Shown one piece after another: positions 1-64,000 of a stretch of 64,000 nucleotides of DNA. This stretch comes from Lachnospiraceae bacterium. GTDB taxonomy: Bacteria > Bacillota > Clostridia > Lachnospirales > Lachnospiraceae. The stretch covers positions 1 through 64,000 of the forward strand of contig JAFUKH010000088.1 of the NCBI GenBank assembly GCA_017467845.1. The letters are read 5' to 3'. Numbering within the stretch: the stretch's first letter is position 1; the number at the start of each line of letters is the position of its first letter. Position numbers and translations under genes: made by a program. Under the pieces are notes generated by a model that saw only the letters and a program-made list of their open reading frames with translations, did not search any database and was not told the origin of the DNA.

Positions 1-3000
1 CCGGAGGCAACCATTGATGCATCAGCAGGTACATATTCTATTGAGCTTGAGCAGGGAACTGCATATACAGTAACTGCCCTTGGTGTAGGTAACAAGGTTG
101 TAAAGACTACTGTGCCTGCATACACAACAGACACAGCTCTTGATCTTGTATTTGAGGAAGCACCTACATACAAGGTAACAATCAATAAGACAACTCAGCC
201 GGATTTATCTTCTAAGAGTTGTCAGTATGTATATACTCACGAAGATGGCAATGTGTATTCATTCTCAGATATGAGTGCTATTTCTTTAAGAGATGGTAGT
301 TATACCTTTGAGATTACCGGAGAGCTAGAACAGATTCCGTACAAGATTAGTGCAGGAACTACTTTAGAAGTGGCTGGAGTAGCTGTTTCTCATCTTGTAA
401 AGTTTGAGGAAGTAACTTCTTGGACATTTGGAAGTAAGGGATATACCAAGGATATTAATGGTGGCACTGGCTACTATCAGGGCCTGTATGTTGATGCGAC
501 AACAGGTAAGTTGACCGGAAGAACAAGTGACGCACAGTTTAATACCGGAGCAATCATTAATGTTCCTGTAAATGGTGATTGTTCTATTTCGGTAACTGCC
601 AGCAGCAATGCTATTTATGCATTATACAAAATCAATGGTGTACAGGCATCTACAACAGAGATGACCACCGTTGTGGATTACACCGGTGAAGCGGGTTACG
701 TACAGATTATTTCAACCGGAACAGCATATATCACCGGTATCAAAGTTACCTACCCTGCAACAGAAGTGGAATTCGTAGAGCAGGATGTAATGCCATTTGT
801 CCCGGCTGATGATACAGATGCTAATACTGCTCATGACACCGATGACATCCCCAGAGCAAGTAAGAAGGATACCTTAGTTGTTCAGCCTACCGGACAGAAG
901 CTTACCTTAAATCAGTCCGGCGGTAGCGCATCCGGCGCATATGACAAGATTCAGAATCTGGGTTATTATATATTCCCAATGACAGAGGATGATAATAAGC
1001 TGGAATTTGACTTAAGATTCATTTCTTGCGGAAGCAACAATGAAGATGGCGTATTTATTGGTTTATTCAATAATAGCTACATGTACTCTTTAGGTATCAG
1101 ACAGGGTACTAACACCAGAGCAATTTACTCCAAGGCAACCGAAGGCAATGGTGATTTCGCTGGAGCCGGTGGTATTGATTATCGAATTGAGCTTGGTGAG
1201 CCTCTCCATATCGTTGTAGAAAAGGATGGAGGAGAGCCGGTAGTTACTTATACAAGAGTGAATACTGGAGAGCAGGCTTCTGTAGCACCTTCTGTTCTGG
1301 AGTGTGAAGAAGCAGGTTATTATTATGGTTTAATCGTATCTGATGCAAAGGTAGAAATCTCCAATATGGTTTATACCGCTGCGGATGGTACTGTACTTTA
1401 CAATCAGAATTCATGCTATTATCCATTGGGTACTGCACCGGTAGCAACTAGTGTGAGCGCAGTTGCTGCAGATACCAGAGAATATATTGATATTACTTGG
1501 GATGGAACCGTTCCTGAGTATGATGGAACCTATGTTGTAGAGATGCAGAGAGATGGTGGCGAGTGGACAACTCTCGCTACAGATGTAACAGATCTTTCAT
1601 ATCGTTACATTTTACCGGAAGGTGAAGGTGGAAACTATTTATTCCGCGTATGCGGTCAGCTTGGCAATAAGGATTTAGGCGGAAGCAGAAGTTCTTATGT
1701 AACTATGACTGATAGTATTTATGTGCTTGCAGCACTTGCTAAACCGGTGGTAACCATTACCGGAAATGCAGAAAGCATTTCTCTGAGCTGGAATGCAGTA
1801 GAGGGTGCAAGTTCTTATGAAATATATCGTTATTCATATGATGAAACAGCGGAAGGAAAGCAGCTACTTACTACAATTACTACTACTTCCTATGCAGATA
1901 GTGCTGTAGAATTAGAGGTGCCTTACTACTATGAAGTGAAAGCTGTATCAGCAAGCAATTACAGTCCTTTATCAGCCACCGTCTGGGCGGTACCATCTGC
2001 CGGACATACCGGTGACTATGTATACGAGGATGAGGCAACGGAAATTTTCATTACCAAGAAGTCTTACGACACCGTATTTAACGGAAGCGTAGTACTGGAA
2101 GGTAATGTATATGGTGACGGTACCTTAAAGGCAGTTGTAAACGGTACAACCGCTGAGTCAGAAGAGCTCAGTGCAGGAGATGCATTTAGCTTTACCCTTT
2201 CTGTAGAGGAAGGTAGAAATGATGTAAATCTGTTATTTACCGATGCAGATGGAGGAGTGACCAGAAAGACCTTCAATTTCGTATATCTGACAAACTACGA
2301 TATGGTAGTTGACAGCGCATATACCGGAACTGATGGTGCAGCAAATGAAAACGGTATTCCTACCTACAAGACCGTGCAGGCTGCTGTAGATGCAGTATCT
2401 GCAAGCAACAACGACAGCAAGGTAATCCTTGTGATGGCGGGTGATTATGAGGAAAGACTGGAAGTATCCAGCCCTTACATCACTTTAGTCGGTGAGGATA
2501 GAGAGAATACCTTAATCCACTGCTATCCTGCAGATATCTTAAATGATACTGATGCAGAGGCCGGTGGAGATATGTCTAAGAGATGTGCAACCATCATTTA
2601 TAATACTGCAACAGGATTCTCCGCAGAGAACATTTCCTTTGCAAATGATTATGTGTACAGCACACCGGACAATAAGTCCAATAAGTCTGCGGATGCGATT
2701 CGTGTGGAAGCAGACCAGGCAAGCTTTGTAAACGTGAAGTTTACCGGCGTGCAGGATACCTTATACATGCACAGTGGTAAGCAGTATTACTACAAGTGTA
2801 TCATTGAAGGTTTAATTGACTTTATCTACTCAGGTGATGATGCGAGAGCATACTTTAATGATTGTGATATCGTATTCTTATTTGAATCCACCAAGAAGGG
2901 TGGCTATGTATGCGCACCAAAGACTGCAGAAGATGCAGAGTACGGTTTAACCTTCAACAACTGTAGAATTATCGGTGAGGAAGGTTGCTCCGGTACCGGA

Positions 3001-5574
3001 TATCTCCTTGCGAGACCTTGGGGACCTAATGCATACATTACCTGGATTAACTGTTATATGGGTGAATCTGTAAATGAGCTCGCTCCTTATAGTGACATGA
3101 GCGGTAACCCTTATACAGAAGCAAGATTCTTTGAGTTTGGTTCCTATGGTCCGGGCTATGCAATCAATGCGGACAGAAGACAGATTTCACCGAATAAGGC
3201 AGCGGAGATGATTTCAGCAAGCTTCCTTGGATGGAACCCTGCATCTGTTGTAGCAGCCATTTCAGCAGATCATTATGTTGGTTCTTTAGTGACTGACAGA
3301 GATGACCAGTATGCAGAAGATGAGAAGGTAGATGATACCTATCTCTGGACAGACGGTGATGATACCGGACTTAAGATGTATGATATGGAAGGCTATGCGG
3401 ACGCTTATGAAGTAACCGGTGGTGGTCTTCTGAAGGAAAGTAGCGAGAATTATTACAAGGTTGCCACTGCAAAGGAATTCTTAGATGCACTTGTTGCTTC
3501 TAAGAATAGCGGTAAGGACTCTGTAATTGAGCTGACAGCAGATATTAATTTAGGCTGCAATGAAGTGGAGAACTTCTCTAGCTACAGCAGCGTAATTAAG
3601 GCTTATGGCGCACAGCCTCTGACACATCCGACCTTAATTGAATCAGGCGTGTCACAGCTGACATTAGATGGTGTTTATAACCTGACGATTTTCTCATCCA
3701 ATGCATCATCCATTAAGCATGCAAATATTACCATGAAGAATTCTGAGAATATCATCATCCGTAATATTAAGTTTGATGAGCTTTGGGAGTGGGATGAAGC
3801 TACCGGTGGCAACTATGATAGAAACGATTGGGACTACATGACGGTAGACAGTAATTGTAACGGTATCTGGATTGACCACTGTACCTTCTACAAGGCATAC
3901 GACGGAATCATAGATGTAAAGAATCCTTCACCGATTGTGAATGTAACCGTTTCATGGTGTGAGTTCCTTCCGGGAAGTGAGAACAATACCTTCTTCGATG
4001 TTATGATGGATGAGGTATATGCAAATCCTTCTACCTACGCAACTTATCAGCATATGCTGGATGAAGGTATGACTGATGAGCAGGTTTATATGTACGCTTA
4101 CGGCCAGAAGAAGACCCACCTTTTAGGTCAGAGTGATGAAGCGACCAATGCAGCGGGAATTCGTGTAACCTTAGCGAATAATTACTACAAGAACTCCATG
4201 GATAGAATGCCTAGATTACGTTATGGTAATTCCCATGTATACAACTGTATCATGGATGCACAGGACTTATTGGATGTAAGACTCTCTATCGCTAATGAAG
4301 AGATTGCCATGAAGATTGTAAGTAATGGTGCAGCTTCTACTTGTGGTGCACAGGTGCTCTTAGAGAACTGCTACATCAGTGGTATTCAGAATGCGTTGAA
4401 TTCCGGTAACGGTAGCAGTACCGCAGGTTACATCAATGCAATTAACAGCTTATACTTCATGGACGGCGTAGAGACTCTTCTTGAGCCTAAGAATAACGGT
4501 ACCGCAGATGATATCGTTCTTGTAACAGATGCAGAAAGCTTCATCAGCGGATTACCATATGCAGACTATGTTCTTTATGATGCAGAAGACTTAAATGGTA
4601 TTGTAAAATACTATGCAGGTGCAGGAAAGCTTAATCTCACCAATCTCCAGTGGGAGAAGACTTCCTATAATGCAGAGTGGAAGGATCCGGTAATCGTAGA
4701 AGAGGAAGATCCTGCCCCAACAAATGCTCCAGAAGAAACCGGAACACCGGCACCTACAACAGAGCCTGAGACAACTGCAACACCTGCTCCGGGAGCTGGT
4801 GGGCAGGAATCAACACCGGCACCTACAACTGAGCCTGAGGCAACTCCTGCTCCTACTCAGGCACCATCAAGTGGTAACTCAAATGGGAATAATAATAACG
4901 ACAACCGTATTGTGATTGATGCCAATATGGATTGGAGAGAAGTAGATGCAATTATCAGCAGCCTGGCAGAAGGAGAAGATGCGGTGATTGAGATTGTTCT
5001 CGGACAGCATCATAACTTACCTTCCAGTCTGGTTCTTGCTATCCAGGGAAGAAATATCACTTTAAGTCTGGTACAGGATAATGGTGTCATCTGGGAAATC
5101 AATGGTCTGGATGTAGAACGTGCAATTGATTTAAGTCTGAGAGTTGTCTTAGACAGTGGCGTATTTGCAGAGGATAGGTTATCTGCGTTTGACGGATATA
5201 GGCTTCGTCAGATTACACTTATGCATAATGGAGACTTCGGATTTAAGGCGAAGTTGAAATTCCCTGCAGAGAGCAGTGATAACGGTAAGTATGCAAACCT
5301 GTTCTATTATAACGCTAACAAGAACAGATTTGAGTATCAGGGAAGCTGTAAGATTGCTAATGGTTATTCTGAGTTTACCTTTACTCATGCATCTGATTAT
5401 GTACTTGTAATCAGTGAGAATCCGCTTTCTGTGAAGTCGCCTACCACAGGTGATGAGCTCATCATCGTGGAGAAGACAAATCAGTTCCCGATGTTCTTTG
5501 GTATCCTTGCACTTGCAGCAGTTGCAGTATTGGGTACGGGAATGTTGGTGATTAGAAGAAAAGAGGAAGAATAA
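1..5574 (+). CDS. Multidomain surface pectinesterase/pectate lyase, 5' truncated by the window
   Basis: Secreted, wall-anchored pectin-degrading enzyme. The frame is open from base 1, so the signal peptide and true start lie upstream; 1857 residues are visible, numbered here from base 1. In order: beta-sandwich modules (about 1-250), a laminin/CBM-like module, two fibronectin III domains (about 480-665), a pectinesterase beta-helix (about 770-1090) with GVQDTLY (Q918, D919), a second catalytic Asp in LIDFIY (D940) and the ARPWG Arg/Trp (R1005, W1007), then a family-1 pectate lyase (about 1150-1520) with WIDHC (1290-1294) and RMPRLR (R1402, R1407). A Pro/Thr-rich linker and a small C-terminal domain follow. 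The end, SPTTGD (1813-1818), a hydrophobic stretch and RRKEEE, is a sortase signal of the SPxTGD type used in Lachnospiraceae instead of LPXTG. De-esterification and beta-elimination are thus on one chain. Domain assignments are by motif; the N-terminal modules are less certain. Confidence 0.93.
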   Translation, partial: PEATIDASAGTYSIELEQGTAYTVTALGVGNKVVKTTVPAYTTDTALDLVFEEAPTYKVTINKTTQPDLSSKSCQYVYTHEDGNVYSFSDMSAISLRDGSYTFEITGELEQIPYKISAGTTLEVAGVAVSHLVKFEEVTSWTFGSKGYTKDINGGTGYYQGLYVDATTGKLTGRTSDAQFNTGAIINVPVNGDCSISVTASSNAIYALYKINGVQASTTEMTTVVDYTGEAGYVQIISTGTAYITGIKVTYPATEVEFVEQDVMPFVPADDTDANTAHDTDDIPRASKKDTLVVQPTGQKLTLNQSGGSASGAYDKIQNLGYYIFPMTEDDNKLEFDLRFISCGSNNEDGVFIGLFNNSYMYSLGIRQGTNTRAIYSKATEGNGDFAGAGGIDYRIELGEPLHIVVEKDGGEPVVTYTRVNTGEQASVAPSVLECEEAGYYYGLIVSDAKVEISNMVYTAADGTVLYNQNSCYYPLGTAPVATSVSAVAADTREYIDITWDGTVPEYDGTYVVEMQRDGGEWTTLATDVTDLSYRYILPEGEGGNYLFRVCGQLGNKDLGGSRSSYVTMTDSIYVLAALAKPVVTITGNAESISLSWNAVEGASSYEIYRYSYDETAEGKQLLTTITTTSYADSAVELEVPYYYEVKAVSASNYSPLSATVWAVPSAGHTGDYVYEDEATEIFITKKSYDTVFNGSVVLEGNVYGDGTLKAVVNGTTAESEELSAGDAFSFTLSVEEGRNDVNLLFTDADGGVTRKTFNFVYLTNYDMVVDSAYTGTDGAANENGIPTYKTVQAAVDAVSASNNDSKVILVMAGDYEERLEVSSPYITLVGEDRENTLIHCYPADILNDTDAEAGGDMSKRCATIIYNTATGFSAENISFANDYVYSTPDNKSNKSADAIRVEADQASFVNVKFTGVQDTLYMHSGKQYYYKCIIEGLIDFIYSGDDARAYFNDCDIVFLFESTKKGGYVCAPKTAEDAEYGLTFNNCRIIGEEGCSGTGYLLARPWGPNAYITWINCYMGESVNELAPYSDMSGNPYTEARFFEFGSYGPGYAINADRRQISPNKAAEMISASFLGWNPASVVAAISADHYVGSLVTDRDDQYAEDEKVDDTYLWTDGDDTGLKMYDMEGYADAYEVTGGGLLKESSENYYKVATAKEFLDALVASKNSGKDSVIELTADINLGCNEVENFSSYSSVIKAYGAQPLTHPTLIESGVSQLTLDGVYNLTIFSSNASSIKHANITMKNSENIIIRNIKFDELWEWDEATGGNYDRNDWDYMTVDSNCNGIWIDHCTFYKAYDGIIDVKNPSPIVNVTVSWCEFLPGSENNTFFDVMMDEVYANPSTYATYQHMLDEGMTDEQVYMYAYGQKKTHLLGQSDEATNAAGIRVTLANNYYKNSMDRMPRLRYGNSHVYNCIMDAQDLLDVRLSIANEEIAMKIVSNGAASTCGAQVLLENCYISGIQNALNSGNGSSTAGYINAINSLYFMDGVETLLEPKNNGTADDIVLVTDAESFISGLPYADYVLYDAEDLNGIVKYYAGAGKLNLTNLQWEKTSYNAEWKDPVIVEEEDPAPTNAPEETGTPAPTTEPETTATPAPGAGGQESTPAPTTEPEATPAPTQAPSSGNSNGNNNNDNRIVIDANMDWREVDAIISSLAEGEDAVIEIVLGQHHNLPSSLVLAIQGRNITLSLVQDNGVIWEINGLDVERAIDLSLRVVLDSGVFAEDRLSAFDGYRLRQITLMHNGDFGFKAKLKFPAESSDNGKYANLFYYNANKNRFEYQGSCKIANGYSEFTFTHASDYVLVISENPLSVKSPTTGDELIIVEKTNQFPMFFGILALAAVAVLGTGMLVIRRKEEE

Positions 5575-5590
5575 TTTCTTAAATTTAAAA

Positions 5591-5626
5591 GGATTGCCCT
5601 TCGAAAGAGGGGCAATCCTAATTTTT
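5591..5626. terminator. Bidirectional rho-independent terminator
   Basis: Perfect 9-bp stem GGATTGCCC / GGGCAATCC (5591-5599, 5610-5618), followed by TAATTTTT on the plus strand and a T-rich run on the minus strand. It lies between the convergent pectinase and D-lactate dehydrogenase genes and can serve both. Confidence 0.85.
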
Positions 5627-5627
5627 G

Positions 5628-6617
5628 TTATTTTACGTCGTTAGTACTTGGGTTTCCTGCTTCAAAATCAAGGGCATTCTGTAAAGTGGTATTCGCAATG
5701 GCTTCCAATGCCTCTCTGGTAAAGAAGCCCTGATGGGAAGTAATCATTACGTTGGGGAAGGAGAGAAGGCGTGCAGTTACGGAGCTCTCTAAGATTTCCT
5801 CTGAACGATCCTCAAATACATTGTTGGTCTCCTCTTCATATACATCCAGACCCACACCGGCAAATTTCTTCATGCGGATACCCTCTACCAAGTCATCGGT
5901 TTTTACCAGGCCACCACGGGAGGTATTTACTAAGATGACACCGTCCTTCATTTTGCGGATGGAGTCAATGTTAATCATATGACGGGTGGTATCCAGTAAT
6001 GGACAATGGAGGGAGAGTAAATCACTTTCTGCAAGTACTTCGTCTAAAGATTTGTAGGTAACAAAGTCTTTGAGAGCAGGATTTTCATACACATCATAAG
6101 CGATAACATTCATGCCAAAACCATGGCAAATGCGGCACATGGCCGCACCGATTTTACCGGTACCAATGATTCCGGCGGTTTTCTGGTAGAAGTTAAAGCC
6201 CATCAGTCCGCTGAGACTGAAATCGTTCTCACGTACCTTGTTGTAGGCCTTGTGAAGTCTGCGGTTGGCAACAAGGGCAAGAGCCATGGCATGCTCTGCT
6301 ACTGCCTCCGGAGAATAGCCCGGTACGCACATAACTCGGATATTCAGCTCCTTTGCTTTGCTTAAGTCTACATTATTGAAGCCTGCGCAGCGCATGAGAA
6401 CCGCGCCTACCTTATGCTGATGAAGAATCGTCAGGGTGCGGGCACTGACATCGGAGCTTACAAAGGCGCAGACCGCATCAAAGCCCTCTGCCAGGGCAGC
6501 AGTACGTGGGTCTAAGTCGGATTTGATGTATTCGATTTCAATTCCCGGGAAATTTTCTAAAGTGCTCTGGAAAGAATCCTTGTCATAGTTTTTGGCATCA
6601 TAAAAGAGTATTCTCAT
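5628..6617 (-). CDS. ldhA: D-lactate dehydrogenase (D-2-hydroxyacid dehydrogenase family)
   Basis: Cytosolic NADH-dependent reduction of pyruvate to D-lactate in fermentation. The 329-residue length equals the family norm. The Rossmann motif GTGKIG is at 152-157. The catalytic triad is visible as R234 in NTSRGG, E263 in DVYEEE and H295 in SHQGFFTREAL; the DVYEEE..SHQGFFT combination is typical of the LdhA clade rather than of glycerate or phosphoglycerate dehydrogenases. A good Shine-Dalgarno (AGGAGG on the minus strand at about 6625) precedes the ATG. It is monocistronic, divergent from the YczE-like gene, with a TATAAT-like -10 on the minus strand near 6650. A related 2-hydroxyacid specificity (for example 2-hydroxyisocaproate) cannot be excluded. 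Confidence 0.92.
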   Translation of the reverse strand: MRILFYDAKNYDKDSFQSTLENFPGIEIEYIKSDLDPRTAALAEGFDAVCAFVSSDVSARTLTILHQHKVGAVLMRCAGFNNVDLSKAKELNIRVMCVPGYSPEAVAEHAMALALVANRRLHKAYNKVRENDFSLSGLMGFNFYQKTAGIIGTGKIGAAMCRICHGFGMNVIAYDVYENPALKDFVTYKSLDEVLAESDLLSLHCPLLDTTRHMINIDSIRKMKDGVILVNTSRGGLVKTDDLVEGIRMKKFAGVGLDVYEEETNNVFEDRSEEILESSVTARLLSFPNVMITSHQGFFTREALEAIANTTLQNALDFEAGNPSTNDVK

Positions 6618-6704
6618 AATTATTTCCTCCTACAACATGATTTTGTGTTATTATATGCATATACCTTATATTTATCATGAAGAAAGTGGGATTGCAAGTA
6701 AACG

Positions 6705-7367
6705 ATGAGCAAAGGAAGAATTTGGAGAGTATTTTTTTATTGTCTGGGATTACTTATTCTGGCATTTGGTATTTCTTTAAACACAAAAACAAATCTTGGG
6801 GTATCTCCGCTGATTTCCGTATCTTATAGTGTGGCTCATATCTGTAACGCCAACTTTGGTAATATGACCTTTCTGTGGTATGCGGTGTTTGTGCTGGTAC
6901 AGATAGTGTGCCACATTTGTACAAAACGATATCGGGAGATAATTATAGATATTTTACAGATACCATTAAGCGTAGTTTTTACGAGATTTTTGAATGTATT
7001 TGCAGTGATTATTCCGGATATGACAGGGGGCATGGTTTTCCGCCTTCTTGCGCTGATTCTGGCAATTGTATGTACCGGAGTAGGAATCGGTCTGACCATA
7101 AATGCACATCTGATACTGAATCCCGGGGATGGAATCGTGCAGGCTCTTGCAGATTGCAGCGGGAAAAAAGTAAGCACCGTTAAGAATCTATTGGATGCCA
7201 CCTGCGTGATGATTACTATTGTGATTAGTTTGCTGTTTACGGGAGGGATTGTAGGAATCGGCATAGGCACCATTTTAGCAGTTATCGGTGTAGGAAGAGT
7301 AGTTGCGGTGTATAATCATTTTTTCAAAGAAGGACAGCTTAAGTTAAGCGGACTAGAGAGGAAGTAG
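6705..7367 (+). CDS. YczE/YitT-like integral membrane protein
   Basis: A 220-residue polytopic membrane protein with five or so hydrophobic helices: about 8-28 (with SLNTKTNLGVSPL just after it), 52-75, 85-108, 112-135 and 165-200. The helix pattern and motifs such as the early NLGVSP and a later GDGIVQAL match the YczE/YyaS (DUF6198) group of small membrane proteins of unknown function, often near transport or regulator genes. It is monocistronic. The reading frame continues past the TAG stop into a short coding-like stretch (see the relic at 7368-7475). Function unknown; family assignment by helix pattern and the NLGVSP motif. Confidence 0.8.
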   Translation: MSKGRIWRVFFYCLGLLILAFGISLNTKTNLGVSPLISVSYSVAHICNANFGNMTFLWYAVFVLVQIVCHICTKRYREIIIDILQIPLSVVFTRFLNVFAVIIPDMTGGMVFRLLALILAIVCTGVGIGLTINAHLILNPGDGIVQALADCSGKKVSTVKNLLDATCVMITIVISLLFTGGIVGIGIGTILAVIGVGRVVAVYNHFFKEGQLKLSGLERK

Positions 7368-7475
7368 TGGATTTCGGGGAAGAAGGTGGACTACCATTCC
7401 CCCTGGAGTGTTCCGCATTCCGGAGATTATGATTTGGATGAACTTTTTGCGTGGATTGATAGGATGTGTAAATAG
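7368..7475 (+). pseudogene. Possible C-terminal relic of a lost gene
   Basis: Directly after the stop of the YczE-like gene and in the same frame, codons 7386-7475 read [20 protein letters not shown] followed by FAWIDRMCK and a stop, with a terminator 2 bp later. It has the look of a real protein C-terminus (balanced composition, stop placed right at a terminator) but has no start, ribosome-binding site or upstream portion. It resembles the tail of an alpha/beta-hydrolase or tannase-type esterase, but this is a weak impression. Probably the remaining end of a gene deleted when the YczE-like gene was inserted or moved. Confidence 0.35.
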
Positions 7476-7476
7476 G

Positions 7477-7506
7477 AAAAAGCCGGACTGCTCCGGCTTT
7501 TTTTCT
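7477..7506 (+). terminator. Rho-independent terminator
   Basis: Hairpin AAAAGCCGGA / TCCGGCTTT with a short ctgc-type loop followed by seven T. It separates the YczE-like gene and relic from the blaI-type operon. Confidence 0.9.
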
Positions 7507-7514
7507 TTATGGGA

Positions 7515-7543
7515 TTGACAAGGCTGTTTATTGGCGATAAACT
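7515..7543 (+). promoter_or_regulatory. Promoter of the blaI/blaR1-like operon
   Basis: -35 TTGACA (7515-7520), 17-bp spacer, -10 TAAACT (7538-7543). The -10 lies inside the first of two copies of a 17-bp palindromic operator, so repressor binding would block the promoter. Confidence 0.65.
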
Positions 7544-7567
7544 AAAGGTAGTTTATTGGTGATAAAC
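7526..7567 (+). promoter_or_regulatory. Tandem palindromic operators of the BlaI-type repressor
   Basis: Two near-identical 17-bp dyads, GTTTATTGGCGATAAAC (7526-7542) and GTTTATTGGTGATAAAC (7551-7567), start 25 bp apart. Each has perfect GTTTAT/ATAAAC arms around a 5-bp centre. The first covers the -10 and the second the start of the transcript. They lie just upstream of the repressor gene, so autorepression with release by the M56 protease partner is the natural reading. The half-sites differ from the classical TACA/TGTA of staphylococcal BlaI/MecI. Confidence 0.75.
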
Positions 7568-7578
7568 AGGAGGCGTTT

Positions 7579-7941
7579 ATGGAAGAAATAAAATTAGGTG
7601 TGGTAGAATCGCGTTTTGCAGATATTGTCTGGGCAAATGAGCCCATTGGATCCAGAGAGCTTTCCAGGATATGCGAGAAGGAGCTTAACTGGAAGAGACC
7701 TACTACTTATACGGTACTTCGGAAGTTGTGTGAGAGAGGGCTGTTTCAGAACGTGGATGGGATTGTCAGCTCCGTGATATCTAAGGCAGAGTTTCATGCT
7801 TTACAGAGTGAGAGGTTTGTGGAGGAGACTTTTCAGGGGTCACTCCCGGCATTTATCAGTGCATTTGCCACGAGGAAAGCTCTGACGAAAGCGGAGATTG
7901 AGGAGATTAGGAACATGATTGATTCATATGAGGAGGGCTGA
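7579..7941 (+). CDS. BlaI/MecI/CopY-family transcriptional repressor
   Basis: A 120-residue winged-helix repressor. The N-terminal wHTH (about 5-72) contains the family signature TTYTVLRKLCERG in the recognition helix and wing; the C-terminal helices (about 95-118, ALTKAEIEEIRNMID) form the dimerisation part. In BlaI/MecI the protein represses its own operon and is inactivated by proteolysis triggered by BlaR1. The ribosome-binding site AGGAGG sits 6 bp before the ATG. The stop codon (7939-7941) is 1 bp from the start of the M56 gene, so the two are translationally linked. No beta-lactamase gene is nearby; the controlled targets may be elsewhere or just this operon. Confidence 0.92.
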   Translation: MEEIKLGVVESRFADIVWANEPIGSRELSRICEKELNWKRPTTYTVLRKLCERGLFQNVDGIVSSVISKAEFHALQSERFVEETFQGSLPAFISAFATRKALTKAEIEEIRNMIDSYEEG

Positions 7942-7942
7942 A

Positions 7943-10648
7943 ATGGAAGCGGTTTTTCTAAAACTCCTCAATATGAGTATTTCTGCCGGCTTTCTCATCC
8001 TTGCGGTTATTCTTGTGAGAGTGGTACTGAAACGTGCGCCCAAGTGGATTCGTTGTGTGCTGTGGGGGCTTGTGGCGGTGCGATTAATCTGTCCGTTTTC
8101 CTTGGAGAGTGCCCTTAGTCTGATTCCCAGCGCAGAGACTATTCCCCAGGAGATTTTATATGCTCGGGAACCTGTCATACATACCGGCATGAGCTTTGTA
8201 AATACCGCAGTGAATCCGGTGATATCGGAGAGTTTGGCTCCGGGTGTGGGGGATAGTGTGAACCCCGTACAGGTACTGACTTTTGTTGCTTCCGTAGTGT
8301 GGCTTCTGGGAATGGCTGTAATGGCGGTATATGCGCTTATCAGTTATCTGCGTCTTCGCCGAAAGGTGGCGGTGTCCATAGCGGCAGCGGAGGAGATTTA
8401 TATTTGTGATTATATTGATACCCCCTTCATTTTGGGGCTGGTAAGGCCTAGGATTTATCTGCCTTCCACACTGGAAAAGGAGCAGATACCCTATGTAATT
8501 GCCCATGAAAGAGCCCATTTAAAGCGGCGGGATCATTTCTGGAAGCCACTAGGTTATGTGCTGCTTACGGTTTATTGGTTCCATCCTCTGGTGTGGGTGG
8601 CATATGTGCTGTTGTGTAGGGATATTGAGTTTGCCTGTGATGAGAAGGTTATCCGGGAATTGGGAGAGGCAGAGAAGAAGTCCTATTCGGATGCACTTTT
8701 AGAATGCAGTGTGCCGAGGAAAATGATTGTGGCCTGTCCTCTGGCATTCGGGGAAGTGGGAGTCAAGGAGCGTGTGAAGACGGTTCTTAATTATAAGCGT
8801 CCGGCATTCTGGATTATGATAGTCTCGGTGGTTGCATGTTTTGCGATAGCGGTGTGCTTTCTTACGAATCCGAAGGATGATGTAACGGAGCCTTTTGGGA
8901 AGATTTATCGGTTGGAAGAGACTACATATGTCTACGGAAAGCAGCTGATATCCAGTGTGGCGTATCCCATTGATTATGCCAGATACCTTCTCACGGAAGA
9001 ACTTAATTTGATGTGTAAGGAAGGAATCGCTCTGTCATTGGAAGGTGACGATTGGGTGCTTCTTGGCAAAATGCAGGAGGTGAAGCTGACAGAGGAGAAT
9101 TTTGATGCATGTTTCAGGGAGTGGGAAGGACTCTCCGGGATGCCGATGGATTTTTCCCCCAAGGAATACCGCAAGGCCAATGAAAAGGCTTGGCAGCTGC
9201 TTGTTACTCCGAAGGAGGAGATGAGCTATTATCTTCTCCGGCAGAAAAACGGAGATATGTATCTGGTGTGCTGGTATTATGATAGTGAGCGGGAGGACGC
9301 CCCGGAGTCCGATGACTCCCAGGTTCGGTGGATGTTCAAGTTAACGGAGGCAAAGGATAAGGAAGTGGCTGAACCTGTAGCGTCAAGAGATACAAGTGGT
9401 CTTGAGGAGCTGAGGGCGGAACAGATGAAGTTGCCGGAGCCCTCTGAGAATGTTGGAGGTAACGAGGATAGTGAGACTGCTGAAGCGGAAGAAACTTCAG
9501 AGTCTTCGGATGTGTTGGAAGAGGCAATCCATGCTGCTATCCTAGGAGAGGATGCGCAGAAGGCTGTGGAAGGCTTGCGTTTTCCTTGTGAGAGCAATGT
9601 GATTCTGGGAACAGAAACATTATGTGCAGTGCCTAAGGCAGACGGGACAGGTGGTGGAGAATACTTGACCGTATATGCCATGGTTTTGGAGCAGGATTAT
9701 GTGTTTGGTGAGCCCCATGGTGAAATTATTGATGACGGTGGCAGCCATATGCCGGTGGCAATTACCTTTAAGGTGGAAGGGGACGAATATATATTAGAGG
9801 AATATTGGCGTCCTCAGGATGGCAGCTATTATGAATCCTCTATCCGGGAGAAATTTCCCGATGATATTGAGGAAGAAGCGATGGATACCCAGAAGTACAT
9901 TCTTGCCCAGATGCAGGACTGCTATAATCAGGCGGTAGCGTTTGCGGGAACTGATGTGGAAGCGGTAATAGAGGAGCTAATGGAGGTGATTCTTTCTTCT
10001 CCGAAATCTGCCAGCAGCGTACAGGATTGTATCAGTGCTCATTATTTTGAATATCGTGAACTGACCTACTATGGAATGCATACCCTTATCTATTGCAGGG
10101 ATCGGTTTGAGGAAGGGAATCAGTCCGGTCTGAAGGGCTCTCTGATGGCTGCGGTCAGTCAGGATATTGCGGAGGGCTATGGCTGGGCAGAGAGGTATGG
10201 AGATACCTATGATAATGCACAGAAATGGTATGATAACTACGCAAAGGAAGGCATCTTCTTCCCCCTTGGGCTGGCAGAAGAAAATCCAAGAAAGGATTGG
10301 GGAATCACCTTATCTGCAGACAATGTGACTGCTGACAGTCTGGAATTGACCATAACCCAGTCCGGCGGATTCCCTACAGGAACCTTGCGGTATGGTTCGG
10401 AGTACAAGCTGATGGTTTGGAAGGATGATGTATGGAAAATGGTGCCTACCGTTATAGATAATTATGCATGGAAAATGGTGGCATATCTTATTCCGATGGG
10501 GGAAAGTGTCTCCTCTGTAGTGGATTGGACATGGTTACATGGAACCTTGCCTGCCGGTAAGTACCGTCTGATAAAGGAAATTCATGATTTTCGAGGGACT
10601 GCAGATTATGATGTAGAACAGTATTATGTAGATTTTGAAATTGAATAA
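7943..10648 (+). CDS. BlaR1-like M56 membrane zinc metalloprotease with large extracellular C-terminus
   Basis: Sensor/protease partner of the BlaI repressor, 901 residues. N-terminal membrane helices (about 8-25, 36-50, 105-125 and a pair near 205-225) enclose an M56 peptidase with HERAH (H188, E189, H192) and the downstream EFACDE third-ligand motif. A last helix near 290-310 is followed by about 590 outside residues: an acidic linker (about 495-525) and a C-terminal Ig-like domain (about 790-901, ending in an LPAGKYR-type motif) that is common in Firmicutes M56 proteins. There is no penicillin-binding transpeptidase domain, so the signal sensed is not obviously a beta-lactam. Start chosen at ATG 7943 because AGGAGGG lies 6 bp upstream; an ATG at 7919 would overlap the repressor gene. 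Confidence 0.9.
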   Translation: MEAVFLKLLNMSISAGFLILAVILVRVVLKRAPKWIRCVLWGLVAVRLICPFSLESALSLIPSAETIPQEILYAREPVIHTGMSFVNTAVNPVISESLAPGVGDSVNPVQVLTFVASVVWLLGMAVMAVYALISYLRLRRKVAVSIAAAEEIYICDYIDTPFILGLVRPRIYLPSTLEKEQIPYVIAHERAHLKRRDHFWKPLGYVLLTVYWFHPLVWVAYVLLCRDIEFACDEKVIRELGEAEKKSYSDALLECSVPRKMIVACPLAFGEVGVKERVKTVLNYKRPAFWIMIVSVVACFAIAVCFLTNPKDDVTEPFGKIYRLEETTYVYGKQLISSVAYPIDYARYLLTEELNLMCKEGIALSLEGDDWVLLGKMQEVKLTEENFDACFREWEGLSGMPMDFSPKEYRKANEKAWQLLVTPKEEMSYYLLRQKNGDMYLVCWYYDSEREDAPESDDSQVRWMFKLTEAKDKEVAEPVASRDTSGLEELRAEQMKLPEPSENVGGNEDSETAEAEETSESSDVLEEAIHAAILGEDAQKAVEGLRFPCESNVILGTETLCAVPKADGTGGGEYLTVYAMVLEQDYVFGEPHGEIIDDGGSHMPVAITFKVEGDEYILEEYWRPQDGSYYESSIREKFPDDIEEEAMDTQKYILAQMQDCYNQAVAFAGTDVEAVIEELMEVILSSPKSASSVQDCISAHYFEYRELTYYGMHTLIYCRDRFEEGNQSGLKGSLMAAVSQDIAEGYGWAERYGDTYDNAQKWYDNYAKEGIFFPLGLAEENPRKDWGITLSADNVTADSLELTITQSGGFPTGTLRYGSEYKLMVWKDDVWKMVPTVIDNYAWKMVAYLIPMGESVSSVVDWTWLHGTLPAGKYRLIKEIHDFRGTADYDVEQYYVDFEIE

Positions 10649-10672
10649 AGGAATAGAGATATTTCCGTCAGG

Positions 10673-10714
10673 CAGGGCGTATATCAGATTTTAGGCTGGT
10701 TACGCCCTGTTTTG
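10673..10714 (+). terminator. Hairpin terminator after the M56 gene
   Basis: Perfect 9-bp arms CAGGGCGTA (10673-10681) and TACGCCCTG (10701-10709) with a 19-nt loop, followed by TTTTGTTCTT. The same GGGCGTA arm sequence recurs twice further downstream, which is unusual for a simple terminator. Confidence 0.6.
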
Positions 10715-10762
10715 TTCTTGTTAGGCATGAGAAGGGGGAGGAACCTACTATTATTGACGCAG

Positions 10763-10949
10763 AAATGTGCTGTATATAAAGGGAGTTGTGATTCTACGCC
10801 CCAAATTTGTGGGGTGAGCGGGGCGTGAATATAGGTTTATGTTGGTTGACAGCACATTTGAAGTGAAAGAACGAGATTTAAGTAACGGTTTTCTATGTTA
10901 TTAATGAAAAACAGGGCGTAGAAAGGGTAATATTTTATATACGCCCTCG
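10763..10949 (+). repeat. Nested and serial inverted repeats with GGGCGTA arms in a 400-bp gene-free region
   Basis: The gap from the M56 gene to the first ECF sigma gene (10649-11068) has no credible gene. It holds an 11-bp perfect inverted repeat AAATGTGCTGT (10763-10773) / ACAGCACATTT (10849-10859) enclosing a second dyad TACGCCCC (10795-10802) / GGGGCGTG (10820-10827), then CAGGGCGTA (10912-10920) / TACGCCCT (10940-10947). With the terminator at 10673 this makes three dyads sharing the GGGCGTA/TACGCCC arm. It could be a structured RNA, a set of operators or a decayed palindromic element. A TATAAT hexamer at 11007-11012 is a possible -10 for the sigma operon, without a clear -35. Confidence 0.6.
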
Positions 10950-11068
10950 GGAGGGAAAGAAGGTTGACATAACATTAAAGGTGCTGGTAAAAATTACAAA
11001 ATATTATATAATTGGAAATAAAAATGCCCCCTAAAAACGTCTAACATATGAAGGGAGGTGGAGAGCCT

Positions 11069-11539
11069 GTGAATAATGAAGAATACGCGAAGCGGGTTGA
11101 GGAAATCCGCGGAAGATTATATAAGACTGCATTTTTATATTTGGGAAGTGAATCTCTTGCCTTGGATGCAGTGGATGAAGCTGTGTACAAGGGGCTTTGC
11201 AATCATAAAAAGCTTCGTCAGCCGGAGTATTTTACGACATGGATGACGCGGATTCTGATGAATGAATGTCACAATGAACAGCGCAGACAGAAACGTCTCA
11301 TACCATTGGAGGAGGTACAGGAACTTCTTACGGAGGATTATGACTCCCTACCCTTGAAGGAGGCAATTAAGCGGCTTCCCAAGGAACTGAAGGAGGTAAT
11401 CATCCTTAGATATTTTACAGGCTACACATTGGCAGAGACGGCAGAGACCTTGAAGATTCCCCAGGGAACCGCTGCCACCAGACAGCGTAAGGCGTTGCAG
11501 CTGCTGAAGTTAGAGTTTGAAGAGGAGGTGTCGTCATGA
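11069..11539 (+). CDS. ECF-type RNA polymerase sigma factor (first of two)
   Basis: Directs RNA polymerase to a small stress or envelope regulon. About 156 residues with region 2 (about 15-80, including FTTWMTRILMNECHNEQRR) and region 4 (about 105-150, LPKELKEVIILRYFTGYTLAETAETL then a helix-turn-helix ending in RQRKAL). Start taken as GTG 11069 (VNNEEYAKR) because GGGAGGTGG lies just before it; an in-frame ATG at 11048 is upstream of that site. The last codons overlap the DUF4179 anti-sigma gene by ATGA, the usual arrangement for an ECF sigma factor and its antagonist. Confidence 0.9.
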   Translation: MNNEEYAKRVEEIRGRLYKTAFLYLGSESLALDAVDEAVYKGLCNHKKLRQPEYFTTWMTRILMNECHNEQRRQKRLIPLEEVQELLTEDYDSLPLKEAIKRLPKELKEVIILRYFTGYTLAETAETLKIPQGTAATRQRKALQLLKLEFEEEVSS

Positions 11540-12921
11540 ATCGTATGGAAGAATTGCAGGAACTTTTAAATGAGCTGGAAGAGCCCGTACCGGCACTGGA
11601 AGACACAGTAAATCGTGCACGGCGCAGAAAAGCAAAACGAAACCGCAGGATTACGGCACTTGTAAGCGTGGCAGCAGTGTTTGTGCTCTTTGTGGGACTG
11701 GTGAATTTCAGTACCCCGGTGGCCTATGCTTGCTCCAAGATTCCCATCATTAAAGAACTGGCGGAGGCTGTGACCTTTTCACCGTCCTTAAGTGATGCGG
11801 TGGAAAATGAGTTTGTGCAGCCCATGAATCTCTACAAGGAAGATGGTGGAGTGTCTGCTACGGTAGAGTATCTGATTGTGGACCAGAAGCAGGTAAATGT
11901 GTTCTTCCGGTTGGATTCGGAGCATTATGCGGGCCTTGGGACAGATCCGAAGGTAAAATCAGCAGATGGAAGTAGTCCGACACCATGTGCGTACGGCTTA
12001 AGTGAGTGGGATGTGGAGAATGGAGAACTTCGTTGTCTTACCATTGACTTTATGGATGAGGATGTGCCACAGTCACTGTTAATCACTATGGATATTTATG
12101 ATAGGGGAGATGTGGCGGCCGGAGAGCCCATGGAAGTGGCAGCTCCTGAAAATATATCCGATGACATGTTCTCAGACATGGAAGAGCCGCGGATGTATGT
12201 GGCCTATTTTGAATTTCTGCTGGAGTTTGACCCGCTTTTTACAGCAGCAGGTAAGGTGTTTGACATCAATGAGACCATAGAAATGGATGGACAGCAGATT
12301 ACCTTCACACAGATGGAGGTTTATCCCACCCACCTCAGGGTAAATGTAGAGGAATCCGGAAAAAATACAGCGTGGCTGAAATCCCTTGATTTCTATATTG
12401 AAACGGATTGGGGAATGCAGTTTGATACCATTTCCAACGGTATCAGTGCTACGGGAAGCGAGGATGGCAAATCCATGGCTTCGTTTAGGGCAGACAGCTC
12501 CTATTTCTATGAGGCGGAGCATCTGGAAATCGTGATTACCGGAGTAGAGTGGCTAAATAAGGACATGGAAAAGATGTATTTGAATCTGGAAACGGGAGAG
12601 ACCGGGCAGCTTCCGGAAGGTGTGCGGTTTAAAGCTGCCACAAAACAGGCAGAAGGCTGGATTCTGGAGTTTGAAGCGCAGTACCGCAGAGAAAATCATC
12701 ATCACCAATTGTTTGCGTCGGAATTCTATGATGCAGCCGGGGAACGGTATGAAATCAATTCCTGGTCAAGTACCTTTGGCGAGGAGAATGAGAATGGAGA
12801 GATTAGCTACTTCATTGAGGAGTTCCCATTAAAGGACTATCACGAGACGGAAGTGTGGCTGTGCCCCCATTATTCTCATATGTGGACTCCGGAGGAGCCC
12901 GTTCGGATAGAAGTAAAATAA
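11536..12921 (+). CDS. DUF4179-type membrane anti-sigma factor
   Basis: Probable antagonist of the preceding ECF sigma factor, 461 residues. A short cytoplasmic N-terminus (1-37, acidic then Arg/Lys-rich) that would bind sigma, one membrane helix (about 38-60, ITALVSVAAVFVLFVGLVNF), then a long extracellular part with the conserved N-terminal segment of DUF4179 proteins (YACSKIPIIKELAEAV) and beta-rich domains to the C-terminus. The 4-bp ATGA overlap with the sigma gene implies coupled translation. The outer domain presumably senses an envelope signal; the signal cannot be read from sequence. Confidence 0.85.
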   Translation: MNRMEELQELLNELEEPVPALEDTVNRARRRKAKRNRRITALVSVAAVFVLFVGLVNFSTPVAYACSKIPIIKELAEAVTFSPSLSDAVENEFVQPMNLYKEDGGVSATVEYLIVDQKQVNVFFRLDSEHYAGLGTDPKVKSADGSSPTPCAYGLSEWDVENGELRCLTIDFMDEDVPQSLLITMDIYDRGDVAAGEPMEVAAPENISDDMFSDMEEPRMYVAYFEFLLEFDPLFTAAGKVFDINETIEMDGQQITFTQMEVYPTHLRVNVEESGKNTAWLKSLDFYIETDWGMQFDTISNGISATGSEDGKSMASFRADSSYFYEAEHLEIVITGVEWLNKDMEKMYLNLETGETGQLPEGVRFKAATKQAEGWILEFEAQYRRENHHHQLFASEFYDAAGERYEINSWSSTFGEENENGEISYFIEEFPLKDYHETEVWLCPHYSHMWTPEEPVRIEVK

Positions 12922-12998
12922 ATCAATTTCAAATGTAATGCATGCTCTCTTTTTGCGACATAGTGTATGAAGAAACCAAGGATAAGGGGAGAGGGAAC

Positions 12999-13556
12999 GT
13001 GGAAGATCAGCAGATTATAGAACTATATTTTCAGCGGGATGAGCGGGCAATTTCTGAAACCGCAGCAAAATACGGGGGCTTTTGTACCCACATCGCCATG
13101 AATATTTTGAGTGTAAAGGAGGATGCGGAGGAATGTGTCAGTGACACTTATTTTTCAGCATGGAAGCAGATTCCTCCCACCATGCCGGAGGTATTCAAGG
13201 CGTTTCTGGGTAGGATTACCAGAAATCTGTCCATCAGCAAATTCCGTGCCATGAGGGCGAAAAAGCGATTTAATGGTCTGGAGGTAATGCTTTCTGAGCT
13301 TGAGGACTGTCTGCCTTCTTTAGAGAATGTGGAGCAGGTGGTGGAAGCCAGACAGTTGTCAGAGTACATCAGCATCTGGCTTGACTCCTTATCGGAGGAA
13401 GACTGTGCCCTTTTCGTGCGAAGATATTGGTATGGAGAAGAGGTACAGGTGCTTGCGAAGAAGTGCGGCATCACCGCCGGGCATATGGCACAGAAGATGC
13501 TCCGTCTGCGTAAGGGGCTGAAGACTTTCTTGGAGCAGAAAGGAGTGGCATTATGA
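12999..13556 (+). CDS. ECF-type RNA polymerase sigma factor (second of two)
   Basis: About 185 residues. Region 2 is at about 10-75 (IIELYFQRDERAI, AEECVSDTYFSAW, FLGRITRNLSISKFR) and region 4 at about 120-180 (LSEEDCALFVRRYWYGEEV then a helix-turn-helix and RLRKGLKTFL). This is the ECF type often found with an adjacent small membrane protein in clostridia. GTG 12999 is preferred as start because a purine-rich AAGGGGAGAGGG lies just upstream; the frame is open back to an ATG at 12942. It overlaps the next gene by ATGA and differs clearly from the first sigma factor, so the two pairs probably serve different regulons. Confidence 0.87.
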   Translation: MEDQQIIELYFQRDERAISETAAKYGGFCTHIAMNILSVKEDAEECVSDTYFSAWKQIPPTMPEVFKAFLGRITRNLSISKFRAMRAKKRFNGLEVMLSELEDCLPSLENVEQVVEARQLSEYISIWLDSLSEEDCALFVRRYWYGEEVQVLAKKCGITAGHMAQKMLRLRKGLKTFLEQKGVAL

Positions 13557-14221
13557 AAACAGAGAAGTTGTATGACGGAATCACAGCTATTAGGGACGAT
13601 ATCGTAGAGAAGGCAGATAAGTACGTTTTTCGGAAAAGAAAGCGCAGCTATACGGGAATCGCCGGATTTGGAGTAATGGCTGCCTGTGCATGTCTGCTGG
13701 TGATGATAACGCTACCTCACCTTGCCGGGGGAGGCAGTAGTAGCGATAGAGCCTATGGCACAGAGGGGATCCCGGCAGAGGAGGCAGAAAGAGCAGAAGC
13801 ACCTGCGCAGGCGGTGGAGGATGCAGAAACCAAGGAACAGGTTATGACGGAAGCCACAAGGGAAGAAAATGGCAGCAGCTCAGATTTTATGTGCCTGTTC
13901 CCCAGTATGGTACTAGCCGGATACGAAGCGGAAGAGGACGCCGGAGTGTATGAAGATGTGGTGCTGCAGGCGAAGTATTACAATGAAGAATTGCAGGATG
14001 AGATGACGATTACCATTGCTCATAAGGAGTGGTTTGGGGAAGAAATGCAGGATGCCCAGCCGGGAAGAGTATATTACCGAGAGACGCTGAATTCTACAGG
14101 TTCATACATCTATATTGACGGCGGTGAGTGTATTGTGGAATACTCGCTTAGTACAAGAGATATCGCCGGGATAGAGGGGTTCTATGATATGGTTTACTCT
14201 GCACCGTACTTTGCAGAGTAA
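13553..14221 (+). CDS. Putative membrane anti-sigma partner, single-pass protein
   Basis: 222 residues: a basic cytoplasmic N-terminus (1-37, ending RKRKRSYTG), one membrane helix (about 38-60), a low-complexity Glu/Ala-rich linker (about 75-110) and an extracellular C-terminal domain of about 110 residues. No family recognised with confidence. Position (ATGA overlap with the second ECF sigma gene) and topology make it that sigma factor's likely antagonist, by analogy with the pair just upstream. Confidence 0.75.
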   Translation: MKTEKLYDGITAIRDDIVEKADKYVFRKRKRSYTGIAGFGVMAACACLLVMITLPHLAGGGSSSDRAYGTEGIPAEEAERAEAPAQAVEDAETKEQVMTEATREENGSSSDFMCLFPSMVLAGYEAEEDAGVYEDVVLQAKYYNEELQDEMTITIAHKEWFGEEMQDAQPGRVYYRETLNSTGSYIYIDGGECIVEYSLSTRDIAGIEGFYDMVYSAPYFAE

Positions 14222-14309
14222 AGTGGCTCTGTTATTGCGGACAGAGGTAATTGTTTCCTTTTGAAGAATAATATCATTTTTTCGTTGAAAATAATATTTG
14301 TTTGTGATA

Positions 14310-14352
14310 AGCTACTGAAGTTAGAAAACACTAACGACAGTGGCTTTTTATT
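14310..14352 (+). terminator. Terminator/attenuator hairpin before the ABC exporter genes
   Basis: Two-part stem AGCTACTG / CAGTGGCT enclosing GTTAG / CTAAC (14310-14344), followed by TTTTTATTTT. It ends 15 bp before the start of the downstream ABC gene, so it terminates the sigma/anti-sigma transcript or acts as an attenuator for the exporter. Confidence 0.75.
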
Positions 14353-14367
14353 TTGGGAGAAAAAGAT

Positions 14368-16101
14368 ATGATGATAAACAAAAGGCTGATAGGGATTGTC
14401 AGCGAAAGTAAAAAATTTGTGGCGGCAAACGTAATTTTCCAATGGTGCTCGTTGATAGCAAATATTGTAATGATGGCAACCATTACAAATCTTTTGGGAA
14501 AATTGTACACAGGAAACTGCGGAAGCAGAGAGCTTCTGATAGCCGCCGGGATTACGGCAGGAGCCGTGATTGTCCGCTTTTTCTGCACGGTGATGGCAAG
14601 CCGTATGGGGTACTTATCGTCGAAAGCCGTTAAGAAAACGCTAAGGGAAATGATATATCGTAAGTTGTTACAATTGGGGAACTCATACAAGGAAAAGATT
14701 CAGACATCAGAGATTGTACAGGTTGCTGTAGAAGGAGTAGATCAGCTGGAGACTTATTTCGGAGCATATCTTCCTCAATTTTTTTATGCTATGCTGGCAC
14801 CTCTTACGTTATTTATGGTGCTCAGCTTTGTAAATTTCCCGGCTGCAGTGGTACTTCTTATCTGTGTGCCCATGATTCCGGTAACGATTGTAGCGGTACA
14901 GCGGTGGGCAAAGAAGCTTCTCTCCAAATATTGGGGACAGTATACGGCACTGGGAGATACCTTTTTAGAGAATCTTCAGGGACTTACCACCTTGAAAATC
15001 TATCAGGCAGATGCATTTAAGCATGAGGAAATGAATGAGGAATCGGAGAAGTTCCGTAAGATCACCATGAAGGTGCTGACCATGCAGCTGAATTCCATTA
15101 CGATAATGGATTTGATTGCGTACGGCGGTGCTGCACTGGGCGTAATTTTGTCGGTAACCCAATATCGTGGAGGAAATGTATCGTTGGAAGGATGTCTTTT
15201 AATCATTCTTCTTTCCGCAGATTTCTTTATTCCTATGCGACAGCTTGGATCCTTTTTTCATATTGCCATGAATGGTATGGCGGCAAGTGATAAGATTTTC
15301 AGGCTTCTGGATTTGACGGAGGAAGAGGAGAAACAGGAAAAGATTGGAGAAGACGTAACGATTGTCTGCGAGAGCTTGAAATTCTCTTATGAAGAGGACA
15401 GAGAGATCCTCCATGGTGTGGATATGAGATTTCCCAAGGGCAGCTTTACCTCTATCGTAGGAGAGAGTGGTTGCGGGAAATCCACGGTTGCCGCAATTCT
15501 TATGGGAAGAAATAAGGGATATACCGGCTGTGTTACCATTGGCGGAAAAGAGTTGTCGGAGCTTGGGGAGGACAGCATTCTGGAGAAAATAACCTATATC
15601 AGTCATCAGAGTTATCTTTTTAAGGGGACGGTGAGAGATAATCTGTTGATGGGAAAAGCAGACGCAACGGAGGAGGAGATGTGGCAGGCCTTGGAGAGTG
15701 TGAAGCTGGACGGATTTTTACGTCAGGAGAAGGGGCTGGATACCCGGCTGTTAGAAAAGGCTTCCAATCTTTCCGGCGGTCAGTGTCAGCGTTTGGCACT
15801 GGCGAGAGCGCTTTTACATGATAGTGAGGTATACATTTTCGATGAAGCTACCTCCAATATTGATGTAGAAAGTGAAAATGACATTATGGCGCAGATTGTT
15901 CGCCTGGCAGAAACAAAGACGATTATTCTTATTTCTCACCGACTTGTCAATGTGACCGGTTCAGATAATATCTATGTGCTTGATAATGGAAAAGTGGCAG
16001 AGGTAGGTAACCATAGGGAATTGTTAGAGAAAAAGGGTGTTTATGCACAGCTGTGGAATACCCAGCAGAGCTTGGAGAATTACGGAAAGGAGTGTGACTA
16101 G
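14368..16101 (+). CDS. CydD-like ABC exporter, fused permease and ATPase
   Basis: Half-transporter of 577 residues: six membrane helices (about 15-305), then an ATPase domain with Walker A GESGCGKST (about 364-372), signature LSGGQCQR and Walker B VYIFDEATSNID. The membrane-domain sequence (ETYFGAYLPQFFYAMLAPL, GLTTLKIYQAD) is that of CydD-type subunits, which in other bacteria export cysteine or glutathione for redox balance. Start set at ATG 14368 (GGGAG 8 bp upstream) rather than an in-frame TTG at 14353. Paired with the next gene, 2 bp apart, to form a heterodimer. No cytochrome bd genes are near, so the substrate is inferred only from the family. Confidence 0.85.
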   Translation: MMINKRLIGIVSESKKFVAANVIFQWCSLIANIVMMATITNLLGKLYTGNCGSRELLIAAGITAGAVIVRFFCTVMASRMGYLSSKAVKKTLREMIYRKLLQLGNSYKEKIQTSEIVQVAVEGVDQLETYFGAYLPQFFYAMLAPLTLFMVLSFVNFPAAVVLLICVPMIPVTIVAVQRWAKKLLSKYWGQYTALGDTFLENLQGLTTLKIYQADAFKHEEMNEESEKFRKITMKVLTMQLNSITIMDLIAYGGAALGVILSVTQYRGGNVSLEGCLLIILLSADFFIPMRQLGSFFHIAMNGMAASDKIFRLLDLTEEEEKQEKIGEDVTIVCESLKFSYEEDREILHGVDMRFPKGSFTSIVGESGCGKSTVAAILMGRNKGYTGCVTIGGKELSELGEDSILEKITYISHQSYLFKGTVRDNLLMGKADATEEEMWQALESVKLDGFLRQEKGLDTRLLEKASNLSGGQCQRLALARALLHDSEVYIFDEATSNIDVESENDIMAQIVRLAETKTIILISHRLVNVTGSDNIYVLDNGKVAEVGNHRELLEKKGVYAQLWNTQQSLENYGKECD

Positions 16102-16103
16102 GG

Positions 16104-17774
16104 ATGAAGAAAAGAAGTGGTCTGGTGGTAATGACCAGACTTATCGGACTGGTAAAGCCGCTTACAGGATTTATGTTACTTGCAATTGTCATGGGACTTA
16201 TCGGGCATCTCTGTGCTGCTTTTATTACCGTTTTCGGTGGATACGCATTGCTGGGGCTTCTGAATTTTGAAGTGCCTATGTCATTAACCATGATTTTTAT
16301 CAGTGTAGTAGTGTTTGCCATTCTGCGTGGATTTTTGCGTTACGCAGAGCAGTCTTGCAATCATTTTATCGCTTTTAAGCTGCTTGCACTTATCCGTGAT
16401 AAGGTGTTTGGCGCACTTAGAAGATTGTGTCCGGCTAAGTTGGAGGGTAAGGACAAAGGGGATTTGATCGCGGTTATTACCTCAGACATTGAGCTATTGG
16501 AGGTTTTTTATGCCCACACCATTTCACCGGTGGCCATTGCAGTACTGTTTTCGACCATAATGTGTGGGTTTATCGGAAGCTTTCATCCGGGACTGGGACT
16601 GCTTGCACTGGTTGCATATGTTGTAGTGGGTGTGGTCATTCCTCTGGTGACCTCCGAGCTTAGTGGGGACAGCGGAATGAAATTTCGAGGAAAATCCGGA
16701 GAGCTTAGCGGATTTGTCTTAGACAGTCTTCGGGGGCTGCCGGAGATTCTGCAGTATGGACAGGGAAAGAAGAGACTTACCCAAATGAATGCCAAGACCG
16801 ATGAGCTTTCTAAAGAAGAGGAGCGGATGAAGCGCATTGCAGGTCGCAATATGGCGGTGACCAATACAACCATTCTGGTATTTGATTTAGGGATGCTGTT
16901 TGTGGCAGCGATGCTGTCGGAAAAGGGAACTGTGGATTTTCAGGGAGTATTGATTCCTGTAATGGCACTGATGAGCTCTTTTGGTCCGGTAGTAGCGTTA
17001 TCTAACCTGGGAAGTACACTTCAAAATACTTTTGCAGCGGGGAACAGGGTGCTGGATATCCTGGAAGAAGCTCCAGTAGTGGAGGAAATTCAGGGAAAAG
17101 AAGAAATAGGCTTTCGTGATGCAAGGGCCGAGAATGTGACCTTTGCATATGGGGATGAAGAGATTCTTAAGGGTGTGACATTGGATATCCCCCAGGGGAA
17201 TATTATAGGAATTGTGGGCAAGAGCGGTAGCGGTAAATCCACACTTCTTAAGCTTTTTATGAGATTCTGGAAGGTGCAGGAGGGGCAGGTACAGATATCC
17301 GGAAGGGACGTGGGAGAGATTAATACAACGAATCTTCGGGATATGGAAGGCTTTATGACCCAGGAGACTCATCTGTTTCACGACAGTATTAGAAATAATC
17401 TGCGGATTGCTAAGCCGGATGCTACTGAGGAGGAGCTTGTAGAAGCATGTAAAAGGGCGTCCGTACATGATTTTATTATGAAGCTGCCCAAGGGCTATGA
17501 TACTCCGGTAGGAGAGCTGGGAGATACGCTTTCCGGCGGAGAAAGGCAGAGACTTGGGCTTGCCAGAGTATTTTTGCATGATGCTCCATTTGTGCTCTTG
17601 GATGAACCTACCAGCAATCTGGACAGCCTTAACGAAGCAGTAATCTTAAAATCTTTAAAAGAAGAAGGTAAAAATAAAACGGTAATGCTGGTATCTCATA
17701 GGGAATCTACCATGCGTATTGCAGATAAAATGTACTCGGTAGAGGAACTGTCCGGTACGGGGCGAGTGAGCTAA
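16104..17774 (+). CDS. CydC-like ABC exporter, fused permease and ATPase
   Basis: Partner half-transporter of 556 residues with an N-terminal membrane domain (about 10-300) and a C-terminal ATPase: Walker A GKSGSGKST (about 373-381), signature LSGGERQRLGLARVF, Walker B FVLLDEPTSNLD and an H-loop SHRES. The RYAEQSCNHFIAFKLLALIRDKVF segment is typical of CydC. Both ATP sites look intact on this subunit. Start ATG lies 2 bp after the previous stop, with a ribosome-binding site (AAAGGAG) inside the upstream gene. Likely a heterodimeric thiol or amino-acid exporter at the membrane. Confidence 0.85.
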   Translation: MKKRSGLVVMTRLIGLVKPLTGFMLLAIVMGLIGHLCAAFITVFGGYALLGLLNFEVPMSLTMIFISVVVFAILRGFLRYAEQSCNHFIAFKLLALIRDKVFGALRRLCPAKLEGKDKGDLIAVITSDIELLEVFYAHTISPVAIAVLFSTIMCGFIGSFHPGLGLLALVAYVVVGVVIPLVTSELSGDSGMKFRGKSGELSGFVLDSLRGLPEILQYGQGKKRLTQMNAKTDELSKEEERMKRIAGRNMAVTNTTILVFDLGMLFVAAMLSEKGTVDFQGVLIPVMALMSSFGPVVALSNLGSTLQNTFAAGNRVLDILEEAPVVEEIQGKEEIGFRDARAENVTFAYGDEEILKGVTLDIPQGNIIGIVGKSGSGKSTLLKLFMRFWKVQEGQVQISGRDVGEINTTNLRDMEGFMTQETHLFHDSIRNNLRIAKPDATEEELVEACKRASVHDFIMKLPKGYDTPVGELGDTLSGGERQRLGLARVFLHDAPFVLLDEPTSNLDSLNEAVILKSLKEEGKNKTVMLVSHRESTMRIADKMYSVEELSGTGRVS

Positions 17775-17786
17775 GGGAAAAGGAGA

Positions 17787-18203
17787 ATGGAGAAAATGAG
17801 TATTAAGAAATTAGCATGTATTATCGTGGGATGTCTGGGCGTGGGATTAGGTGCTGTTGGCGCAGTGGTACCTATGATTCCTGCATTTCCCTTTTTGTTA
17901 CTGGCGGCATTCTGCTTTGGAAGAAGCTCTGAGAAGTTGAATCATTGGTTCGTTAATACAAAGCTATATAAAAGTAATCTTGAAAGCTATGTACAGGGCC
18001 GAGGCATGACATGGAAGACAAAGTTTCGTATTATGATTACTGTGACCCTACTGATGTCTGTGGGATTTATTATGATGAGTGACGTGCCTGTAGGCAGAAT
18101 TGTGCTGGCCTGCGTCTGGGCATTTCACATTATCTATTTTATCTTTGGGGTGAAGACCTTGAAGGAAGAGGTTTCAGCAGATACACAGCCGGAAGGTGTA
18201 TAA
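17787..18203 (+). CDS. YbaN/DUF454 family inner-membrane protein
   Basis: 138 residues with three hydrophobic segments (about 8-42, 72-92, 97-117) and the DUF454 hallmark VGAVVPMIPAFPFLLLAAFCF followed by SEKLNHWF. Members are small membrane proteins without known function. It follows the exporter by 12 bp and ends before a terminator, so it belongs to that operon; a role with the exporter is only positional inference. Confidence 0.88.
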   Translation: MEKMSIKKLACIIVGCLGVGLGAVGAVVPMIPAFPFLLLAAFCFGRSSEKLNHWFVNTKLYKSNLESYVQGRGMTWKTKFRIMITVTLLMSVGFIMMSDVPVGRIVLACVWAFHIIYFIFGVKTLKEEVSADTQPEGV

Positions 18204-18224
18204 ACATTAATTCTTGTAAAATTC

Positions 18225-18275
18225 TCCCTCTTGGAATACATTATAAGTAATGATTCCAAGGGGGATTTTATTTTG
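18225..18275 (+). terminator. Terminator hairpin that also carries the ribosome-binding site of the next gene
   Basis: 13-bp stem TCCCTCTTGGAAT (18225-18237) / ATTCCAAGGGGGA (18253-18265) with one G-U pair, followed by TTTTATTTT. The 3' arm contains AAGGGGGA, the best Shine-Dalgarno for the ASKHA gene starting at 18273. Folding would both stop transcription and hide the site. Confidence 0.8.
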
Positions 18276-19673
18276 AGATTGACAGTAAAGCGTGGCTTAC
18301 AAGAAAGTACAATGGAATTTCATAGAGACATTCTGCTGTGGGATGCTTTGGCAGAAATGGGCTATGTGCTAGGAAGACCTTGCGGCGGCAGAGGCGTGTG
18401 CGGCAGATGTGAAGTAATTGCTAACGGCGAACCGGTGAGAACCTGTGTTACTTATCTGGAGGAGGATATGGTGATAGAGGAGCTTCCACTTTCAGAAGAG
18501 ATGGAAGTGATGACAGAGGGTAAGGCGGTTGTCCCCTCAGGAGATGTAACTGTAAAAAACGGCTATGGCCTTGCTGTGGATATAGGAACCACTACCATTG
18601 CAGCATATCTGTACAAATTTCCGGAGGGAGAGCCGGTAAGGACAAGCTGCTGCGTGAATCCCCAGGTCCGGTACGGAGCTGATGTTGTGACCAGAATGGA
18701 GTATGCCTTAAATGGAGGAGCCGGTGATTTGCAGAGCTGCCTGCAGAAGAAGATAGATGAGCTGACAGGTGATTTTAAAATTGATAAATACGTGATTACA
18801 GGTAATACTACCATGCTTCACCTACTAATGGGTAAAAGTTTGAAGGGAATGGCCTGTGCACCATATATGCCGGAGAGCTTGTTTGGGAAGTGGTACGGGA
18901 AAAGGTATCTTCCCCCATGTATATCTGCTTTTATAGGAGCGGATATTACCTGTGCAGTACTTGCCAGTGGGATGCTGGAGAAGAAGACGGTGCTTCTTGT
19001 AGATATTGGAACCAATGGAGAAATGGTGCTTTACAAGGATGGTAAGCTAATTTGCTGCTCGGCTGCGGCAGGACCTGCCTTCGAGGGGGCTGAAATCTCT
19101 CAAGGGATGTGCGCAGAACGTGGAGCAATCAATAGAGTATATTGGGAAGATAATGGGACCAGGTACACCACCATCGGAGGTGCCATGCCCCGGGGAATCT
19201 GCGGCAGTGGACTTGTTGATGCCATTGCAGTGATGCTGGAAGAAGGAACTTTAGATGATACCGGATATTTGGAGGAACCCTATGAAATCGGCGACAGTAA
19301 GGTATTTATTACGCCGGAGGATGTGCGTCAGCTGCAGCTTGCCAAGGCAGCCATACGTGCAGGGCTGGAAACTCTCCTTCAGGAAGCCGGCTGCTCCTAT
19401 GAAGAGCTGGAGTGCTTTTATATTGCCGGAGGCTTCGGCAGCTATATCGATAAGGTCAGCGCAGCAAAAATCGGCTTGATTCCCGGAAAACTGCTGGATA
19501 AAGCCTGTGTAATCGGTAATGCCGCAGGAGCAGGTGCTTCCATGATTTTGCAAAGTCAGAGCTGTCTGGAACATGCGGAGCAGATTGCAAAAAGAGCTGA
19601 AATATTGCAGCTTGCGGACTCTACATATTTTGCGGAAAAATATGTAGAGTGTATGATGTTTGAATGTGAATAA
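18273..19673 (+). CDS. [2Fe-2S] ferredoxin-ASKHA (RamA-like) corrinoid reductive activator family protein
   Basis: About 466 residues. The N-terminal [2Fe-2S] domain has CGGRGVCGRC plus a further Cys near residue 60, and is followed by an ASKHA ATPase fold (GLAVDIGTTTIAAYLY phosphate-1 motif, LLVDIGTNGEMVL, FYIAGGFGSYID). This is the architecture of RamA/RACo proteins, which use ATP to reduce inactive Co(II) corrinoid in methyltransferase systems. No methyltransferase or corrinoid protein gene is in the window, so the target is unknown. Start: TTG 18273 with AAGGGGGA 7 bp upstream; an upstream in-frame TTG (18231) lies inside a terminator stem. Transcription end is the hairpin at 19689. Confidence 0.83.
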   Translation: MRLTVKRGLQESTMEFHRDILLWDALAEMGYVLGRPCGGRGVCGRCEVIANGEPVRTCVTYLEEDMVIEELPLSEEMEVMTEGKAVVPSGDVTVKNGYGLAVDIGTTTIAAYLYKFPEGEPVRTSCCVNPQVRYGADVVTRMEYALNGGAGDLQSCLQKKIDELTGDFKIDKYVITGNTTMLHLLMGKSLKGMACAPYMPESLFGKWYGKRYLPPCISAFIGADITCAVLASGMLEKKTVLLVDIGTNGEMVLYKDGKLICCSAAAGPAFEGAEISQGMCAERGAINRVYWEDNGTRYTTIGGAMPRGICGSGLVDAIAVMLEEGTLDDTGYLEEPYEIGDSKVFITPEDVRQLQLAKAAIRAGLETLLQEAGCSYEELECFYIAGGFGSYIDKVSAAKIGLIPGKLLDKACVIGNAAGAGASMILQSQSCLEHAEQIAKRAEILQLADSTYFAEKYVECMMFECE

Positions 19674-19688
19674 GGACGTTTCTTCTTG

Positions 19689-19718
19689 AGACTGCCATCT
19701 TGTTGTGGCAGTCTTTTT
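19689..19718 (+). terminator. Rho-independent terminator
   Basis: Perfect AGACTGCCA / TGGCAGTCT stem with an 8-nt loop, followed by TTTTT, just after the ASKHA gene. Confidence 0.92.
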
Positions 19719-19896
19719 AATACACTAAATCGCAACATTGACGTTTGTTACTAATTTACTATATGAGAAATGTGCAATATAGACAATTTTACCAAATGAA
19801 AAGAAAAACCACTGGATATTATGTGCATTTTGCATTAAAATGAAAATAACATTCACAATGGAATTATAAAATACTTTCAAGGAGGAAAAACTTATT

Positions 19897-21300
19897 ATGA
19901 GAGACACAAACACAAAGGGCTTCCGTAAATTCGGTATGCGAGATTGTCTTGCGTATGCAGCCGGAGATTTCGGCTGCAACATGAGTTTTGCACTGAAGGG
20001 AACCATGATGATTTTCTGGACCCAGTTCATGGGACTGGAGCTTTGGTATTCCCTTTTATTGGTAATAGTGCAGGTATGGGATGCAATCAATGACCCTGTT
20101 ATCGGTTCCATTGTGGACTCTGACCGTCATCAGTACAAGCGTAACAAGTTCTTACAGTATATCTGGTTTGGTTCTATCGGACTTATCGTTGCAGGTGCTT
20201 TGTGCTTCCTTCCATTCCCCAATGCTCCGCTTTGGGCACAGATGATTATTTTTGTATGTGGATATGTTATCTGGGATGCATTCTACACTGTTGCAAACGT
20301 TCCTTACGGTTCTCTGTTATCTTTAATCTCTAACGAGCCTGCTGACCGTGCTTCTTTATCTGCATGGCGTTCTGTCGGTTCTATGGTTGGTAACATGGTT
20401 CCTATGGCGATTCTTCCGATGATTATCTACGATGCTAACGATAACCTTATCGGTGAAAGAGTATTTATCGCAGCTCTTATCATGGGTGCTTTAGGCTTTG
20501 TATGCTTCCAGTTTATGATTAAGAATACTGAGATTCGTGTACCTACCGATATTAAGTTAAACGAGGACCAGCCGAAATTCAATGTAGTTAAGGCAATGAG
20601 CAATTTCGTGAAGAACCGTCCGGCAGTTGGTGCTACCGTAGCAGCATGTGGTATGTTCCTTGGTATGCAGGGTGGTGCTTCCGCAGTTACCGTTTTATTC
20701 CAGTCTTACTTTAATAATGTACAGATTTCCGGTTTAATATCTATGTTCTCAATGATTCCTATCGTTGCGTTCACACCGCTTGCTCGTAAGATGGTTACTA
20801 AGTTTGGTAAGAAGGAGCTGGCTACCGTTGGTGCTATCGCAAGTATGATTGCATGTGTACTTATGGTTATTCTTCCGATTACTCCGGATGGAAATGGTAT
20901 TGCGATTTACGTAGTTTGTCAGTTAATCAACAGCCTTGGTATGGGTATCTACTCTACCGTTAGCTGGGCTATGATGGGTGATGCTATCGACTACAACGAG
21001 TGGAAGATGGGCACTCGTGAAGAAGGTACCGTATACGCTCTTCATTCCTTCTTCCGTAAGTTAGCTCAGGGTCTTGGCCCTGCCCTTGCATTGCTTGTTA
21101 TGACTGCTTTAGGTTATGTTGGTGCAAATGGTGGACAGCAGACGATTGAAGTTGCTACCAGAATGCGTTACCTTGTTGCAGGTTTATACCTGTTCAGTGC
21201 TGTTCTTCAGTTTATCGGTCTCAGCCTTATCTACAACTTGGATAAGAAGACATTAGAGAAGATGACTGCAGAGTTAGAGGCAAAAAAAGCTTCTGCATAA
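19897..21300 (+). CDS. GPH-family (MelB/XynB-type) sugar:cation symporter
   Basis: 467 residues, about 12 membrane helices. The N-terminal GMRDCLAYAAGDFGCN and the VWDAINDPVIGSIVDSD motif are diagnostic of the glycoside-pentoside-hexuronide family, which takes up oligosaccharides with Na+ or H+. The GH2 beta-galactosidase gene follows 34 bp downstream with no terminator, so the substrate is probably a beta-galactoside (lactose or a plant galacto-oligosaccharide); beta-glucuronides are the alternative. Strong AAGGAGG 9 bp before the ATG. Codon use is biased to a subset of codons, suggesting high expression. The 220-bp upstream gap contains a possible TTGACG/TATATG promoter (19738-19765). Confidence 0.9.
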   Translation: MRDTNTKGFRKFGMRDCLAYAAGDFGCNMSFALKGTMMIFWTQFMGLELWYSLLLVIVQVWDAINDPVIGSIVDSDRHQYKRNKFLQYIWFGSIGLIVAGALCFLPFPNAPLWAQMIIFVCGYVIWDAFYTVANVPYGSLLSLISNEPADRASLSAWRSVGSMVGNMVPMAILPMIIYDANDNLIGERVFIAALIMGALGFVCFQFMIKNTEIRVPTDIKLNEDQPKFNVVKAMSNFVKNRPAVGATVAACGMFLGMQGGASAVTVLFQSYFNNVQISGLISMFSMIPIVAFTPLARKMVTKFGKKELATVGAIASMIACVLMVILPITPDGNGIAIYVVCQLINSLGMGIYSTVSWAMMGDAIDYNEWKMGTREEGTVYALHSFFRKLAQGLGPALALLVMTALGYVGANGGQQTIEVATRMRYLVAGLYLFSAVLQFIGLSLIYNLDKKTLEKMTAELEAKKASA

Positions 21301-21334
21301 TAAATTTCTAGATTATTTTGAGGTGAATAAGTAA

Positions 21335-23581
21335 ATGAGACAAGTTATTAATTTTAATGCTAAGTGGGCCTTCTCTAAGGAGGCCACTGCGGTACCTACT
21401 GAGGTATCATCCAAGTGGAATTTTGTAAACCTTCCTCACTGCTGGAATGCAATTGACGGACAGGATGGAGGTAACGATTATTATCGAGGAACCGCTTATT
21501 ATGCAAAAGCCTTGGATAAAATGGACTTACCTACCGCAGACCGTTATTATTTAGAGCTTCGTGGTGCGAACTCTTCCGCAGATGTGTATGTAAATGGTAA
21601 GCATTTGGCACATCATGATGGTGGTTATTCTACATGGCGTGTAGACATTACCGATGCACTTGAGAGAGACAATCTTTTTGTGGTAGAGGTAGATAATGCA
21701 GCAAATGATAAGGTTTATCCTCAGGTGGCAGACTTTACTTTCTATGGTGGTCTCTATCGTGATGTAAATATTATCGCAGTCAGCGAATCCCACTTTGACT
21801 TAGAGTATTACGGAGGTCCCGGTATTCAGGTGACTCCTGTTATGAACGGTGCCAATGCCGATGTGGAAGTTGAAGTGTATGTAACAAATAGGAAGGATGA
21901 CCAAACCTTTGTGTATACCGTAAAGGATGCAGAAGGCAATGTAGTTGCTAATGTGACTTCTGATGATAATGTTGCAAATATCACTATTGAAAATGCACAT
22001 TTGTGGCATGGTAGAAAGGATCCTTACCTTTACACTGTAGAGGTGTTATTGGTAGAGGGTACTGAAGTTCTGGATAATGTGAGCACACGCTTCGGTTGCC
22101 GAAGCTTTGAGATTCATCCGGACAACGGATTTATCTTAAATGGTGAGGAATATCCTCTCCGTGGTGTATCCCGCCATCAGGACAGATGGGGACTTGGTAA
22201 TGCATTACTTCCGGAGCATCATGAGGAAGATATCGACTTTATTTTAGAGGTTGGCTGTACCACTATCCGTTTGGCACATTATCAGCATGATCAGTATTTC
22301 TATGATTTATGTGATGAGAAGGGTCTCGTAATCTGGGCAGAGATTCCTTATATTTCCCAGCATATGCCTACTGCCCGCGAGAATACCATTTCTCAGATGA
22401 AGGAGCTTATTGTTCAGAACTATAATCATCCTTCTATCGTAGTATGGGGATTAAGTAATGAAATTACTATGAAGGGTGACTCTGACCCTGATTTATTAGA
22501 GAACCATAATATTTTAAATGATTTGTGTCATGAAATGGATGCAACCCGTCTGACTACTATTGCGGCAGTTTCTCCTTGCCCTATCGACAGCCCGTACATT
22601 CAGATTCCGGATGTGGTTTCTTACAACCACTATTTCGGCTGGTATGGTGGCGACACGAGCATGAATGGACCTTGGTTTGATAAGTTCCATGAAACGCATC
22701 CTAATATTCCAATCGGTTGTTCCGAGTATGGTTGTGAGGCCCTTAATTGGCATACCTCTAAGCCTGTCCAGGGCGACTATACGGAAGAATATCAGGCATT
22801 CTATCATGAAGAGTTGATTAAGCAATTATTCACCCGTAAGTATATGTGGGCTACTCATGTATGGAATATGTTCGACTTCGGTGCTGATGCAAGAAGCGAA
22901 GGCGGTGAAAACGGACAGAACCACAAGGGACTTATGACCTTTGACCGTAAGTATAAGAAGGATTCCTTCTACGCTTATAAGGCTTGGTTATCAGATGAAC
23001 CCTTCGTACATCTCTGTGGTAAGAGATATGTGGACAGAGTAGAAGATGTAACCAAGATTACTGTATATTCTAATCAGCCGGAAGTTGAACTGTTTGTAAA
23101 TGGCAAGAGCCTTGGCAAGAAGACAAGTCCGGAGCATTTCTTCTATTTTGATGTACCTAATGAGGGCGAATCCACATTAGTTGCAGTTGCGGGAGAACTT
23201 AAGGATGAAAGCAAGATTCGTAAAGTAGAAGAGTTCAATGAAGCATATCGTCTGAAAGAGAAGAATGCAATTCTGAACTGGTTTGATATTACTGAGCCGG
23301 AAGGATACTTCTCCTTAAATGACAAGATTGGCGATATCATGAAGAATCCTCAGGGCGCAGCATTATTCGGCGGATTGCTTTCGCAGCTGATGCCTAAGGG
23401 AGAAGATGGCAAGCCTGCAAAAGTAGCGGGCGGCTTTGAAATGAATGATGGTATGATGAGTATGATGGGCGGATTTACCGTACTTCGTCTCAGCGGTATG
23501 ATTGGTACTATGGGTATTAATCTTACCAAGGAAGATTTACTTGGCTTAAATGCAAAGTTAAATCAGATTCCAAAAGCTTAA
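21335..23581 (+). CDS. Glycoside hydrolase family 2, beta-galactosidase type
   Basis: Cytoplasmic exo-hydrolase (no signal peptide), 748 residues. Jelly-roll sugar-binding domain (about 1-175, NLPHCWNAIDGQDGGNDYYRG), Ig-like domain (about 180-265) and TIM barrel (about 270-580) with acid/base E376 in WGLSNE and nucleophile E464 in GCSEYG. A further domain (about 580-640, NQPEVELFVNGKSLG) and a Gly/Met-rich C-terminal extension of about 100 residues follow, the latter seen in gut clostridial GH2 enzymes. Cotranscribed with the GPH symporter, so it should hydrolyse the imported disaccharide. Beta-glucuronidase is less likely because its usual active-site NxK motif was not seen. Confidence 0.88.
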   Translation: MRQVINFNAKWAFSKEATAVPTEVSSKWNFVNLPHCWNAIDGQDGGNDYYRGTAYYAKALDKMDLPTADRYYLELRGANSSADVYVNGKHLAHHDGGYSTWRVDITDALERDNLFVVEVDNAANDKVYPQVADFTFYGGLYRDVNIIAVSESHFDLEYYGGPGIQVTPVMNGANADVEVEVYVTNRKDDQTFVYTVKDAEGNVVANVTSDDNVANITIENAHLWHGRKDPYLYTVEVLLVEGTEVLDNVSTRFGCRSFEIHPDNGFILNGEEYPLRGVSRHQDRWGLGNALLPEHHEEDIDFILEVGCTTIRLAHYQHDQYFYDLCDEKGLVIWAEIPYISQHMPTARENTISQMKELIVQNYNHPSIVVWGLSNEITMKGDSDPDLLENHNILNDLCHEMDATRLTTIAAVSPCPIDSPYIQIPDVVSYNHYFGWYGGDTSMNGPWFDKFHETHPNIPIGCSEYGCEALNWHTSKPVQGDYTEEYQAFYHEELIKQLFTRKYMWATHVWNMFDFGADARSEGGENGQNHKGLMTFDRKYKKDSFYAYKAWLSDEPFVHLCGKRYVDRVEDVTKITVYSNQPEVELFVNGKSLGKKTSPEHFFYFDVPNEGESTLVAVAGELKDESKIRKVEEFNEAYRLKEKNAILNWFDITEPEGYFSLNDKIGDIMKNPQGAALFGGLLSQLMPKGEDGKPAKVAGGFEMNDGMMSMMGGFTVLRLSGMIGTMGINLTKEDLLGLNAKLNQIPKA

Positions 23582-23592
23582 TATGTATTCTA

Positions 23593-23629
23593 ATAGAGTT
23601 GTTGCAGAAATGTAACAACTCTATTTTTG
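23593..23629 (+). terminator. Rho-independent terminator
   Basis: Perfect 11-bp stem ATAGAGTTGTT / AACAACTCTAT with a 10-nt loop, followed by TTTTT; ends the symporter-GH2 operon. Confidence 0.9.
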
Positions 23630-23693
23630 TGACCATTGTACTATTTATTGTTTCTTTTTTCTGCCAAATGTGATAAACTTATTAAAAAAGTCA

Positions 23694-23716
23694 GGTAATT
23701 ATTCTGAATAATTACC
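23694..23716 (+). promoter_or_regulatory. Palindrome upstream of the response-regulator gene
   Basis: Perfect 9-bp arms GGTAATTAT / ATAATTACC around TCTGA, 28 bp before the start of the response regulator. It has the size and symmetry of an operator; the binding protein is unknown. Confidence 0.4.
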
Positions 23717-23743
23717 AACCAAAAGGATTGGAGTGGGAAAGGT

Positions 23744-24703
23744 ATGAAATATAGGGTTTTACTGGCAGGAAAAAACAGAGCAATTGTGGACGATTTCTTT
23801 CGTACGATGGATGACCGTTTCGAATGTTTAACTACATCCAATCGTAGCATGGATATGGCAAATCATATGGCGTTATTTAAGCCACACGCTTTTATATATT
23901 GCTTTGCTTCCGAGTCCAAGGATGATATTATCCGATTGGCAGAATCATTTGAAACTATCAGCGAGGAGTGTCGTGAGGTTATATTAATTGGAGACCCGGA
24001 ACCCTGCGAGATTTTTAATCGTCGGAAGCCGGAATACGTGAAAATGGTGCTTCATAGGCCTATTACCGCCAATTCAATCAAGGATAAATTGATTAAATAT
24101 TTTGAAAAAAATAAAATTGGTGTGGAGCCTTCCAAGCAGGATGAAGAGATGGAGAGTCTTATGGCTATGGCTCTGTCAATGCAGCAGAAAGAGGAAGAGG
24201 AGAAGGCTGCCAGAGAGGCAGCTATGAAGGAAGCGGCGGAGAATTTGAGGAAAACGCAGGTAGAAAGTAAGCCGATAGGGGAAACTCTTGCTGCACCCAT
24301 GGAAGCTGCATCCACGGCCCCTATGCCGGATGAGCCCATTGAGATGAAGCATATACTTGTGATAGATGATGATTTGATGATGCTTCGTTTGGTAAAGGCG
24401 GAACTGAAGGAGCGCTACAATGTGGCTACGGCAGTCAGCGGCAAAATTGGCATGAAATTTTTAGAGCGCAGAACCACAGATTTGATTTTGCTGGATTATG
24501 AAATGCCGGAAGAGAATGGTGCAGAGGTGCTGAAGAAGCTTCGGGCAAATCCTATGACAAGAAATATTCCGGTAGTGTTCTTAACCGGTATGAATAACCG
24601 TGAAATAATTAAGCAACTTGTGGCGATGAAGCCACAGGGGTATCTGTTAAAGCCGATAAAGTGTGAGCAGCTTGTGCAGACCATTCAGAGCATCATTGGC
24701 TAG
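23744..24703 (+). CDS. Response regulator with a degenerate N-terminal receiver-like domain and a C-terminal receiver
   Basis: 319 residues. Residues 1-120 have a receiver-like alternation (YRVLLAGKN..., AFIYCFA, EVILIGD, VLHRPITANSIKDKL) but lack the acidic pocket and phospho-Asp. A charged coiled-coil linker (about 128-175) leads to a genuine CheY-like receiver (about 201-318) with the IDDD pocket, D251 in LLDYEMP, a Thr in FLTGM and the Lys of LLKPI. No DNA-binding or enzymatic output domain is present, so it acts through protein contacts or as a relay. The hybrid histidine kinase follows 33 bp downstream and is the obvious partner. Confidence 0.87.
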   Translation: MKYRVLLAGKNRAIVDDFFRTMDDRFECLTTSNRSMDMANHMALFKPHAFIYCFASESKDDIIRLAESFETISEECREVILIGDPEPCEIFNRRKPEYVKMVLHRPITANSIKDKLIKYFEKNKIGVEPSKQDEEMESLMAMALSMQQKEEEEKAAREAAMKEAAENLRKTQVESKPIGETLAAPMEAASTAPMPDEPIEMKHILVIDDDLMMLRLVKAELKERYNVATAVSGKIGMKFLERRTTDLILLDYEMPEENGAEVLKKLRANPMTRNIPVVFLTGMNNREIIKQLVAMKPQGYLLKPIKCEQLVQTIQSIIG

Positions 24704-24736
24704 GAATGCATAGAAAGATTATGGGAGCAATTTTGT

Positions 24737-27445
24737 ATGGAAGTAGGACATGAGCAAGATAAACTGCAACTGACAGAGTTAATAGATAGCGATACATTGC
24801 AATTGATACAAGATACTTTTGCAGGTATAACCGGTGTTACGATTGGTATTTCTGACGCAAACGGAGTCAGTGTGACAAAGGATACGTGTTCTATCGAGTT
24901 TTGTCGAGAGTTTAATAAGAAATCACCGATTGGAAAGGCTCGCTGTGAGAAATGTGATAGAAATGGAACCGAGCTTGCGCTTTGCATGGGAAAATCCGTG
25001 ACATACAATTGTCATGCGGGTCTTATTGATTTTGCTGCACCTATTATAGCACGTGGTGAGATGATTGGCTGTATTACCGGTGGGCAGGTGCGTACCCAGG
25101 AGCTCAATGAAGAGGAGCTTCGGCGGGGGGCAGAAGAGATACAGGTAGATGCAGATGCTTATGTGGAAGCAGCGAAGAAGGTTCCTTACATTAGCGAAGA
25201 ACAGCTGGATAAGGCAACGGACTTCCTGTACAAGATGTCTACAATCATTTCCGAAATGGCATTTGATCGTTATGAAGTGATTGAAGCAAATAAGGAAATT
25301 GAACGAACTGCACAGATGAAATCTGATTTTCTGGCAAATATGAGTCATGAAATCAGAACTCCCATGAATGCCGTAATCGGTATGGCAGAGATGGCTCTGC
25401 GAGAGGATTTACCATCTGCCGCCAGAGGGTACGTAAGTCAGATTATTGCTTCCGGTAAGACACTTCTCACTATCATTAACGATATTTTGGACTTCTCTAA
25501 AATTGAGTCCGGGAAAATGGATATAGAAGAGTCAGAATATGAGCCCATGTCCATTGTTAATGATGTGGCTAATATCATTAACACCCGAATTGGTGAGAAA
25601 GATGTGGAGCTTATTCTGGATGTTGATCCTAACTTACCCCGCGGGATTCTGGGTGATTGCGAACGTATCAAGCAGGTAATCATTAATTTATCCAATAATG
25701 CGGTAAAATTCACCAAGCAAGGCCAGGTGGAATTGAAGGTTGGATTCATGAAAACAGGTACGGATGAGATGAGGCTGGAGGTAGCTATCAAGGATACCGG
25801 TATTGGTATTAAGAAGGAAGATTTACCGAAGCTTTTTAAGTCATTCCAGCAGTTGGATAGCAAGCGTAATCGTAATATTGAAGGTACCGGATTGGGACTT
25901 GCCATATCCCAGCGATTTGTGGAACTGATGGGAGGCGAAATCTCTGTAGAGAGTGAGTATGAGAAGGGAAGTACCTTCTCCTTTTGGGTGCCGCAGAAAA
26001 TTGTGGATGAAAAACCATCCGTTGTTGTAAAGAATAGAGAGAGTCTTAGAGTAGCCGGGCTTGTGGCGAATGGATTCCTTCGTGAACACATTGAGAAGGA
26101 TATGGCACATTTAGGAATTGAATATATTTCTCTGGAAACAGAAGACGATTTAGAGATTCTCCTAAAGGAAAAAATTTCTTACTTCTTTGTGGGACAGGGA
26201 ACATTTTCAGTAAATGTGCAGGAGTTTGTAAAAGCTCATCCTGAGATTGAAACGATTCTGATGATTGATTTCAGAACATCCGTGAAACTGGGGATTTCTA
26301 ATCTTATGGTTGTGAAAAAACCGGTTTATGTATTGAATATTGCCTCTATTTTCAATGGAGAGGATGTAAATACCGGCTTTGGCTTCAGTAATCGTGAGGA
26401 CTTTGAATTTATCGCACCGGAAGCGGAAGTTTTGATTGTAGATGATAATGCCATCAATCTGACGGTTGCGGAGGGACTGCTGAAGCCTCTTCAGATGAAG
26501 ATTGAGACGGCTCTTAGCGGAAGTGAAGCCATTGAGAAAATTTCAAGTAAAAAATATGACTTGATTTTCATGGATCACATGATGCCTGAGCTGGATGGTG
26601 TGGAGACAACACGTATTATTCGCCGTTTCCACAGTGAATATGATGAAATTCCCATTATTGCCCTTACTGCAAATGCAGTCAGCGGAACCAAGGAAATGTT
26701 TTTGGCAGAGGGCATGAATGATTTTGTGGCTAAGCCTATTGAAATGCGTACCATGCTTTCCAAGCTACGTAACTGGCTTCCGAAGCATAAGATTAAAAAA
26801 GTGTATTCTGTAGCGGGAGAAGAGACTACAGAAGAAAAAGATATTGTCAGTGTTGTGATTGAGGGACTGGACACCGGCTCTGCACTTAGACTTCTTGGAA
26901 CGGAGAAGCTGTTCTGGGCGGTGCTAAAGGATTATTATCAGGCCATTCCCAAGAAACTAAAGCTAATCAAAGAAACGGAGCAAAACGAGGATTGGAAGGC
27001 ATATACTATAGAAGTGCACGCACTGAAGAGCGCATCTAAGCAGATTGGTGCAATGGAGCTTTCCGAAAAGGCTCTTCGAATGGAAAATGCAGGTCATGCA
27101 CAGGACGGAGAACTGATTCATCAGTGTACGGATGAGCTGTTGCAGCAATATGCAAGCTATATTGATATTCTGAAGCCGTATTTCCCGGAGGAAAAGAAGG
27201 GTGATGGTCAAGGCAAGGATATTTCAGTCGGTGAGTTGGAGGTGTTCTTCGAAGAAATTCGAGCGGCGATGGAAGAGCTGGATATGGATACTGCTTTGGA
27301 AATCTTCAACAATATGGCAGAGTTTACTTACAAGGAAGAGGAAGAAGAATTATTTGAGATGCTGGGCGAAGCAGTTGCTGAGTATGATGTAGATAAGTGT
27401 GAAGAAATCATTGCCAGATGGGAAAACTATTATAAAATGAAATAG
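24737..27445 (+). CDS. PocR-domain hybrid sensor histidine kinase with receiver and Hpt domains
   Basis: 902 residues with no membrane helix, so probably cytoplasmic. PocR sensory domain (about 12-155, Cys-rich FCREFNKKSPIGKARCEKCD), then HisKA with phospho-His H204 in MSHEIRTPMNAVIG, HATPase (N box NLSNNAVKF, DTGIGI, GTGLGL), a degenerate receiver (about 435-550, no phospho-Asp), a functional receiver with D613 in FMDHMMP, and an Hpt domain with H761 in HALKSASKQIG. It holds every step of a His-Asp-His relay on one chain, ending at the response regulator encoded just upstream. PocR domains bind small metabolites such as diols; the ligand here is unknown. An acidic tail follows the Hpt. Confidence 0.9.
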   Translation: MEVGHEQDKLQLTELIDSDTLQLIQDTFAGITGVTIGISDANGVSVTKDTCSIEFCREFNKKSPIGKARCEKCDRNGTELALCMGKSVTYNCHAGLIDFAAPIIARGEMIGCITGGQVRTQELNEEELRRGAEEIQVDADAYVEAAKKVPYISEEQLDKATDFLYKMSTIISEMAFDRYEVIEANKEIERTAQMKSDFLANMSHEIRTPMNAVIGMAEMALREDLPSAARGYVSQIIASGKTLLTIINDILDFSKIESGKMDIEESEYEPMSIVNDVANIINTRIGEKDVELILDVDPNLPRGILGDCERIKQVIINLSNNAVKFTKQGQVELKVGFMKTGTDEMRLEVAIKDTGIGIKKEDLPKLFKSFQQLDSKRNRNIEGTGLGLAISQRFVELMGGEISVESEYEKGSTFSFWVPQKIVDEKPSVVVKNRESLRVAGLVANGFLREHIEKDMAHLGIEYISLETEDDLEILLKEKISYFFVGQGTFSVNVQEFVKAHPEIETILMIDFRTSVKLGISNLMVVKKPVYVLNIASIFNGEDVNTGFGFSNREDFEFIAPEAEVLIVDDNAINLTVAEGLLKPLQMKIETALSGSEAIEKISSKKYDLIFMDHMMPELDGVETTRIIRRFHSEYDEIPIIALTANAVSGTKEMFLAEGMNDFVAKPIEMRTMLSKLRNWLPKHKIKKVYSVAGEETTEEKDIVSVVIEGLDTGSALRLLGTEKLFWAVLKDYYQAIPKKLKLIKETEQNEDWKAYTIEVHALKSASKQIGAMELSEKALRMENAGHAQDGELIHQCTDELLQQYASYIDILKPYFPEEKKGDGQGKDISVGELEVFFEEIRAAMEELDMDTALEIFNNMAEFTYKEEEEELFEMLGEAVAEYDVDKCEEIIARWENYYKMK

Positions 27446-27477
27446 TATGTGCATACTATTAACAAGGAGGTAATTCC

Positions 27478-28098
27478 ATGGACAAGAGTGTAATGAATAA
27501 ATTGACATATGGTTTATTTGTATTGACTGCATTTGACGGAGAAAAACATAATGGCTGTATTGTAAATACCACCATACAGGTAACCTCGGAGCCGAACCGT
27601 ATTGCGCTGGCGGTTAATAAGAGTAATCTTACCCATGATATGATTATGGAGAACCGGAAGCTGAATATTTCTGTTATCAGTGAGGATGCCAAGTTTGATT
27701 TATTTAAACGATTCGGTTTTGTATCGGGAAGAGATGTGGATAAATTTGAAGGATTTACAGGATATAAGAAGGCGGTGAACGATTTATATTATGTTACCGA
27801 AGGAACCAATTCTTATATTTCTGCGTGGGTGGAGCAGACGGTCGATATGGGAACCCATACTCTTTTTATTGCGCTGATAACCAATCTGGAAACACTCAGC
27901 AATGTACCCAGTGCAAGCTATGGATACTATCATAGTAATATTAAGCCAAAGCCGGAGAAAAAGGTAGAAACACCTGCGAACCAGTCAGTATGGAGATGTA
28001 AGGTTTGTAATCATGAATACGTGGGAGAAGAGCTTCCTGAGGATTATATCTGTCCGATATGTAAGCATCCTGCCAGTGATTTTGAGAGAATTAGTTAG
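27478..28098 (+). CDS. Flavin reductase-like/rubredoxin fusion (high-molecular-weight rubredoxin)
   Basis: 206 residues. The N-terminal FMN-binding flavin reductase-like domain (about 1-150, SVMNKLTYGLFVLTAFDGEKHNGC) is joined to a C-terminal rubredoxin (about 168-203) with CKVC and CPIC iron ligands (WRCKVCNHEY, DYICPICKHPASDF). Such Hrb proteins pass electrons from NAD(P)H to flavodiiron proteins or rubrerythrin in oxygen and peroxide defence of anaerobes. It has its own AAGGAGG site 33 bp after the kinase gene, and ends at a strong terminator; a shared promoter with the kinase is possible. Confidence 0.92.
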   Translation: MDKSVMNKLTYGLFVLTAFDGEKHNGCIVNTTIQVTSEPNRIALAVNKSNLTHDMIMENRKLNISVISEDAKFDLFKRFGFVSGRDVDKFEGFTGYKKAVNDLYYVTEGTNSYISAWVEQTVDMGTHTLFIALITNLETLSNVPSASYGYYHSNIKPKPEKKVETPANQSVWRCKVCNHEYVGEELPEDYICPICKHPASDFERIS

Positions 28099-28104
28099 AA
28101 TGAT

Positions 28105-28136
28105 GGGGCTGTTGTTACAACAGCCCCACTTTTTTG
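28105..28136 (+). terminator. Rho-independent terminator
   Basis: Perfect 10-bp stem GGGGCTGTTG / CAACAGCCCC with a TTA loop, followed by ACTTTTTT. Confidence 0.95.
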
Positions 28137-28148
28137 TGCAAATTAGTC

Positions 28149-28177
28149 TTTACAGTAATTCTTTACCGTGCTAAAAT
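28149..28177 (+). promoter_or_regulatory. Sigma-A promoter of the amino-acid ABC operon
   Basis: -35 TTTACA (28149-28154), 17-bp spacer, -10 TAAAAT (28172-28177), about 35 bp before the AAAGGAGG site of the binding-protein gene. Confidence 0.7.
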
Positions 28178-28219
28178 ACTAAAGCAATACTTTGCATTTA
28201 CGCAAAAGGAGGAATTATT

Positions 28220-29029
28220 ATGAAGAAATTAACCGCTTTATTTTTATCATTAACAATGGCTATCGGCCTTACTGCATGTGGCGGAAGCTCTGAAGGACAG
28301 ACCTTTACTGTGGGCTTTGATGCGGAGTATCCACCATACGGTTACATGGCAGATGACGGTACATACACCGGTTTTGACTTAGAACTTGCAGCAGAAGTGT
28401 GCGAGCGTAACGGCTGGACCTTGGTAAAGCAGCCAATCGACTGGAATACCAAGGATATGGAGCTTAATTCCGGTTCTATCGACTGTATCTGGAACGGTTT
28501 TACCGTAACCGGACGCGAGGATCAGTATACCTGGTCTGTACCTTATGTTGACAACTCTATCGTATTCATTACCATGAATGATTCTGATATTCAGGCAAAG
28601 GCAGATCTTGCCGGTAAAATCGTAGTAACCCAGGCTGGTTCTTCTGCTTTGACTGCACTTACCGATGATAGCGAAGACAATGCAGCAAACTTAGAGCTTG
28701 CAGCAAGCTTTGCGGAGCTTCAGCAGGTTGCTGATTACAATACAGCATTCCTTAACTTAGAATCCGGTGTGGTAGATGCCATCGCAGTAGATATCGGTGT
28801 TGCTCAGTATCAGCTTACTTCCCGTGAGGGAACCTTCCGTATGCTTGAGGAGCAGCTTTCTACTGAACAGTATGCAGTAGGCTTCAAGCTTGGTAATGAG
28901 CAGCTTCGTGACACTGTTCAGAATACACTGTTTGAGATGTACAAGGACGGAACCTTTATGGAAATCGCAGAGAAGTATTCTGATTTCAACTTATCAGACA
29001 TGGTTTGTATCGGCGACTACATTAACTAA
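28220..29029 (+). CDS. Polar amino-acid ABC transporter, substrate-binding lipoprotein
   Basis: 269 residues. Lipoprotein signal peptide with lipobox LTAC (Cys 20), then a SBP_bac_3 domain (about 30-265): FTVGFDAEYPPYGYMADDGTYTGFDLELAAEV, the WNGFTVTGRE segment and DAIAVD. The FDAEYPPYG start and the conserved Arg of TGRED are the signature of basic or polar amino-acid binders (cystine, histidine, glutamine type). It is the first gene of a four-gene operon with permease, ATPase and a DapF-fold epimerase. The substrate is not determined by sequence; the racemase partner hints at histidine or another racemised amino acid. Confidence 0.9.
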   Translation: MKKLTALFLSLTMAIGLTACGGSSEGQTFTVGFDAEYPPYGYMADDGTYTGFDLELAAEVCERNGWTLVKQPIDWNTKDMELNSGSIDCIWNGFTVTGREDQYTWSVPYVDNSIVFITMNDSDIQAKADLAGKIVVTQAGSSALTALTDDSEDNAANLELAASFAELQQVADYNTAFLNLESGVVDAIAVDIGVAQYQLTSREGTFRMLEEQLSTEQYAVGFKLGNEQLRDTVQNTLFEMYKDGTFMEIAEKYSDFNLSDMVCIGDYIN

Positions 29030-29049
29030 TGAAGTGAGGAATTTTAGCT

Positions 29050-29700
29050 ATGACATTGTGGGGTATGGCACAGCAGGTTTTATCCGGCACAGGTGCTACG
29101 CTACTTATCTTTTTTTCAACAGTAATCTTTTCCATGCCATTGGGCCTTTTGGTGGCGTTCGGACGAATGAGCAAGTTTAGACCGCTCTCCGCTTTGGTAA
29201 AAGGTTTTATATCTATATTGCGTGGTACGCCGCTGATGCTCCAGTTGATTGTGTGGTTTTACGGTCCGTATTATTTATTTGGGACGCAGCTTTCTTCCGG
29301 TTGGCGACTGACTGCAACCATTTTGGGATTTTCCATTAATTATGCGGCCTATTTTGCAGAGATTTTCCGCTCAGGTATCCAGAGTATTCCGCTGGGACAG
29401 TATGAAGCAGCCAATGTGCTTGGATATAGTAAGGCGCAGACCTTTACCAAGATTATTTTTCCACAGATGTGTAAGCGCGTGCTTCCGCCGGTTACCAACG
29501 AGGTAATTACCTTGGTTAAGGATACCTCTTTGGCATTTGTACTTGCCTACTCGGAGGTATTTACCATTGCAAAACAGGTTGCGGCGGCACAGACTACCAT
29601 TGTACCTCTCTTTATTGCAGGCGGTTTCTACTATGTATTCAATTTCGTAGTGGATTTTGTTATGGCTAAGATTGAACAGAAAATGAACTATTATCGCTAA
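29050..29700 (+). CDS. Polar amino-acid ABC transporter permease
   Basis: 216 residues, about five membrane helices, HEQRO-type permease family. It contains the GTPLMLQL motif and the cytoplasmic EAA loop ([27 protein letters not shown]) that docks to the ATPase. Starts 20 bp after the binding-protein gene and is followed 17 bp later by the ATPase gene. A homodimer of this subunit would form the channel. Confidence 0.92.
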
Positions 29701-29717
29701 GGAGTAATCAAGAGCTT

Positions 29718-30482
29718 ATGAAATACTTGGAAATTAAAAATTGTAAAAAAGCTTTTGATGAGCTTAGTGTACTGAATGATATCTCCCTTTCTGTAGAGGA
29801 AGGGGAGGTTGTGGCGATTATCGGACCCTCCGGTTCCGGGAAGTCCACACTTCTTCGCTGTGCAACTCTTTTAGAGACTATGGACAGCGGCGAACTTGTT
29901 TATATGGGGGAAAAAGCAGCATCTACTGTAGATGGTCAGGCTGTTTACGCAGATGGGAATGCCCTTAAGAAGATTAAAAACTATTTTGGACTGGTGTTCC
30001 AGAATTTTAACCTATTTCCTCATTACAGCGTATTAAAAAATGTATGTGATGCACCAATCAGTGTGCAGAAGAGAAATAAGGAAGAAGTGAAGGAAGAGGC
30101 TTTGAAGCTTCTTGCCAAGATGGGACTTTCCGGGAAAGAGAATGCTTATCCTTGTCAGCTATCCGGTGGTCAGCAGCAACGTGTGGCAATTGCCAGGGCT
30201 CTTGCCATGAAGCCTTCCATTCTTTTCTTTGACGAACCTACATCTGCACTTGATCCTGAGCTTACCGGTGAAATTTTGAAGGTAATCCGTCAGCTGGCAG
30301 AGGAAAAGATGACCATGGTAATCGTAACCCATGAAATGAGCTTTGCAAGAGATGTGGCAGACAGAGTTATTTTTATGGATGGCGGTTATATTATTGAAGA
30401 GGGTGACCCGCATGAAGTAATTGAGCATCCGAAGGAGGAACGTACCAAACAGTTCTTGGCGCGTTTTTCCGCAGAACAATAG
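29718..30482 (+). CDS. Polar amino-acid ABC transporter ATP-binding protein (GlnQ-like)
   Basis: 254 residues. Walker [10 protein letters not shown] (about 35-43), Q-loop FQNFNLF, signature LSGGQQQR, Walker [13 protein letters not shown] and the H-loop VTHEM. It energises uptake by the preceding permease. There is a small insertion after Walker A (about 62-85, [18 protein letters not shown]) compared with GlnQ. Confidence 0.93.
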
Positions 30483-30497
30483 ATGGGAGTTTGACTG

Positions 30498-31271
30498 TTG
30501 AAGATTCAGTATGTAAATCCGGCAGGGAATATCACCGCCATTGTAGAGGGATTTGTACCCATGGCAGAGAGGATTTCGCTGTCCAAGAAGATTTTAGATA
30601 AAAAATGCGCTGAGCAGGTGGGATTCGAAACTGCACCTGCCCTTGGCGGTTTATACAGACTGGAAATGATGGGCGGGGAATTCTGTGGTAACGCAGCCCG
30701 CTCATTTGGGTATTTAAAGGCTTTAGAGGAGTTTGGAGCCGGTGTGCATACCATAAACGTAGAAATCTCCGGGGCTGAGGCTCCTGTGCCTGTCATGGTG
30801 GATTTGGATAAGAATACGGCCTTTGCCCGGATGCCTGTACCTGCACGTTTGGAGCAAATAGAGGTACAGGGTTACTCTTGTCCTGTGGTGATGTGCCATG
30901 GAATTTGCCATTTGATTGCTCTTGATGTGACACCTGATGAGGTTTTTGTAGAGACGGCGTTGGATGCCATGAAGAGCTTGAAGCAGGATGCTTATGGTAT
31001 CATGTTTTTAGATGCTCGGAAGGGGACTTTGATACCGGCGGTGTATGTTGCTGCAACGGATTCACTGGTGTGGGAATCCTCCTGTGGCTCCGGAAGTGTG
31101 GCTTGTGGCTGGTATCTTGCGATGGCAGCTCAGGTCATGGATTCTTCAGAGACCAAGGTGTATACCTTTGCCCAGCCCGGTGGAACCATTCAGGTGGAGG
31201 CTGTATTGCTGAATGGTCGGGTGACCGCCTGTATCATGGGTGGAGAAGTGAATATTATTGAAATGAAATAG
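30498..31271 (+). CDS. DapF-fold PLP-independent amino-acid racemase/epimerase
   Basis: 257 residues from TTG 30498 (GGGAG upstream). Two pseudo-symmetric halves each bear a catalytic Cys: GGEFCGNAARSFG (Cys about 59) and ESSCGSGSVACGW (Cys about 197), the thiol pair of diaminopimelate epimerase and relatives. The sequence diverges from housekeeping DapF (no typical DVHFFG-like start), and the gene is the last in an amino-acid uptake operon, 15 bp after the ATPase, rather than near lysine genes. DapF-like histidine racemases (CntK-type, and a fusobacterial one) are known, so racemisation of the imported amino acid is the best inference. Specificity cannot be read from sequence. Confidence 0.82.
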   Translation: MKIQYVNPAGNITAIVEGFVPMAERISLSKKILDKKCAEQVGFETAPALGGLYRLEMMGGEFCGNAARSFGYLKALEEFGAGVHTINVEISGAEAPVPVMVDLDKNTAFARMPVPARLEQIEVQGYSCPVVMCHGICHLIALDVTPDEVFVETALDAMKSLKQDAYGIMFLDARKGTLIPAVYVAATDSLVWESSCGSGSVACGWYLAMAAQVMDSSETKVYTFAQPGGTIQVEAVLLNGRVTACIMGGEVNIIEMK

Positions 31272-31294
31272 AGTGTTGCATTTGCAACACTCTA
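31269..31294. terminator. Bidirectional terminator overlapping the racemase stop codon
   Basis: Perfect 12-bp stem TAGAGTGTTGCA / TGCAACACTCTA with a 2-nt loop, whose 5' arm starts in the TAG stop. It lies between the convergent racemase and SseB-like genes. The trailing T-run is weak on the plus strand (TTATTG). Confidence 0.65.
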
Positions 31295-31304
31295 TTATTG
31301 TGCT

Positions 31305-32093
31305 TTATTCAAACATCTCGTGAATTTTCTGAATGTAATCCTTGGTCAAGGTAACACCTACGCCGCCGGGATTTACAATATAGCCGTTGGTTCCCTGAGG
31401 AATCTCCATGGTGGCCAGCTGCTCAAAGGTAACGATAATTGCCTTTACTTCTTCCTTACCTGCTTTAAAACGCTGATATTCCATTCCATCACTGAAAAGT
31501 GGAACAAGACTGGTGGTTTCATTTAAGCGGAACAAAATCTGCTGAATGTTTTTCTGATCACCTTCAGACTTATCTGCGATAGGAAGAAGGTACTTTGCTC
31601 GCTTAATGTTAGCGGACATTTCTTCATCCAATTCCTGCAGATGCTTTACATCTGTTGTAGGATCCTTTCTGCGAAGCTCCTGCATATAATAAATCATACT
31701 GATCTGAAGAGAAGGATTCTCTAAAGGTCTCTGCTGTTCCGGTAAGTTGGAGAAATCAGGACGCTTAATTACTTCGCGTACCTTGTAAACTGCTTCGCCT
31801 TCGTCGGTAGTCCAATGCATAGCTGTAATGCCGTACACGAAGAAGCTGGAAACAATCATGATGAGCTCCTTCTGATTCGTTTTAATCGCAATGGTAGGCT
31901 GAATCTTTTTCTCTGCCAGCTCCATGGCCTTTGCCTTTGCGGTCTCTAAGTTGGTGAAAAGAAATGCCTCGTCCTCACCGGATTCCTCGTTATATACAGT
32001 GTATGGAACGTGAGTTAAGTGAGAATATAAGATATATGCTTCCTCAAGAGTGGGTAAACTCTTTAAAAATTCTGCTTTCTGTGTTTCGTTCAT
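31305..32093 (-). CDS. SseB-family protein
   Basis: 262 residues, cytosolic. The N-terminal half has the layout of SseB-type domains (AYILYSHLTHVPYTVYNEESG, AFLFTNLETAKAKA) and the C-terminal part (VPLFSDGMEYQRFKAG, VVNPGG-like GYIVNPGGVGVTLTKD) is the SseB N-terminal-domain signature. Function in Gram-positives is unknown. Start taken at 32093 (MNETQKAEF) because GGAGG lies 10 bases upstream; six further in-frame codons upstream run through that site. It is monocistronic and divergent from the polymerase gene. Confidence 0.8.
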   Translation of the reverse strand: MNETQKAEFLKSLPTLEEAYILYSHLTHVPYTVYNEESGEDEAFLFTNLETAKAKAMELAEKKIQPTIAIKTNQKELIMIVSSFFVYGITAMHWTTDEGEAVYKVREVIKRPDFSNLPEQQRPLENPSLQISMIYYMQELRRKDPTTDVKHLQELDEEMSANIKRAKYLLPIADKSEGDQKNIQQILFRLNETTSLVPLFSDGMEYQRFKAGKEEVKAIIVTFEQLATMEIPQGTNGYIVNPGGVGVTLTKDYIQKIHEMFE

Positions 32094-32142
32094 TTTAAAT
32101 AATCCTCCCAATGTTCATGTCTGTTTATTGTACCATATCTGA

Positions 32143-32172
32143 TTGAATTTTTGTATAGGAAAATTGTATACT
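32143..32172 (+). promoter_or_regulatory. Sigma-A promoter of the Y-family polymerase gene
   Basis: -35 TTGAAT (32143-32148), 18-bp spacer, -10 TATACT (32167-32172). No LexA-type SOS box (GAAC-N4-GTTC) is visible in the region. Confidence 0.6.
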
Positions 32173-32194
32173 AGAAAAAAGGAGGTAAAAAGCT

Positions 32195-33463
32195 TTGAAA
32201 AAAGAAAGAATTTACATTTGCATAGACTTAAAAAGCTTTTATGCCTCCGTGGAGTGCGCAGACATGGGATTGGATCCATTGACCACAAGGCTGGTAGTGG
32301 CGGATCCGGAGCGAAGTGAAAAGACCATCTGTCTGGCCATATCTCCGGCTATGAAGGCTCTGGGAATTCACAACAGGTGCCGGGTATTTGAAATCCCCAA
32401 GGGTATTGAGTACATTATGGCACAGCCCAGAATGCAGCGTTATATTGATGTTTCGGCGGGTATTTATGGAATCTATCTGAAATATATTGCTAAAGAGGAT
32501 ATTCATGTCTATTCCATTGATGAGTGCTTTATGGATGTGACGGACTATCTGCATATGTATCATATGACAGCCAAGGAGTTGGCGGTGCGTATTATGCAGG
32601 AAGTGTATGAGAAGACCATGATTACCGCTACCTGCGGCATCGGAACCAATTTGTACCTTGCTAAGGTGGCTCTGGACATTACTGCCAAGCATGTGGAGGA
32701 TCATGTAGGTTATCTTGATGAGGAAATCTACCGAAATACCTTGTGGAACCATAGGCCGCTGACAGATTTTTGGCGGGTAGGGAGAGGTATTGCAAATCGT
32801 CTGGCTACCTGCGGAATCTATGATATGCAGGGGATCGCGGAGGCGGATGAGGACCTGATGTACCAGCTCTTTGGCATTGATGCAGAGCTGCTTATCGACC
32901 ACGCATGGGGAAGGGAAACTACTACCATGCCGGACGTTAAGAACTTTAAGTCCAAGCATAACTGCTTGTCCAGTGGACAGGTTCTCTGCCACGGCTATAA
33001 TTTCACAGATGGTAAGCTCATAGCCAAGGAGATGGCAGACCTTCTATGTCTGGAGCTGGTAGCGAAAAATCTTGTGACGGAATCTGTTTCCTTATATATA
33101 GGGTATGAAAACGGATACGATAAGCCTCATTCAAACGGAAGCATAGGTCTCCCCACTGCCACCTGTTCCGCAAAGCTGATTATGAATTATGTGGAAAAGC
33201 TCTACGACCGCATTGTGGATCCTTTTACGCCGGTGCGCAGGCTGAACCTTTCCTTTAATAATGTTGTGGCGGGGGAGTACCAACAGTACGATCTTTTCAC
33301 TGACCCGGCAGAGCTGGAGCGGGAGAAGAAGATGCAGCTTGCCATGCTGGATATTAAGAAGAAATTCGGCAAGAATGCCATCTTGAAAGGATTAAATTTG
33401 GAAGAGAATGCAACCACCATAGAAAGAAATAGGCAGATTGGAGGACATAAGAGTGGGGAATAG
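32195..33463 (+). CDS. Y-family translesion DNA polymerase (DinB/UvrX-like)
   Basis: 422 residues. It copies past damaged template bases with low fidelity. The palm motif CIDLKSFYASVE (D11) and YSIDECFMDV (D109, E110) give the metal-binding carboxylates; the fingers, thumb with a helix-hairpin-helix (WRVGRGIANRLATCGI) and little-finger domain (about 295-400) follow. The insertions and C-terminus match the plasmid/phage-type UvrX group rather than housekeeping DinB. TTG start with a strong AAGGAGG. The small gene overlapping its end is the usual partner in this group. Confidence 0.92.
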   Translation: MKKERIYICIDLKSFYASVECADMGLDPLTTRLVVADPERSEKTICLAISPAMKALGIHNRCRVFEIPKGIEYIMAQPRMQRYIDVSAGIYGIYLKYIAKEDIHVYSIDECFMDVTDYLHMYHMTAKELAVRIMQEVYEKTMITATCGIGTNLYLAKVALDITAKHVEDHVGYLDEEIYRNTLWNHRPLTDFWRVGRGIANRLATCGIYDMQGIAEADEDLMYQLFGIDAELLIDHAWGRETTTMPDVKNFKSKHNCLSSGQVLCHGYNFTDGKLIAKEMADLLCLELVAKNLVTESVSLYIGYENGYDKPHSNGSIGLPTATCSAKLIMNYVEKLYDRIVDPFTPVRRLNLSFNNVVAGEYQQYDLFTDPAELEREKKMQLAMLDIKKKFGKNAILKGLNLEENATTIERNRQIGGHKSGE

Positions 33464-33623
33464 ACCGAAAATGAGTCCTGCGGACAGAGCCAAGCAGTTC
33501 ATGCCCTTTGCGGCGCTGAAGGGATATGAGGAGGCACTTCGTGAGAAAGAGCGGGAGATAGAAGAGAAGATGAAAAACGAACTGGTAGAAGAGTACCATG
33601 AAGATTTTTCGAGTTTCGACTAA
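33453..33623 (+). CDS. Small polymerase-associated protein (YolD-like context)
   Basis: 56 residues, charged, no membrane segment. The core MSPADRAKQFMPFAALKGYE followed by a Lys/Glu-rich helix is a conserved small-protein type encoded directly after Y-family polymerases in Firmicutes, like YolD with UvrX. Start GTG 33453 has GGAGG 8 bp upstream and overlaps the polymerase stop by 11 bp; a TTG at 33438 lies on the site itself. Its stop codon is the -35 of the flgM promoter. Confidence 0.75.
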   Translation: MGNRPKMSPADRAKQFMPFAALKGYEEALREKEREIEEKMKNELVEEYHEDFSSFD

Positions 33624-33647
33624 AGTATTTAAAATTTGGGTCGATAA
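33621..33647 (+). promoter_or_regulatory. Sigma-28 promoter of flgM
   Basis: TAAA (33621-33624), 15-bp spacer, GTCGATAA (33640-33647), against TAAA-N15-GCCGATAT. A perfect 8-bp inverted repeat ATAACTTA / TAAGTTAT (33644-33651, 33658-33665) overlaps the -10 and the transcript start. Confidence 0.75.
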
Positions 33648-33698
33648 CTTATACAAGTAAGTTATGAATGTGTTTAGAGTTTATAAGGAGGAGTCCAT

Positions 33699-33974
33699 AT
33701 GAGAATAGAGTCTTATAATCAGATTCAGCAGATTTATCAGAAGCAGCATTTAAATAAATCAAAGTCTGTTTCACAGGCATCACAGTCTGATATGTTACAG
33801 ATTAGCAGCCTTGGTAAGGACTTCCAGACTGCAAAGGCAGCAGTGAAGAATTGTCCGGATATCAGAGAAGATATTACCGCTCCTATTAAGGCTAAATTAG
33901 AGAATGGTACCTATGATGTAGATACCGCAAGCTTTGCAGAGAAGCTTATGCAGAAATACGCAGAATTGGGGTAA
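33699..33974 (+). CDS. flgM: FlgM, anti-sigma-28 factor
   Basis: 91 residues. FlgM binds sigma-28 (SigD/FliA) and holds it inactive until the hook-basal body is complete. The C-terminal half (about 38-90, LGKDFQTAKAAVKNCPDIRED, GTYDVDTASFAEKLMQKY) is the sigma-binding helical region; the N-terminus is disordered and polar. It has its own sigma-28 promoter, giving negative feedback, and a strong AAGGAGGAG site. It heads the late flagellar block with FlgN 6 bp behind. Confidence 0.93.
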   Translation: MRIESYNQIQQIYQKQHLNKSKSVSQASQSDMLQISSLGKDFQTAKAAVKNCPDIREDITAPIKAKLENGTYDVDTASFAEKLMQKYAELG

Positions 33975-33980
33975 GATGCA

Positions 33981-34499
33981 GTGGCAAGCTTGATGGAGAA
34001 CCTGATACAGGTATTGGAAGATGAACAGGTTCAGTATGCAGGACTGCTGGAGCTGTCAACGAAAAAGACCGACTACATCGTAGCCGGTGATTTGGAAAAT
34101 ATAAATAAAATCACGGATGAAGAAGACTTATGGCTCAGTAATATCAATCGCTTGGAGAAGAAGCGTACCGAGGTTACTAATGATATTGCCAATGTACTTA
34201 ACAAGGATGTTAACACTTTAAAAATTACAAATTTGGTCGAGATGCTTGCGGCAAGACCGGAAGAGCAGAAACGCTTGAAGGATGCCGGAGAGGGACTCTC
34301 AAAGGTAGTTAAGAGCCTTCAGCAGATTAATGAACGTAACAGAGAGTTACTCGATCATGCCTTGCAGCTGGTAGAATTTGATATGAATTTAATTACTGCA
34401 ATGAGAACCGCGCCTACCACTGCCAATTATAATAAAGGCGCTTATAACACGGGAAGTGTAATAGGAACCGGCAATCGCGGTTTCGACGCAAAGCAGTAG
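33981..34499 (+). CDS. flgN: FlgN-family chaperone for FlgK/FlgL
   Basis: 172 residues from GTG 33981, almost all helical (MENLIQVLEDEQVQYAGLLELSTKKTDYIVAGD, LSKVVKSLQQINERNRELL). FlgN holds the hook-filament junction proteins soluble and delivers them to the export gate. It sits between flgM and flgK as in B. subtilis (yvyG). The C-terminal 30 residues (Asn/Gly/Thr-rich) look disordered. Confidence 0.9.
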   Translation: MASLMENLIQVLEDEQVQYAGLLELSTKKTDYIVAGDLENINKITDEEDLWLSNINRLEKKRTEVTNDIANVLNKDVNTLKITNLVEMLAARPEEQKRLKDAGEGLSKVVKSLQQINERNRELLDHALQLVEFDMNLITAMRTAPTTANYNKGAYNTGSVIGTGNRGFDAKQ

Positions 34500-34536
34500 G
34501 CTTTGTGACCTTGAGAAGAAAGAGAGGTGGATATTC

Positions 34537-36261
34537 ATGCCACTTATGGGAAGCCTTTGGATAGGAACATCCGGATTACAAACTAGTCAGAATGCGCTGA
34601 ATACCACAGCGCATAACTTATCTAACGTGGATACCGAGGGATATGTAAGACAGCAGGTTCAGCAGGGATCCAAGTTCTATAATACTCTTTCTGTTAATCC
34701 CAATTCTGTTGCCAATCAGCAGTATGGTCTGGGTGTAAGTTACAGCGCAGTTAAACATATAAGAGATTATTTTTTGGACAGGACATATCGCGAAGAGTCA
34801 GGACGCGCTATGTTTTATCAGGTCTCTTCAGAAACTTTGGAGGAGGCTGAGAATCTTCTCGGTGAGCTGAACGGAGAAGCGTTCCAGACGACCATGAGTA
34901 ATCTTTGGACCTCTGTGCAGGAGCTTTCGAAAGATCCTACCAACACGGTAACGCAGGGACTTATGGTGCAGAGAGCAGAAGAGATGATTGAGAGAGCTGT
35001 GAATATTTACGACAGCCTTTGCAATTATCAGGATAATCTGAATATGCAGATTAAGCAGAAAGTAGATTTGATTAACGAGTACGGTAATCAGATTTTGGAA
35101 TTAAATGACCAGATTCGCAATATTGAGTCCGGTGGAATCGAACATGCTAATGACCTTCGAGATGTAAGAGATTCCATTTTGGATACCCTGGGCGAATTGG
35201 TGAATATGACATATACGGAAAATATATACGGTGATGTATCCGTTCGTATCGAAGGCGTGGATTTTGTAAAAGGTTCCATGTGCTACGAAATTGGAATGCA
35301 GGTAGATGAGACCACCGGTTTCTATACACCCTTTTGGCCCATGAATGCCAAGTATGAGCTTTTGGACAATGGTACCAGAGAATACAACATCGAAGGTGCG
35401 GAAGTCTTTGATTTAACCAAAGAGATTTCATCCGATCTGGAAACTGACATCGGAGGCCTTAAAGCCATGCTTCTTGCACGAGGGGACCACAGAGCGGATT
35501 ACACGGATATCCAGAAGGATTACAGTGCAGTAGAACAGTCTGTCATTATGAATCTTCAGGCGGAATTCGACCAGATGATTCACAATGTGGCATCCAAGAT
35601 TAACGAGGTGTTGCAGAACGCGGCAGGTGGTGTGAGAGGTGATTTGGTTCTTTCCGACGGCACTACGTACAGTGATGTCTTATACTTCGAAAGTGACCCT
35701 AACGGATACCTGAGAAAAGAGGACGGTCAGCCCATTCAGATGTTCGCCAAGATTACCACGGATTCATACGAAAAGGTAACAGATCCGGATGGTACGGTAT
35801 ACTGGGTATATGCTGAGGAAGATTTTGCACTGACAGACAGCTTATATACACTGAGCAACATTCAGATTGACAGAGAATTAAAGCAGGCACCGGCGCTTCT
35901 GGGCTTTAGATTGGAAGACGGCAGCGAGGATATGGACACTGTAAATGCGTTGGTAGATGCCTTTACCGAAGAGATTTATACTTTGAATCCCAAGGTGAAG
36001 AAGACCACATCCTTTATGGATTACTATACAGATTTGGTGTCGCAGGTTGCCAACAGCGGCTCCGTATTCAATAGTATTTACGAGAATCAGTTAAATACCG
36101 TGGAGGCTACAGAGAACGCCAGACAGCAGATTATCGGTGTTTCTTCCGATGACGAGCTTTCGGCAATGATTAGATATCAGAATGCTTACAACGCATCCAG
36201 CCGTTATATCAATACGGTAAGCCAGATGCTGGAGCATATTTTGAATACTTTAGGTATCTAA
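34537..36261 (+). CDS. flgK: Flagellar hook-associated protein FlgK (first copy)
   Basis: 574 residues, exported hook-filament junction protein (HAP1). N-terminal D0/D1 MGSLWIGTSGLQTSQNALNTTAHNLSNVDTEGYVRQ and C-terminal D0 RYQNAYNASSRYINTVSQMLEHIL are classical. The middle region carries Ig-like variable domains. The next gene is a second, different FlgK, so this organism may build a mixed or two-layer junction, or the two may be used differently. Ribosome-binding site AGAGAGGTGG. Confidence 0.92.
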   Translation: MPLMGSLWIGTSGLQTSQNALNTTAHNLSNVDTEGYVRQQVQQGSKFYNTLSVNPNSVANQQYGLGVSYSAVKHIRDYFLDRTYREESGRAMFYQVSSETLEEAENLLGELNGEAFQTTMSNLWTSVQELSKDPTNTVTQGLMVQRAEEMIERAVNIYDSLCNYQDNLNMQIKQKVDLINEYGNQILELNDQIRNIESGGIEHANDLRDVRDSILDTLGELVNMTYTENIYGDVSVRIEGVDFVKGSMCYEIGMQVDETTGFYTPFWPMNAKYELLDNGTREYNIEGAEVFDLTKEISSDLETDIGGLKAMLLARGDHRADYTDIQKDYSAVEQSVIMNLQAEFDQMIHNVASKINEVLQNAAGGVRGDLVLSDGTTYSDVLYFESDPNGYLRKEDGQPIQMFAKITTDSYEKVTDPDGTVYWVYAEEDFALTDSLYTLSNIQIDRELKQAPALLGFRLEDGSEDMDTVNALVDAFTEEIYTLNPKVKKTTSFMDYYTDLVSQVANSGSVFNSIYENQLNTVEATENARQQIIGVSSDDELSAMIRYQNAYNASSRYINTVSQMLEHILNTLGI

Positions 36262-36330
36262 TGAACAAAATTCTTAAATCAAAGATTTTGTTCATGGCAA
36301 ATTTGCTCCTGCGGATCAAAGTTTGCAGGA
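36261..36330 (+). promoter_or_regulatory. Paired hairpins between the two flgK genes
   Basis: Perfect 11-bp arms ATGAACAAAAT / ATTTTGTTCAT (36261-36271, 36285-36295) begin on the upstream stop codon, then TCCTGC / GCAGGA (36307-36312, 36325-36330) with a loop beginning GGAT. A likely processing, attenuation or CsrA-related leader; compare the similar pair before flgL. Confidence 0.5.
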
Positions 36331-36351
36331 TAACAGAAAGGGGAAAATAAC

Positions 36352-38250
36352 ATGCCCTCAACATTTTTTGGATTAAATACAGCGTATACCGGCCTTTTAG
36401 CCAGTAATGCTGCATTAAATACAACCTCGAATAATATTGCAAATGTACAGACAGAAGGCTACAGCCGTCAGCATGTAGTACAGGAAGCTGCCAATGCGCT
36501 TCGAGTATTCCAGACCTATGGATGTGCCGGCGCCGGTGTGGAGACGATTGCAATTGAGCGTATTCGTGATGATTTCTATGATCAGAAGTATTGGGATAAC
36601 AATACCAAGACCGGCGAATACGAGATGAAAGCATACTACATGAAGCAGATTGAAACCTACTTCGAGGACAACGGAGTGGATTCCGGCTTCAAAACCATCT
36701 TTGATGATTTCATGGTGGAGGCCATGGAAGAGCTTTTGAAGGATCCCAGTAGTGATTCTACCAAGGCTCAGTTTGTAGGTAAGGCCGGTGCTCTGGCAGA
36801 GTATTTTAACAGTCTTGGAGGCAATCTGGAGGCACTGCAGAAGGATATCAATGCAGAGATTAAATTGAAGGTGGATGAAATCAATTCTCTTGCATCGGAA
36901 ATTGCTACCTTGAACAAGCAGATCAACGTTATTGAATTGTCAGGTTCTAAGGCGAACGAGCTTCGAGATAAAAGAACTCTTTTGTTAGATGAGTTGTCTA
37001 AGATTGTAGATATTGAATGTATGGAGACTCCTATCTATGACGCCAATAATCCGGACCGTGAAACAGGTGCAAACCGTTTCCTTGTAAAGCTTGCAGGAGG
37101 TCAGGTGCTGGTGGATACCGCTGAATACACAGGTCTTTACTGCGCAGCAAGAGAAACCTATGAAAAGGTACATCAGAGTGATATCGATGGTCTCTATGAA
37201 GTATATTGGGACAATGGCGAGAAGCTTAATATTTATAATCCGTTACTTGGCGGCGAGCTTTATGGCTTGGTACAGCTTCGTGACGGTAACAACGGAGAGA
37301 ATTTCAAGGGTACTATTGAAGATGTAGACTCTGTTGCAAATACTGTTACCATCTCTGTTGAGAACGGATACCTGATGGATTTGAATAAGAGCAATCTTTC
37401 CGACCAGGGCGGTATTATTAATCTGGGTAATCACCTATACTACTATGACAGCTGGACATACAACAGAGCAGCAGATGGCAGTGTTACTTATACATTCCAG
37501 TTATCCGGTGAGGATAAGAACGGTAGTAAGAAAATTGATTCCGACAGAATCGGCAAGGAGGCATCTACCGGAAAAGGACTTGCTTATCAGGGAATTCCTT
37601 ACTACATGAATCAGATGAATGAGTGGATTAGAACATTTTCACAGCATTTTAATGATATTCTGACCAGTGGTTATGATATCAATGGTGATCAGGGAAACAT
37701 GTTGTTTGTAGGTGATAAGACCACCGAAGACGATCAGTATGATTTCCCGGATGCGTATCGCTTTGATAAGGACGGTGCCATTAGTGTGTCAGATGATGAT
37801 GACAGTTATTATCGACTGACAGCTATGAACTTTAACGTATTTACACCCATTGCCAACGATGCTAACCTGCTGGCTACCAGAAAGAATGTAAGCAAGATTC
37901 CGGGAGAGGTAGAGTTAGAGGGTGTAGAGAATGTGGACCTTCTGAAGGAACTAAAGAATCTTGCAACCGATAAGGAGGCTATGACCTTCCGCGGAAGCTC
38001 TGCAGATGAGTTCTTACAGTGTGTGCTCAGTGATATTGCATTGAATGCTAACAGAGCCAATACATTTGAAACCAACTACACGGATATAGGTAAGATGATT
38101 GATAATCAGAGAATTTCCATTTCCGGTGTGGATGAGGATGAAGAGGCTGTAAATCTGGTAAAATATCAGAATGCATACAATTTATCCTCTAAGATGATTC
38201 AGACACTGACGGAAGTGTACGACAGATTGATTCTGGAGACCGGAGTCTAA
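36352..38250 (+). CDS. flgK: Flagellar hook-associated protein FlgK (second copy)
   Basis: 632 residues, HAP1 family. N-terminus FFGLNTAYTGLLASNAALNTTSNNIANVQTEGYSRQHV is closer to the FlgK consensus than that of the first copy. C-terminus VKYQNAYNLSSKMIQTLTEVYDRLI is the D0 helix. The central part (about 270-500) is larger. The two copies share termini but little in the centre, so this is an old duplication. Start is preceded by AAAGGGG. Which copy contacts the hook and which the FlgL ring cannot be told from sequence. Confidence 0.92.
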   Translation: MPSTFFGLNTAYTGLLASNAALNTTSNNIANVQTEGYSRQHVVQEAANALRVFQTYGCAGAGVETIAIERIRDDFYDQKYWDNNTKTGEYEMKAYYMKQIETYFEDNGVDSGFKTIFDDFMVEAMEELLKDPSSDSTKAQFVGKAGALAEYFNSLGGNLEALQKDINAEIKLKVDEINSLASEIATLNKQINVIELSGSKANELRDKRTLLLDELSKIVDIECMETPIYDANNPDRETGANRFLVKLAGGQVLVDTAEYTGLYCAARETYEKVHQSDIDGLYEVYWDNGEKLNIYNPLLGGELYGLVQLRDGNNGENFKGTIEDVDSVANTVTISVENGYLMDLNKSNLSDQGGIINLGNHLYYYDSWTYNRAADGSVTYTFQLSGEDKNGSKKIDSDRIGKEASTGKGLAYQGIPYYMNQMNEWIRTFSQHFNDILTSGYDINGDQGNMLFVGDKTTEDDQYDFPDAYRFDKDGAISVSDDDDSYYRLTAMNFNVFTPIANDANLLATRKNVSKIPGEVELEGVENVDLLKELKNLATDKEAMTFRGSSADEFLQCVLSDIALNANRANTFETNYTDIGKMIDNQRISISGVDEDEEAVNLVKYQNAYNLSSKMIQTLTEVYDRLILETGV

Positions 38251-38284
38251 TTCAAAAAATCCATAAATGCAAGATTTTTTGAAT
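38250..38284 (+). promoter_or_regulatory. Long hairpin between flgK2 and flgL
   Basis: Perfect 12-bp arms ATTCAAAAAATC (38250-38261) and GATTTTTTGAAT (38273-38284) starting at the flgK2 stop codon. A second GC-rich hairpin (GGCCC / GGGCT, about 38300-38319) follows before the Shine-Dalgarno of flgL. Confidence 0.55.
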
Positions 38285-38342
38285 ACAAATTTGTGCCTGC
38301 GGCCCGAAGTTTGTGGGCTGAGGAAAGGTGGGGCTTTACTAA

Positions 38343-39911
38343 ATGAGAATTACAAATAAAATCATGAGAAATAATAACCTGGCAAATATCAATACCAATA
38401 AGATTTACCAGGATAAGCTGAGTACACAGATGTCTACCCAGAAGAAAATCGGACGTCCTTCTGAGGATCCGGTAGTGGCAATCCGTGCACTTAGACTTCG
38501 TAGTAATGTTACGGAAGTAACCCAGTACTATAGCAAGAATATTCCGGATGCACAGAGCTGGCTGGAAGTAACCGAGAAGGCATTGGATAACCTTACAGGC
38601 ATTATTACCAGTATGATTGAGCAGTGTACAAAGGGCTCAAATGGTGATCTTACCTCTTCTGACAGGGAGATTATTATCGAACAGCTTAAGAATCTTGGTG
38701 AAGAGGTGTATTCTACCGGTGATGCTGACTTTGCAGGCAGATATGTGTTTACCGGATATCGTACCGATACTTCATTGAGCTTTATGAAGGCTGAGACTTT
38801 GGATTATGAGATTACCGAGCAGGTGACCAAGGACAATATTGACAGTATCACCGTTGTTAAAACTACCAATGCAGCAGGTGATGACTTAATGGATGTTAAT
38901 GAGGCGAACTATACGCAGAAGAATGTTAGCGAGACAGACGTAGAGACGATGGAGATTCATAGAATCCGTCTGGCTTACAGTACTTGTGCAGATGATGTTC
39001 CTACCATTACCTATCAGCAGTCCGATGGAAATGGGGGATTTACAGAAGAAACGTTAGATGTGACGGTTGTGCATGATTATGATGACCCTTACTCCGCTGT
39101 AGCGAAGATGACAGAAAATAAAGAAACCGGTGCGGTGTTCTGCCCGGAAACCGGTGAAATCTTACTGAGCGAAGAGGCATATCTGAAGCTAAAAGCAACA
39201 GAGGATGTTGCAACAACAAGTTCAGTGGATGAGGATGAAATCCGCGTTACCTATCATAAGGAAGAGTGGAAGGAAGGTAATCTTCGTCCGGAACATTATT
39301 TTGCATGCAAATCTACCGATGCACAGGGAAAAGAGATTAAATACAATCAGGATTATTTAGAAAGTAACGAAAGAAACCATCAGGTAATTGAGTATGATGT
39401 GGGATTCAATCAGACCATTCAGGTGAATTCTACTGCGGATGAGTGCTTCAAGCATAATATCGGTCGAGAAGTAGAGGATTTGATTAATGCGATGCAGGAC
39501 GTAGTGGATATGGAGGCTATTGTTACTGATTTGGAAGCAGAGCTGGAAAGCGTGACCGATGCTACAAAGAAGGAAGCTCTGCAGGGCAGGATTGATGCGG
39601 CTGAAAAAGCACTTACCTTTATGAAGGATAAGGCTCAAAGAATGTTTGAAGCAGGTATTACTGCTTTCCAGGGGGCTCTTGATGAAGCGAATCTTTCGAT
39701 TACCAATTGCGGTACCAGAAGCAGCAAGCTGGAGCTTGTGGAGAGCCGTATGCAGGTGCAGAAGACAACCTTTGAAACCTTAAAGAGTGAGAATGAGGAC
39801 TGTGATATTACGGAAGTTGCGATTCAGCTTGGCAGTGCAGAACTCACTTATGAGGCAGCACTTATGGCAACCGGTAAGATTATGCAGACCACACTTCTTA
39901 ACTTTATCTAA
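38343..39911 (+). CDS. flgL: Flagellar hook-associated protein FlgL
   Basis: 522 residues, HAP3, the adaptor between FlgK and flagellin. Flagellin-like N-terminus (MRITNKIMRNNNLANINTNK, KIGRPSEDPVVAIRALRLRSNVTEV) and C-terminus (GTRSSKLELVESRMQVQKTTFETLKSENEDCDITEVAIQLGS). It is much longer than the roughly 300-residue enterobacterial FlgL because of a central acidic insertion (about 150-390), probably a surface-exposed domain. Followed by fliW after a 73-bp gap with two hairpins. Confidence 0.92.
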   Translation: MRITNKIMRNNNLANINTNKIYQDKLSTQMSTQKKIGRPSEDPVVAIRALRLRSNVTEVTQYYSKNIPDAQSWLEVTEKALDNLTGIITSMIEQCTKGSNGDLTSSDREIIIEQLKNLGEEVYSTGDADFAGRYVFTGYRTDTSLSFMKAETLDYEITEQVTKDNIDSITVVKTTNAAGDDLMDVNEANYTQKNVSETDVETMEIHRIRLAYSTCADDVPTITYQQSDGNGGFTEETLDVTVVHDYDDPYSAVAKMTENKETGAVFCPETGEILLSEEAYLKLKATEDVATTSSVDEDEIRVTYHKEEWKEGNLRPEHYFACKSTDAQGKEIKYNQDYLESNERNHQVIEYDVGFNQTIQVNSTADECFKHNIGREVEDLINAMQDVVDMEAIVTDLEAELESVTDATKKEALQGRIDAAEKALTFMKDKAQRMFEAGITAFQGALDEANLSITNCGTRSSKLELVESRMQVQKTTFETLKSENEDCDITEVAIQLGSAELTYEAALMATGKIMQTTLLNFI

Positions 39912-39967
39912 GGTTGAGATACTTTCAACCCACTTATTGAGGTAGTATTGCAAGCGAGCTTGCAATA
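39912..39967 (+). promoter_or_regulatory. Two hairpins in the flgL-fliW junction
   Basis: GGTTGA / TCAACC (39912-39917, 39925-39930) and the 22-bp near-perfect palindrome TATTGCAAGC-GA-GCTTGCAATA (39946-39967), just before the AAGGAGAGG site of fliW. With only a 2-nt centre the second could be a DNA operator as well as an RNA hairpin. Confidence 0.5.
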
Positions 39968-39984
39968 TGCAAGGAGAGGAAGAC

Positions 39985-40443
39985 ATGAAGATTAATACTA
40001 AGGTGTTTGGTGAAATCGATATTGAAGAAGATAAGATTATCAACTTTGTAAATGGAATTATCGGTTTCCCGGATTTAAAGAGATTTACATTGATTTATGA
40101 TGCTGAAAAGGGTGTGAACGCCGGCATTCGCTGGTTACAGTGTATGGACGAGCCTACATTTGCGCTTCCGGTAATGGATCCGCTTGCTGTGATGGATAGC
40201 TATAATCCGGTTGTGGATGATGAGCTTTTCAAGAAGCTGGGCGAGATGCATGAGGATAACACGCTGGTGCTTGTCAGCGCTACCATTCCTAAGGATATCA
40301 CCAAGATGAGTGTTAATCTGCAGGGACCGTTTGTAATCAATGTTGATGAACGTAAAGCATGCCAGGTGATTGTAGACAATGCAGACTACCCTGTTAAGTA
40401 TTATGTTTATGATATCTTAAAGGCAAGAAAGGGCGGTGAGTAA
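39985..40443 (+). CDS. fliW: FliW, flagellar assembly factor and CsrA antagonist
   Basis: 152 residues from ATG 39985 (AAGGAGAGG 9 bp upstream; an earlier in-frame ATG at 39967 lies on a hairpin arm). Signature MKINTKVFGEIDIEEDKIINFVNGIIGFPDLKRF and the C-terminal NADYPVKYYVYDIL. FliW binds cytoplasmic flagellin; when flagellin is exported FliW is freed and binds CsrA allosterically, relieving repression of hag mRNA. The stop codon abuts the csrA start codon, matching the partner relation. Confidence 0.95.
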   Translation: MKINTKVFGEIDIEEDKIINFVNGIIGFPDLKRFTLIYDAEKGVNAGIRWLQCMDEPTFALPVMDPLAVMDSYNPVVDDELFKKLGEMHEDNTLVLVSATIPKDITKMSVNLQGPFVINVDERKACQVIVDNADYPVKYYVYDILKARKGGE

Positions 40444-40662
40444 ATGCTGGCATTATCTCGTAAAAAGGGTGAGGCCATCATTGTGAATAACAACGTGGAA
40501 ATCACCATTTTGGAAGTGAAGGGTGATCAGGTAAAGATTGGTATCTCTGCTCCCAAGGATGTACCTATCTACCGTAAAGAAGTATATATGCAGATTCAGC
40601 AGGCCAACGAAGAGGCGGCAAACGCTGAAGGCTTGGCTGCTCTTGCAGATTTGTTAGGATGA
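40444..40662 (+). CDS. csrA: CsrA, RNA-binding translational repressor
   Basis: 72 residues. MLALSRKKGEAIIVNNNVEITILEVKGDQVKIGISAPKDVPIYRKEVY contains the beta1 strand with the RNA-contacting Arg 6 region and the beta5 region (Arg 44) of CsrA, plus the clostridial C-terminal extension (about 55-72) used by FliW. It binds GGA motifs in hairpin loops near start codons; candidates are in the flaG and hag leaders. Ends at a terminator that closes the first half of the block. Confidence 0.95.
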   Translation: MLALSRKKGEAIIVNNNVEITILEVKGDQVKIGISAPKDVPIYRKEVYMQIQQANEEAANAEGLAALADLLG

Positions 40663-40673
40663 TTAGATTTATG

Positions 40674-40701
40674 AAGCTCCGGTTTGTGCCGGAGCTTTTT
40701 T
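40674..40701 (+). terminator. Rho-independent terminator after csrA
   Basis: Perfect AAGCTCCGG / CCGGAGCTT stem with a 6-nt loop, then TTTT. It stops the flgM-csrA transcript, so flaG onward depends on its own promoter. Confidence 0.9.
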
Positions 40702-40802
40702 AACGGTTTCGGTTTCTGCCTTTTCCTTGATTTTGGACATATGTGATGTTTGTTGCATAGGAGCGCCCAATAAATATACATGAAAAATACCTGAAAATAT
40801 AG

Positions 40803-40831
40803 TTGACAGTAAATGTATTGTAGAGTATATT
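40803..40831 (+). promoter_or_regulatory. Sigma-A promoter of Rpn unit 1
   Basis: Consensus -35 TTGACA (40803-40808), 17-bp spacer, -10 TATATT (40826-40831). The same hexamers and spacing precede the other two units. The predicted start of transcription coincides with the first base of the conserved leader. Confidence 0.85.
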
Positions 40832-40836
40832 ATAGT

Positions 40837-40965
40837 AAAGTGAATGTCTGGGAACCGATCTTGCAGCACGGCTGCATTCTAAAATTCATGGCGATTCTGC
40901 CGCGGTCAGGGAATCCTGCTTATTTCACAAAAGAAAAGTGCAGGCATGGCCTGCGGAAAGGAATT
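40837..40965 (+). ncRNA. Conserved 129-nt structured leader of Rpn nuclease unit 1
   Basis: First of three leaders of identical length and nearly identical sequence. It begins at AAAGTGAAT where transcription should start. Possible helices: GTGAA (40840-40844) with the TTCAC just before AAAAGAAAA, closing about 90 nt; TGCAGC-ACG-GCTGCA; ACCG with CGGT; CAGG-GAAT-CCTG or an alternative GGG/CCT pairing; and a last hairpin GCAGGC-ATG-GCCTGC just before the GGAAAGGAA Shine-Dalgarno. Differences from the other copies fall mostly in the ACG loop and in the last hairpin, where this copy has the fully paired 6-bp stem. It could be a regulatory leader or a separate RNA working with the nuclease. No known riboswitch class recognised. 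The rest of the 40702-40802 gap shows nothing clear. Confidence 0.65.
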
Positions 40966-40969
40966 ACAT

Positions 40970-41926
40970 ATGGGAGAGTTGAATGCGGTAGATTATAAGT
41001 ATTTATCGGATAATTCACGCTATGCGGATTTGTTTAATGGAGTGCTGTTTGGTGGTGAACAGGTCCTTATTCCTGATAAGCTTACGGGAGAGGATACAAA
41101 ACTGGTTACAACCAATGAAACGGTATGGAGAGAACGTAGTAGGGACCTAATCAGGAAATATGAAAATGGTGCGAGCTACGCAGTACTGGGGATTGAAAAC
41201 CAGGAGAATGTGTCTTATATCATGCCGTTTCGGATTATGGAGTATGAGGCAGGAGAGTATTCGAAACAGATTGAGGAGATGCAGAAAAAACATAAAGATT
41301 CCGGGGATGTGAGTGGAGACGAGTTTCTTTCAAAGTTTGCTAAGACAGATAAGGTAAATCCCTGTGTGACGTTGGTGCTGTATTGGGGAGAGAACTGGGA
41401 TGGTCCGGAATCCTTGAAGGATATGCTGAATCTAGGAGGACTACCGGAGCAGATGAAGGCATATGTAAATGATTATCCTATGCATTTGGTGAATGTAAGG
41501 GAATTTGAGAATACGGATGTATTTCGGACGGATTTGAAGCTTGTGTTTGACTTTATGAAATGTGCCGAGGATAAGAAATGCATGACAGAGCTGGTGGTGG
41601 GCAATCCGGCATACCAAAGAGTGCCGCGGGATGCGTGGAAGATGATGCAGGTTCATGGGAAGTTGGAGGAACCGAAAGTGGATGCGGCAGAGGATGAAGA
41701 AGAGGAGGCGATGGTAAACGTGTGCAGGGCAATCGATGATATTAAGAATGATGCAATGGAGCGTGGAATAGAACGTGGTAGAAGTGAGGGCTTGGAGATA
41801 GGTTTAAAGAATCTGGTGAAAGTATTGAAAGGACAGTGCAAAGGCTTTGAAGAATTGTACAATTCCTTGATTGGCATGGAGGGCTACGAAAGCCTCACCA
41901 GAGAACAGGTGAGTAAGTATGTGTAG
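40970..41926 (+). CDS. Rpn-type PD-(D/E)XK nuclease/putative transposase, copy 1
   Basis: 318 residues from ATG 40970; the in-frame ATG at 40946 lies within the leader hairpin. The N-terminal nuclease region (about 5-105) has the DLFNGVLFGGEQV segment and the YAVLGIENQENVSYIMPFRIMEY strand with the E-x-Q active-site motif of Rpn/PD-(D/E)XK proteins. A middle domain (about 130-220, PCVTLVLYWGENWDGP, DYPMHLVNVREFENT) and a charged C-terminal helical tail (ERGIERGRSEGLEIGLKNL) follow. Rpn enzymes cut DNA and promote RecA-independent recombination. It stands alone between csrA and flaG, splitting a flagellar block that is normally continuous, so it has probably inserted. Its tail matches copy 3 while its front matches copy 2. 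Confidence 0.8.
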   Translation: MGELNAVDYKYLSDNSRYADLFNGVLFGGEQVLIPDKLTGEDTKLVTTNETVWRERSRDLIRKYENGASYAVLGIENQENVSYIMPFRIMEYEAGEYSKQIEEMQKKHKDSGDVSGDEFLSKFAKTDKVNPCVTLVLYWGENWDGPESLKDMLNLGGLPEQMKAYVNDYPMHLVNVREFENTDVFRTDLKLVFDFMKCAEDKKCMTELVVGNPAYQRVPRDAWKMMQVHGKLEEPKVDAAEDEEEEAMVNVCRAIDDIKNDAMERGIERGRSEGLEIGLKNLVKVLKGQCKGFEELYNSLIGMEGYESLTREQVSKYV

Positions 41927-41948
41927 GCTATTCAAGAGGGATATTATG

Positions 41949-41977
41949 GAGGGCTGTGTGTTTACGCAGCCTCTTTT
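41949..41977 (+). terminator. Terminator of Rpn unit 1
   Basis: GAGG / CCTC and CTGTGT / ACGCAG stem with one bulged G, GTTT loop, then TTTT. A related GGCTGTGTG...GCCTCTT hairpin ends unit 2. Between here and the flaG promoter (about 320 bp) no gene is apparent. Confidence 0.75.
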
Positions 41978-42296
41978 AAAGTGGGGAAATAATGTGTCAA
42001 AGGCATATTATTTGAAGAATGGATGCTTACGACCAGTAAGAATGTGGGGACTGGACATATGGGTAAGCGGTAGTTGTGAAAAATCCAAAGAATGTGTCTC
42101 TTGTGTATGATGCTGCCTGCGTAAATCCTGTATATGTCCAATGGGTGGTATAAGATGGGCATAGGGATATCTTCTGCCGCAGTTAGGGAGGTCATTTTAT
42201 CTCCGTTCTGGGAGCAGGAACCATCAGGGAACATTATAAACGGAAGTGGAATTTAAAATTACATTCGGGCGAAGGAAGTTTTTGAAAGGACACGCC

Positions 42297-42324
42297 TAAA
42301 GTTATACGCTGTTTTATCCGATAA
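42297..42324 (+). promoter_or_regulatory. Sigma-28 promoter of flaG-fliD-fliS
   Basis: TAAA (42297-42300), 16-bp spacer, TCCGATAA (42317-42324). It restarts transcription downstream of the inserted Rpn unit and yields a leader of about 90 nt. Confidence 0.65.
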
Positions 42325-42339
42325 AAAAAGTAAGATAGC

Positions 42340-42415
42340 GAGGTGTGCTCGCAAAAGTAGGCAACAGCACCACGGATTGGTGCTTCACAATTTATTTAGA
42401 TTCACATGGAGGTGG
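42340..42415 (+). promoter_or_regulatory. Candidate CsrA-binding leader of flaG
   Basis: After a small GCGAG-GTGTG-CTCGC hairpin (about 42338-42352), the hairpin GCACCA-CGGAT-TGGTGC (42367-42383) shows GGA in its loop (ACGGAT, as in CsrA targets), and a second GGA lies in the Shine-Dalgarno CATGGAGGTGG (42406-42415). Two GGA sites with the second on the ribosome site is the standard CsrA repression layout. Confidence 0.55.
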
Positions 42416-42421
42416 ATGATT

Positions 42422-42838
42422 ATGGCAGTAGAACCATTAGGTACTATTATGAGTGTGCAGGCGCAGAGTACCACACAGAACAAGCCGGTAGCAGCACAGG
42501 CAGAGACCGCAGCGACGGTGGACACACAGCCCGTTGAACCTGTAGAGAAGGTGGAACCGGTTCAGAAGAATCAGAATCAGCAGATGGATACGAACACCAA
42601 CGCTGCTCAGCAGGAGGCATCACAGGAACAGATTCGTAAGGCAGTAGAGCAGCTGAATAAGAATATGCGTAATTCAGAAGCGGTATTCGGAATTCATGAG
42701 AAAACCAACAGAGTAACGATTAAGATTGTAGACAAAGAAACCAAAGAAGTAATCAAAGAAGTACCGCCGGAGAAAACCTTGGATATGATTTCTAAGGTAT
42801 GGGAGCTGGCAGGAATCCTGGTGGACGAGAAGAGATAG
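42422..42838 (+). CDS. flaG: FlaG family flagellar protein
   Basis: 138 residues from ATG 42422 (GGAGGTGG upstream). A disordered Gln/Pro/Val-rich N-terminus (about 10-60) precedes the FlaG domain (about 65-138) with VFGIHEKTNRVTIKIVDKETKEVIKEVPPEKTLDMISKVWELAGILVDEKR, the hallmark of the family. FlaG affects filament length and lies before fliD in most flagellated Firmicutes. fliD follows 12 bp later. Confidence 0.93.
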   Translation: MAVEPLGTIMSVQAQSTTQNKPVAAQAETAATVDTQPVEPVEKVEPVQKNQNQQMDTNTNAAQQEASQEQIRKAVEQLNKNMRNSEAVFGIHEKTNRVTIKIVDKETKEVIKEVPPEKTLDMISKVWELAGILVDEKR

Positions 42839-42850
42839 GAGGAAGCGGTT

Positions 42851-44329
42851 ATGGCAATGAGATTAACCGGTATATATTCTGGTCTGGATACAGAGACTAT
42901 TATTCAGGAATTAGTATCCGTTAAGAAGAATAAAGTGGAATCTGCGAAGAAAGAGCAGACAAAGCTTGAGTGGAAGCAGGAGAAGTGGAAAGAGCTGAAT
43001 ACCAAGCTTCTTAACTTATATACCAAGACAATTGGTAATATGAGATTTGACAATGCATATGCGAAGAAGGTTACCAAGTCATCTAATCCTAATGCAGTAA
43101 GCGTAGTTACTGGCGAGAATGCAATGAACGGTACCCAGAGCTTGAAAGTGAAAAATCTGGCTAAGACTGCATATATGACCGGTGCAGAGATTAAAGGCGT
43201 TGATGGCGAGAAAGTTACGTCAAGTTCAAAAGTTAGTGAGCTGGATGGAGTTAGTATTGGCGCTAATATTACTTTAAACGGTGAAGAGATTCTCAAGATA
43301 GATGAGAATACTACCATTTCGAGTGTTGTTAATGCTTTACGGAGTAAAGGTTTAAATGCGAATTTTGATGAAACCAATCAGAGAATTTTCGTTGGAGCAA
43401 GTAAGTCCGGAGTAGAAGGCGACTTTGAGTTGTATGGTTATGGTGGCGCATTAACAGCTCTTGGCTTATATGAGAATGCGGGTGCGGTAAAGATTGATGG
43501 CGAGGATGCAGAAATCGAATTAAATGGTGCAACATTTACATCTAACACCAATACCTTTAATGTAAATGGTCTGACCATCACCTGTATGGCAGAGACTGAT
43601 GAAGAAATCACAATTACTACTCAGAATGATACAGAAGGTATCTATAATGTTGTAAAGAACTTTATCAAGGAATACAACAGCGTTATCAACGAATTGGATA
43701 AAGTGTACAACGCTGACAGAGCTAAGGATTACGAGCCTCTGACTGATGATGAGAAGGAAGAGATGAGTGAGTCTGAGATCGAGAAGTGGGAGACTAAGAT
43801 TAAGGATTCCTTACTTAGCGGTGATAGTACTGTAAGTAATATTGCTACTTCTTTGAAACAGATTATGCTTTCAGGTGTGGAAGTGGATGGTAAGCAGATG
43901 TATCTGTCTGATTTTGGCATTGCTACACTTAGCTATTTCTCTTCTGCTGATAATGAGAAGCATGCATACCATATCGACGGCGATGCTGATGATGCAGCAA
44001 CCTCCGGTAATACGGATAAGCTCAGTGCTATGATTGCATCTGATCCTGAGACCGTTACTAAGTTCTTTACGAGTCTTAGCAAGAATTTATACGATAAGTT
44101 GGGCGAACTGTCTAAGTCAGTGGAGGGCTACAGTAGTTTCAATTCCTTCTATGCAGATAAGAAGATGAAGGAAGACTATAATGATTATAAATCAAAAATC
44201 GCTGATCTGGAGGAGAAACTGACAGATTACGAGGATAAATGGTATGCGAAATTTGCAGCAATGGAGACCGCATTGGCGAAATTGCAGAGCAATACCAGCG
44301 CAGTAACAAGCATGCTAGGAGGAATGTAA
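42851..44329 (+). CDS. fliD: Flagellar filament cap protein FliD
   Basis: 492 residues, HAP2. N-terminal domain MRLTGIYSGLDTETIIQELVSVKKNKVESAKKEQTKLEWKQEKWKELNTKL is the FliD_N signature; C-terminal coiled coil (KIADLEEKLTDYEDKWYAKFAAMETALAKLQS) and final LGGM are typical. The cap inserts flagellin at the filament tip. Its mRNA continues into fliS 3 bp later. Confidence 0.95.
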   Translation: MAMRLTGIYSGLDTETIIQELVSVKKNKVESAKKEQTKLEWKQEKWKELNTKLLNLYTKTIGNMRFDNAYAKKVTKSSNPNAVSVVTGENAMNGTQSLKVKNLAKTAYMTGAEIKGVDGEKVTSSSKVSELDGVSIGANITLNGEEILKIDENTTISSVVNALRSKGLNANFDETNQRIFVGASKSGVEGDFELYGYGGALTALGLYENAGAVKIDGEDAEIELNGATFTSNTNTFNVNGLTITCMAETDEEITITTQNDTEGIYNVVKNFIKEYNSVINELDKVYNADRAKDYEPLTDDEKEEMSESEIEKWETKIKDSLLSGDSTVSNIATSLKQIMLSGVEVDGKQMYLSDFGIATLSYFSSADNEKHAYHIDGDADDAATSGNTDKLSAMIASDPETVTKFFTSLSKNLYDKLGELSKSVEGYSSFNSFYADKKMKEDYNDYKSKIADLEEKLTDYEDKWYAKFAAMETALAKLQSNTSAVTSMLGGM

Positions 44330-44332
44330 AAA

Positions 44333-44701
44333 ATGGCGTTACCTAATGCGTATTCGCAGTATAATAACAGCAAGGTACTGACTGCCTCGCCGGCGGAATT
44401 GACCTTGATGCTTTATGAAGGTGCTATTAAATTCTGCAACATAGCCATTATAGGCTTAGAGCAGAAGGATATTGAAAAAGCACATATCAATATTGTAAAG
44501 GTTGAGAAGATTATTGATTATCTGCGAAAGACCCTGGACATGAAGTACCCTGTGGCACAGGATTTTGAGAACATTTATGTATATCTTCACCAGAGATTAC
44601 TGGAGGCGAATGCAAAAAAAAATCCGGAAATCTTGATGGAAGTCAAGGAACATTTAAATTCTGTCCGTGACACATGGAAAGAAGTAATGAAGAAAGCCTG
44701 A
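44333..44701 (+). CDS. fliS: Flagellin export chaperone FliS
   Basis: 122 residues, all helical: NAYSQYNNSKVLTASPAELTLMLYEGAIKFCNIA is the FliS signature. It binds the flagellin C-terminus and prevents premature polymerisation. Starts 3 bp after fliD; the next gene begins about 11 bp after its stop. Confidence 0.95.
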   Translation: MALPNAYSQYNNSKVLTASPAELTLMLYEGAIKFCNIAIIGLEQKDIEKAHINIVKVEKIIDYLRKTLDMKYPVAQDFENIYVYLHQRLLEANAKKNPEILMEVKEHLNSVRDTWKEVMKKA

Positions 44702-44712
44702 GGTTGAACCGC

Positions 44713-45189
44713 ATGATGGGAAACTATTTGGATGCGTTGGAACAGAGCCTTGTGGAGAAGAGCAAGGTTTTAGACCAGATTCAAGAATATAATAGTCGCC
44801 AGGAAGAGATTTTTAAGTCAGAGATTCCGGAACTGGCACTTTTCGATAGCTATGTGGAAGAGAAGGGACAGTTAATAGAGCGTCTGAACAAGCTGGATGA
44901 GGGATTTGAGATACTCTTTGATTCGGTAAAAAAGGAACTGGATAGTAACCGTCCTAAGTATCAAGAGCATATCAAGAGGCTGAAGCAGCTTGTGTCAGAA
45001 GTAATGGAGAAAAGTGTTACTGTTCAGGCACAGGAACAGCGGAATAAGAAGCTGGTAGAGGAATTCTTTTCCAAAGAAAAGTCCGGTATCGGACAGGGGC
45101 GTAGGAACTCTAAAGCAGCTTATGACTATTATAAAACCATGAATAAAGCCAATGTGGTAAGTCCTCAATTTATGGACAAAAAAAAATAA
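44713..45189 (+). CDS. FliT-position flagellar chaperone-like protein
   Basis: About 158 residues, highly charged and helical, no membrane segment. MGNYLDALEQSLVEKSKVLDQIQEYNSRQEEIF and the following helices resemble FliT/FlgN-type export chaperones; the Lys-rich end (PQFMDKKK) is disordered. Position between fliS and hag supports a chaperone role, for FliD by analogy. Start at ATG 44713 with TGAGG nine bases upstream; an in-frame ATG at 44674 would overlap fliS by 28 bp. Confidence 0.7.
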   Translation: MMGNYLDALEQSLVEKSKVLDQIQEYNSRQEEIFKSEIPELALFDSYVEEKGQLIERLNKLDEGFEILFDSVKKELDSNRPKYQEHIKRLKQLVSEVMEKSVTVQAQEQRNKKLVEEFFSKEKSGIGQGRRNSKAAYDYYKTMNKANVVSPQFMDKKK

Positions 45190-45210
45190 TTAAAAAATTA
45201 GAAAAAGGTA

Positions 45211-45237
45211 TTAAGTAATCGGCAAAGACGCCGATAT
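45211..45237 (+). promoter_or_regulatory. Sigma-28 promoter of the flagellin gene
   Basis: -35 TTAA (45211-45214), 15-bp spacer, perfect -10 GCCGATAT (45230-45237). A 6-bp dyad ATCGGC-AAAGAC-GCCGAT (45218-45235) covers the spacer end and -10. Confidence 0.85.
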
Positions 45238-45248
45238 ATAATACAAGT

Positions 45249-45347
45249 AAAGCAAATGCTTTTCACTTAGCTTACGGAAGCGTACGAGCCGTAGGCACCA
45301 AAACTATTAATTCAGCTGCAAGGACGCAGCATTATATTCAAGGAGGA
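45249..45347 (+). promoter_or_regulatory. Candidate CsrA-binding 5' leader of flagellin mRNA
   Basis: Three hairpins: AAAGCA-AA-TGCTTT (45249-45262), CTTACGG / CCGTAGG (45271-45277, 45289-45295), and GCTGC-AAGGAC-GCAGC (45315-45330) with GGA (45322-45324) in the loop. The Shine-Dalgarno AAGGAGG (45340-45346) carries the second GGA, 20 nt further on. This reproduces the BS1 hairpin plus BS2 on the ribosome site known for B. subtilis hag. Confidence 0.65.
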
Positions 45348-45354
45348 ATAAATT

Positions 45355-46194
45355 ATGGTAGTACAGCACAATCTTACAGCAATGAACGCTAACAGAATGT
45401 TAGGAATCACAACTAGTCAGCAGGCTAAGCAGACTGAGAAATTATCTTCTGGTTATAGAATTAACCGTGCAGCAGATGATGCAGCTGGTCTTTCAATTTC
45501 TGAGAAGATGAGACGTCAGATTAGAGGTCTTGATCAGGCAGCTACTAACGCTCAGGACGGTATCTCTATGGTACAGACAGCAGAAGGTGCTTTAACAGAA
45601 GTTACCGATATGCTTCAGAGAATGAATGAGCTTGCAGTTCAGGCAGCTAACGGTACCTATACTTCTACCCAGAAGCAGTATATCGCAGACGAAATTAATC
45701 AGTTAACTTCTGAAATCGACAGAGTTGCGACTACAACTAAGTTCAATGATCAGGTATTATTGACTGGTGGATTCTCTACCACAGCTATGAAACTTCAGAT
45801 TGGTAATGAGTCTGGTGAGACCATGGACATTAAGATTAGTGATATGCAGGCTTCTAAGATTTGTAGCCTTCTTAAGGGTACTTTAGCTTGGAATGCAGCA
45901 GGTATTGGTGCGACCAGCATTGGTACTTTCATTTCTGAATTAAAGGTTGGTATGGAGAAGGTTGCTTCTCAGCGTTCTGCTCTTGGTGCTATCCAGAACA
46001 GATTAGACCACACTATCAACAACTTAGATAACGTTGTTGAGAATACCACAGCAGCTGAGTCTCGTATCCGTGATACTGATATGGCTTCTGAAATGGTTAA
46101 GTACTCTAACAACCAGATTCTTGCTCAGGCAGGTCAGGCTATGTTAGCGCAGGCTAATCAGGTTAACCAGGGTGTATTATCCTTACTTGGTTAA
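45355..46194 (+). CDS. hag: Flagellin
   Basis: 279 residues. It consists of conserved D0/D1 only: N-terminus VVQHNLTAMNANRMLGITTSQQAKQTEKLSSGYRINRAADDAAGLSISEKMR and C-terminus ESRIRDTDMASEMVKYSNNQILAQAGQAMLAQANQVNQGVLSLLG, with a very short central part (about 150-200) and no D2/D3. Short flagellins of this kind are often glycosylated on central Ser/Thr, and the glycosyltransferase island begins 85 bp downstream. Codon use is strongly biased, as expected for a very abundant protein. Controlled by sigma-28 and probably CsrA/FliW. Confidence 0.96.
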   Translation: MVVQHNLTAMNANRMLGITTSQQAKQTEKLSSGYRINRAADDAAGLSISEKMRRQIRGLDQAATNAQDGISMVQTAEGALTEVTDMLQRMNELAVQAANGTYTSTQKQYIADEINQLTSEIDRVATTTKFNDQVLLTGGFSTTAMKLQIGNESGETMDIKISDMQASKICSLLKGTLAWNAAGIGATSIGTFISELKVGMEKVASQRSALGAIQNRLDHTINNLDNVVENTTAAESRIRDTDMASEMVKYSNNQILAQAGQAMLAQANQVNQGVLSLLG

Positions 46195-46218
46195 TAATCT
46201 AAATTAAAGCTAGCTTGT

Positions 46219-46246
46219 AAAAGGGGTGGTTCGCCACCCCTTTTAT
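46219..46246 (+). terminator. Strong rho-independent terminator after flagellin
   Basis: Perfect AAAAGGGGTGG / CCACCCCTTTT stem with a TTCG tetraloop. It closes the flagellin transcript. Confidence 0.95.
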
Positions 46247-46278
46247 TACTTTAGCAATTAACATTCGGGGGATACGGG

Positions 46279-47442
46279 ATGAACGTATTAATGTTGGAGT
46301 GGGACAGTTTTGGACAGGAGTATATTTATCAGGCGTTTAAGGACCAAGGGTGTGCTGTAGAGATTTATCCATGGCCCTTTGGGGCAGAAGATATGAGGGA
46401 GAATCCGGAGCTTGAGAAGGCTCTTAAGGAGAAAGTGAAGCGGGGAGGATACGATTTTGTATTCTCACTTAATTTCTTTCCGGTGGCAGCAAAAGTCTGC
46501 TTTGAATGCGGGGTAACCTATGTATCGTGGGTGTATGATACTCCGTATCTTTTGTTGTATTCAAAGCATATTCAATACGAGACAAATATCGTGTATCTAT
46601 TTGACAAGTCTTTATATAAAGAATTCCGTAATAGACAACTGAATAATGTGTATTATCTGCCCATGGCGGCACCTGTGGAGGTGTATGATAGGGTAAAGGT
46701 GGAGAAGGAAAGCTTTTGTAGTGATATTTCTTTTGTGGGTTCCACTTATCAGGAGAACCGACAGGACTTCTTTGCATTGATAGAGAATGCCAATCCTTAC
46801 GTAAAAGGGTATTTGGACGCTATTATCAACATGCAGAAAGAGGTGTACGGAAGTTTCTTTTTGGATAAGGTTCTTTCGGAACCGATATTAAGAGAGTTAC
46901 AAAATATATGCCCTATTCCAAAAGGGGAAGATGAGTGGGAAAGTGATGAGTGGCTCTATGCCAATTATTTTTTAGCAAGGAAATTAACCGGACTACAGCG
47001 CATGGAGATTTTGCAGATGTTGTCCGAGAATCATAGATTAAGCGTGTATACACCGGAGAATGTGAAGGAACTGGGAATCTGGAGTAAGGGACCGGTGGAT
47101 TATATATCAGAGATGCCTCAGATATTTAAGGGAAGTAAAATCAATCTGAATATGACATTACGGAGCATTCAGTCAGGAATTCCTCTTCGGGCTATGGATA
47201 TTATGGGATGTGGAGGATTTCTCTTGACGAATTACCAGGCAGACTTTGAGGAGTATTTTGAAGCCGGTGTGGATTATGTGTATTACACGGACAATGAAGA
47301 TTTGCTTTATAAAGTAGATTATTATCTGGAACATGAAGAAGAGCGAAAGCAGATTGCGTTAAACGGATATCACAAGGTACAAGCGAATCATACTTATAAG
47401 CACCGTGTGCAAACCATATTGCAAATGGTAAGAAACAGATAA
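46279..47442 (+). CDS. CgeB/DUF3880-type glycosyltransferase, copy A
   Basis: 387 residues, cytosolic, GT-B fold. N-terminal DUF3880-like Rossmann half (about 1-165: MNVLMLEWDSFGQEYIYQAFKDQG, YDFVFSLNFFPVAAKVCFECGVTYVSWVYDTP, DISFVGSTY) and C-terminal Glyco_trans_1_2 half (about 265-385: SKINLNMTLRSIQSGIPLRAMDIMGCGGFLLTNYQADFEEYF). This family adds sugars to spore coat, flagella or other surface targets. First gene of the island after hag; 46-80% similar in layout to the next gene and to the minus-strand copy at 51361. Acceptor unknown; flagellin is the leading candidate. Confidence 0.88.
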   Translation: MNVLMLEWDSFGQEYIYQAFKDQGCAVEIYPWPFGAEDMRENPELEKALKEKVKRGGYDFVFSLNFFPVAAKVCFECGVTYVSWVYDTPYLLLYSKHIQYETNIVYLFDKSLYKEFRNRQLNNVYYLPMAAPVEVYDRVKVEKESFCSDISFVGSTYQENRQDFFALIENANPYVKGYLDAIINMQKEVYGSFFLDKVLSEPILRELQNICPIPKGEDEWESDEWLYANYFLARKLTGLQRMEILQMLSENHRLSVYTPENVKELGIWSKGPVDYISEMPQIFKGSKINLNMTLRSIQSGIPLRAMDIMGCGGFLLTNYQADFEEYFEAGVDYVYYTDNEDLLYKVDYYLEHEEERKQIALNGYHKVQANHTYKHRVQTILQMVRNR

Positions 47443-47458
47443 GGGGAAGGAACAGCAT

Positions 47459-48631
47459 ATGCGTATTTTATATATATTGTGGGAAAGTTACGGAACGGAA
47501 GGTATTATAAAGGCATTTCGAGATAGAGGAGATGCAGTAGATAGTTGGCGTTTGGACAGAACACAAGATATGAGACTTAATAATCCGTTGGCAGAAAAGT
47601 TGATTCGGCATATTGCAGAGAATAAGTATGATATGGTATTTTCCTATAATTATTTTCCTGTAGTATCCTTGGCATGTAACGCGTGTAAGGTGAGATATGC
47701 AGCATGGATATATGATAGTCCATTAGTGGCGCTTTATTCGAATACAATAAATTTTCCATATAATTATGTATTTGTATTTGATAGGGGAACGTATTACGAT
47801 TTAGTGCAACAAGGAGTAAATACGGTGTATTATTTACCACTTGCTTGTGATGTAGAAAAATATGATTCTTATCCCATGGATGATTCTATACATGAGATTT
47901 ATGACAGACAGGTGACTTTTGTAGGCTCTACCTATATGGAGAGAAAGAATCAGTTATATAAAAAATTACAAGGGGTAAATCCTTATGTAAGGGGATATCT
48001 AGAAGGGATTATGCAAGCGCAGAAGGATATATATGGAGAAGTCCTTTTGGAGAAGATGCTTACTCCGGAAATTATGGAGGAAATAGACAAGGTAAACCAT
48101 TATCAACAAAATGTGGATGGTTTTGAAAGGTCTTCATGGGTATTTGCCCATTATCATCTTTCCAGACATATCGCTGGATTACAAAGACGAGAGATATTAG
48201 GAATGGTTTCAGAAAAATATCCAACTACGTTATATACTTATGAAAAGACACCGTGGTTGCCTAATATTGAGAATCGCGGTACGGTAGGCTACAACAAGGA
48301 AGCTATCTATGTGTTCCGTTGTTCTAAAATTAATTTAAACATTACGTTGAAGAGTATTATTACCGGAATTCCTCTGCGTGCGTTTGAAATCATGGGAAGT
48401 GGAGGTTTCTTGTTATCCAATTATCAGGCGGATTTCTTGGATTACTTTGTACCAGGAGAAGATTTTGCATACTTTGATAGCAATGAGGATTTGATGGCTA
48501 AAATAGAATATTATCTTACTCATGAGAAGGAGCGGCAGGAAGTGGCAAGAAACGGTTATGAAAAGGTGAAAAAGTATCATACCTATCGTAACAGGGTGGA
48601 AGAAATTATAGGAACTCTTTTTGGAGAATAG
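47459..48631 (+). CDS. CgeB/DUF3880-type glycosyltransferase, copy B
   Basis: 390 residues, same two-domain GT-B layout as copy A: MRILYILWESYGTEGIIKAFRDRGDAV, VFSYNYFPVVSLACNACKVRYAAWIYDSP, VTFVGSTY, then INLNITLKSIITGIPLRAFEIMGSGGFLLSNYQADFLDYF. Starts 16 bp after copy A. Paralogs in series suggest stepwise assembly of a glycan of several residues, each transferase adding one sugar. Base composition becomes more A+T-rich from here. Confidence 0.88.
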   Translation: MRILYILWESYGTEGIIKAFRDRGDAVDSWRLDRTQDMRLNNPLAEKLIRHIAENKYDMVFSYNYFPVVSLACNACKVRYAAWIYDSPLVALYSNTINFPYNYVFVFDRGTYYDLVQQGVNTVYYLPLACDVEKYDSYPMDDSIHEIYDRQVTFVGSTYMERKNQLYKKLQGVNPYVRGYLEGIMQAQKDIYGEVLLEKMLTPEIMEEIDKVNHYQQNVDGFERSSWVFAHYHLSRHIAGLQRREILGMVSEKYPTTLYTYEKTPWLPNIENRGTVGYNKEAIYVFRCSKINLNITLKSIITGIPLRAFEIMGSGGFLLSNYQADFLDYFVPGEDFAYFDSNEDLMAKIEYYLTHEKERQEVARNGYEKVKKYHTYRNRVEEIIGTLFGE

Positions 48632-48643
48632 AGGAGGTATGTT

Positions 48644-49756
48644 ATGACGACAGAAGAGAAAAAAACAATAGATATGATACGGCAAGTGAGAGAAACGGTA
48701 GAAGGCCAGACAGTTTCTTTAGAACAATTTCCACTGCAGAGTTTAGCGAATTTAATTCGGGCGACCATTGGAAGAGAGTTTATAGGGATAACCGGTGGGA
48801 TGAAAAATGAGGATTTTGTGTTGCTGACAGATGGGTATCTAAAGTTGCTTAAGCATTGTATAGAGATGAATGATATACAGGGGTGCGTAAAAACATTGGT
48901 TTTACTAGAAGAGCAGTATGTATGCCTTGATACTATCATAAGAGCGTATAGAGAACAAAGATATGTTGATAAATACAAAAAAATGACCATTGGTGCAGGA
49001 GAGGCTTATAGTGAGATGCAATACTATTTGCATCAAAATAAAAGGAAGCGGGGAATGCAAGGACGAGTTATTGGTGAAAATGGGAAAGGGGTGGTATACA
49101 CTTGTACTTTTTTTGCCAAGAATGAGGTGCAGCAACCAGAATACATTAATTTGAATTGGGATTACATTTGTTTTACAAGTGTGAAGGAGAAGATAGGTAC
49201 AAGGGATGGTGTGTGGGAGTATCGAGGAATTGGTATAGAGAATCAAGGGACAGATGAGTTACGCCATATTTGTATGATGAACCCACACTTACTTTTGGAA
49301 GAGTATGATTATAGTATATGGGTAGATCCAAACTATAAGATTGTTGGTGATTTGGAGTTGTTTCTGGCGAGCTATGGAAGAGATGTGTCTTTTTTGGCGT
49401 TTCCATCGTATATTACAGATGATGTGTATGAGGTAATGGCGACAGGTTTACGTGGAGATGACGAAAATATCTGCATGAGAAAGAAATGTTTACAGTATGA
49501 GAAAGAAGGATACCCACGGCATTATGGGATGATTAGTGATAAGATTATGATAAGGAACCATCGGGACGACAAGATGTGCAAAGTTATGGAGACCTGGTGG
49601 AATGAGGCAGTGCAGTGCGGAAGAATGTGGCAATATGGATTTAATTATGCAGCATGGAAAAATGGTTTTGATTATTCCATATGTGACTTATTTGTTGAGA
49701 TGAATGCTTATTTTAAGAGTATGTTAATTGATTTGGAAGTGCAAACGAATGAATAA
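48644..49756 (+). CDS. DUF616/TOD1-like glycosyltransferase domain protein
   Basis: 370 residues. The N-terminal 145 residues are helical and unrecognised. The C-terminal part (about 147-365) matches the DUF616 type: VVYTCTFFAKNEVQQPEYINLNWDYICFTS, DELRHICMMNPHLLLEEYDYSIWVDPNYKIVGDLELF, with the WVDPNYKI strand as the DxD-like motif, and YGMISDKIMIRNHRD. Such domains are hexosyltransferase-like. 12 bp after copy B; the following gene overlaps its end by 8 bp. Acceptor unknown. Confidence 0.72.
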   Translation: MTTEEKKTIDMIRQVRETVEGQTVSLEQFPLQSLANLIRATIGREFIGITGGMKNEDFVLLTDGYLKLLKHCIEMNDIQGCVKTLVLLEEQYVCLDTIIRAYREQRYVDKYKKMTIGAGEAYSEMQYYLHQNKRKRGMQGRVIGENGKGVVYTCTFFAKNEVQQPEYINLNWDYICFTSVKEKIGTRDGVWEYRGIGIENQGTDELRHICMMNPHLLLEEYDYSIWVDPNYKIVGDLELFLASYGRDVSFLAFPSYITDDVYEVMATGLRGDDENICMRKKCLQYEKEGYPRHYGMISDKIMIRNHRDDKMCKVMETWWNEAVQCGRMWQYGFNYAAWKNGFDYSICDLFVEMNAYFKSMLIDLEVQTNE

Positions 49757-50708
49757 AAGAGTCTTATATGTAAAAAATAGTAATATAGATTGTGAAAGTT
49801 TGGTACAAGGACTATATAATAGCGGCTATGTGATAGTTGAGTATAATAAGGGAAAAGAAGAGGAGAGCATTGAACAAATCTTAAATGAAAATTTTTTTTA
49901 TTTTGTGTGTTCTTTGGGACTTGATGAAGAGGTATATAAAGCATGTATGGGAACTGCAACAAAGTATGTTGTATTTTTTGAGGCAGAACAAAAAGCCTCA
50001 TATGAAAAACTTGAGCAGACGGGGTTGAGTAATTGCTACTTTGTTTTGTTGTCAGAAGAAAATGTTGGAAATATCGAAAAAATTGTTTTTGTAGAAAGAG
50101 AGTTATATGTTTATCATCTTATAAGTGAATTAGATACTTTGCATAAGAAAAATATCGAGCCAACCGTTGGATTGAAGCAACTTAGAGACATTACTGATGA
50201 CGCGGAAGTTGTCCGGCTTACCGATGTCTTTTTTGATAATATGGAGTTGGAAAAGGAATTAACTTTTCTATTAAAGGATCGTTTACTGGAATATATTGAT
50301 CTTTTGTTGATGAAAAAAAACAGAGATTCTTGGCGCGAGATTGTTTTGTGGAACAGAAAACATGAATGTGTAAAACTTGCTAATTGTTTTTGGCAATTTT
50401 ATTTGTTGCAAAAAGCGGGCGCTATTTACGCGGAAGAAATGTTGGAATATTATAAGAGTGGCGAAGAGTTGTTCATAACCAAACTTGGAAGTTTCGATGA
50501 ATTATCAGGAGTATATTTTCAATTGCTACTTTTATTAAGAAGATTAGAATATGATGTTGCCTCAGATGAGGATATCTATATCGTGAACTATATAATGAAA
50601 CATAATATATCGGGAATATTTATACGCCATGTGATTGAGCAAAATAAAATTACAAATAAAGAGAAAGTATACAATCGTTTAGAGGAGTTGTTGGTAAAGT
50701 ATGGATGA
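49749..50708 (+). CDS. Unrecognised glycosylation-island protein, possibly a degenerate DUF3880-like fold
   Basis: 319 residues from ATG 49749, overlapping the upstream stop. The first 120 residues follow the strand-helix order of the CgeB paralogs (RVLYVKNSNIDCESLVQGLYNSGYVIVEY; FFYFVCSLGLDEEVYKACMGTATKYVVFFE) but without the sugar-nucleotide half; the rest (about 140-319) is helical, perhaps TPR-like. No catalytic motif seen. Very A+T-rich with poor ribosome site. It may be a non-enzymatic partner of the neighbouring transferases. Function unknown. Confidence 0.6.
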   Translation: MNKRVLYVKNSNIDCESLVQGLYNSGYVIVEYNKGKEEESIEQILNENFFYFVCSLGLDEEVYKACMGTATKYVVFFEAEQKASYEKLEQTGLSNCYFVLLSEENVGNIEKIVFVERELYVYHLISELDTLHKKNIEPTVGLKQLRDITDDAEVVRLTDVFFDNMELEKELTFLLKDRLLEYIDLLLMKKNRDSWREIVLWNRKHECVKLANCFWQFYLLQKAGAIYAEEMLEYYKSGEELFITKLGSFDELSGVYFQLLLLLRRLEYDVASDEDIYIVNYIMKHNISGIFIRHVIEQNKITNKEKVYNRLEELLVKYG

Positions 50709-51366
50709 TAAAAAGGTATGTTTTATAATTTGCGTCAATGATGATGTATACTTTTCAGAATGTGTCAAGTATATACAATGGCTTTATGTGCCAGAAGGAA
50801 TAGAGATAGAGATTTTAGAAATTAGAGGGGCTGTTTCTATGACGTCTGGTTATAACGAAGGAATGAGATGTACTGATGCAAAGTATAAAGTATATTTGCA
50901 TCAAGATGTATTTATTAAAAATCGCAATTTTATTAAAGATATTATTGATATCTTTAATGCGGATACTCAGATTGGCATGATTGGTATGGTAGGAAGTGAA
51001 AAGTTGCCTGCAAATGCAGTGATGTGGTCTGGGCCAAGAATTGTGTATTCACAGACTACACCATGGGAAGAATATCAATATCGAATGGAAGATGGATATT
51101 GTGAGGTGACCTGTGTGGATGGTCTATTGATAGCTACACAATATGATGTAGAGTGGAGAGAGGATATATTTACCGGATGGGATTTTTATGACATTTCTCA
51201 AAGTTTTGAAATGAGGAGAAATGGCTGGAAAGTGGTTGTTCCTATTCAGCGCAATGCATGGTATATACATGACGATAAAGTAGTTTTACAATTATGGAAC
51301 TACAACTCTTCCAGAAAGGTATTTCTGGAAGAGTATAAAGATGATATGCAAAAACAAAATTTATAG
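50701..51366 (+). CDS. StrF/GT2-like glycosyltransferase (Glyco_tranf_2_5)
   Basis: 221 residues covering most of a GT-A domain: KVCFIICVNDDVYFSECVKYIQWL, GYNEGMRCTDAKYKVYLHQDVFI with the HQDVF metal-binding strand, GMIGMVGSEKLP, and the catalytic-face DFYDISQSFEMRRNGWKVVVP. This is the StrF-type of family 2 transferases common in O-glycan and flagellin loci. It overlaps the upstream gene by 8 bp. Its stop overlaps that of the convergent minus-strand gene with no terminator between. Confidence 0.82.
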   Translation: MDDKKVCFIICVNDDVYFSECVKYIQWLYVPEGIEIEILEIRGAVSMTSGYNEGMRCTDAKYKVYLHQDVFIKNRNFIKDIIDIFNADTQIGMIGMVGSEKLPANAVMWSGPRIVYSQTTPWEEYQYRMEDGYCEVTCVDGLLIATQYDVEWREDIFTGWDFYDISQSFEMRRNGWKVVVPIQRNAWYIHDDKVVLQLWNYNSSRKVFLEEYKDDMQKQNL

Positions 51367-52512
51367 ACCGGCATTATTTAGTAACTTCTTAATTTGTGAA
51401 GAATAGTTGAAATGTGCTTTCACCCTCTGATATCCACTTTGTGCAATTTGGGTACGGAGGGTGTCGTTTTTTAAGTAGAATGTAGCTTTTTCCAATGCAT
51501 CATTCATATCCGTGTAATAAACAAAGTCTTTGTCAGGAACAAAGTATTCTGCTAGCTCCGGTTGATAGTTCGATAATAAAAATCCTTGACAACCCATGAT
51601 ATCCAAAGCTCGTAAAGGAATTCCAGACTGGGTATTTTTAACGGAGATATTCAAATTGATTTTGCTATGCTTGAATACCTTTGGCATAGCATCCAAATAA
51701 GAAATTGGCCCCTTAAATACAGTAGAGGTGAGTAAGGGATGTTTTTCCTTGGTATATAAATGAACCTGATGTCGTTGTGATAAGGAATCCAATAGTATAA
51801 GGCGTTCCTTATGAGTGACAAAGGTAGCAAGAGAATAGATTAATTGTTCCTTGTTCAATTGGATGTTGGTTCCGTTGTTATGATATTCTGTATTAATAGT
51901 ATGAATCAGTTGATCTGTAATAAGGTTATCAAAAAGGTATTGTCCGTAAATCTGCAGTTGCATTTCAACTAAAGCATCTAGAAAACCTTTGGTGTAGTCG
52001 GACATAGAAGCAGATAAAGCGGGGTAGGTTGATTGATATAAATTGCCTACAAAGGAGATGTCAGCAGAGTAATGAGTAATCTCTTGGGCAGTTGTTTTGA
52101 TGTTGGCCAAGCGATCAATATTTACTGCCAGAGGCAGATGATATACTTGAGAGAATCCCCTTTTCTGGTAAGATAGTGCTTGAATTCTGTCAAAAAGAAA
52201 AACGTGGTTTGTTTCATAGCCCAGAGTTTGTTCAATGTTGGGAACATTGAGAGGACAGTCATAACTCCAAGAGAGATACTTGATATGAGCATGATAACAT
52301 ACTTCAGCAATCAGAGGAAAATAATTGACAGAAAAAACAGCATCATAAGTAGATTCTTTCAATTTCTGAGAGAACCAATCAAGAAAAAAGGAATCACTAT
52401 TTTTATCTTTGAAATAATAGTTTTCGGTGTGATAATGGATACCCAGTTGTTTAAAAGTAGCAAGAATATCTGTGTATGTATATGCGTTCCATTGAAGTAC
52501 AAAAAGCTTCAT
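51361..52512 (-). CDS. CgeB/DUF3880-type glycosyltransferase, copy C
   Basis: 383 residues on the minus strand; start MKLFVLQWNAYTYTDIL at 52512 with AAAGGAA upstream (twelve further in-frame codons precede it). Same layout as copies A and B: DAVFSVNYFPLIAEVCYHAHIKYLSWSYDCP, ADISFVGNLY, INLNISVKNTQSGIPLRALDIMGCQGFLLSNYQPELAEYF. It is the last gene of a four-gene minus-strand operon (56377 to 51361). Being inverted relative to A and B, it suggests past rearrangement in the island. Confidence 0.87.
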   Translation of the reverse strand: MKLFVLQWNAYTYTDILATFKQLGIHYHTENYYFKDKNSDSFFLDWFSQKLKESTYDAVFSVNYFPLIAEVCYHAHIKYLSWSYDCPLNVPNIEQTLGYETNHVFLFDRIQALSYQKRGFSQVYHLPLAVNIDRLANIKTTAQEITHYSADISFVGNLYQSTYPALSASMSDYTKGFLDALVEMQLQIYGQYLFDNLITDQLIHTINTEYHNNGTNIQLNKEQLIYSLATFVTHKERLILLDSLSQRHQVHLYTKEKHPLLTSTVFKGPISYLDAMPKVFKHSKINLNISVKNTQSGIPLRALDIMGCQGFLLSNYQPELAEYFVPDKDFVYYTDMNDALEKATFYLKNDTLRTQIAQSGYQRVKAHFNYSSQIKKLLNNAGL

Positions 52513-52549
52513 AAGAATGATTCCTTTCTTAATTGATGGTTGATACAAG

Positions 52550-54160
52550 TTAATGATCTAAAATCTCTAAAAGCTGTTCTGCCCTTTGGTGCCATGTGTG
52601 GCGCGAAAGGGCTTTGTTATAGCCATTTATTGCAATCTCTTGCAATCTGTCATTGTCGCTGAGCAGTTCTTCTACACGAGTTGGTAGGGTGGAAAGTTCG
52701 CTTAAAGAGAATAAAGCTATATCTCTATTATCTGTAAATTCTTCTTCCAATGCAGTGGTATTATCTGATAGAACCACAGATTGGCATAGCATTCCATTAA
52801 AAATTCTCTCTGTCAGCCCATCTTTGTGCCAGGACATAATATTGAGCGATATCTTAGAATTTTGCATAATCTCAAGACTAAGCTGTGCATCCACTTCCGG
52901 ATGACAGATAAGAAAGGGATGGTTTTTAAAGGGAGAATTTTCCCAACGTTCGCTAAAAATGTGTACTGGAATTCCTGCCTCTATAAGTGTTTCCACGACC
53001 TTCTCTCGATAATATAAGAATATGCAAAAATATACTTGCCTCATATCATGGAATAATTGTAAGAACTGCTCGTCATCTAGTTGAATGTTAAAATGTTGTA
53101 ACGCATCTTTCAGAGCTCGCTCACCGGTATAATCAGGATGCTTTCGTAATATTCTCAGATAATGTGCGGCTAAATGTCTGTGTGTTCTATCATATGTGTA
53201 GAGAACAGCCAGACGTTCCCTATAATTACGATAGGCGCCGATAAAGGATATATCATATTTCCTCTCTGCCATAGGAATGGGGGGCGTATGTGGTATTAAT
53301 CCAGCCGGTGGAAAACGAATACAACCAGAAATATTCTGAAAATAATGCTCGGAAAAATGTATATAGTTTCGGTCATGAAGTAATAAATAATAATCACGAG
53401 GAGCTCGTTGCAGAGCGTCTTTCAGCCATGCTGGGTGGTCAAAAACCATGTTAAATTTGGGACCATAAATCAAGTCATGAAGATAAGTGGTCTGATCATG
53501 TGTTTTAAAAGTAAAGATACCGGTCTGCATGCCGATAATAGCCTTAAAACGTTGCCCGATATATTTTGTTAAAGCAATGGTGCCCTCAGAATTCCCGTCA
53601 AAGATCTCTACTCGTTGATGGCATTTGCGAAATGCATCTGCCCAAAATTCTATAAAATAATTCAACAGATTTAGACAGATATCTGCCCCATAATAGAGCA
53701 GAATGGGACGCGTATTATCATCAATTTCATAATATACTGGAGAACGGGAAATCATATTTTCTAAAAATGATATTCCGGATTCTTTCCAAGGCATCTGAAA
53801 TGCTTGATGTAGGATGGCGGTTACAATAGTGTCAAAATATCCGTTTTCACGTAACGTTTCCTGATATTTACCTATAATATAACAGTCTGTGCGAAAGGCT
53901 TCCCAAGCATCGACATCTGTGTCGCAGCACTCGGTTTGCCCGATTGCTTTGACAGGATAGAATTCCACAGCGCGGAGAAGAAATTCGTAATTCTGTTTGG
54001 CGTGCAATTTATAATTTAAGTTTCCGATTTTATTATAAATATTATCGGAGCAGATTATATTACCTTCTGCCCAGCGATCATCTAAGAGAATATCCCAAAA
54101 AGTCAATTCTCTTGTTTCACCGGGAGGCAAAAGCTGTGTATGGCATGTAATCTCTTCCAT
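52550..54160 (-). CDS. Large CgeB-like glycosyltransferase
   Basis: 536 residues. N-terminal helical region (about 1-170), a DUF3880-like middle (about 175-370: ILLYYGADICLNLLNYFIEFWADAF, YYLLLHDRNYIHF, YDISFIGAYRNYRERLAVL) and a C-terminal Glyco_trans_1_2 half (about 420-536: SKISLNIMSWHKDGLTERIFNGMLCQSVVLSDNTTALEEEF, NGYNKALSRHTW). The ISFIGAYRN motif and the terminal glycan-half motif match the smaller copies, so it is a long relative with an added N-terminal module. 37 bp before copy C in the same operon. Confidence 0.8.
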   Translation of the reverse strand: MEEITCHTQLLPPGETRELTFWDILLDDRWAEGNIICSDNIYNKIGNLNYKLHAKQNYEFLLRAVEFYPVKAIGQTECCDTDVDAWEAFRTDCYIIGKYQETLRENGYFDTIVTAILHQAFQMPWKESGISFLENMISRSPVYYEIDDNTRPILLYYGADICLNLLNYFIEFWADAFRKCHQRVEIFDGNSEGTIALTKYIGQRFKAIIGMQTGIFTFKTHDQTTYLHDLIYGPKFNMVFDHPAWLKDALQRAPRDYYLLLHDRNYIHFSEHYFQNISGCIRFPPAGLIPHTPPIPMAERKYDISFIGAYRNYRERLAVLYTYDRTHRHLAAHYLRILRKHPDYTGERALKDALQHFNIQLDDEQFLQLFHDMRQVYFCIFLYYREKVVETLIEAGIPVHIFSERWENSPFKNHPFLICHPEVDAQLSLEIMQNSKISLNIMSWHKDGLTERIFNGMLCQSVVLSDNTTALEEEFTDNRDIALFSLSELSTLPTRVEELLSDNDRLQEIAINGYNKALSRHTWHQRAEQLLEILDH

Positions 54161-54188
54161 TTATGTATAGTTCCTTTCGAATTAGTTT

Positions 54189-55298
54189 TTATGCAAAAGA
54201 GCATAAAATCTGGGCAGTATATGTTGGATCATCGATGGAATCGACAATGTCGCCACCTACGAATTCGTTGTTATATTTTGTTTTGACAGGACATCTGTTG
54301 CCATTTCCTTGTAAGAACCACTCATATTCGATGTCTACATGACCGATGTCTACAGCTTGGTAACCATTTAGACATAAATCATGCGCTAATACGGTGGCAG
54401 TTGGGCCGACAGCGAGTAAAAAAAGTGTATCATAAGAAGCGTACTGAAGTGCCGCTTCTAGTATGTCGTTATATTTATCAAAAGAATCAGTTGCTGGCGC
54501 GAGAATTCTTTTGATGGATCTAGCGTTGTCAAATAGATTATTTCCGACACCAAGTCGAGAGAGGGCGCCTTCAATAAATATGATATCTCGATCTTGCCAA
54601 ATTTGTTGTAAATGTTCAAAACGTTTTTGTGGGGCATCGGTTTGGTTATCTTTGTAAAGAACATAGGGGCGACTCATATAGGCATCATAATATGTTCGTG
54701 TAGAATCCAGAAACATTTGATGCGCTCTACGTACTTCGTCCGTCATATACATGCGAATCCCCCTTGCAGCTTGTTCTGTATATTGCTGGAGGTCACCATA
54801 ATTGTTTGCAATACCGATTAATAGATTGGGATGCTCACAATGGATAACTTCTTGTAAACGAACAGAAAGATGCGCATTATATTTTTGAAATTTTTGGCGG
54901 TTAACATTCATCATAATTCCAAATTCGCCATCACCAAACCGTGCAATACTTTTTCGTTCTTTAATGATTTTATCTATTGTAATGAAACTATCTTCTATAT
55001 GAGGATAGAAAAAATCAGTAGTATTAAAATTGGGAGCAAAAAATTCATATTTTAAGTTTGCTATGGCATTGTTCAGATATTCAGATCGACTTAAAGCAAT
55101 TTGATAATGTTCAGATTCGGTTGCTTCTAATTGATTGAGGGCATGAATAATTTCATTAATGGAATTGGAGAATAATTGAAACGTCTGCTTCATAGCAGTA
55201 ATTTGTAGTTCATGTTGTTGGTTTTGCTCCTTCAAAGAAGCGACCTCTTCCCAACATTTTGTTAATAATATGGTGAGTTCTTTTATCTGGTTTTCCAT
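54189..55298 (-). CDS. GT-D fold (DUF1792) glycosyltransferase with N-terminal coiled coil
   Basis: 369 residues. Residues 1-60 are a coiled coil (MENQIKELTILLTKCWEEVASLKEQN onward). The GT-D domain (about 105-365) shows SIARFGDGEFGIMM (Asp-Gly-Glu of this fold), RDIIFIEGALSRLGVGNNLFDNARSIKRIL, and DTLFLLAVGPTATVLAHDL then AVDIGHVDIEYEWF. The family (DUF1792/SP_1767) transfers glucose to O-linked GlcNAc in streptococcal adhesin glycans, so O-glycan extension is a reasonable inference. The coiled coil may tether it to a complex. Within the minus-strand operon. Confidence 0.85.
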   Translation of the reverse strand: MENQIKELTILLTKCWEEVASLKEQNQQHELQITAMKQTFQLFSNSINEIIHALNQLEATESEHYQIALSRSEYLNNAIANLKYEFFAPNFNTTDFFYPHIEDSFITIDKIIKERKSIARFGDGEFGIMMNVNRQKFQKYNAHLSVRLQEVIHCEHPNLLIGIANNYGDLQQYTEQAARGIRMYMTDEVRRAHQMFLDSTRTYYDAYMSRPYVLYKDNQTDAPQKRFEHLQQIWQDRDIIFIEGALSRLGVGNNLFDNARSIKRILAPATDSFDKYNDILEAALQYASYDTLFLLAVGPTATVLAHDLCLNGYQAVDIGHVDIEYEWFLQGNGNRCPVKTKYNNEFVGGDIVDSIDDPTYTAQILCSFA

Positions 55299-55327
55299 GG
55301 AGTACTCCTTCGAAATCGGAATAATTC

Positions 55328-56377
55328 TTATCTTAGTCTTTCTAATGCCGGTGTATAATCACCGCATTTTTTATAATAGTCAACGGCCTGCTTTTTATTT
55401 CCCATACATTCGTAAATGACACCAATGTTGTAAAATGCCTTATAGCTGTTCACGCCATCTACAGAAAATGAAGGGATTGTGGTAGCTTTCAGAAATTCTT
55501 CAATGGCACGATCAAACAAGGCATTATTCATGTAAATTAAGCCCATAAGGAACACAAAGTCGGCATGTTTTGAGAAAATAGAGTAGATGCCCTCCAGCTC
55601 TAAAGCCCTAGAGTATTGTTGCAAGTACAAAAGGCAGTAACCGTAGGATTCTATCAATGTTTGTACATAATCTTCCTGTTCGTTCACATCTAACTCCAAT
55701 GCTTTTTCAAAATAGGGCAATGCCTGCATGTAATCGTTCAAACCAAAGTATGACTGTCCCAGCTGAAAGAGGATATAAGGATTGGTACTTTCTTTGATAA
55801 GCTCTGCTTTCAACAAGGCGATATTTCGAATTGCTTTTTGCTTCTTTACATCCATAGAACGATATCCCATGTGCTGAAATGATAACGGAAGCTGTATAAA
55901 TTTCAAAGAGGCATTGTTTATCCCGACAAGTTGCTCGTGTACAGTTCCCTGATAATGTACGAAATTTTTATTGAAAAATCGCGCAACTTGATCGTGTACA
56001 AAAGAAGTATCGGTGCTTTCTTCAGAAACGCTGTATATATCTATCATTCCTATCTCAGTAGGCATAATTTGTTCTGTTAGTCCAGACAACAGCTCAGAAG
56101 TTTTTTCGTTACTTTCTAAGTATTCGTCACAATCTACAATTAAAATATAGTCATTCTTTGCCATTGAAATGGAATAATTTCTGGCGGCGCTAAAATCATT
56201 CACCCAATCAAAATGATATACATTCGGGGTATATGATTTGGCGATTTCGACAGTCTGATCCGTAGAACCGGTATCCACTACTATGATTTCCCAATTGTAT
56301 AGGGAGAGTCTTCGCAAGCATTCTTCTATGTATTTTTCTTCGTTTTTGGCAATCATGCATACGGAAATCGGGAGCAT
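55328..56377 (-). CDS. Family 2 glycosyltransferase with TPR C-terminus
   Basis: 349 residues. GT-A domain (about 1-180) with LPISVCMIAKNEEKYIEECLRRL, IIVVDTGSTDQTVEIAK, DYILIVDCDEYL (DxD) and a following catalytic segment; then tetratricopeptide repeats (about 190-345, YILFQLGQSYFGLNDYMQALPYFEKALELD and similar). TPR-fused GT2 enzymes of this kind are frequent in Firmicutes surface-glycan loci and may bind the acceptor protein. First gene of the minus-strand operon, with a strong promoter at 56411-56439. Confidence 0.9.
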   Translation of the reverse strand: MLPISVCMIAKNEEKYIEECLRRLSLYNWEIIVVDTGSTDQTVEIAKSYTPNVYHFDWVNDFSAARNYSISMAKNDYILIVDCDEYLESNEKTSELLSGLTEQIMPTEIGMIDIYSVSEESTDTSFVHDQVARFFNKNFVHYQGTVHEQLVGINNASLKFIQLPLSFQHMGYRSMDVKKQKAIRNIALLKAELIKESTNPYILFQLGQSYFGLNDYMQALPYFEKALELDVNEQEDYVQTLIESYGYCLLYLQQYSRALELEGIYSIFSKHADFVFLMGLIYMNNALFDRAIEEFLKATTIPSFSVDGVNSYKAFYNIGVIYECMGNKKQAVDYYKKCGDYTPALERLR

Positions 56378-56410
56378 AGAACCTCCAAAGATATATAGTG
56401 TTATTAATTA

Positions 56411-56439
56411 ATTATAACTTTGGGAAATAGCATTGTAAA
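56411..56439 (-). promoter_or_regulatory. Sigma-A promoter of the minus-strand glycosyltransferase operon
   Basis: On the minus strand, -35 TTTACA (56439-56434), 17-bp spacer, -10 TATAAT (56416-56411), about 35 bases before the GGAGG of the GT2-TPR gene. Confidence 0.75.
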
Positions 56440-56450
56440 GACAAGAAAAG

Positions 56451-56478
56451 TAATGTTTCAGCACAAAGCGTCCGATAT
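56451..56478 (+). promoter_or_regulatory. Possible sigma-28 promoter of the fucosyltransferase operon
   Basis: -10 TCCGATAT (56471-56478), seven of eight matches, with TAAT (56451-56454) 16 bp upstream as a weak -35. The flagellin promoter has the same CCGATATATAAT run. Suggests the second half of the island is co-regulated with the filament. Confidence 0.5.
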
Positions 56479-56538
56479 ATAATTTGTGATTTTAGTGAAG
56501 AAGAGGGTATGGTAAAATACCACTGAAAGGAACTACGA

Positions 56539-57426
56539 ATGAAGGTACAATTTCTTAATGGAGGCCTAGCGAATCAGGCATTTCAATATATTTTTGCCAG
56601 ATATTATGAATTATCCCATCCGGGTGAGATAATGTATATGGATGATTCCTATTTTGCGTTAAATACAGTACATAATGGTTATGAACTTGAGAATGTCTTT
56701 GGAATTAAACCTCATATGTTGAGTGAATGCTTTGATGAGGATGTTTGGGAATTTATTCTTGCAGAGAAGAAAGCGGGGAAAAGTATTCCTCAGATATTGT
56801 GCGAGAATGGGATAGAAATGTATATGATTTCGGAAGTGGGAGATGGACATAAGCAATTCAATCCTTTTGAGGGAAAGGTGTTTGCGATTCCATGTAATGA
56901 GTATTTACCGGAAATATTGGAAAATATTGGAGATATTTATTATCATGGGTATTGGATTAATAAGAATTGGTTTGCAAAGTATCAAGAAGTGTTCCTCAAT
57001 GAGTTTCAGTTTCCGGAAATCAAAGATGATGTAAATAAACAATATATGACCAGAATCATGAATTCTCAGTCAGTTTCTATGCATATTAGGCGAGGAGATT
57101 ATGTGACATTGGGATGGGCGTATGATACGGATTATTATAAAAAGCTTGTAAATGATTTTGTAGCCCTGTATGGTAAACAATGGGAAGTTTTTGTGTTTTC
57201 GGATGATATTGAATGGTGCATGGAGAATCGGAGTGCATTAGGATTGGATGAGTTTGAAAATGCCATTTTTATTGAAGGAAATACGCACGGGAAAAACTAT
57301 ATTGATTTGCAATTGATGAGCAAATGTAAAGGTATGATTATGTCCAATAGCGCTTTTTGTTATTTGGCAGCACTTTTGAATACAGAGAAGAGAGCTTGCT
57401 TGAATACAACAGCAAGAGAGGTATAA
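56539..57426 (+). CDS. Alpha-1,2-fucosyltransferase-like protein (GT11)
   Basis: 295 residues. KVQFLNGGLANQAFQYIFARYYE at the start and MHIRRGDY (about 178-185) are the GT11 motifs for GDP-fucose binding; the C-terminal motif MSNSAFCYLAALL completes the family. It would add L-fucose or a related 6-deoxy sugar to the glycan. GDP-fucose synthesis genes are not in this window. Next gene starts 5 bp after its stop. Confidence 0.9.
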   Translation: MKVQFLNGGLANQAFQYIFARYYELSHPGEIMYMDDSYFALNTVHNGYELENVFGIKPHMLSECFDEDVWEFILAEKKAGKSIPQILCENGIEMYMISEVGDGHKQFNPFEGKVFAIPCNEYLPEILENIGDIYYHGYWINKNWFAKYQEVFLNEFQFPEIKDDVNKQYMTRIMNSQSVSMHIRRGDYVTLGWAYDTDYYKKLVNDFVALYGKQWEVFVFSDDIEWCMENRSALGLDEFENAIFIEGNTHGKNYIDLQLMSKCKGMIMSNSAFCYLAALLNTEKRACLNTTAREV

Positions 57427-57431
57427 TAAAG

Positions 57432-58451
57432 ATGAGATTTGATGAGAGTTTTTTTAAAGGCGAAGAAAGAGATGGCTTTTATATTGAGAGCGAGATGAAG
57501 CGTGCGTGGGCAGCAGAGCTGGAAGTGCTTATGGAAATAGACCGAATATGTAAGAAGCATAGTATACGTTATTTTGCTGATTCGGGAACTTTGCTGGGGG
57601 CAGTGCGTCATAATGGATTCATACCATGGGACGATGATTTGGATATAGCAATGCTGAGAAGTGATTATATGAAGTTTATCAGGGTAGCACAGGCGGAGTT
57701 GAAGTTGCCGGCACTTTGTTTGGATATTTATCATCAGAAGCACTGGTCAGAGCCTTTTGCCAGAGTTGTTAATGGGGCGGCAGGAATTCAACTAACAAAA
57801 GCACATTTGGAAAGATATCATGGGTGTCCATATAGTGTAGGAGTGGATATTTTTATTCTGGATGATGTGCCTTCTACAGAGGCAGAATATGATGCAACAA
57901 TTGAATTGTATGAGTGGACAGCTGCTGTTAAGGAATTGTTTCAAAAGAAAGTAGAGCAATTGGAAAGTATAGAAGATAGTTCAGAAAAGGAAGAAATAGC
58001 GAGGGAATGGGAGGAGCAGTTAGAAGAACAGCTGGTTCAGTTGGAAATGGAGTGTAATATAAAGATTGATAGAGATAAAAATATCCCCAATCAGCTTTTG
58101 AGAGTCATTGATGGTCTTTTTGCCATGTACAATGGAGACGGCAAGGATGAAGTGGTGAATTTCCCGTTTATGAAGAAGGGGAACTATCATCACTGTGGCA
58201 AAAAGAAAGAGTGGTATCGGGATAGTATCCTGTTGCCATTTGAAAACATTACCATTCCAGTGCCTATTGATTTCTACAAGGTGTTGGAAAAATCATATGG
58301 ACCCAATTATCTTACACCCGTCAAAAAATGGAATTTCCATGATTATCCATTCTATAAGGTGCATAAAAAGAAATTAAAAGAAACTCAGAAGGATATGAGA
58401 AACATCAAAGGAAAGATGGACAGGCTAGAAAAGCTTTTGAGTGGAAATTAA
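57432..58451 (+). CDS. LicD-family phosphotransferase
   Basis: 339 residues from ATG 57432 (GAGAGG upstream; the frame is open 25 codons further back, inside the fucosyltransferase gene). The LicD core is FADSGTLLGAVRHNGFIPWDDDLDIAML (about 47-75), a nucleotidyltransferase-fold metal site, with VGVDIFILDD further on. LicD proteins transfer phosphocholine or another phospho-alcohol to sugars. A coiled coil (about 165-215) interrupts the fold, as in other clostridial members. With the CDP-glycerol-type genes next to it, phosphodiester decoration of the glycan is inferred. Confidence 0.9.
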   Translation: MRFDESFFKGEERDGFYIESEMKRAWAAELEVLMEIDRICKKHSIRYFADSGTLLGAVRHNGFIPWDDDLDIAMLRSDYMKFIRVAQAELKLPALCLDIYHQKHWSEPFARVVNGAAGIQLTKAHLERYHGCPYSVGVDIFILDDVPSTEAEYDATIELYEWTAAVKELFQKKVEQLESIEDSSEKEEIAREWEEQLEEQLVQLEMECNIKIDRDKNIPNQLLRVIDGLFAMYNGDGKDEVVNFPFMKKGNYHHCGKKKEWYRDSILLPFENITIPVPIDFYKVLEKSYGPNYLTPVKKWNFHDYPFYKVHKKKLKETQKDMRNIKGKMDRLEKLLSGN

Positions 58452-58473
58452 GTAAAAGGAATAGAATAAAAGT

Positions 58474-59826
58474 ATGAGCAGAGTTGTTAGAAGACAATTA
58501 TTTTCAGTGGTAGAGATTCTGAAAGAAGCGCATGAGAATCTCGGGATGCTTATCGAGAAGGATGCTAGAGATGAAATTGTAAATTTGTTGTCGGAGTGTC
58601 AGGATGGAGCAATCATGATGGGCAATCAGATTGAGGCGATATATGGGGAAGGTTATGAATGCGTACACATATTAGAGCGATTCTGTGAGACAGTATTTCA
58701 TATTGCGGAAAAACTGGAAGAGCCACAGACTTGTATGGAGCATTATTGTTTGGTTGGGAAGCAGTTGGGCGAACTTGAGAAAGCTATGGAGCAGGAACTG
58801 CCGGATAAGCTGGAGGTGGTGTTTTTTCCATATAAGGCGTCCTTGTGGGATTCCTTGGAGAGTGTGTATCAGGCAGCTGTTGAGGATGCGAACTGCGATG
58901 CTTATTGCGTTCCTATTCCTTATTATGACCTGAATAAGGATAAGTCCTTTGGAGCATTCCACGATGAGAGTGGTGAATATCCAGAGAATGTTTCGGTGAC
59001 TAGTTGGCAAGAGTACGACTTTGAACTTCGGAAGCCAGATGTGGTTATTATTCACAATCCGTATGACAATTGGAATACGGAGACCAGTGTGGAGCCTAGG
59101 TTCTATGCTAGTAATCTTAGACAGTATACGGAGAAACTGGTATACATACCGTATTTTGTGCTGGATGACATCAAGCCGGATGATGAAGTGGCAATAGAGA
59201 ATATAAAGCATTATTGTTTCTTGCCTGGAGTCATCCATGCGGATAAAGTGATCGTGCAGTCGGAAAATATGCGCAGAATCTACATTAATGAATATGTAAA
59301 GGCTGCAGAAGATTTTGGCATGGAGGTGGATGAAGTAGCACTTGATGATAAAATCCTAGGATTGGGTTCGCCGCTATCGGATAAGATGCAGAGCATGGAT
59401 ATCGAATCTGTGGAAATTCCGGAAGAGTGGGAGAAACTTATCTATAAGCCGAATGGTGAGAGGAAAAAAGTTGTCTTGTATCACACAAGCATTAATGATG
59501 TGCTATACCATAGAACCAAGATATTTGCCAAGATAAAGAGTGTGCTTGACACATTTAAGGAGAATCAGGAGAACATCGTCCTTTGGTGGAAACCTCATCC
59601 GTTGATTGACAGTATGTTAAAGGAGCAGCAGTCTGAGCTGTGGTATGGCTTGATGGAGATTGTAGAGCAGTACAGGGAAGAAGGCTGGGGAATTTACGAC
59701 GACCACATGGAGTGGGAACAAGTACTTATCGCTACAGATGCCTACTTCGGCGACTGGAATACGGTGGTCTGGAAGTATCAGAAACTGGGTAAGCCGACCA
59801 TGCTGGAGGATGTGAATATATTATAA
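58474..59826 (+). CDS. CDP-glycerol glycerophosphotransferase-like protein, paralog 1
   Basis: 450 residues. N-terminal four-helix region (about 1-105), then a GT-B-like part: VVFFPYKASLWDSLESVYQAAVEDANCDAYCVPIPYYD, KPDVVIIHNPYDNWNTETSV, YIPYFVLDDI, and a C-terminal half with VVLYHTSINDVLYH, IVLWWKPHPLIDSML and ATDAYFGDWNTVVW. The KPHP and late Asp motifs resemble the TagF/TagB CDP-glycerol transferases, but the N-terminal helices are distinct. About half its residues match the next gene. Likely transfers a phospho-polyol; donor uncertain. Confidence 0.7.
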   Translation: MSRVVRRQLFSVVEILKEAHENLGMLIEKDARDEIVNLLSECQDGAIMMGNQIEAIYGEGYECVHILERFCETVFHIAEKLEEPQTCMEHYCLVGKQLGELEKAMEQELPDKLEVVFFPYKASLWDSLESVYQAAVEDANCDAYCVPIPYYDLNKDKSFGAFHDESGEYPENVSVTSWQEYDFELRKPDVVIIHNPYDNWNTETSVEPRFYASNLRQYTEKLVYIPYFVLDDIKPDDEVAIENIKHYCFLPGVIHADKVIVQSENMRRIYINEYVKAAEDFGMEVDEVALDDKILGLGSPLSDKMQSMDIESVEIPEEWEKLIYKPNGERKKVVLYHTSINDVLYHRTKIFAKIKSVLDTFKENQENIVLWWKPHPLIDSMLKEQQSELWYGLMEIVEQYREEGWGIYDDHMEWEQVLIATDAYFGDWNTVVWKYQKLGKPTMLEDVNIL

Positions 59827-59828
59827 CC

Positions 59829-59860
59829 GTTCAGCGATAATTTATATGGCGCGGCTGAAC
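59829..59860 (+). other. Hairpin between the two transferase paralogs
   Basis: GTTCAGC / GCTGAAC (59829-59835, 59854-59860) with an 18-nt loop, no T-run. Possibly an mRNA-processing or stability element in the 80-bp gap. Confidence 0.35.
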
Positions 59861-59907
59861 TGTTAGCAAGAGTATGTGAGGGAAAAGAACTGGGAGAGGA
59901 GAAAAAT

Positions 59908-61251
59908 GTGGACAGAGTGCTCAGGAATCAGCTTCTGGAGATGACAGAGCTTCTGGAGGAAGCTCATCAGAATCTGAAGGAACTGATGAGAAATAATAAC
60001 ATAAATGATGCGGTAGCGCTTCTGTCAGAGTGCCAGAATGGGGCGATTCAGCTGGGAACTGCGATCGAAGAATCGGAAAGTGAAGGATTCGTGACCGTGG
60101 GGATTCTGGAAGAGTATTGTGAACTGATTTATCATATCCATATGGCTATATCGCAGAGAGAAGCGTTGAAACCGGAAGAGGTATTTCAAGGCTTAGAAGG
60201 GACTATAGAACGTGTAAGAACAAGCATCCGGGAGAATATCAAGGTCCGCAAGGAAGTGGTGTTTCTACCCTACAAGGCGTCTATGTGGGACTCGTTGGAA
60301 AGTGTATGGATAGCTGCAGATGCAGACCCGGAGTGTGATGCTTACGTGATTCCTATTCCCTACTTTGACAGGAAGCCGGACGGAACCTTCGGCGAGATGC
60401 ATTATGAGGGTGACGAATATCCAAATAATGTGCCGGTAGTGGACTATAACAGCTATGACTTCCGGGCTCGGAGACCGGATATGATATATATCCATAATCC
60501 CTATGACGAGCACAACACGGTGACCAGTGTTCATCCGTTTTTCTACGCAAAGAACTTGAAGCAATATACGGACTGTCTGGTGTATATTCCTTACTTTGTA
60601 CTAGCGGAGATAAATCCTTACAACAGAGCGGCGCAGGACAGTATAGAACACTTTGTGATGACTTCGGGAGTGCTTCAAGCGGATAAAGTTATCCTACAGT
60701 CGGAGGACATGCGGCAGGCATATATCGAGGTACTAAGCCGTGAGGTGGGAGAGCATACCAGAGGAATCTGGGAGAAGAAAATCTTTGGAACCGGATCACC
60801 AAAGTATGATAAATTGCAAAATACAAAACGGGAGGATATAGAGATTCCCGAGGAGTGGAGAGGAATCCTATATAGGCCGGATGGTAGCAGGAAGAAGATA
60901 ATCCTGTACAATATCAGTGTCAGTGCACTGCTACAGTATGAGGACAAGATGATTGATAAGATGGGGCGTGCATTTGATATCTTTAAGGAATGCCGGGAGG
61001 ATGTGGCACTTTTGTGGAGACCCCATCCACTGATAAAAGCTACCATAGAGTCCATGCGCCCGCAGTTGTGGAGGGCTTATGAGGAGTTGCTGGAACAGTA
61101 CAAGGCAGCAGGCTGGGGAATCTACGATGACACAGCGGACTTAAACAGGGCTATTGTGCTGTGTGATGGGTACTATGGGGATGGTAGCAGTTTGGTGCAG
61201 TTATGTCAGAAGGCTGGGAAACCTGTGATGATACAGGATGTGTATGTGTAA
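59908..61251 (+). CDS. CDP-glycerol glycerophosphotransferase-like protein, paralog 2
   Basis: 447 residues from GTG 59908 (GGGAGAGGAG upstream). Same order of motifs as paralog 1: helical N-terminus with LLSECQNGAIQLGTAIEE, VVFLPYKASMWDSLESVWIAADADPECDAYVIPIPYFDRKPDG, RPDMIYIHNPYDEHNTVTSVHPFFY, KIILYNISVSALLQ, VALLWRPHPLIKATIESM, LCDGYYGDGSSLVQL. Base composition is more G+C-rich than paralog 1, so the two may differ in age or source. Ends at a terminator that closes the island. Confidence 0.7.
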   Translation: MDRVLRNQLLEMTELLEEAHQNLKELMRNNNINDAVALLSECQNGAIQLGTAIEESESEGFVTVGILEEYCELIYHIHMAISQREALKPEEVFQGLEGTIERVRTSIRENIKVRKEVVFLPYKASMWDSLESVWIAADADPECDAYVIPIPYFDRKPDGTFGEMHYEGDEYPNNVPVVDYNSYDFRARRPDMIYIHNPYDEHNTVTSVHPFFYAKNLKQYTDCLVYIPYFVLAEINPYNRAAQDSIEHFVMTSGVLQADKVILQSEDMRQAYIEVLSREVGEHTRGIWEKKIFGTGSPKYDKLQNTKREDIEIPEEWRGILYRPDGSRKKIILYNISVSALLQYEDKMIDKMGRAFDIFKECREDVALLWRPHPLIKATIESMRPQLWRAYEELLEQYKAAGWGIYDDTADLNRAIVLCDGYYGDGSSLVQLCQKAGKPVMIQDVYV

Positions 61252-61258
61252 AATGAGG

Positions 61259-61287
61259 AAGAGCATATCATGAGATGTGCTCTTTTT
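61259..61287 (+). terminator. Rho-independent terminator closing the glycosylation island
   Basis: AGAGCATATC / GATGTGCTCT stem (one G-U) with an ATGA loop, then TTTTT. Confidence 0.9.
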
Positions 61288-61314
61288 AAATATGTTAAAT
61301 GTCGAAAAGTATAG

Positions 61315-61343
61315 TTGACAGCATGAATACTAGATGGTATATT
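61315..61343 (+). promoter_or_regulatory. Sigma-A promoter of Rpn unit 2
   Basis: TTGACA (61315-61320), 17-bp spacer, TATATT (61338-61343). Spacer nearly identical to that of unit 3 but different from unit 1, while the hexamers are the same in all. Confidence 0.85.
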
Positions 61344-61348
61344 AAAAT

Positions 61349-61477
61349 AAAGTGAATGTCTAGGAACCGATCTTGCAGCAAGGCTGCATTCTAAACTTCA
61401 TGGCGATTCTGCCGCGGTCAGGGAGTCCTGCTTATTTCACAAAAGAAAAGTGCAGGCGTGACCTGCGGAAAGGAATT
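61349..61477 (+). ncRNA. Conserved 129-nt structured leader of Rpn nuclease unit 2
   Basis: Same length and order of helices as in unit 1. Relative to unit 3 it has three changes: TAGG for TGGG near the 5' end (would change a G-U to an A-U in the pairing with the CCTG element), AAG for GAG in the loop of the TGCAGC/GCTGCA hairpin, and GAGT for GAAT in the CAGG/CCTG loop. None breaks a proposed helix. It ends on the GGAAAGGAA ribosome site of the nuclease gene. Confidence 0.65.
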
Positions 61478-61481
61478 GAAA

Positions 61482-62426
61482 ATGGGAGAGAAGAATGCGG
61501 TAGATTATAAGTATCTATCGGATAATTCGCGATATGCGGATTTATTTAATGGAGTGCTGTTTGGGGGTGAACAGGTCCTTATTCCGGAGAAGCTTCTGGG
61601 GGAGGACACGAAGCTTGCCTTGACCGGAGGGACGGTGTGGAGAGAACGTGACAGGGACTTGATTCGCAAGTATGAAAACGGTGCCAGTTATGCGGTGCTA
61701 GGGATTGAGAATCAGGAGAATGTGTCATACATCATGCCATTTCGGATTATGGAGTATGAAGCAGGAGAGTACTCGAAGCAAATTGAGGAAATACAGAAAA
61801 AGCATGATACAGCGAGGGATGTTAAAGGGGATGAGTATATTTCACAGTTTGCTAAGGTGGATAAAATAAATCCCTGCGTAACGCTTGTGCTGTACTGGGG
61901 AACTAAGTGGAACGGACCGGAATCATTGAAAGATATGCTGAAACTGGAGGGAATGCCGGAGCGACTGAAAGACTATGTAAATGACTATCCCATGCATCTG
62001 GTAAGGGTAAGGGAATTTGAGAATACAGAAGTATTTCGGACGGATTTGAAGCTGGTGTTTGACTTTATGAAATGTACCGAGGATAAGAAGCTTATGACAG
62101 AGCTGGTGACAGGCAATCCGGCATACCAAAGGGTGCCTCTGGATGCGTGGAAGATGATGCAAGTTCATGGGAAGCTGGAGGACTTGAACGTGGATGTAGC
62201 AATGGATGAAGAAAAGGAGACGATGGTAAACGTGTGTAAGGCAATCGATGATATTAAGAATGATGCAATGGAGTTTGGCCGTGCAGAGGCGAGAGAAAGT
62301 GGTCTTAAGGCACTTGTGGATACCATAAAAGGAATCTATAAAGACTTCGAGGAACTATACACCAGGGTGGTAGCAAATGAGTGCTACAAAGATGTCACAA
62401 GGGAACAGGTGAAGAAGTACGTGTAG
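61482..62426 (+). CDS. Rpn-type PD-(D/E)XK nuclease/putative transposase, copy 2
   Basis: 314 residues from ATG 61482. Most of the chain (about 1-250) is closely similar to copy 1 (NAVDYKYLSDNSRYADLFNGVLFGGEQVLIP, YAVLGIENQENVSYIMPFRIMEYEAGEYSKQIEE), but the C-terminal tail (EFGRAEARESGLKALVDTIKGIYKDFEELYTRVVANECY) differs from that shared by copies 1 and 3. Same E-x-Q active-site strand. Placed just after the glycosylation island and followed by its own GGCTGTGTG-type terminator. Confidence 0.8.
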   Translation: MGEKNAVDYKYLSDNSRYADLFNGVLFGGEQVLIPEKLLGEDTKLALTGGTVWRERDRDLIRKYENGASYAVLGIENQENVSYIMPFRIMEYEAGEYSKQIEEIQKKHDTARDVKGDEYISQFAKVDKINPCVTLVLYWGTKWNGPESLKDMLKLEGMPERLKDYVNDYPMHLVRVREFENTEVFRTDLKLVFDFMKCTEDKKLMTELVTGNPAYQRVPLDAWKMMQVHGKLEDLNVDVAMDEEKETMVNVCKAIDDIKNDAMEFGRAEARESGLKALVDTIKGIYKDFEELYTRVVANECYKDVTREQVKKYV

Positions 62427-62448
62427 GTTATTGATAACGGATACTATT

Positions 62449-62473
62449 GGGGCTGTGTGTTACACGGCCTCTT
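62449..62473 (+). terminator. Terminator of Rpn unit 2
   Basis: GGGGCTGTGT / ACACGGCCTC stem (62449-62458, 62462-62471) with a GTT loop and weak T-run (TTGTG). Related in sequence to the terminator of unit 1. Confidence 0.6.
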
Positions 62474-62548
62474 GTGCTGTGGCAGAATATTGTGCCGAAG
62501 ACAACCTTTCTGAGGGAGGATAAATAGTTGAAACAGCGAAAAGTATAG

Positions 62549-62577
62549 TTGACAGTAGAAATACTAGATGGTATATT
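62549..62577 (+). promoter_or_regulatory. Sigma-A promoter of Rpn unit 3
   Basis: TTGACA (62549-62554), 17-bp spacer, TATATT (62572-62577). Confidence 0.85.
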
Positions 62578-62582
62578 AAAAT

Positions 62583-62711
62583 AAAGTGAATGTCTGGGAA
62601 CCGATCTTGCAGCGAGGCTGCATTCTAAACTTCATGGCGATTCTGCCGCGGTCAGGGAATCCTGCTTATTTCACAAAAGAAAAGTGCAGGCGTGACCTGC
62701 GGAAAGGAATT
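62583..62711 (+). ncRNA. Conserved 129-nt structured leader of Rpn nuclease unit 3
   Basis: Third copy. Three differences from unit 2 and about five from unit 1 over 129 nt, although its nuclease gene is clearly divergent from both. Proposed helices as in unit 1, starting with GTGAA at the transcript start and closing with TTCAC, then an A-rich single strand and the GCAGG / CCTGC hairpin before the ribosome site. Confidence 0.65.
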
Positions 62712-62715
62712 GAAA

Positions 62716-63666
62716 ATGGGAGAGAAGGAAAGTAAGGATACGGTAGACTATGTCTATCTGTCTGATAATGAACGGTATGCAGATTTAATTAATGGCGTAC
62801 TTTTTGGAGGAAAGCAAGTGCTTAATCCCGCAATGCTGGAGGAAAGGGACAGTAGAGTGGTGGTATCTAAGAAAAAGACAAAAGCGAGGGATATCGTCCG
62901 CAAGTATGGTAAAGAGGCCGCGTATATGGTTCTTGGTGTGGAAAATCAGGAGGAGGTCAGCTACTGTATGCCCTTTCGAATGCTGCAGTATGAGACTGCT
63001 GAGTACGCAAAGCAGGTGAGTGCTGTAAGAAAGCGAAATAGGAATGTAAGAAAAGTCACAGCAGGGGAATTTCTGGAGAAATATAAGAAGGGTGACAAAA
63101 TTCAGCCCTGCGTGTCGTTGGTGCTCTTCTGGGGATCGGCTTGGGATGGACCGATGACGCTACAGGAGATGCTGGATATGGACGCAGTACCGAAATATCT
63201 AAAGTTTTACGTGAATGATTACGCCATGCATTTGGTAAATGTGCGGGAAATTGAGGACACCAGCGTATTTAAGACAGATCTGCGACAGGTGTTTGACTTC
63301 ATGAAGTGTGCCGAAGACATGGAAAAGGTACAGGAGCTGATAAAAGATAATCCGGATTATATGCATGTTGATATGGAAGCGTACGATGTAATGATGGTAC
63401 ACGGACACTCAGAAGTACTTGAGAGGATTCGTGAGAATGTGAAAGAGGAGGGCGGAAATGTGTGTAAAGGATTGACAGACTGGGGAAAACAGGAAAGAGC
63501 GTTGGGGCATGCAGAAGGTAGAAGTGAAGGTTTAGAGATCGGATTGAAGAATCTAGTGAAGGTATTGATAAGGCAGTACAAAGGTTTTGAAGAATTGTAT
63601 AATTCACTAATTGGGATGGAAGGATACGAAAATGTCACCAGAGAACAAGTGAAGAAGTATGTGTAA
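62716..63666 (+). CDS. Rpn-type PD-(D/E)XK nuclease/putative transposase, copy 3
   Basis: 316 residues from ATG 62716. Same fold as copies 1 and 2 but diverged over the nuclease and middle domains (TVDYVYLSDNERYADLINGVLFGGKQVL, YMVLGVENQEEVSYCMPFRMLQYETAEY, FDFMKCAEDMEKVQ). The last 50 residues (GRSEGLEIGLKNLVKVLIRQYKGFEELYNSLIGMEGYENVTREQ) are almost identical to copy 1. The E-x-Q motif is kept. It is the most divergent member yet has the same promoter and leader, and lies tandem to copy 2. Confidence 0.8.
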   Translation: MGEKESKDTVDYVYLSDNERYADLINGVLFGGKQVLNPAMLEERDSRVVVSKKKTKARDIVRKYGKEAAYMVLGVENQEEVSYCMPFRMLQYETAEYAKQVSAVRKRNRNVRKVTAGEFLEKYKKGDKIQPCVSLVLFWGSAWDGPMTLQEMLDMDAVPKYLKFYVNDYAMHLVNVREIEDTSVFKTDLRQVFDFMKCAEDMEKVQELIKDNPDYMHVDMEAYDVMMVHGHSEVLERIRENVKEEGGNVCKGLTDWGKQERALGHAEGRSEGLEIGLKNLVKVLIRQYKGFEELYNSLIGMEGYENVTREQVKKYV

Positions 63667-63768
63667 ATTAGTTCGCATTTATGTGAAAATGTGTTGGTAA
63701 AAGCAACCGGATAGTTTGCTATCTGTAAACGTTGATGACATCTATGCAATAAGTGAGTAAACAGCGGG

Positions 63769-63797
63769 CAGAGACTGTAAGGTCTCTGTCTTTTCTC
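63769..63797 (+). terminator. Terminator after Rpn copy 3
   Basis: AGAGAC / GTCTCT stem (63770-63775, 63782-63787) extended by GC / GT, followed by CTTTTCT. About 100 bp after the stop of copy 3. Confidence 0.65.
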
Positions 63798-63858
63798 TAA
63801 TCGTGTATATTTAGAAAAAAGGCACGAGGGGAAAATAAATCATAGTACTTTTGATACA

Positions 63859-63886
63859 TAAACAAAATAGGGAATCCTGCCGATAT
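63859..63886 (+). promoter_or_regulatory. Sigma-28 promoter of a gene beyond the window
   Basis: TAAA (63859-63862), 16-bp spacer, perfect GCCGATAT (63879-63886). Marks a further motility gene downstream. Confidence 0.75.
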
Positions 63887-63890
63887 ACAA

Positions 63891-63988
63891 ATCAAGTGTT
63901 AATATAGCGCTTGATATGAATGACATGGAGGTCGCGAGGTATCATGGAGGATAAGGGATAGAGGTAGATTATTTAGGAGCTGACGTAT
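63891..63988 (+). promoter_or_regulatory. GGA-rich leader with candidate CsrA hairpins
   Basis: ATCAAG / CTTGAT hairpin (about 63891-63914) followed by two small hairpins showing the same loop: GAC-ATGGAG-GTC (63922-63933) and TATC-ATGGAG-GATA (63940-63953). A further GGA is in the AGGAG site at 63975. Short stems make folding uncertain but the repeated ATGGAG loop fits CsrA binding. Confidence 0.4.
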
Positions 63989-64000
63989 ATGGGAGACTGT
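63989..64000 (+). CDS. Possible start of a motility gene, cut by the window end
   Basis: ATG at 63989 (reads MGDC) with TAGGAGC 8 bp upstream, behind a sigma-28 promoter and leader. Only four codons are visible; product unknown. Confidence 0.35.

What the first reader, a model, noticed from the sequence alone, without database searches (positions are those of the whole stretch)
40797..40969. A conserved promoter plus 129-nt structured RNA leader precedes every Rpn nuclease gene in the window
Three units (leaders at 40837-40965, 61349-61477, 62583-62711) share TTGACA-N17-TATATT and a leader of exactly the same length, differing at only about 3-6 of 129 positions, while the encoded nucleases have diverged to roughly half identity between copy 3 and the others. 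The RNA would start at the 5' strand of a closing GTGAA/TTCAC helix and contain a TGCAGC/GCTGCA hairpin, an ACCG/CGGT helix, a CAGG/CCTG element and a last GCAGG/CCTGC hairpin at the ribosome site. Differences lie in loops (ACG, AAG, GAG; GAAT, GAGT) or keep pairing (G-U to A-U). Non-coding sequence conserved more than the coding sequence points to an RNA with a function: a cis-regulator, or an RNA partner or guide of the nuclease. I know of no described riboswitch or transposon RNA with this sequence.
Basis: partly seen in the sequence, partly recalled or inferred. Interest (0 to 1): 0.88.

Follow-up and report, generated by a model that had tools for sequence, protein, structure and literature searches.

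The report
Switch-like RNA leader before nuclease genes
DNA-cutting enzyme genes of several families in this group of bacteria begin with the same kind of folded RNA stretch, which probably holds back the making of the enzyme until it is needed.

Summary
Three near-identical promoter-leader units precede three Rpn-type (PF04754) nuclease genes. Leaders differ at 3-6 of 129 positions; four-fold codon sites of the genes are 37-68% identical. Seven copies lie in this genome, two of them before TIGR01784-type Rpn genes, with compensatory changes. This exact leader was not found elsewhere. A related class with the same architecture was: promoter, closing helix at the inferred 5' end, UC-loop hairpin, and a strand 'c' that can pair upstream or with a strand next to the Shine-Dalgarno (SD) site. 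It occurs in 46 of 138 genus genomes and in other genera. Of 95 such leaders, 39 precede PF04754-like genes or remnants, 22 Uma2 and 21 another Rpn-like family. Covariation supports the closing helix, both hairpins and, more weakly, the alternative helix. The leaders scanned match no Rfam family. Best explanation: a cis-acting leader that represses translation of PD-(D/E)XK nucleases by switching folds; the trigger is unknown. Weak point: the class model does not recover the window's leaders; that link rests on shared anatomy, met by 7 of 7 own leaders and 1 of 68 control upstreams.

The parts
40803..40831 (+). promoter of unit 1, TTGACA-N17-TATATT
   Evidence: 11 of 12 consensus matches; the related leaders have such a promoter in 88 of 94 cases
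40837..40969 (+). leader RNA of unit 1 (inferred transcript start to the base before the ATG)
40840..40844 (+). closing helix P1, 5' strand GTGAA (at the inferred 5' end of the RNA)
40924..40928 (+). closing helix P1, 3' strand TTCAC
40862..40876 (+). hairpin 1, TGCAGC-ACG-GCTGCA; compensatory changes in L005 and L006
40890..40901 (+). hairpin B, GGC-GATTCT-GCC (UC loop); GAC/GTC in three own copies; in the predicted minimum-energy fold it pairs with the ribosome-site region instead
40907..40918 (+). hairpin CAGG-GAAT-CCTG (invariant in the seven copies, so no covariation test); its 3' strand CCTGC (40915-40919) is the upstream alternative partner of strand c
40940..40944 (+). strand c, GCAGG: pairs with CCTGC upstream or with strand d
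40950..40954 (+). strand d, CCTGC, next to the ribosome site
40958..40962 (+). Shine-Dalgarno AAGGA; 3 of its 5 bases pair with hairpin B in the predicted minimum-energy fold
40970..41926 (+). Rpn-type nuclease gene 1 (318 aa, PF04754)
61315..61481 (+). promoter and leader of unit 2
61482..62426 (+). Rpn-type nuclease gene 2 (314 aa, PF04754)
62549..62715 (+). promoter and leader of unit 3
62716..63666 (+). Rpn-type nuclease gene 3 (316 aa; PF04754 at 20.0 bits, just under the cut-off of 21)

Best explanation
The leaders are structured 5' untranslated RNAs that act in cis on translation of a toxic PD-(D/E)XK nuclease. Transcription starts at, or a few bases before, the 5' strand of a closing helix (P1). 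P1 encloses hairpin 1 and a UC-loop hairpin B. Downstream, strand c can pair either upstream (with b, the 3' strand of an upstream hairpin) or with d, the strand just before the Shine-Dalgarno (SD) site. When b:c forms, P1 is open, and either hairpin B (predicted for the window leaders) or strand d (in many related leaders) pairs with the SD region: translation is off or low. When P1 and the hairpins hold b, c:d forms and the SD is free. Shown by computation: the conserved parts; covariation of P1, hairpin 1 and hairpin B in the related class; complementarity of b:c and c:d beyond shuffles; SD-complementary strands before related genes; the promoter position. Inferred: that both folds form in cells, the direction of the switch, and the trigger (a protein, a small molecule or an infection signal).
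For: Seven own leaders: compensatory changes in hairpin 1 and hairpin B. In 7 of 7 minimum-energy folds CCTGC pairs with GCAGG and P1 is open; in 4 of 7 (W1-W3, L005) hairpin B pairs with 3 of the 5 SD bases, in L004 and L006 hairpin B pairs mostly with bases just before the SD, in L007 it stays intact and the SD pairs elsewhere. Mean SD unpaired probability 0.22-0.36. The 137-nt folds of W2 and W3 score z -2.86 and -2.65. Non-coding. Related leaders: 46 of 138 genus genomes, 6 of 250 family genomes. P1 and both hairpins: 11 of 13 pairs with changes on both sides, 51 cells, 0 of 500 shuffles (alignment fitted to this structure). b:c, not part of that model: 94.8% of 639 cells paired, 34-58% when slid; helix of at least 7 bp in 84 of 95 against 12.8 with c shuffled. 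c:d: at least 7 bp in 67 of 80 against 23.2 shuffled. SD complement of 6 nt or more before genes of relatives: 21 of 61 PF04754-type, against 3 of 66 control genes and 1-4 of 65 with the segment shuffled. Promoter 7-17 nt before P1 in 88 of 94, against 75 of 6267 random windows. Full descriptor: 7 of 7 own, 75 of 95 class leaders, 13 of 54 other PF04754-type upstreams, 1 of 68 control upstreams, 33 of 1683 tiles.
Against: The class model R2 does not recover the window leaders (best on such a leader 9.5 bits, E 1.6), and the window model R1 finds no convincing relative (the hit L148 lies inside a coding gene). None of the five own upstreams that could be measured has an SD complement of 5 nt within 35 nt (3-4 nt). 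The 137-nt fold of W1 is only z -1.38. Over mixed leader types the b:c signal is weak (10 of 38 at p <= 0.05, mean z -1.28 against -0.63 for mismatched partners). In one search two of five measures do not exceed shuffles (pairs with double changes 299 of 500, further pair types 300 of 500). Only 12 of 78 class leaders have an SD complement of 6 nt or more, and 4 of 21 type-B upstreams. The descriptor is met by 1 of 25 type-B upstreams. Eleven of 95 class leaders have no recognised nuclease downstream. Folds are thermodynamic predictions; there are no expression data.
Confidence: 0.58

Rival explanations
1. Autoregulation: the nuclease, or its separately made C-terminal part (RpnS-like), binds the UC-loop hairpins of its own leader and blocks or opens the ribosome site. 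This is a specific form of the best explanation in which the trigger is the gene's own product.
For: Two hairpins in the class leaders; the hairpin-B loop ends in UC in 75 of 75 leaders whose stem fits GGCA/TGCC (of 95; the model that found them had such loops, so this is partly built in). Zhong et al. report that RpnL:RpnS ratios vary with how the genes are expressed and suggest additional regulation (PMC10327210; part of Results, Discussion).
Against: The same leader class precedes PF04754-like, Uma2 and other nuclease families, and in this genome PF04754 and TIGR01784 types share one leader, so recognition by one nuclease domain would not be specific.
Confidence: 0.2
2. A promoter-leader DNA cassette kept alike by recombination: it serves as a homology platform for shuffling nuclease and C-terminal modules, and the RNA fold has no regulatory role of its own.
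For: Same leader on two nuclease families in one genome; the end of W1 resembles that of W3 more than that of W2 (last segment 0.82 against 0.62 nucleotide identity), and the W2-W3 promoter is 37/40 identical. Eleven of 95 class leaders have no recognised nuclease behind them (one of these, L186, runs off its contig).
Against: Compensatory changes in P1 and the hairpins across 93 distinct leaders, 0 of 500 shuffles; W1-W2 promoter only 27/40 identical while the leader is 123/129.
Confidence: 0.15
3. The leader is a trans-acting RNA: an antitoxin-like or guide RNA partner of the nuclease.
For: A compact structured RNA directly 5' of a nuclease gene, as in ToxIN-type loci (recalled; Fremin and Bhatt report ToxI-like candidates upstream of ToxN, PMC8040213, passages only).
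Against: No terminator-like site on the + strand around leader 1 (only this leader scanned); one leader class serves several nuclease families; no repeat or spacer-like variable segment was noticed in the leaders read, though none was searched for.
Confidence: 0.06
4. The leader encodes a small leader peptide and works by attenuation, or is simply part of a longer coding frame.
For: Two frames of W1 are open through the whole leader, and a frame is continuous with the gene in L007.
Against: In-frame stops in other copies and a 4-nt indel between copies; paired positions change in a compensatory way.
Confidence: 0.02

Closest known systems
Rpn (YhgA-like, PF04754 / TIGR01784) nuclease genes
   Same: The downstream genes: PF04754 for genes 1 and 2, borderline for gene 3; TIGR01784 for L007 and L228. 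Two own-genome copies, L006 and L007, differ by two four-residue repeats in the C-terminal part, a variation reported for Rpn proteins (PMC10327210, abstract).
   Different: The known regulation is the antitoxin RpnS made from inside the gene. In the held main text of the 2023 preprint the words 'leader' and 'UTR' were not found; 'leader' and 'untranslated' were not found in the 2017 Rpn paper (PMC5350276).
Translational riboswitches and ribosomal-protein leader RNAs (recalled)
   Same: A compact 5' domain closed by a helix, a downstream strand with two possible partners, and an SD that can be masked.
   Different: No Rfam family matches the leaders scanned, no ligand is known, and the genes behind are mostly nucleases rather than metabolic or ribosomal genes.
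ToxIN type III toxin-antitoxin loci (recalled; PMC8040213 passages)
   Same: Structured RNA directly upstream of a nuclease toxin gene.
   Different: No tandem RNA repeats noticed; the RNA appears joined to the message at the ribosome site; it precedes genes of several PD-(D/E)XK-type families (fold membership recalled).

Membership tests
Rpn nuclease genes (the downstream genes) | PF04754 or TIGR01784 domain above the curated cut-off | tested here: met
   W1 23.9 and W2 22.3 bits against 21; W3 20.0, just below.: L007 61.9 bits against 52.1 for TIGR01784
Rpn nuclease genes (the downstream genes) | separately translated C-terminal antitoxin (RpnS) | not testable with these tools
   in-frame GTG codons at 41720 (W1) and 63460 (W3) lie about 8-11 nt after GGAGG (read by eye); no expression data
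described RNA families (Rfam 15) | match to a covariance model | tested here: not met
   Searches (window; 20 loci; 6 loci): no match on a leader
translational cis-regulatory leader RNA | conserved structure supported by covariation | tested here: met
   (class leaders strongly; own leaders 3 pairs with double changes)
translational cis-regulatory leader RNA | alternative pairing that can mask the SD | tested here: inconclusive
   searches support the pairings by sequence; weak over mixed types; in the own leaders SD masking by hairpin B is predicted in 4 of 7; no probing or reporter data
related leader class (R2) of this genus | window leaders recovered by the class covariance model | tested here: not met
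   best on a window-type leader 9.5 bits, E 1.6 (five loci, one leader each, scanned with filters off; W2 and W3 not given)
related leader class (R2) of this genus | promoter, closing helix at the inferred 5' end, UC-loop hairpin inside | tested here: met
   7 of 7 own leaders; 1 of 68 control upstreams; 33 of 1683 tiles
type III (ToxIN-like) RNA antitoxin | RNA released from the message, tandem repeats | tested here: inconclusive
   no + strand terminator-like site around leader 1; repeats were not searched for

The most novel reading that the evidence does not exclude
A fast-diversifying RNA switch class, defined by a 5'-end closing helix and UC-loop hairpins, is the common control element of several families of PD-(D/E)XK nucleases (PF04754-type Rpn, TIGR01784-type Rpn, a further Rpn-like family and Uma2). 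It would hold them as one silent regulon that a shared signal, for example phage infection or translation stress, switches on at the level of translation.
Probability: 0.3. Interest if true: 0.85.

Novelty: new variant of a known kind. Interest (0 to 1): 0.73.

Why it matters
How Rpn nuclease activity is released is named as an unresolved question by the authors who described the internal antitoxin (PMC10327210 Discussion). A leader RNA that masks the ribosome site would be a second, RNA-level safety catch. Finding it on Uma2 and other nucleases too would tie gene families so far treated apart into one controlled set. It is directly testable with reporters, and the leader gives a handle to find further members.

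Tried and rejected
Coding leader or leader peptide: rejected by stops and an indel. Known RNA family: none on the leaders scanned (the T-box, cobalamin and tRNA hits lie elsewhere in those loci). Finding the exact leader elsewhere by pattern: 0 viral contigs; 4 hits in genome contigs, judged chance since the window model gives them at most 8.7 bits; no match in plasmids or phages. R1 in relatives: own genome only, 1 of 99; in 250 family genomes the own genome plus two weak hits, of which L148 lies in a coding gene and L149 was only aligned. Class patterns in viral contigs: 0 and 1 hit, the latter antisense to a small phage-contig gene and judged chance. ACCG/CGGT helix: not conserved. PADLOC and solved structures: nothing useful. 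R2 in an order-level sample: 2 of 246, both in the own family.

In one search the group of 65 'A' upstreams held own upstreams and the 'B' group held one misfiled A upstream (L027); recounted for relatives alone it is 21 of 61 and 4 of 21 (6 nt or more).

Rows left out: the 94 sources omit L136 and L138 (weak hits; no nuclease recognised next to them, b:c only 5 bp in L138) and places already included under another number (L133, L139, L147, L150, L153, L154, L157, L158, L159, L161, L174). The 95 leaders include the 12 used to build R2. In one search, 94 loci gave an upstream region; 17 others are listed there as giving none. The start of L027 was corrected by hand. Classes are best tblastn matches (E 1e-4) in up to 1.1 kb downstream, so they include remnants; the 'KDRLF' Rpn-like class was assigned by similarity to three proteins, of which only one was scanned against NCBIfam and scored below the cut-off of TIGR01784.

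Literature searches: (listings). No report of these leaders appeared in those listings; most subscription papers and all supplements were out of reach, so this is not proof of absence.

Full report
What is there. The proteins match PF04754, YhgA-like/Rpn, weakly: genes 1 and 2 above the curated cut-off, gene 3 just below. Leaders differ at 3-6 positions of 129, while four-fold degenerate codon sites of the genes agree at only 60/88, 23/62 and 24/57. In the 150 nt on either side of the units there is no extended similarity, except one 67-nt stretch after the stop codons of genes 1 and 2 (74.6% identity). So the leader is far more conserved than the coding sequence. For units 2 and 3 the promoter region is alike too (37/40), so recombination may have contributed there; for unit 1 it is not (27 and 29 of 40).

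More copies in the genome. A DNA search found seven leaders. The four others are 78-82% identical over the aligned part. L007 and L006 precede genes of a different nuclease type (TIGR01784 above the cut-off for L007; PDDEXK_2 below the cut-off for both). L004 and L005 precede broken genes: L005 of the PF04754-like type, L004 of the second type (stops inside). One leader type therefore serves two nuclease types. In the alignment of the seven, hairpin 1 changes by C-G to U-A and A-U to G-C, and hairpin B by G-C to A-U, each on both sides. Frames are broken by stops and a 4-nt indel, so the leader is not coding.

Relatives. The window model R1 found no other genome among 98 relatives and nothing convincing in 249 other family genomes. 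I therefore looked at the upstream regions of the nuclease homologues in the genus. They carry diverged leaders of several types with common parts: a hairpin GGC-RNNTC(N)-GCY in 23 of 67 PF04754-type upstreams (shuffles mean 0.33, at most 2; 11 of 1834 other tiles) and 2 of 26 of the second type (shuffles at most 2); and a strand complementary to the Shine-Dalgarno (SD) sequence and its flank, 6 nt or longer in 21 of 61 PF04754-type upstreams of relatives and 4 of 21 of the second type, against 3 of 66 control genes. The flank changes along with its partner, for example AATCCTC/GAGGATT, ATTCCTC/GAGGAAT, TTTCCTC/GAGGAAA (read from the list). The window's own upstreams do not have this feature (3-4 nt in the five measured).

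The best-populated type. From 12 leaders (A5) a covariance model R2 was built. It hits 46 of 138 genomes of the genus, 6 of 250 sampled genomes of the family and 2 of 246 of the order, both in the family. Of 95 matches in 94 chosen sources, what follows is PF04754-like in 39, Uma2 in 22, a further Rpn-like family in 21, PDDEXK_2-like in 1, an unassigned family in 1, and not recognised in 11 (remnants included). In one other genus (G157) 6 of 7 leaders precede Uma2 genes (two tested against Pfam, the rest by similarity) and one a trypsin-PDZ protease. That Uma2, PF04754 and PF12784 share the PD-(D/E)XK fold is recalled, not tested here.

Structure of that type. On A7, 11 of 13 pairs of P1, hairpin 1 and hairpin B have changes on both sides (51 cells; 0 of 500 shuffles); this alignment was fitted to that structure. 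The alternative helix b:c was not part of the model: 94.8% of 639 cells pair, against 34-58% when slid; one pair outside hairpin B is A-U in 62, G-U in 16 and G-C in 9 leaders. Three of five measures exceed most or all shuffles (cells paired and doubly changed cells 0 of 500, score 8 of 500); two do not (299 and 300 of 500). In free register b:c reaches 7 bp in 84 of 95 (12.8 with c shuffled) and c:d reaches 7 bp in 67 of 80 (23.2 shuffled). A promoter lies 7-17 nt before P1 in 88 of 94, which places the transcript start at or just before the closing helix. The hairpin-B loop ends in UC in 75 of the 75 leaders whose stem fits GGCA/TGCC.

Do the window leaders belong? By the covariance model they are not recovered (9.5 bits, E 1.6). 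L137 from another genus scores on both models (30.4 bits with R2; 19.3 bits with R1) and has a window-like closing helix, which hints at a bridge. By anatomy (promoter, 4-15 nt, 5-bp closing helix, UC-loop hairpin inside) 7 of 7 own leaders qualify, with 75 of 95 class leaders, 13 of 54 other PF04754-type upstreams, 1 of 25 of the second type, 1 of 68 control gene upstreams and 33 of 1683 tiles. I take this as the same kind of device, with homology not proven.

How it probably works. In 7 of 7 predicted minimum-energy folds of the own leaders CCTGC pairs with GCAGG (b with c) and P1 is open. In W1-W3 and L005 hairpin B opens and pairs with 3 of the 5 SD bases; in L004 and L006 it pairs mainly with bases just before the SD; in L007 it stays intact and the SD pairs with other parts. 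Forcing P1, the hairpins and c:d together costs 3.8-19.9 kcal/mol in these predictions. The simplest reading is a translational off-switch whose on-state needs P1 and its hairpins, perhaps stabilised by a bound factor. Which state dominates in cells, and the trigger, are unknown. A leader that throttles the full-length toxin but not an internally started C-terminal antitoxin would fit the report that the two are made in different ratios and that further regulation is likely (PMC10327210: abstract and introduction, part 1 of Results, Discussion, passages).

Novelty. No Rfam family matches the leaders scanned. Text searches listed no paper on such leaders; the passages seen of PMC8040213, PMC11109978 and PMC5350276 do not mention them. 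Supplements and most subscription papers could not be searched. The kind of device is known; the class and its tie to several nuclease families appear new.

Noticed in passing
L006 599-1477 (-) and L007 1640-2488 (+): Two near-identical Rpn genes of this genome (97%) differ by two four-residue repeats (EGRQQGIEQGMEQGIEQGF against EGRQQGIEQGF), the kind of repeat variation reported for Rpn proteins.
   Followed up: partly
41700-41722 and 63445-63462: In-frame GTG codons shortly after GAGGAGG inside nuclease genes 1 and 3: candidate internal starts for an RpnS-like C-terminal protein (read by eye).
   Followed up: no
41780-41926 and 63510-63666; L005 1731-2282; L004 1015-1335 (-): C-terminal parts look exchangeable: genes 1 and 3 share nearly the same C-terminus although the whole proteins are 56% identical, and the two C-terminal types seen in the genome occur behind both nuclease types (read).
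   Followed up: partly
L144 1501-1585 and gene at 1616-2998: One class leader in genus g94 precedes a trypsin-PDZ (HtrA-like) protease instead of a nuclease.
   Followed up: no
L205, L213 (before a membrane protein), L208, L191 (before coiled-coil repeat proteins): Class leaders before genes that are not recognisable nucleases; capture of the cassette or remnants of lost nuclease genes.
   Followed up: no
L231 490-1263: An Rpn-like gene of the window's genome with a TTGACA box upstream but no leader of the window type.
   Followed up: partly
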